Shown: in pieces, positions 1 through 20,675 of the stretch | Position numbering within the stretch: position 1 is the first letter of the stretch | How the letters are laid out: every line of letters starts with the position of its first letter | Source of the DNA: a virus | Virus record (IMG/VR): IMGVR_UViG_3300035633_000550 | Coordinates: 1-20,675 of that record | DNA length: 20,675 nucleotides | Direction: 5' to 3' (one strand) | Notes under the pieces: generated by a model | The model's database searches: none | The model's input: the letters and a program-made list of their open reading frames with translations, nothing else | Told to the model about the DNA's origin: nothing | Position numbers and translations under genes: made by a program

Positions 1-417
1 AGCACAATTTGTTTCTTTAGAGAATTTTCTCCCAGCATTTGGGCCAACCTTTCCTCGCCAATAAGCATTTTCTGTTCGAATTTTTGAAAGTTTTGCTTTC
101 GTCTCTTCAGAATGCGTGAACCCATAGCTCTGGCCACCACCAACATTACAGTTGTACCCACCTCCAAACGAACCAAATTGTGCTATTGTTTCTACTTCTA
201 GGTCATTAAGTTGAGAAATTGGAACTTCATGTAAAATCGTCCACTCGAAATTATCAAACCCATATTTTCGCAAAGCATGATGAAAAGCAAACCCCTCACC
301 TCGCAATGCCTTGTTTTCGTGTAGTTGACGCCTTCTGGATAAAGAGGAAACTGTTTGACCAATATAGACCTTTCCGTTTACAATGTTTTCAACTTTGTAA
401 ATTATGCCTACTGTCAT
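1..417 (-). CDS. GIY-YIG homing endonuclease with NUMOD3-like DNA-binding repeats (partial, C-terminus beyond the left edge)
   Basis: 139 residues are visible and the frame stays open to base 1. GIIY (4-7) and YIG (18-20) form the GIY-YIG core, as NGKVYIGQT. They are followed by an arginine cluster (28-30) and His33 where the family has its catalytic Arg and a His/Tyr, then by LNDLEVETIAQFGS with Glu74 in the place of the metal-binding glutamate, and GGGYNCNVGGGQ closing the domain. From ~99 the sequence GFTHSEETKAKLSKIRTENA resembles NUMOD3 modules, and a second copy seems to begin at GRKFSKET. This is the layout of free-standing phage Seg-type homing endonucleases: nuclease first, modular DNA-binding tail after. 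The ATG at 417 directly abuts the preceding TAA at 420-418. It is the only gene here with a clear mobile-element character. Confidence 0.88.
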   Translation of the reverse strand, partial: MTVGIIYKVENIVNGKVYIGQTVSSLSRRRQLHENKALRGEGFAFHHALRKYGFDNFEWTILHEVPISQLNDLEVETIAQFGSFGGGYNCNVGGGQSYGFTHSEETKAKLSKIRTENAYWRGKVGPNAGRKFSKETNCA

Positions 418-1314
418 TTAGAAATCCAATCTTACCCTAAACAATATGTCCTGTTGTTCCTCTTTTTTGACTGGCTGGGCAAGTTTCGCCAGCGCTACAA
501 GTTCATAGTTTTTGTTGAACAATCCAATCGTGGTGATGTAAGTGAACGGATCGTCCAACACAATCTCTCGCTCATTCTTGCGAACATCCAGACTTGCCGT
601 GGGAATGCTGTAAAATGTCGGATTGCTCGATGCGTTGAGCTGTCCTGCCGGGGCTCTGCACCTGAATATCTTGACGGGAATCTTCTGCTTTCCTCTAAAG
701 TTAACCCGCCACTTGAAATTGGTGGGAGAAACCTCGCCAAAATCATTGGTTACGTCCTCATTGAGGCCGCCACCCTTCAAGACCACAAGGCCCTCAGAAT
801 AGAAAATGTTACCCACCAAGGTACCGCTGACAGACCCGCTGAAAATTCCACCACGACCATTGTCGTACAGAATTCTCTCATCTCCCGCATTGTCCAAATC
901 GCTAGCAGTGAAGGATCCTGTCAGTATCTCCCGGTCATAGTAGATTTCAGGAACCGTGATCACCCTAAACCTCGTGGTCTCAGACCCCGTGAAATACGGG
1001 GTGTAGTCACTATTGATCAATGCATAATGATTATACAGGTTTAGGATAGATTCGTAAAGTTGTTTGTTGGTGGCGTTCAATTCTGCATCCACAATGTCAA
1101 CGGATGCAGTGAGAGGGCGGCTACCGGTTACAAAGCCACCTTCGGCAGCCGAAAATCCAAAGACCCGCCTGTTGAGAAGGTCGGCGTTCAAAGATGGTTT
1201 TTCGAGATAGATGCTTCCAGTTACTATGTCACCATTCAGTTCAACTATGTAATATGGATTAGCAACTATTGAGGTATTGATAATATCCTCATCTTTGAAG
1301 CGATAGAATCCCAT
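418..1314 (-). CDS. Tail/baseplate-type structural protein with C-terminal 'YITTIGL' domain, paralogue of the preceding gene, 298 aa
   Basis: Shares with the 334-aa neighbour the order: a 'yD.e.l.GSF' segment (EIYYDREILTGSFTASDL, ~123-140), VGNIFYSEGLVVLKGG (~167-182), PVKIFRCRAPAGQLNASSNP (~213-232), YITTIGLFNKNYELVALAK (~259-277), PVKK, and a final FRVRLDF. The N-terminal ~110 residues differ strongly, so the pair looks like a duplication with diverged N-terminal modules. The ATG follows the upstream stop by 11 bases with only a weak ribosome-binding site. The TAA is followed directly, without a gap or overlap, by the ATG of a GIY-YIG endonuclease gene. Confidence 0.84.
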   Translation of the reverse strand: MGFYRFKDEDIINTSIVANPYYIVELNGDIVTGSIYLEKPSLNADLLNRRVFGFSAAEGGFVTGSRPLTASVDIVDAELNATNKQLYESILNLYNHYALINSDYTPYFTGSETTRFRVITVPEIYYDREILTGSFTASDLDNAGDERILYDNGRGGIFSGSVSGTLVGNIFYSEGLVVLKGGGLNEDVTNDFGEVSPTNFKWRVNFRGKQKIPVKIFRCRAPAGQLNASSNPTFYSIPTASLDVRKNEREIVLDDPFTYITTIGLFNKNYELVALAKLAQPVKKEEQQDILFRVRLDF

Positions 1315-1325
1315 TGAAGCTCATC

Positions 1326-2330
1326 TTAGTAGGACAGTTTGACACGGAAAACCACTTCGTTATCTGGGGACTTCTTGATTGGCTCAGAAGTCTTCGCAAC
1401 CGCCAAGAGGTTGTCGTTGATGTCGTACAGGCCAATCGTAGTGATGTAGCTCCTGGTTTGGTTGTCGGTTCCAGAGGTAGGGATAATCCTGCCTTCGCCA
1501 TCGATAAACGTTGGGTTCGTGCTGTAGTTGAAGTCTGCATTCAAGGCACGACAGAAGTAGATGGTCGAGTGCAGGTTTGTCTGATTCTGAAAATCAAACT
1601 GACCAATTCGGTTTCTAAATCCATCAACTATCTGGTCGATATTGCCAGAAACAGCAGAACGATCAAGCGTGTAGCTTCCAGACCAATATGGAATTGTTGG
1701 GGCTGCTGGAGCTTCTGGCACAAATGCCGCTGACTTGAATGCTATAATTCCAGCATTGTAGTACACCTTGCCGATCTCCGTAGAGCCGGAGAACAAAGAA
1801 GCCTCATCGCCAGACGGACCAACAGCAAAGCTAGAAGCAGCGCCTGTATCGCTGAGAATCAATTGTGTATTGGATCCCGTCATCTCAAGCGTAACAGACG
1901 TATTGCCTTTCTTGATCTCGTCCTTGTAAACCCTTCTCTTAGGAAGCAAGAAGAACACTTCATGAGCAACCTCAGAGTCGAAAGTAAACAAAGAGTCTGC
2001 ATTACCCAACAAAAGCTGAGCCATTTCACGGTAAACTCTCTGCTTTTCAGCATTCAGGAAGGTCTCGGTACGGCCCGCAAGAAAAGAACCAGAGCTTTGC
2101 CCATATGTCAAGTCACACAAAGCAGACGAAGACACAGAAGTGGGCGATCCATCAAATGCAGTTTCCCAGAATCCACCAGAAACTGCTGAGCCTGAGGTGA
2201 TGTTCTCGTAGTTCTTGATGTAAGTATTCGGTGAACCGCTAAAGAAGGTTCCCGTCAAGGGGATGATTTCGTTGACAACAGAAAGCTGCGTAGAGATGTC
2301 TGTTGACTGATCTAATTCTTTAAAACTCAC
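1326..2330 (-). CDS. Tail/baseplate-type structural protein with C-terminal 'YITTIGL' domain, 334 aa
   Basis: The C-terminal ~100 residues hold a signature seen in many large and marine phage virion proteins: STIYFCRALNADFNYSTNPT (~255-274) and YITTIGLYDINDNLLAVAK (~295-313), closing with VVFRVKLSY. The middle has FLLPKRRVYKDEIKKGN and, near 186-198, IGKVYYNAGIIAF, another element of this protein type. The next gene is a paralogue with the same order of elements (298 aa). The N-terminal half is rich in SGS/TGS turns. It starts with GTG, supported by AAGGGAG 7 bases upstream, after a 12-base gap. The exact location in the particle is unknown; tail tube end or baseplate periphery is a guess from family memory, not from the sequence. 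Confidence 0.83.
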   Translation of the reverse strand: MSFKELDQSTDISTQLSVVNEIIPLTGTFFSGSPNTYIKNYENITSGSAVSGGFWETAFDGSPTSVSSSALCDLTYGQSSGSFLAGRTETFLNAEKQRVYREMAQLLLGNADSLFTFDSEVAHEVFFLLPKRRVYKDEIKKGNTSVTLEMTGSNTQLILSDTGAASSFAVGPSGDEASLFSGSTEIGKVYYNAGIIAFKSAAFVPEAPAAPTIPYWSGSYTLDRSAVSGNIDQIVDGFRNRIGQFDFQNQTNLHSTIYFCRALNADFNYSTNPTFIDGEGRIIPTSGTDNQTRSYITTIGLYDINDNLLAVAKTSEPIKKSPDNEVVFRVKLSY

Positions 2331-2337
2331 TTTTCTT

Positions 2338-2344
2338 CTCCCTT
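2338..2344 (-). promoter_or_regulatory. Ribosome-binding site (AAGGGAG) supporting a GTG start
   Basis: AAGGGAG overlaps the last bases of the 233-aa gene's stop and lies 7 bases before the GTG at 2330. This spacing supports GTG as the true start of the 334-aa gene, because there is no nearby in-frame ATG. Confidence 0.65.
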
Positions 2345-3044
2345 ATCGAGCAAACTCTTCGTTTAGAGTAACTGTGATTTCTGCGCTGAGTCCCGAAAGA
2401 GCACCGATGCACTTGATTTTGGTAGTAATAGTGCGACTTCCGGTAGTGCCAGAACCCAAGATGTCCCAAACTTCATTAGTCAAAGCCTGAACTGCCACGT
2501 TGAAAGAAACAATTGCACCCTGGTTTGCACCAATAGCAGTCCTTGGGACAACATACTGAGCCGTGCCAAAAGGCGTAATGTTTACTGGAGTTTGCTTCTC
2601 CAGGAACATGAGGTCATTGTCGACCTGGACCAAGAAGGATCCGTCAACGATTTCCGAAGGAACTGTACGGCCAGACTGAGTTCCCTGCAAGAACTCTACG
2701 GTCTTACCAATCTGGGAGTCGTTACGCTCGCCAAGAGCGATGGCTGCCACGTTGGTGCTGAGAGTTGGCAGGTACCTTAGGTCGGGGTTGGAAATCGAAA
2801 GAAGTTGGTTCTTGAGGGCGATCTTCTCATTTACGTTCGCCTCAAAGACAGGAGTGTTCAGAATGTTTTGGTCTTGCTGCAGGGAGCCTGCGTCCGGATC
2901 GAACAAAGCATAGTCAATCTCGTCATCCCCCAGAGAGAACCTCACAATCTCAAAGCTTCCGTCATTTCTCGCCAAAAATTCACGACCAACGTCGGTTAGA
3001 ACAGCGTCAATCAGAATGTCGCCAGAATTGTCTAATAGTCCCAT
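2343..3044 (-). CDS. Phage structural protein with N-terminal 'LTDxGRE' domain, 233 aa
   Basis: Paralogue of the 307-aa gene at 9721-10644. The N-terminus ILIDAVLTDVGREFLARNDG followed by RFSLGDDEIDYALFDPD fits a pattern I associate with large-phage virion proteins of no assigned function. Further on PSEIVDGSFLVQVDND (~129-144) matches the paralogue's PAEITDGFLIEIFESG. The C-terminal third is beta-rich (GAIVSFNVAVQALTNEVW, SRTITTKIKCIGALSGLSAE), looking like a small sandwich. It has its own strong ribosome-binding site after the 56-base gap. A free-standing start and small size would suit a protein needed in more copies than its neighbours, but this is inference. Confidence 0.83.
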   Translation of the reverse strand: MGLLDNSGDILIDAVLTDVGREFLARNDGSFEIVRFSLGDDEIDYALFDPDAGSLQQDQNILNTPVFEANVNEKIALKNQLLSISNPDLRYLPTLSTNVAAIALGERNDSQIGKTVEFLQGTQSGRTVPSEIVDGSFLVQVDNDLMFLEKQTPVNITPFGTAQYVVPRTAIGANQGAIVSFNVAVQALTNEVWDILGSGTTGSRTITTKIKCIGALSGLSAEITVTLNEEFAR

Positions 3045-3100
3045 ATCTATAACTCCTAAGTGATCCTAATATAAGTATAATCCAAATTGCTTTTCTTTCC
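3045..3100 (-). promoter_or_regulatory. 56-base gap with AT-rich motif, candidate promoter or leader
   Basis: Longest noncoding stretch in the window. On the minus strand it contains GGATTATACTTATATTAGG, a plausible -10-like AT core (TATACT or TATATT) but without a recognisable -35. It then has TTAGGA twice, ten bases apart; the second copy belongs to the ribosome-binding site of the next gene. Almost every other junction overlaps or has under 20 bases, so this is the best place here for an internal promoter or RNA-processing site. No terminator-like hairpin with a T-run is seen. The same AT-rich motif appears in the other long gap at 10645-10662. Confidence 0.3.
3053..3059 (-). promoter_or_regulatory. 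Strong ribosome-binding site (TTAGGAG) of the 233-aa gene
   Basis: TTAGGAG lies 8 bases before the ATG at 3044. This is one of the best-matched and best-spaced Shine-Dalgarno sites in the window and sits at a junction without stop/start overlap, so this gene can be translated independently of its upstream neighbour. Confidence 0.7.
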
Positions 3101-4567
3101 TTATCGTTCTTCCTCGTCACTCAGATTTACATTCCTAAGGGTGAGGTCAAACTCCTTCTTCTCGTGCGTATCAAGAGACGTAATCCTAACAAACAACTTT
3201 TTGTCCTCTTCGTTGAACTGGGGCTTGACCCTGAAAGACACGCTCTCTTTTGCAATTATTGGATCTTGAGGTTCAATGAAGGTCTTGAAAATTGTATTTG
3301 TTTCGTTTGGCTTAGCTCCGCTTCCGCTAATCCACTTGAGGTCTTTTTCTTTCTTTTCAATGGCAAAGTTAGGATTAAACTCTACCTGTATCTGCGTTGA
3401 CAAGAATGATTCCATTCCATGAATGTCCACACAAGTGAGCGCAAAAATAGCGGGCCAAGTTTTAGAATACCTGCCAACAAATATATTTTGCTCCAATCTA
3501 AGATCGGCTTCAAGTTCCCAATTTCCACGCCCTGCAACAGGATTTCGCTTGTATAGCCTGAATCCTGCAATGTCTTGCTGCGAGTTAGCCGGAGGGAGCC
3601 ATGTAATAACCACTGGATACCAGCTTGCTTCGGGGTCTGCTTCACCGCTCTTAGGTGTAATCTTGATGGCTGATGGTGGTGGAGGCGGAATCTTCTCAGA
3701 AACATCCACAATCACCCAATTTCTGCTCGGCCTACTCTCAAAGTAAAAAGATTCGTACTCAATGATGTCCTCTTCCACGGTACGCAGCTTTGAATTGATT
3801 TCCTTCTGTAGCTGCTCCTGTGAAACAGAGCCCCTCACGATGTCCAAATCTTTCACTCGCAGACGCTTCAATCGCCTAAAGTTTTTGAACTCGGTAGGCA
3901 TACGAGTTCGTTTAACAACCTCAGTTCTTCTGGAATTCGACTTGATTTTCAAATTTTTCAACAAATCAAAGGTCTTAGAGGCTCTTCCTGAGCTAATCTT
4001 CTTCTCCAGACCCAGGTTGGTAATCCTATCGATGTTAGCCAGGGCGCTCAAGCGTGACTTCATACGCTTCTTGATCAGTTCCTTCTCCCTTCTAGCCACA
4101 TCCTCTACAAGCTCAATATTCTCGTAAGAAACCTTCTTCTTTCGGAAGGTTACGCTAATGACAGACTTCATTCTGTATCTGTAAATGTTGCCGTAAGCAA
4201 CTCTTGAGTCTTTGAAGTTGGCAATGGAACTGCCAATGAGCCAGTATTCATCAATTGGAATCCAGTTTCCAGTATTCTGATCCAACCTCTGCTTCTCAAG
4301 AATGTATCCGATGTAGTCGGCTCCCACAAACTCCTGAATAGACTGAAAGCTTGTAGGCTTTCGTGGCTTCATCTTGACACGAGACAAAAGCCTAGACATC
4401 TGACGGATGTTGGCTTTGTCAGGGGTTGCCTCCCTGAGACTGGTTGGCCTGGTGATTACTCTGCGAAGCCCTCGGTTCGCAAAGTTTACACCAATAGACT
4501 TTCTGCCCGACTTATCAGGCAACGCAAGAGTTTGGAGTTTGATTTTTTCAAAAAATGAAGTAGCCAT
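3101..4567 (-). CDS. Fibronectin type III-like virion protein, 488 aa
   Basis: Last member of the FN3 block. A first FN3-like unit spans ~78-145 (YIGYILEKQRLDQNTGNW ... NIYRYRMKSVISVTFRKKK). A long basic, helical, probably coiled region follows (~150-260; VARREKELIKKRMKSRLSAL, FRRLKRLRVKDLD). A clearer FN3 unit lies at ~296-398, opening with PPPPPSAIKITPKSG, continuing PVVITWLPPANS, IAGFRLYKRN and IFALTCVDIHGMES. The last ~90 residues form another beta region (ESVSFRVKPQFNEEDKKLF). It starts with a TAATG overlap; GGAGGAG lies about 13 bases upstream, unusually far for a strong site. The TAA stop is followed by the largest gap of the window (56 bases). The likely role is structural or adhesive; no catalytic motif was found. 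Confidence 0.83.
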   Translation of the reverse strand: MATSFFEKIKLQTLALPDKSGRKSIGVNFANRGLRRVITRPTSLREATPDKANIRQMSRLLSRVKMKPRKPTSFQSIQEFVGADYIGYILEKQRLDQNTGNWIPIDEYWLIGSSIANFKDSRVAYGNIYRYRMKSVISVTFRKKKVSYENIELVEDVARREKELIKKRMKSRLSALANIDRITNLGLEKKISSGRASKTFDLLKNLKIKSNSRRTEVVKRTRMPTEFKNFRRLKRLRVKDLDIVRGSVSQEQLQKEINSKLRTVEEDIIEYESFYFESRPSRNWVIVDVSEKIPPPPPSAIKITPKSGEADPEASWYPVVITWLPPANSQQDIAGFRLYKRNPVAGRGNWELEADLRLEQNIFVGRYSKTWPAIFALTCVDIHGMESFLSTQIQVEFNPNFAIEKKEKDLKWISGSGAKPNETNTIFKTFIEPQDPIIAKESVSFRVKPQFNEEDKKLFVRITSLDTHEKKEFDLTLRNVNLSDEEER

Positions 4568-5712
4568 TATGACTTACGAACTCCTCCGGGCACTATAGGC
4601 AACGAGAAGATATTGTCGTCTTCGCTCTTTCTCACTGTAGTAGAAACCGAATTGTTGAACAGGTACCTGTTTGCAATCGACCTGAAACCCTCCTCTGGCG
4701 AGTGAATGTCAACGATTCTGCGACGACTGCCGCCTCTGCGCAAAGGCCTGATTCTTGCCGTGGCCTTGTCTACAGACCTAGGCATGCGATTCGTGGTGTC
4801 CTTGGCTACACCCTTTGGCTTGAAAAAGTTATGCACCCTAAACTCTTCGTACTTCTTCACTTCTAGCTCAGTTCCTGTCACAGGGTCAGTAACCTTGACT
4901 GGTGTCCACTCCAACAGCACATACTTTGGCGTATCTATTGGCCTACTTTCCAAAAGCGGATCCAAAGTTGGATCTTCTTGCTCTTCGATGTTCTCCTCGC
5001 CCTCTTCAAAGAAATTGTAATTGAAGGTCAGGTCTAGCTCAGGAATCTTCATTGTGTTGAAGTCAAGCGACTCAGAATCTTTAGATTTCAGGGTTACGGT
5101 CAAATCTACCTTTTGCGCCTCTTCCAGGGCCTTCTTGATTTCCGGCTTAGGCTTGATTCTGCTGCCAACAACCACCGCTCTCTTGACTACGTTTGGAGTA
5201 ACCCTAGCAGCATTGTTTACTAAAGCGCTCGTGAGAGAGTTTGGAATCCTTCTCTGCCACCTGCCACCTGTTGGATTGCCTGGAATCCTTGCGAAACTAG
5301 GAGGCGGAGGGTTGAAAAACTTGAACGAAGGAGACCTAACAGCCACCGAGGTTCGTGCTCGAATTCTTCCAGGAGGTATCGATGCCGCTGCCACCGCAAC
5401 AGAAGTTTTAGATTTTGGCTTGAGTCGTGTCAAAACAAAACCACACGCAGTCTCCAGGGTCTCTTGCGTCTCTTCTACAACATTCACCACAGTATCACTA
5501 GGCGACACACCTGCAAGCTGGCGCTCGGACCTCAGAGGACTTTGCTGCGTCTCACTCTCTAGCCTAATGTCCTGACCATACGTCGTTGAAGTGCCCTCAA
5601 TCTTAACGGTAGTGTCCTGACCAGTAGATCCGTGAGAAGTAGACCTTCTCCTGCGATTTCGGCCTGAACTGCGCCCCTTTGAGCTTCTTTGGCTTCTTTT
5701 GCTTCTTGGCAT
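4567..5712 (-). CDS. Basic virion protein with Arg/Ser-rich N-terminus, 381 aa
   Basis: Unrecognised. The first ~32 residues are almost entirely Arg, Lys, Ser and Gly (GRSSGRNRRRRSTSHGSTGQ), a disordered, strongly basic tail. More basic or proline-rich patches follow (PGRIRARTSVAVRSPSF; FNPPPPSFARIPG; IRPLRRGGSRRR near 321-332). A short ordered region near 263-298 (KYVLLEWTPVKVTDPVTG, VKKYEEFRVHNFFK) may be a partial FN3-like sandwich, preceded by an acidic run (EEGEENIEEQED, ~236-247). Its position between the other FN3-type genes and its TAATG overlaps on both sides place it in the same complex. The ribosome-binding site before the ATG is weak (AAGATA), so it probably depends on coupling. 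The function is unknown; the basic tails could bind nucleic acid or an acidic partner protein. Confidence 0.78.
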   Translation of the reverse strand: MPRSKRSQRSSKGRSSGRNRRRRSTSHGSTGQDTTVKIEGTSTTYGQDIRLESETQQSPLRSERQLAGVSPSDTVVNVVEETQETLETACGFVLTRLKPKSKTSVAVAAASIPPGRIRARTSVAVRSPSFKFFNPPPPSFARIPGNPTGGRWQRRIPNSLTSALVNNAARVTPNVVKRAVVVGSRIKPKPEIKKALEEAQKVDLTVTLKSKDSESLDFNTMKIPELDLTFNYNFFEEGEENIEEQEDPTLDPLLESRPIDTPKYVLLEWTPVKVTDPVTGTELEVKKYEEFRVHNFFKPKGVAKDTTNRMPRSVDKATARIRPLRRGGSRRRIVDIHSPEEGFRSIANRYLFNNSVSTTVRKSEDDNIFSLPIVPGGVRKS

Positions 5713-7331
5713 TATCTTGGCAACACCCTAGGTCTACTAGCACTAGAGCTACGAGCACTAGAAGACTCTCTTGCTGAACTTGCTGCTGCTCTTGCTGCTG
5801 ACGAACCCCCACCTGGCTGAGTGACCACACCGCCCCTTCTTCTGCTGGTCGGCCCAACTGGCGTTCCTGATTCCGACCCCACACTAGCAGCATTGGACTG
5901 TGCCGGAGGCGCAGCCTCAGGAGTGTCCTCGACAGGAACAGACGTTGCAGTATCAGCCTCATCGGCCTCTTCTTCTCGAATTTCATCTGCAGCGTCTTCA
6001 AGGGGCTCAACTTCCAAACCTTGACCTTCTGCAATTTCCTCAAGAATTTCCCTAATCTTGTCGAAATTATCTTGAGAGTACAAAACAACAATCAAAACAT
6101 CGTTCAAGTATTTGAAAACCTTACTCAACCCATCCATCGACGTAACACTTTCGGAGCCCTTATTGGTTGGCAAGGTGATGGACAACTGAGAAAGCGCTCT
6201 CTTGTCTTGCGCCGAATTCGATTCTGCCAGATTCAAAAGCAATTGAAAAACTGGCAACTGGTGTGTGATGACTCGCTTGAACCTGTCGTATGAGAAAACG
6301 TTCCTGGTCTCATCGAAAGCATCTATGAAAGAGCAGCGAAACTCTTTGCTGAGCCCGCCGATCACGTCCACTATGTGTCCAAAAGTCTCCCGAATACCAA
6401 ACAAAGAGATGGATTCGCTAACCAAATTCAACAAATCCTGCATATTGTTTGGAATCAAAACATCAAACTTGCCGCCTTGGAACGGATTTTGAACACCTCT
6501 TGCTGCCGCCGACTTAGACACAATACTGACCAAATCGTTCGTTGCAGCAAACTCTCCAAACAAGCCAATATCTTCGTTGAGCAGCGCCAAAACCCACGCC
6601 AAATCTTCCGATTGAAGGGTTTTTCCAGCAAACTCAAATACATTGCTGATGTTGTTTTCGCTCAACGGAACCTTGCCCATCAAGTCTTGACTCTCAAGAG
6701 CCAGGTCAAAATCAATCTCAGCCGCAACCTGAGGTACTCGGGCGGCCTTCACCTTGTACTCATAGATTCTGTCGTTCTTTACTCTATGGTCCAGGAATAT
6801 GAACATGTTCTTCTCGTCCATGTCAGTAAAGCCCAACGTCTCTCTGATGTAGGGAATTAGCCTTTCTCTCTCTTCTTCCAGGCTCTTATTGTCTAAAAAC
6901 AAAATTCTCTGATAATCGTCATCCTGGCTGAACAAGTTCTTTTTGAAGATCTCGTAATGAGTAGCGTCCCTATACTTTTCCCAAACCAGAATAGAACCTA
7001 CCAGTTCATCATCCACCATGTACTCTGCCACAAAAATCAATTCTGGCTCGTCGTTGATGAAATTCTGTGCCGCTCTCTCAAACTCTGGACGTGTCTTCGC
7101 CTCTGCCTGCTCGATGTCCGAAACAGCCAGATCAACAAAATCAGCAACATCTACCCTCTCGATGCCTCGCCTTCTGTCGGCGTTTCTTGCCTTTGCGTCT
7201 TCGAAGTCCTCAATGGTAAACTCTCTGACTTCGGCTGTATCGCTTACGCTTGCAGCCGCACTCGACTCTGCCCTTTCAACAACCTGACCTATGCCAGAGT
7301 TTGAGGACAAAAATGAAAAGTTAAAAGGCAT
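5712..7331 (-). CDS. FN3-like/helical virion protein with Ser/Ala/Arg-rich tail, 539 aa
   Basis: Not a family I can name. Residues ~100-200 repeat the neighbours' FN3-like pattern (GSILVWEKYRDATHYEIFKK, then FLDHRVKNDRIYEYKVKAAR), with a charged helical insertion in the middle. Residues ~215-440 are predicted mostly helical (ISNVFEFAGKTLQSEDLAWV, VFKYLNDVLIVVLYSQDNF). An acidic stretch (~433-460, EEIAEGQGLEVEPLEDAADE) leads into a low-complexity tail rich in Ala, Pro, Ser, Gly and finally Arg (~461-539, ending ASRPRVLPR), which should be disordered. No signal peptide is seen. The ATG and TAA both make TAATG overlaps with neighbours; CGAGG lies about 10 bases before the ATG. It belongs by position and fold to the FN3 block and is probably a structural or scaffold-like component. 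Confidence 0.8.
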   Translation of the reverse strand: MPFNFSFLSSNSGIGQVVERAESSAAASVSDTAEVREFTIEDFEDAKARNADRRRGIERVDVADFVDLAVSDIEQAEAKTRPEFERAAQNFINDEPELIFVAEYMVDDELVGSILVWEKYRDATHYEIFKKNLFSQDDDYQRILFLDNKSLEEERERLIPYIRETLGFTDMDEKNMFIFLDHRVKNDRIYEYKVKAARVPQVAAEIDFDLALESQDLMGKVPLSENNISNVFEFAGKTLQSEDLAWVLALLNEDIGLFGEFAATNDLVSIVSKSAAARGVQNPFQGGKFDVLIPNNMQDLLNLVSESISLFGIRETFGHIVDVIGGLSKEFRCSFIDAFDETRNVFSYDRFKRVITHQLPVFQLLLNLAESNSAQDKRALSQLSITLPTNKGSESVTSMDGLSKVFKYLNDVLIVVLYSQDNFDKIREILEEIAEGQGLEVEPLEDAADEIREEEADEADTATSVPVEDTPEAAPPAQSNAASVGSESGTPVGPTSRRRGGVVTQPGGGSSAARAAASSARESSSARSSSASRPRVLPR

Positions 7332-9724
7332 TAGACTGTCAACCTCGCTTCAAAGAATGGCGACTCTCTACCAATCAGGTCCATTGCTTTGATCCTATAC
7401 ACATAGGTATTTCCAACTTGCAGATCTCTGTCAAAAAACTCAGGCTCTACATATGCTTCTCCGACAACCTCAAAGGTGTCGTTTTCAACATCAAATTTCC
7501 TCTCAATGATCCACCTATCTGGACGGGCTTTGTTACGCTCCGTAGTCCAAGTCAACCTCGAAACCAAAGGGCGAACCTTAGAGTTCAAAACTTCTGCCTT
7601 GAAGTTCACCGGGAACCCCAAATCTGGCAATGTGGAAATTTCAACCTCCTCTGTAAAGTTGCTTTCGTCATCTTGTGCAATCGCTGCAACCCTGTAATAG
7701 TAAATATCATTTTCGTTGAGAAATTCGGGCACACCAAAAGGACGAACGAAAGTTTCTTGTTTGAAATCACTGCTCACGTTGATGTCGCCCTCTGCTTCAA
7801 CAAAAATATCTTCTGTCTTCTTGGGCGAAAAAGCCACAGCATCTGGGGATGGGGTCTCGTCTATCACAAATTTGTTGACTGTCAACGGAAACGACTGGTA
7901 AACCGTCTCATTTCTCTTTCTGCGTTGAAGCTTGTACGTGAACTTTGATGGCTCCCTTAGAGCCTCGGCATCACCCTCAAAAAGCTCAGAAGCGCTGAAT
8001 TCTGTGGACAAGTTGTCGTCATCCCAGAGGATCTTGACCCTGAAGGGGCTTTGTCTCAACACCTTGGAACGGAGATTGACGGGAGAACGGATTGCCTTTT
8101 TGCCTGCCACTCTAATGATCGAAAGCTGATATGGGGTGGCATTACCGAACAAATCGAACCCTCTGACCCTATACTGATAGATGTGGTCAGGCTCAACTGT
8201 ATTATCGATAAACACAATTTCCTTTTCTTTTGCCACCTTGTTGAAGTAGTCTACACTTGTTAGCTCCTCGTTTTCCTTTCCTTCCAATATAGGATCCCTG
8301 TTACGATTCACAAAGAACTTGTTGCTTTTCCAGCCGTCTTCGCCACCTATTCCGCCAAAGCCTGTAAAAAGCTTCGAAGGCTTGTGGAAACTTCTCTCAT
8401 TAATGGTCAGGTCTCGCCTATCAAGCTCATAGTATCTCACCCGAGTATCGTTTGAAGACATAGTAATCTTGATGAAATCTGAGTTCTGGTCCTGTACGGT
8501 TGTCAAAATAGGGATTTTGAGATTGTTTGATCTGCTCTGGGGGGTAATCCTCTGAGCAGTCGAAGGAACCTCAATATCTACCGGCTCAGACAGAGTACCA
8601 TGAATGTTCTCTGCAAAAGCTCTGTATTCATACGACTTTCCAAAAACAACAGAGACATCTTCAAGAGTTACACAATCTGTAACGTTAGTGAACGCACCTG
8701 CTCTTCTGAAAGAAATCTCATCTTCCGACTTTCTGTACAACAAGACTCTGCCTATATCGTCTCGTGGGTCCAAACAAATTCTCAAATTGATACTGTTTTC
8801 AGTGCCTTGCGTAGCTGTAAAATTAGTAGGTGGGCGGATTGAGGTCAGATCATCAACCAAAATCCTGACGATGTTCGACCTGGGAGTCTCTTTTGCCTCT
8901 TCGGAAACTGAGGTGATGTAATACTCGAACACCTCTCCGTAGCCAACCTCTTTGTCTTTGAAGGAAATGTCAACAAACTCTCTCTCCTCCACAGAGACGA
9001 ACTTTTGCTGATCCCTCTTCAAGAACTGACTATATGAAACACTGCCTATCTTTTTGAATTTTCTAGCAAAAATAGCACGCTCAAACTCTCCGCCAACCTC
9101 TCTACTGAAATAATCAGCCTGTGGCGCAAACCTCGGCTTACCCCTGAACCCCAAGCCCGGCCTTCTGCGACTAGGCGGCAAAAAGTCTGTCCTAGACCTT
9201 TGCGTTGATTCAAGAGATTCGAGCCTGAAATTCAAAATGTCCTTAGGGATCAGGCTGCGGCGCATCTGATATAGGGCTTTCTTGTCTGGAGAGAATCGAC
9301 CTCTCCTGGGAATTTTGCGAGATATCCTGTCAAAAGCCCCTCTCGAAAACCTGCGAATCTTCTTTTTGTAGTCCCTGGTTTCCTTGAATATCTCCTCTCT
9401 CGTGAGCCTTCTGCGGTACACGTTAAAGGACGCAATTCCGCCAGAGTCCACAGCAAAGCGTGAAGTTCTCCAGTTCAGTTCGACATAAGGGTTGTCAACG
9501 CCATCCCTCAACAACTCTAGCAACATCAACTCTGGAGGAGACACCTTTCTCTGTGTGCCTACACGAGGGTCCTTGCCCAGGGTGAACACAGTAGATCTTA
9601 CATTGAGGGTTTGGGTGTCCTCTGGTTGCTCACGCTTGCGCTGCTCTTCGATCTGCTTATCTAGCTCTTCAAAGTCTAGATTTATGCTGACCTCTTTAGT
9701 TCTTCTGGTTCTTCTTCTGGTCAT
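7331..9724 (-). CDS. Multi-domain fibronectin type III-like virion protein, 797 aa
   Basis: Approximately five FN3-like units are visible, each with a 'Y.l.RR' strand and a closing 'Y.YRv.a.d..G' strand. Counted from the ATG chosen here they lie near residues 80-287 (FNVYRRRL ... EVFEYYITSVSEEA), 296-387 (VLLYRKSEDE ... KSYEYRAFAENIHGTLSEP), 402-542 (YYELDRRDL ... IYQYRVRGFDLFGNATP), 545-699 (YKLQRRKRNE ... IYYYRVAAIAQDDE) and 701-797 (WIIERKFDVE ... TYVYRIKAMDLIGRESP). The first unit is split by an arginine- and lysine-rich insertion (~109-202). No enzyme motif, signal peptide or membrane span is seen. It probably acts as a structural or binding appendage. I choose ATG at 9724, which overlaps the upstream TGA as ATGA; an in-frame TTG at 9733 would add three residues. 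The TAA overlaps the next ATG (TAATG). Confidence 0.85.
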   Translation of the reverse strand: MTRRRTRRTKEVSINLDFEELDKQIEEQRKREQPEDTQTLNVRSTVFTLGKDPRVGTQRKVSPPELMLLELLRDGVDNPYVELNWRTSRFAVDSGGIASFNVYRRRLTREEIFKETRDYKKKIRRFSRGAFDRISRKIPRRGRFSPDKKALYQMRRSLIPKDILNFRLESLESTQRSRTDFLPPSRRRPGLGFRGKPRFAPQADYFSREVGGEFERAIFARKFKKIGSVSYSQFLKRDQQKFVSVEEREFVDISFKDKEVGYGEVFEYYITSVSEEAKETPRSNIVRILVDDLTSIRPPTNFTATQGTENSINLRICLDPRDDIGRVLLYRKSEDEISFRRAGAFTNVTDCVTLEDVSVVFGKSYEYRAFAENIHGTLSEPVDIEVPSTAQRITPQSRSNNLKIPILTTVQDQNSDFIKITMSSNDTRVRYYELDRRDLTINERSFHKPSKLFTGFGGIGGEDGWKSNKFFVNRNRDPILEGKENEELTSVDYFNKVAKEKEIVFIDNTVEPDHIYQYRVRGFDLFGNATPYQLSIIRVAGKKAIRSPVNLRSKVLRQSPFRVKILWDDDNLSTEFSASELFEGDAEALREPSKFTYKLQRRKRNETVYQSFPLTVNKFVIDETPSPDAVAFSPKKTEDIFVEAEGDINVSSDFKQETFVRPFGVPEFLNENDIYYYRVAAIAQDDESNFTEEVEISTLPDLGFPVNFKAEVLNSKVRPLVSRLTWTTERNKARPDRWIIERKFDVENDTFEVVGEAYVEPEFFDRDLQVGNTYVYRIKAMDLIGRESPFFEARLTV

Positions 9725-10644
9725 TTCGTCCAAACCCTCAAGAACGATTCGAATCCATCTTGGAGGATTTCATCGCCTACCGGGTCCTCTACGTCCTGTT
9801 CCTGCAGCTTGACCAGCCTTCCGTCTGAGCCGCTCTCAAAAATCTCAATCAAAAACCCATCAGTTATTTCAGCCGGGCCTTCGCTTCCCTTAAGCTGCAA
9901 GGTAATAGTGGCTGAATCCAAGCCCGTGACAATTTCCATGTCTCTAGGAACACGAACAATTTTTCCTTCTTTTTCGACTGCCCTGTCGTTGTGAAGCTGG
10001 AGAGCTTGGTCTATTGTTGTAACCAGGCCAGTCGAGACGTTCAATGCAGAATTTCCTTTTAACGCAATGTAGTCCTTAGCTAAAGGCAAACCGACTATGT
10101 TCTCTCTTCTGTAGCGTTTGCGTACCGTTTGCTGAACTTGCTGATCGAGCCCATAATCTGACTGGCGCTCCTCTAGAGACTTCTTCTCAAGAGACGCCCT
10201 CAAAATGTAGGCCAAAGGGTACCTAAGCCTTCTGGACAAACGAGACCTGAAAGAAATTCTATTCAAGAAGTATGACCTTTTAAGTATAACGTTTGCTGCT
10301 CGACCCACTAATGCCGAACCCTCAATTGAAGTGTCTATGCTTGTCTTGAATTCCGGAACAACCTTACTCCTAGATGGAACTGTGAAAAGAAATGACTTGA
10401 GAGTGGTGTCATTGTATCGGTTGTCCGAAGTTCGTTGATTGGCCTCAAACGACAACCCTCGGTGGACATAATCGTCAAAAGATGAACTCTGAGCCAAGGA
10501 GGCACTCAAAGAGCCCGAGTAGTTCATTCCCTCGTCTGAGAATGCGTAAAATGAAAATTCAAGCAAATTCTTCGACAAAAGCTCTCTACCCTTGTCGGTG
10601 AGAACCACATCTAAAATTCTCTCTTTTTGGTTTAGAAACGCCAT
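9721..10644 (-). CDS. Phage structural protein with N-terminal 'LTDxGRE' domain, 307 aa
   Basis: The first ~43 residues (ILDVVLTDKGRELLSKN ... FSFYAFSDEGMNY) match the start of the 233-aa gene at 2343-3044 (DAVLTDVGREFLARN ... RFSLGDDEIDY), so the two are paralogues or share a domain. A second shared stretch lies near residues 257-283 (PAEITDGFLIEIFESG; the paralogue has PSEIVDGSFLVQVDND). Between them this copy carries a basic region (about 121-180; ISFRSRLSRRLRYPLAYI) missing from the paralogue. I have seen this N-terminal pattern in large-phage virion genes but know no established function. The ATG lies 18 bases after the fibre stop with only a weak ribosome-binding site, and the TGA overlaps the next ATG by four bases (ATGA). 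Confidence 0.82.
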   Translation of the reverse strand: MAFLNQKERILDVVLTDKGRELLSKNLLEFSFYAFSDEGMNYSGSLSASLAQSSSFDDYVHRGLSFEANQRTSDNRYNDTTLKSFLFTVPSRSKVVPEFKTSIDTSIEGSALVGRAANVILKRSYFLNRISFRSRLSRRLRYPLAYILRASLEKKSLEERQSDYGLDQQVQQTVRKRYRRENIVGLPLAKDYIALKGNSALNVSTGLVTTIDQALQLHNDRAVEKEGKIVRVPRDMEIVTGLDSATITLQLKGSEGPAEITDGFLIEIFESGSDGRLVKLQEQDVEDPVGDEILQDGFESFLRVWTK

Positions 10645-10662
10645 CGAATATAAATATCCAGC
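10645..10662. promoter_or_regulatory. 18-base gap holding an exact TATAAATA on the plus strand
   Basis: This gap between the fibre stop and the 307-aa gene's ATG is AT-rich. On the plus strand it contains TATAAATA (10649-10656), identical to the T4 late-promoter core, but it points away from the genes. On the minus strand it reads GGATATTTATATT, which resembles GGATTATACTTATATT in the 56-base gap at 3045-3100. In the minus orientation it ends 2 bases before the ATG, too close for a normal promoter. It may simply be an A/T-rich coincidence or an RNA-processing signal. Confidence 0.2.
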
Positions 10663-11817
10663 CTACGCTATTTTCCACATGCTGATTGTACTACCAGCAA
10701 GAGCAGCAAAAGTATTGCTTGTACCTTGGTACAAGATTTCAATATAGTGGGTCGCTGACAAATCAAGCATAAATATAATAGTATTTTCGTCCGGAGCTAC
10801 AATAGCATAAACAGCAACTCCAATCGCACTCCAGGTGTAGGGAGAACCCTCATTGTTTACTTGAATGTGGAAGTCGCCTATCGAAGGAGAGCCACCCGAA
10901 TCCATGATAAGGTTTGCCATAACCATGTAGGTTCCCGCAACAGGAACAGTAAAGCGACCAGTGCTATTGCTGTATGTGATTCCTTGGATCTTGTGTGTAG
11001 TTGTGGAGCCGCCCTGAAACACATTGGTTAAACTTGTAGAAAGGCTGTCGTTGCTGGTTTTTTCCACACAAACACGAGGGCAGTAAGGCAATGATACTAT
11101 TGAGTTAGAGTCCATGGTGAGACCCGCATTTCCACCTGCCCACATTTCCATGATAGAAGTAGCTTCAAGTTTCAAAAGGTCCCACTGATGAGCGTAGAGT
11201 ATGTATCCCGCCTGCTGATTGCCAGAGTCACCAAACATAACTGCACCGAATCCATCGGTAGTAGACAGAATAGTCATGCCAGAATCGTAATCAGATTCGG
11301 TTACTACGTTTCTATAAGCCGCCACTGAGGAAGTTGCGGTATCAACAGACTTGATGTGAAGCTGACCTAGTGGGGTACTTTCTGCAATACCGACATATCC
11401 GGTATCACCCTTGATGTACATTCTTTTGGTGGGGCCTGATGATCCGCCAGTCCAAGGGTCTTCAGCCGCAAAAGAAATATCTCCATTCAACAAACGAATG
11501 TAGGTGCCAGCCGAGCCAGTCGCAGCGACCCATGTGCCATTTACAAAATCTGCACCGCCGCACAGAATGAGGTCAGTAGGAGTGAAAGACCCAATGAAAC
11601 CGCCCTCATTCTCGTACTCGCCAATGTGAAGGCCCATGGTCTGCGTGTTGTCGCCATGAATCAGAGACAAAATTCTCTGATTGCCGCTTCTGTTGTTTTG
11701 ACCTCGAATTTTGAGTGGACCAGAGAGATTCCCCAGGACAGGTTGAACTCCTTCCTGATGAACAGCATTGATAGCTAAGGGCCTATTTCTCCTCTTAAAA
11801 GACACAAGTTTCGTCAA
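10663..11817 (-). CDS. Tail fibre protein with C-terminal C1q-like head, 384 aa
   Basis: Probable receptor-binding fibre. The middle contains a YVGIAESTPLGQLHI segment (about 141-155), matching the 'GNVGIGTTSP..LHV' signature common just before fibre heads. Residues ~250-384 look like a C1q/TNF-like trimeric beta head: TGRFTVPVAGTYMVMANLIM (about 286-305) and a final strand GSTISMWKIA. No S74 intramolecular chaperone follows. There is no ATG near the 5' end: the frame opens after a TAG, and only TTG at 11817 or GTG at 11805 (codon 5) can serve, with next ATG at residue 61. GGAGG at 11823-11819 is 1 base from the TTG and 13 bases from the GTG, so neither spacing is ideal. I keep the TTG. The 5' end lies inside the lipoprotein gene, suggesting coupled translation. 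The stop is TAG, followed by an 18-base gap. Confidence 0.82.
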   Translation of the reverse strand: MTKLVSFKRRNRPLAINAVHQEGVQPVLGNLSGPLKIRGQNNRSGNQRILSLIHGDNTQTMGLHIGEYENEGGFIGSFTPTDLILCGGADFVNGTWVAATGSAGTYIRLLNGDISFAAEDPWTGGSSGPTKRMYIKGDTGYVGIAESTPLGQLHIKSVDTATSSVAAYRNVVTESDYDSGMTILSTTDGFGAVMFGDSGNQQAGYILYAHQWDLLKLEATSIMEMWAGGNAGLTMDSNSIVSLPYCPRVCVEKTSNDSLSTSLTNVFQGGSTTTHKIQGITYSNSTGRFTVPVAGTYMVMANLIMDSGGSPSIGDFHIQVNNEGSPYTWSAIGVAVYAIVAPDENTIIFMLDLSATHYIEILYQGTSNTFAALAGSTISMWKIA

Positions 11818-12415
11818 GCCTCCGATACACTTCTTCTGCTACAGAGCCGTTTTCGTAACCAAACCACTTCGGAGGGTGCATTTCTTCTGTGCTATCCCCA
11901 AGCTCTAGTTGCCAATCCACCCCTTCTGAAAACAGCGCCAAAACGTGAATCATCTCATGACCTAGCGAAGACCGTTCGAGACAGAACGGCATATCATCAT
12001 GCCAAATTACATACACATTTATGTATTGCACATAAATATCATTGATTTGGGGATCTACAAGAGCTATTTCCGTCAATCCTCCAATGTTATAGCTCTCTCT
12101 GCCCTCTCTCTCAGCCATCCGTCGCTCAACCTCTAAAATGTATTCGGTCTTCTCTTTGAGAAAATACAAATTCACTTCTGTGGAAGCAAAACCCCAATGA
12201 ATCTCGCCCTCATAGGATGGATAGCGATCAGCAATAACATCGATGATCACCTGAGTGATTTCATCGACCTTCTCCTTTGTCACGGACTGGTTGTGTTCGT
12301 CCAAGAAGACACAGACCTCCCATTCAGTCGAGAAGTCACCACCGCAGTAATTGCTACGATAGCAGCCAACACCAAAGGCAAGAACGAAAGCGGCCAAAAG
12401 TAGAAGCTTTTTCAT
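11795..12415 (-). CDS. Putative HEXXH zinc-metallopeptidase lipoprotein, 206 aa
   Basis: The N-terminus is a typical export signal: MKK, a hydrophobic stretch LLLLAAFVLAF, then GVGC with Cys18 as the likely lipidation site (the -3 position is Gly, so the lipobox is imperfect). Residues 152-157 read GHEMIH, an HEXXH zinc-binding motif with His153, Glu154 and His157; His180 (TEEMHPP) or a downstream Glu could be the third ligand. Four further cysteines (24, 35, 145, 204) could form disulfides outside the cytoplasm. It is therefore probably a small membrane-anchored metallopeptidase, or a degenerate relative. That is unusual inside a run of virion genes. It could act on the host envelope or on superinfecting phage, but nothing in the sequence decides. 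The ATG overlaps the BNR gene's TAA, with AGAGGAA about 6 bases upstream. The 3' end overlaps the fibre gene by 23 bases if that gene starts at its TTG. Confidence 0.82.
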   Translation of the reverse strand: MKKLLLLAAFVLAFGVGCYRSNYCGGDFSTEWEVCVFLDEHNQSVTKEKVDEITQVIIDVIADRYPSYEGEIHWGFASTEVNLYFLKEKTEYILEVERRMAEREGRESYNIGGLTEIALVDPQINDIYVQYINVYVIWHDDMPFCLERSSLGHEMIHVLALFSEGVDWQLELGDSTEEMHPPKWFGYENGSVAEEVYRRLDETCVF

Positions 12416-14406
12416 TACGTTTCCTCTTCAGATTTGATTAATCGACCCCAAACAATGAGGTTCTTGTTCTTATCCTCAGTCTGACCCAACCTGTGACGAG
12501 CTGAAATTCGTAACTCTTTCACGTTAGTAAGAGGAATGTCAATTGGCCAACCAATCTCAAAGGTGCTCAAATTGCCATAGTCAATCTCTTTCGTGTGAAT
12601 CAAGTCTCTGTATGTAGCTATTGCTTCACTTCCTGAGGTAGTGTACTCAACAGCCTGATCCACAGCAAAGGGAGCGTCACGCAAAGGTCTACGCTCAACC
12701 CTCATGTCAACATTATCAAGGGTGCCGCTGATAGCCTTGGTCAAATACCCATACAACGTCAAATGATCAAATTCCGTAACATCGAAGAAACTTCCGGTTA
12801 TCCACTCTGTTGTGAGCTTTCCTGCCTTCTGGCCAGAAGAAAAGCTTCCAAAGCCCTGAACAAAGGTGTCTGCGTCTTTTGTTTGATTTGGCCACATGAT
12901 ATGAACAACAGAACCCAAATGAGAAACCTGAATAATACTGTCGTCATCATTTCCAACTTGACCAGAGTCTATGGTGCCCAAAATAATATTTGGCATCTGA
13001 AAAGCGCCGCCTGCATGAGAGAACTCGCTAACATTATTGAGCTTGAACCTCTCGACTACAGATCCTGAAAGCTCCTCCAAAACATAACCAAAAGAAGTGT
13101 TTATCATCGATGGACCAAGAGACTGTGAGTTTGCAGCAGCCTTGCCAGCCCTTATGGTAGCCCTGGCTCCATATCTTGTTCCTCCTATGAGTATTTCCTC
13201 TTTTGGAGTGACAATCATAGAAGCAGGGTAAGAGAGGTCGTCCCAAGCCTCAGAGGTGATTCGATTAAAAGTGACGCTCGAATCACCAGCGGAGATAGCT
13301 TCACACTTGTATGTTTGCCACCTCAAAGACGACTGGCCCAAATCTCTAGATCCCGAAGCTCCTGCCAACCACACTTCATATGGCTCGGGCGGAGAAATTG
13401 AACCTTTTACAGGGTTTATGCCTATAGATGTGTCTCCAAGAATACTGTAAAATCCTGGACCAAAAGGCGGATTGATGAAAGGAAAATCCGTCGATTGGAA
13501 GGTAAACCCCTGATTGGTTGAAAATATAACCGTATATGCAATGGAACTAGCAGTCGACTTGCCACCAAAAAATATTAATTCTGCGTCTGCATCACAAACC
13601 AAATTACGACCCAATTCTACGTTTTCCCCTTCTCTGTTTCCGTGATACACGTCATATATAGTGGACCAGGTGGTGCGCCCCGGAATAGTGTCACCAATGG
13701 ACCCTTGTGCTTCAAGTATGTTCCAGTAAGAATCAAAATTACTTTGCACGTCCTCCCAGCTTGCATAAACAGTTGGATAGTTGGTTGTGCCGCCACCGTA
13801 TGCCAAGGTGCCCGCCACCAAAGTAGCATCGCCAAGCGACCGCTGTTGAACACTGCTTGCCGAAAACCATGTGTCGCCACCATCCGAAGAGCTAAAAACT
13901 GCGACATATTCGTCACTACCGGCACCAGCCCACCAAACCAACGCATAAAGAGGTAGAGGATCTGGAACGTCGAACGGGAAGTTTTGAGTTTCCATGCAGA
14001 TAACGTCGCTAACATAAAAGTTATTGGAAGTGTTAACATAATCTACGATAACCTCCTCCCAATTTAGCCCTTCGTCTCTGCTCCTATACAAACCTCCATA
14101 ACCACTCTGAAAATTACCTCCTCCTGTAGCGACGAAAAGACCATTTTCATTTTGGCTTACAGCATAAAGCTGCCCCAAATTTTCACCAGGAAGCGGTGGA
14201 GGAGAGTTAATTTCTTTCAAACTAAAATCGTTGGGGTTCATCTTTAGAAGAACATTGCCGCCGCCGGAGCCATCGGGACCGACGATAGCATAATAATAGC
14301 CATCTCTGCCCTCATGAAGATATGAAATTGAACCAGTTACAATGTCAGACTTCCAATACTCTGCACGGTCAGCCCAACCGTAATAAGTTACATCTCTAAT
14401 TCCCAT
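12415..14406 (-). CDS. BNR/Asp-box repeat protein, probable beta-propeller tail appendage, 663 aa
   Basis: Three Asp-box-like motifs (S-x-D-x-G-x-T-W type) are visible: YRSRDEGLNWEEV near residues 107-119, FSSSDGGDTWFSAS near 171-184, and the degenerate FSTNQGFTFQST near 295-306. Between them lie typical blade strands such as LYAVSQNENGLFVATGGG and EYVAVFSSS. This is the sequence style of BNR proteins (sialidases, photosystem II assembly-factor-like proteins), which form propellers. The arginine triad and other catalytic residues of true sialidases are not evident, so a binding role is more likely than hydrolysis. Residues ~530-660 form a separate beta domain (EFDHLTLYGYLTKAISGT ... VKELRISARHRLG). 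No signal peptide is present. The start overlaps the upstream stop (TAATG) with AAGGTGG just before it; its stop overlaps the lipoprotein start in the same way. Confidence 0.83.
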   Translation of the reverse strand: MGIRDVTYYGWADRAEYWKSDIVTGSISYLHEGRDGYYYAIVGPDGSGGGNVLLKMNPNDFSLKEINSPPPLPGENLGQLYAVSQNENGLFVATGGGNFQSGYGGLYRSRDEGLNWEEVIVDYVNTSNNFYVSDVICMETQNFPFDVPDPLPLYALVWWAGAGSDEYVAVFSSSDGGDTWFSASSVQQRSLGDATLVAGTLAYGGGTTNYPTVYASWEDVQSNFDSYWNILEAQGSIGDTIPGRTTWSTIYDVYHGNREGENVELGRNLVCDADAELIFFGGKSTASSIAYTVIFSTNQGFTFQSTDFPFINPPFGPGFYSILGDTSIGINPVKGSISPPEPYEVWLAGASGSRDLGQSSLRWQTYKCEAISAGDSSVTFNRITSEAWDDLSYPASMIVTPKEEILIGGTRYGARATIRAGKAAANSQSLGPSMINTSFGYVLEELSGSVVERFKLNNVSEFSHAGGAFQMPNIILGTIDSGQVGNDDDSIIQVSHLGSVVHIMWPNQTKDADTFVQGFGSFSSGQKAGKLTTEWITGSFFDVTEFDHLTLYGYLTKAISGTLDNVDMRVERRPLRDAPFAVDQAVEYTTSGSEAIATYRDLIHTKEIDYGNLSTFEIGWPIDIPLTNVKELRISARHRLGQTEDKNKNLIVWGRLIKSEEET

Positions 14407-15194
14407 TATTCCACCTTACCAAAAACACTAGGATTCAAAAATTGAAAATCTATATTCTGATTATCAAGCTCTCTGAAGTAGTCAACACCACTGTCAGACA
14501 GCGGTTCTATAAAATCTACTCGGAAATTTCTAAATGACGCAGTTTGTATTGGACTGCCAAATAAGTCACCAAATTGCAAAGATATATACAAAGCATTTTC
14601 CCCAGTGGGCGTCTTAAGATTGAGAGGAAATGTAGTAGAATTTGACCCACTGGTCTGAGAAAATACAAATTCAACTTTTGCAAAACCATCATCAGTAAAC
14701 CCAAGCACCGACATTTTTGCCTGATCCGCATTAAACCCAACAGACCATGTGTGGTTGTAATAATCAAAATACTCCAAAGACAAACCAGAACCCCAAAGTG
14801 GTTCCGGACCCTGACCAAGGTCTTGAAGATACAGTGAGTTTGAAAGTTCATAACTCAACACGGCCAACTTCTTGACAGTGACCTCTTGTGCTCCGTTCAA
14901 GAAGTTGGCGTTCAAAAAATCTTCCTCTTGCTCTAAAAGAATATTATCTTCTGTCCACAAAGTTCCACTTATCCTATAAGTATACCCGTTACCATTGAAA
15001 AACGTTACAACTCCATCATCAGAACTAGAGGCATAATCATCTGATTCCCAGCCGTTACCGCCAGTACCACTTATGAACCTGACAGATAATCTCGTGTGCT
15101 TTTTGTATCCAGTGAAATAGTGCTCCTGATCCAAGGAAGAATCAGCATTCTTGATTACGAAACCATTTCCAAGTTTTGGATTTGAAATTGTCAT
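14406..15194 (-). CDS. Beta-rich phage structural protein of unknown function, 262 aa
   Basis: I do not recognise a named family. The protein is rich in aromatic and beta-branched residues with short polar turns (SGTGGNGWESDDYASSSDDG, GNGYTYRISGTLW), as in virion beta-sandwich proteins. Residues ~135-230 (LSLEYFDYYNHTWSVGFNAD ... ALYISLQFGDLFG ... ASFRNFRVDFIE) could be a carbohydrate-binding-like sandwich. There is no signal peptide or membrane segment. It starts one base after the LamG gene's stop (TAAGATG) with GAGGGG only 4 bases before the ATG, and its own TAA overlaps the ATG of the BNR-repeat gene. Tight coupling between two putative adhesion genes suggests an accessory tail component; this is inference. 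Confidence 0.82.
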   Translation of the reverse strand: MTISNPKLGNGFVIKNADSSLDQEHYFTGYKKHTRLSVRFISGTGGNGWESDDYASSSDDGVVTFFNGNGYTYRISGTLWTEDNILLEQEEDFLNANFLNGAQEVTVKKLAVLSYELSNSLYLQDLGQGPEPLWGSGLSLEYFDYYNHTWSVGFNADQAKMSVLGFTDDGFAKVEFVFSQTSGSNSTTFPLNLKTPTGENALYISLQFGDLFGSPIQTASFRNFRVDFIEPLSDSGVDYFRELDNQNIDFQFLNPSVFGKVE

Positions 15195-15195
15195 C

Positions 15196-18100
15196 TTACC
15201 CCTCGTTGTCTCTCTCTCTTCTCATAATTACTTCTCTGGCATATTCATTACGGAAGTTTACACCAGAGTTTGGATCGTTGATGTCAGTAGGTGTGTCTCC
15301 GGTGACCTTGCTTCTAGTGATATACACCAAATCTGCTGGTGGGTTGATTTGTTTCTCGTTCACTCCGTCCCAGAACAAAGAAGTAGGCGTTCCCGCAATC
15401 TTCTCTACATCCAGAGTAATAGGCGATTCAGGTGGAGACACGACCCTTCTCACGGTTACGTAGTTCTCTGTTCCTTTGAGAACAATCATCCCCACTTCCC
15501 ACGGATTGTCAGCATCATAGGTGACAGTTCCGTTGTGAGCAACATCTGGCTCGGTGAGTATCTTGTCATAGGCTCCGAAAAGATTGCCGCCGTCATTCCA
15601 CTCTTCCGCTTCTGTGTGGTTTCCAGGAATGATCTGTGTAGGGGCAACCTGACCGAGTGCGATCAAAATAGAAACACCAGTTTGAGAAGTAACGTTGGTA
15701 GTTCCCGTATCTGCAGCAGATCCGTAACCTGTAGCGCCTTCGGCCGGATAGTCAATGCCTTGTGAAGGGTCGACGCCAGAATATTCAAAAACACCAAATG
15801 ATTTATTGTTGAACTGATCGGCGTAAGTGGCCGTAATTGTTGAGCCAGCACCATCAGGAACATTCGTGGCAACCCAAATTTCTGTATCATCGCCAACAAA
15901 GAAGCCAGTCCAATTTGTCACCCCTGTTTGAGTGATGCCCGTAATTGACGTAGAACCCCCGTAAGACACAAGAACAAGAGTGTTTCCGGCAACTGGGGCT
16001 GTATCAAGTGTAACTGCAACGTCCGTAGTTGACTTCACCTCTCCTACGCCTTTGTACTGAACTCTGGCCGGAGTGGCTACACTTTCCAAAAAAACCTCTT
16101 CGGTAAGAACAAGAGAAGATCTGCCCTCTGAACTTGCGTTTTTGAGGGTTCCAGGTGGTGAGTTTGGAATGGTCACCATCTTGTCACCCTCCATCACCGA
16201 AACAGAATCGCCTGGGTCTGAGAACAAACCGAACGAAGCGCTTGGATAGCCCTTGTAGAGGGGGTCAGCATCTCTCAACCCTTCTGCGTAAGTGCCACGC
16301 ACATCAGCCTCAGGCGGGTCCTGAGGGGTTCTAAAGATTGGGTACTTGTACCCATACTTCGAACGCTCTAGGAAGTGGCTCTCGACCACCTGCTCGCCAC
16401 CTACGAACTTGACCCTGGCTGGTAGAAGCTGCTTGATTGAGTCACTGAGCTTCCTGTCAAACCACTTGAAAAGCTTGAAGAACTGAGTGAAGTGGATGCT
16501 GTCGCCCAGCCTCTCAAAGTATTCCCGACGAATCGCCTCAAGGTCTGCATACTCGTCTCGATACTTGTTGACAGGCTTGCCGATGACATTGTTGACAATA
16601 TCGAAAGTAGAGAAAATCTTAGTGATATCCTCGTTTAGAGACTCAACCAGGTTAAACTCCAACGAAACTTCGTTGGTGTCTGAGGCTACGTCATCGATAG
16701 TAAGCTCCGACTTATTGCGAATACGAATTTTGTTTTCTGACCACTTTAGATCAATCGATGGACTCAGGTAGTTATAATCCAAGAGGAATTTGTCATATGG
16801 GGTGGCCGACTGACCAAAGTAGTTTCCGAAACCATTCCTGCCGTTTCTTGACAGGTCAGTAACTCCGCTAAAGAAACCAAATCCTGACGCTGATGCGGTC
16901 TTATCTTCGTTCAAAGCCCAATGCAAATACAGAGGATATGGCTCTTCTTGTGGGTCTTCAATTCCTACGCTCTCAAAGTGGAGTGCATGATCTTCTGTCT
17001 CTGACGCAGAAAGTGCCCTGGTCCAGTGCCTAAACTCTCCATAATATCCCTGAGTTCCACGAATTGGAGCATACGGCCCACGGCCCACACAAGCTTGCCA
17101 GAAAGATGAGCCAGTGCCCGCAATAACAAACGGATCAGATGAGCTAAACTGTAAGTCTACATCAAGCTCATCTGTATCGAGTCTTCTTATATTCAAGAAC
17201 GCTTGACGATCAGGCACAGAGCCTGTTCTGACTCCGAAAGATAGGTGATATCTGCTGCCGTCAAAATCAACAAGGCTGCTGGTCAAAACACTATCGCTGG
17301 AACTCAGATAGAACCTTCCTTGAGATGAATCTAGGCTGTCCCTTGTCCATCCCAAAAATACGAAATTGAGCGTATTTCTCCAAAGCCCACACACCTCTCC
17401 TTCAGTTAGGTGCTGCGTATAGCTTGCGCTCGCATATGGAGGTTGGTACAAAACCTCTGTGGTAAAAGGAGCCTCCAGCGTAAAAGTAGACCAAGCAACA
17501 GATCCCGTAAGAGAGATCACCTCTCCTGTTCCAATACCAAGCTGCGACACAACTTTCTGCTTGTGTAGCCTCGTATCCTGAATCGATGTGCCCGGAAGAT
17601 AGCCATATTCCTTCAGGGTAATATTTTCACGATTGATTCCCAGCGTATTGAAGAACGCATCGAGGTTGTGTCTCTTGCCCTTTGTTTTGAGCAGATACGG
17701 CAAGTTACTGAGAACTCTTCGCCAAAACTGATTCTTGATGTCAATCAAAGGAACCTCAAGACTACCAGAAGCTAGCACGTCCTCGCCAAAGAACAACGCC
17801 ATAGGATTGGCATCACCGAAGTGTTCAGTGACTTTCCAGCCAAAATACCTCTGCAATAGAGGCAGCATCTGGTCTGGTACGTCATTGTAGCCGTCGTAAT
17901 TGGTAATCCTAAGGTTGCCAAACTGATCGATGTACAGCTTCAACTCATCGAAAAATCTAGACATTCCGTACAGAAGCGAACGATACAAACCTTCTGCGTT
18001 GTCGTCCTCACGCAGAACCGTCTCAGGAATCATGTTGAAAATTTGATTGTTGTTGTCGTTGTCGTATAAAGCGCCAGAAAGTTCTTGACTGCCGGTAAAT

Positions 18101-19194
18101 GCCGAAACTCTTGGGTGAAAACTGTAAAGAATAGGATCACCAGGGTCTACATCCATCGTAGAGCCAGAAACTCTACTGAAATCAACGGTATAGTTGTTGT
18201 ATCTTCCGTGGATACCAGAATTCGAATAATCAACAACCAAACTATCGAGCGAACTTGAACCAAACACACCCTCGTTGAAACTGTACCTCAGTTTGAGGTA
18301 GTCTTCCGAGTCGATTGGCCGATTGTAATTTTTGTTGTGCCAACGAGCACTTGCCGTGTGAGCAACACGAACTTCATCAATAGAGCCAGAATAAAATTCT
18401 GTACTAGAAATGGTGCCGCTGCCGACAAGAAACTTCGAAGATCTGAACTCGATTGGACCTGTAATATCGTTGGCTATTTCTGCCTCGGCAACCCTTTGAG
18501 TGTTGACATACAAAGAAGCACTCCCTTCCACCAAGTCATACAAAACAGCCACATTGTGGAAAGATCCTGTGACATCACCATATCCATCCCAACTCAAATC
18601 AATCAGATCAGTTCCAGAGTAGATTACAGCGCCTACCTCAACTGGCGTATTATCATGCACATACAGGAGATACCCAAAGAAATCCGCTCCAGATCGAGAC
18701 AAGTGTTGACAAATAACCCTTGGGCTGGAGTCTACAAATGGATTTACCTGTGCCGATACATAGAAAGAAGAGGACCCTGGCATGAGCTTGTTGCTTGGGT
18801 CGGAGGCTGAAATGTAATGAGAGGTTCCGTCAAACTCTGCATATCCCACCTCTCTTGGCCATTGGTTAAAAACCCAGTCTTCGTAATCAGAGCCGGTTAG
18901 ATGGAACGCATCCTTCTCTTCACGGCTGCCATTGAAAGGATACTGATTTAGAATTCTGTGTTTGGCAACGCCAAACTTAGAGACAGCAGAATCGAAAAAG
19001 ACATGGTTAGCGTAGTCAGAGTAGTCTACCCTTAGGCTGGTTTCAATACGCTTTTCGGCCTCTCGCTTGATGCGCTCTCTCTCTTCAATGAAGTCTCCTA
19101 GGTCATCGAAAGCAAGGGCTGTCGTCGTAGGAAGATTCGTATCTTTCTTCTGGTTCTCGGGGAATACCAGACTGAAACCTTTCTTTTCTGCCAT
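15196..19194 (-). CDS. Large tail/baseplate protein with two LamG-like domains and a conserved tail-protein core, 1332 aa
   Basis: Longest gene of the window. Residues ~115-300 form a LamG/concanavalin-like sandwich (VGYAEFDGTSHYISA, SASLYVNTQRVAEAEI, SGSIDEVRVAHTASARWHN). Residues ~400-545 resemble a segment common in large-phage tail proteins (YGMSRFFDELKLYIDQFGN, LPYLLKTKGKRHNLDAFFNT, GINRENITLKEYG), reminiscent of the P2 gpI type but not proven. Residues ~560-745 form a second LamG-like domain ending in GEFRHWTRALSASE. Residues ~903-952 hold another conserved stretch (LLPARVKFVGG..VESHFLERSKYGYKYP). Residues ~1045-1245 are a separate beta domain (VAVTLDTAPVAGNTLVLVS) before a short charged tail. 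It probably forms part of the baseplate or a tail spike base, with the LamG domains exposed. The ATG overlaps the upstream TAA (TAATG); an AAGG lies about 7 bases before it. No enzyme motif is visible. Confidence 0.88.
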   Translation of the reverse strand: MAEKKGFSLVFPENQKKDTNLPTTTALAFDDLGDFIEERERIKREAEKRIETSLRVDYSDYANHVFFDSAVSKFGVAKHRILNQYPFNGSREEKDAFHLTGSDYEDWVFNQWPREVGYAEFDGTSHYISASDPSNKLMPGSSSFYVSAQVNPFVDSSPRVICQHLSRSGADFFGYLLYVHDNTPVEVGAVIYSGTDLIDLSWDGYGDVTGSFHNVAVLYDLVEGSASLYVNTQRVAEAEIANDITGPIEFRSSKFLVGSGTISSTEFYSGSIDEVRVAHTASARWHNKNYNRPIDSEDYLKLRYSFNEGVFGSSSLDSLVVDYSNSGIHGRYNNYTVDFSRVSGSTMDVDPGDPILYSFHPRVSAFTGSQELSGALYDNDNNNQIFNMIPETVLREDDNAEGLYRSLLYGMSRFFDELKLYIDQFGNLRITNYDGYNDVPDQMLPLLQRYFGWKVTEHFGDANPMALFFGEDVLASGSLEVPLIDIKNQFWRRVLSNLPYLLKTKGKRHNLDAFFNTLGINRENITLKEYGYLPGTSIQDTRLHKQKVVSQLGIGTGEVISLTGSVAWSTFTLEAPFTTEVLYQPPYASASYTQHLTEGEVCGLWRNTLNFVFLGWTRDSLDSSQGRFYLSSSDSVLTSSLVDFDGSRYHLSFGVRTGSVPDRQAFLNIRRLDTDELDVDLQFSSSDPFVIAGTGSSFWQACVGRGPYAPIRGTQGYYGEFRHWTRALSASETEDHALHFESVGIEDPQEEPYPLYLHWALNEDKTASASGFGFFSGVTDLSRNGRNGFGNYFGQSATPYDKFLLDYNYLSPSIDLKWSENKIRIRNKSELTIDDVASDTNEVSLEFNLVESLNEDITKIFSTFDIVNNVIGKPVNKYRDEYADLEAIRREYFERLGDSIHFTQFFKLFKWFDRKLSDSIKQLLPARVKFVGGEQVVESHFLERSKYGYKYPIFRTPQDPPEADVRGTYAEGLRDADPLYKGYPSASFGLFSDPGDSVSVMEGDKMVTIPNSPPGTLKNASSEGRSSLVLTEEVFLESVATPARVQYKGVGEVKSTTDVAVTLDTAPVAGNTLVLVSYGGSTSITGITQTGVTNWTGFFVGDDTEIWVATNVPDGAGSTITATYADQFNNKSFGVFEYSGVDPSQGIDYPAEGATGYGSAADTGTTNVTSQTGVSILIALGQVAPTQIIPGNHTEAEEWNDGGNLFGAYDKILTEPDVAHNGTVTYDADNPWEVGMIVLKGTENYVTVRRVVSPPESPITLDVEKIAGTPTSLFWDGVNEKQINPPADLVYITRSKVTGDTPTDINDPNSGVNFRNEYAREVIMRRERDNEG

Positions 19195-20573
19195 TACACT
19201 ACCTTGAACACAAAGCCATCATCAATGATTTTCTTGTCGTACCTGTTGATGTCAATCAGGAAAAGAAGCCTGTACGTAAATCCTGGGACAAAACTGCTCA
19301 GCCACATGTTGAAGTAGTTTCCATCTGAGTTGTAAGACAACTGAGTGTGGGCTGCTGACCCCGTTCCGAACGGAACAATCATGTCTCCAGTTTCGTTATT
19401 CATCACGCCATAGTACATCTTCTCGATGCACTCTTTGTCAATCTCTAGGGACGCACTAGGCATCACGCCAACGTGTGTAATCCAATCACGCTTTCTCACA
19501 TGAACCTTGAGTCGAGCCTCTTCGTTTACGTTGTAAACACGCTTGAGGTTGGTCACGTCCACGTCGAACTCATCATACTGGTCAACCTGAGAGCCTGTCA
19601 ACACTAAAGGAGTAAAGGCTCCCGTCATATAGGTTCTTGAACCTGAGAACCATACATCGATCCAGCTAGCCGAAAAGCTTGCTGTATTCTCGATGTTGAT
19701 AGATGCCGAGTAAATTCCAGTGCTTACCTTGCCTGCCGTGAACTCTTCTGAATATGATGCGGAAACTCCGATCACGTTGTCCTGAATCCTCACAGTTACA
19801 GGCTCTGTCAAGTCCACCAACTCGCCTCTCACAAAGTTGTAAAGAAGCAGGTTACTGTCGTTGTCGAAAGCAAAATTGTGACGATGATCTTTCACCACAC
19901 TATTCCACCTGGCCTCGATGTATGGCAGCTTTTCAACAAACAAACTTTCTCTGCCGTGGAAAACCTTACGGAAGTAGCGTGCAGAGGAATTCTCTTCTGT
20001 GTCGCCCATTTTGAGGACGAGACCATTATTGCCAAACGTGCCAGTAAGCCAGTTCATGACCAAATCAGTCACGTCCATCTCTAGGTCTTCGTTGCCATCA
20101 TCGAAATGCTGAGAGCCGCTGCCCTCATCTGCCAGATAATCAGAGCCAGTGGTCACCCAATCTGCAGTAGATACGGGTTGTAGCCAGTTTGCTACACCGC
20201 CATCTCTGTCCAGGTCGTCATCGATTCCGACGCCCTCGTCCCAACTCCTCGAAAGAGGGAACGCAAACAAGTCATAGCTAGTCGGAACAGTATCGCCGTG
20301 CCTTTCGTCAAACATTTTCAAGACATACGTGACACCTGAGGATGGGATCATTCCCTCTCCGTAAATCTTACCGGAAAGCTCTGTCATGTCGAACTGCATG
20401 AGAATTCTGGCAAGATCCTGCGTCTCTGGATTCTGGTCCGGAGGGAAAGCGAATACGTTGAGAGAAGGAGAGCGGCCATGGTTACTGCCAGTGGCACGCA
20501 CGCTAGTTGACGTACCGATTAATCTATTAGTAATCCACGTATCTTTCGAGGGAAATATTCTGAAAACAGCCAT
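19194..20573 (-). CDS. DNRLRE-like beta-sandwich virion protein, 459 aa
   Basis: Probable virion surface or tail-appendage protein. The N-terminal ~225 residues have the pattern of DNRLRE/CBM-like domains: an opening FPSKDTWIT, then 'ARILMQFDMTEL' (about 56-67), a tryptophan/acidic segment 'SRSWDEGVGIDDD' (about 108-120), paired 'W' positions near NWLQP and ADWVTTGSD, and 'DVTDLVMNWLTGTFGNNGL' (about 167-185). In that family these mark a jelly-roll on secreted or surface proteins. Residues ~245-459 look like further beta domains (EPVTVRIQD..., GIYSASINIE). No catalytic motif, signal peptide or membrane segment is visible. The ATG overlaps the previous stop by one base and has an AGAGGG ribosome-binding site about 8 bases upstream; its TAA overlaps the ATG of the LamG gene. 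The fold assignment is by pattern, and the role in the particle is inferred from context. Confidence 0.85.
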   Translation of the reverse strand: MAVFRIFPSKDTWITNRLIGTSTSVRATGSNHGRSPSLNVFAFPPDQNPETQDLARILMQFDMTELSGKIYGEGMIPSSGVTYVLKMFDERHGDTVPTSYDLFAFPLSRSWDEGVGIDDDLDRDGGVANWLQPVSTADWVTTGSDYLADEGSGSQHFDDGNEDLEMDVTDLVMNWLTGTFGNNGLVLKMGDTEENSSARYFRKVFHGRESLFVEKLPYIEARWNSVVKDHRHNFAFDNDSNLLLYNFVRGELVDLTEPVTVRIQDNVIGVSASYSEEFTAGKVSTGIYSASINIENTASFSASWIDVWFSGSRTYMTGAFTPLVLTGSQVDQYDEFDVDVTNLKRVYNVNEEARLKVHVRKRDWITHVGVMPSASLEIDKECIEKMYYGVMNNETGDMIVPFGTGSAAHTQLSYNSDGNYFNMWLSSFVPGFTYRLLFLIDINRYDKKIIDDGFVFKVV

Positions 20574-20675
20574 TACTTATGCCCTCTCTCGACCAATTCA
20601 TAGCCTTTAGAATGACCATATTTCAACAAAGACCAAAAACTAGAATCTTTACTATCAAGAAAGCTTTTGAGAGCG
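20573..20675 (-). CDS. C-terminal end of an unidentified upstream gene (partial, runs off the right edge)
   Basis: An open frame enters from the right edge and gives 33 residues ending in VERGHK before a TAA stop at 20575-20573. The final A of this stop is the first base of the next gene's ATG (TAATG), the same one-base overlap seen at six other junctions here. That junction is the main reason to accept it as a real coding end. The visible tail is mixed polar and aromatic (FWSLLKYGHSKGYEL) with no motif I recognise. It is most likely another structural gene of the same operon, by position only. Confidence 0.7.
   Translation of the reverse strand, partial: ALKSFLDSKDSSFWSLLKYGHSKGYELVERGHK

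Follow-up and report, generated by a model that had tools for sequence, protein, structure and literature searches.

A predicted phage lipoprotein with a conserved HEXXH motif encoded among putative adhesin genes

Introduction

What might an exported protein with a zincin-type motif do for a tailed phage that encodes it beside its tail genes? The question is raised by a 206 aa open reading frame (ORF) in a 20,675-base IMG/VR virus record, which was analysed as a whole and is referred to here as the window. An earlier note on this DNA, made from the sequence alone, had described a lipoprotein gene in a virion structural operon and had held that the product fits none of the known kinds of phage lipoprotein neatly. 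This was overstated, as T5 and small coliphages encode exclusion lipoproteins next to receptor-binding genes. The T5 llp gene is adjacent to and downstream of the gene for the receptor-binding protein pb5, and Llp jams FhuA (PMC9586334). Small coliphages carry superinfection-exclusion factors in their receptor-binding locus (PMC11990801). The unusual features of the locus described here are the HEXXH motif and the length of the protein; a lipoprotein as such is not. Below, we describe the gene and its neighbourhood, the predicted export signal, the motif and its conservation, and the role that these features suggest.

The Gene and Its Operon

All major genes of the window are on the minus strand, and their ends overlap or nearly touch. 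A 459 aa gene and a 1332 aa gene are followed by a four-gene cassette (262 aa, 663 aa, the lipoprotein, and 384 aa) and then by a conserved 307 aa gene. In the list below, L005 and L013 denote loci of the related record IMGVR_UViG_3300009678_000121.

19194..20573, minus strand: backbone virion protein, 459 aa; directly behind a baseplate wedge gene in relatives
15196..19194, minus strand: large virion protein of the conserved backbone, 1332 aa; related proteins occur in phages and IMG/VR
14406..15194, minus strand: adhesin-cassette gene, 262 aa; partial match to L013:12058-14085
12415..14406, minus strand: BNR/Asp-box protein, 663 aa, with three Asp boxes; upstream of the lipoprotein gene, 1 nt overlap
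11795..12415, minus strand: HEXXH lipoprotein gene, ORF of 206 aa; syntenic orthologue at L005:721-1257
10663..11817, minus strand: fibre-type protein, 384 aa; downstream of the lipoprotein gene and overlapping it
9721..10644, minus strand: backbone gene (MAFLNQKE...), 307 aa; bounds the variable cassette on its downstream side

The earlier note did not state the strand of the lipoprotein ORF. When the ORF was re-read from the minus strand, the gene, Cys18, the HEMIH motif at residues 153-157, and four additional cysteines were all recovered as claimed. The cysteines are residues 18, 24, 35, 145, and 204, and a histidine is found at residue 180. The stop/start coupling of the gene to a BNR-repeat gene and a fibre gene is also as described. 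Its start codon overlaps the stop codon of the upstream BNR-type gene by 1 nt (TAATG), and the downstream fibre ORF begins within its 3' end. Codon-usage log-odds did not clearly separate the gene from antisense frames; that it is coding is indicated by the orthologue. A promoter scan returned sites no more numerous than in shuffled sequences.

The operon is preceded by baseplate genes in several relatives. In L020, a 7.6 kb contig identical to the window over the shared genes, a baseplate wedge gene precedes the operon (phrog_219, E = 9e-19), and the nearest relative has gp25-type and gp6-type wedge genes ahead of it. Flavobacterium phage Immuto and Microcystis phage Mel-JY01 share this backbone; upstream of it, baseplate genes are either annotated or can be recognised. 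Three more distant relatives (L003, L004, and L009) lack the cassette, and next after their large protein comes the counterpart of the 307 aa gene. L006, L007, and L011 end at or before the cassette site and are uninformative on its presence. In L005/L013, the cassette runs from an Asp-box protein through the orthologue to a tail fibre, and the gene at the fibre position carries an S74 chaperone domain of tail-fibre families. The Asp-box and fibre-type genes flank the lipoprotein gene, and their products may include the receptor binder. We place the lipoprotein gene in the host-recognition (adhesin) cassette of a tailed phage, a myovirus with a T4-type baseplate.

Two further features of the cassette were observed. 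The C-terminal ~250 aa of the Asp-box protein are 57% identical to the product of L013:14085-16118 while its N-terminal part is nearly unalignable, so that it resembles an adhesin whose recognition domain can be swapped. The cassette gene at 14406-15194 has a G+C content of 0.39 and a GC3 of 0.35, both much below those of its neighbours.

Export Signal and Cysteines

The N-terminus of the protein comprises the following predicted features.

12365..12415, minus strand: predicted signal peptide, residues 1-17 (MKKLLLLAAFVLAFGVG); passes the PROSITE-type lipobox rule
12362..12364, minus strand: Cys18, the predicted site of lipidation, followed by Tyr at +2; Cys17 of the orthologue is in the same alignment column

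Ahead of Cys18 are two lysines and a hydrophobic core without charged residues. Lipoproteins were recognised by a PROSITE PS51257-type rule that asks for Lys/Arg in the n-region, a hydrophobic core, and a lipobox Cys at positions 15-35. Cys18 satisfies this rule, in agreement with the signal peptide and lipidation site proposed earlier and with a Sec/lipobox-type N-terminus. No other protein among the 14 of the window does so, and across the loci to which the rule was applied it is passed by 7 of the 695 ORFs with 100 aa or more. The lipobox of the orthologue is non-canonical, with a Cys at -3; it fails the strict rule and passes a relaxed one only. Cysteine makes up 2.4% of the window protein versus 0.29% of the other 13 window proteins, an enrichment of ~8x (Fisher P = 0.0007) that fits an oxidising compartment and folding outside the cytoplasm. 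From its N-terminus, the product of 11795-12415 is probably exported and lipidated.

Distant relatives encode other predicted lipoproteins, all free of HEXXH, within or close to their baseplate operons (L015:245-898, L026:7313-7768, and L008:9706-10065). Lipoproteins may be a recurrent cargo of such operons.

A Distant Orthologue and the HEXXH Motif

One distant orthologue of 178 aa is found at the same cassette position in IMGVR_UViG_3300009678_000121. The two proteins are 24-31% identical (BLASTP E = 1e-7). Their mature regions align with a score of 91, against a shuffle mean of 32 (sd 5.3), and none of 20,000 shuffles reaches 91. The orthologue keeps the lipobox Cys, Cys24, Cys35, D-F-x-T, C-V-F, R-Y-P, HEM[IL]HV, S...EVYRRL, and a C-terminal Cys. 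Homologues lacking either the lipobox cysteine or the HEXXH residues had been named earlier as evidence against the proposed peptidase; the one homologue retains both. Between the two phages, most backbone genes show 46-77% identity, with two lower values of 43% and 32%. Compared with these, the lipoprotein changes like the host-facing genes while its motif is retained. Further homologues were not found in viral_contigs (queried with the window protein, the orthologue, and their alignment), in genome_contigs (queried with the orthologue and the alignment), or in the phage and plasmid collections, and a profile search of 19 related records returned no additional member.

The following residues bear on putative zinc binding.

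11945..11959, minus strand: HEMIH, residues 153-157, zincin-type motif; HEMLH in the orthologue
11876..11878, minus strand: His180, candidate third zinc ligand; the orthologue residue paired with it varies with the alignment
11816..11833, minus strand: EVYRRL, residues 195-200, identical in the orthologue; helix predicted at 192-203 with low confidence

Among the window ORFs of at least 60 aa, the lipoprotein is the only one with HEXXH. The motif arises in 2.2% of composition-shuffled copies of the mature protein, so that by itself it says little. Its retention as HEMIH and HEMLH in two proteins so far diverged argues for more than chance, and, with a single orthologue in the searched collections, selection on it is read from two sequences. 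Glu195, which lies within EVYRRL and 38 residues past the second His, could be a conserved gluzincin-type third ligand. His180 pairs with no histidine of the orthologue in the best-scoring alignment. The best alignment scores 54, against 26 for a one-gap alternative, and forcing His180 onto His149 of the orthologue lowers the score. The protein reads HEMIHVLALFS at the motif, which departs from the metzincin pattern HEXXHxxGxxH.

Family and Fold Searches

The lipoprotein has no meaningful match in Pfam, NCBIfam, or PDB sequences, and no PHROG scores below E = 0.19; the match at that value, phrog_3541, was taken as chance. Profile searches against peptidase families, which had been suggested as a check, returned none above cut-off. 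The description of the product as a secreted, membrane-anchored peptidase is therefore upheld in part. It appears to be exported and probably lipidated, its HEXXH is conserved, and its gene is part of a virion/adhesin operon, but no peptidase family claims it.

The nearest approach to a known family is to the SprT-like proteins (PF10263). The orthologue matches PF10263 with E = 0.0099 and 16.2 bits, which is below the curated cut-off of 25.6, and the window protein does not match it. Membership was tested with seven SprT sequences, namely E. coli SprT (used as a probe) and six phage proteins taken from records, and a profile was built from SprT proteins. In a profile comparison with hhalign, 15-16 columns around the HEXXH helix were aligned with a probability of 11%, and the G-x-A strand and the H-x-x-x-W site were unmatched there. 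Because the score is sub-threshold and the alignment is confined to the HEXXH helix, membership was dropped and the lipoprotein is not filed as SprT. SprT is a cytoplasmic protein, whereas the window protein is predicted to be exported. HEXXH is also common to the gluzincins and metzincins. Here, Glu195 is a candidate ligand of the gluzincin type, no profile of these groups matched, and the metzincin signature is absent. AlphaFold models computed from one and two sequences reached pLDDT values of 51 and 40, too poor to place a third zinc ligand. Foldseek with the pLDDT 51 model returned nothing at E <= 0.001, and this model is too poor for interpretation.

Proposed Role and Alternatives

Taken together, we tentatively propose that the gene product is a secreted zincin-like protein, stabilised by disulfides and probably anchored by a lipid, which most likely inactivates the receptor of the neighbouring adhesins in the infected cell's envelope (probability about 0.38). 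The protein would be made together with the tail genes and exported by the Sec and lipoprotein pathways of the host; acting in the envelope, it may then modify the surface of the infected cell. The receptor would be inactivated by cleavage or by binding through the zincin fold. Loss of the receptor would spare released progeny from adsorbing to infected cells and debris, a form of superinfection exclusion. The receptor, or its envelope surroundings, is favoured as the target because the locus is of the kind in which exclusion lipoproteins are encoded and because the protein diverges along with the adhesins. The operon position counts against this reading, as it suggests late expression whereas T5 Llp is early; so do the lack of a peptidase-family match above cut-off and the non-canonical lipobox of the orthologue.

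The main rival is a receptor blocker that resembles T5 Llp or Cor of the T1-like phages in function only. It would bind the receptor from the membrane, and its HEXXH would be a structural remnant or would only bind metal. All of these are phage-encoded lipoproteins (a predicted one in the present case) beside host-recognition-type genes. The lipobox and the position next to receptor-type genes match the known superinfection-exclusion lipoproteins, no peptidase family was matched, and the third zinc ligand is a candidate only. The window protein differs in its 206 aa, its conserved HEXXH, its cysteine-rich ectodomain, and its tail-operon position. Known Llp and Cor proteins are shorter, which counts against such a blocker. 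A tblastn search of 50,697 phage records returned no significant match that would relate it to them, and no PHROG scored above chance. The choice between cleavage and binding turns on the motif: HEMxHV, a HEXXH in hydrophobic context, is kept exactly in the orthologue and favours a zincin. We regard a purely binding blocker as unlikely, though the one to be taken most seriously among the alternatives.

A more specific form of the proposed receptor inactivation is quite doubtful on present evidence. Here, the protein would be a membrane-anchored zinc metallopeptidase, exchanged along with the cassette adhesins, that destroys the phage's own receptor. Such enzymatic superinfection exclusion would be the protein counterpart of receptor-destroying enzymes. 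The known superinfection-exclusion lipoproteins of phages jam receptors by binding. If the conserved HEXXH acts in this place, some tailed phages would inactivate receptors proteolytically, and the choice of adhesin would be tied to a matching receptor-destroying enzyme within one cassette. Even without catalysis, the two orthologues would make up a small family of exported phage proteins, new and indicative of a host-range cassette. A limited literature search found no phage-encoded peptidase lipoprotein of this kind. A secreted metalloprotease linked to a lipoprotein is known from a Listeria pair of phage origin, a metzincin and a TIMP-like lipoprotein; there, protease and lipoprotein are two separate proteins, and the window protein does not have the metzincin motif (PMC8235301).

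Other roles fit the data less well. A late envelope or lysis lipoprotein, acting as an accessory peptidase to weaken the periplasm or outer membrane and leaving the receptor alone, would be compatible with a product that is rich in cysteine, exported, and probably anchored in the membrane, and whose gene accompanies virion genes. This is improbable, as the gene is part of an adhesin cassette and evolves with the adhesins, and no lysis gene was recognised next to it in the window. The lipoprotein was also not found in most of the related records (many of which are fragments), though lysis functions are general. A virion-borne tail peptidase acting on the host envelope at entry would fit the overlap of the reading frame with those of tail genes behind a baseplate operon. 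It is decidedly improbable, as the signal peptide and lipobox would remove the product from the cytoplasm, the site of tail assembly. The trimming of neighbouring appendages suggested in the earlier note, by a processing protease for the adjacent fibre or BNR proteins, has gene adjacency in its favour and is very improbable indeed, because the lipoprotein would be exported away from tails that assemble in the cytoplasm, and because the adjacent fibre of the relative has its own S74 chaperone domain, of a family that releases itself by autocleavage.

GIY-YIG/NUMOD3 homing endonuclease genes are located at both ends of the operon, at positions 1-417 of the window (minus strand) and at L020:4315-4995. 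The latter is an insertion that separates the baseplate wedge gene from the 459 aa gene.
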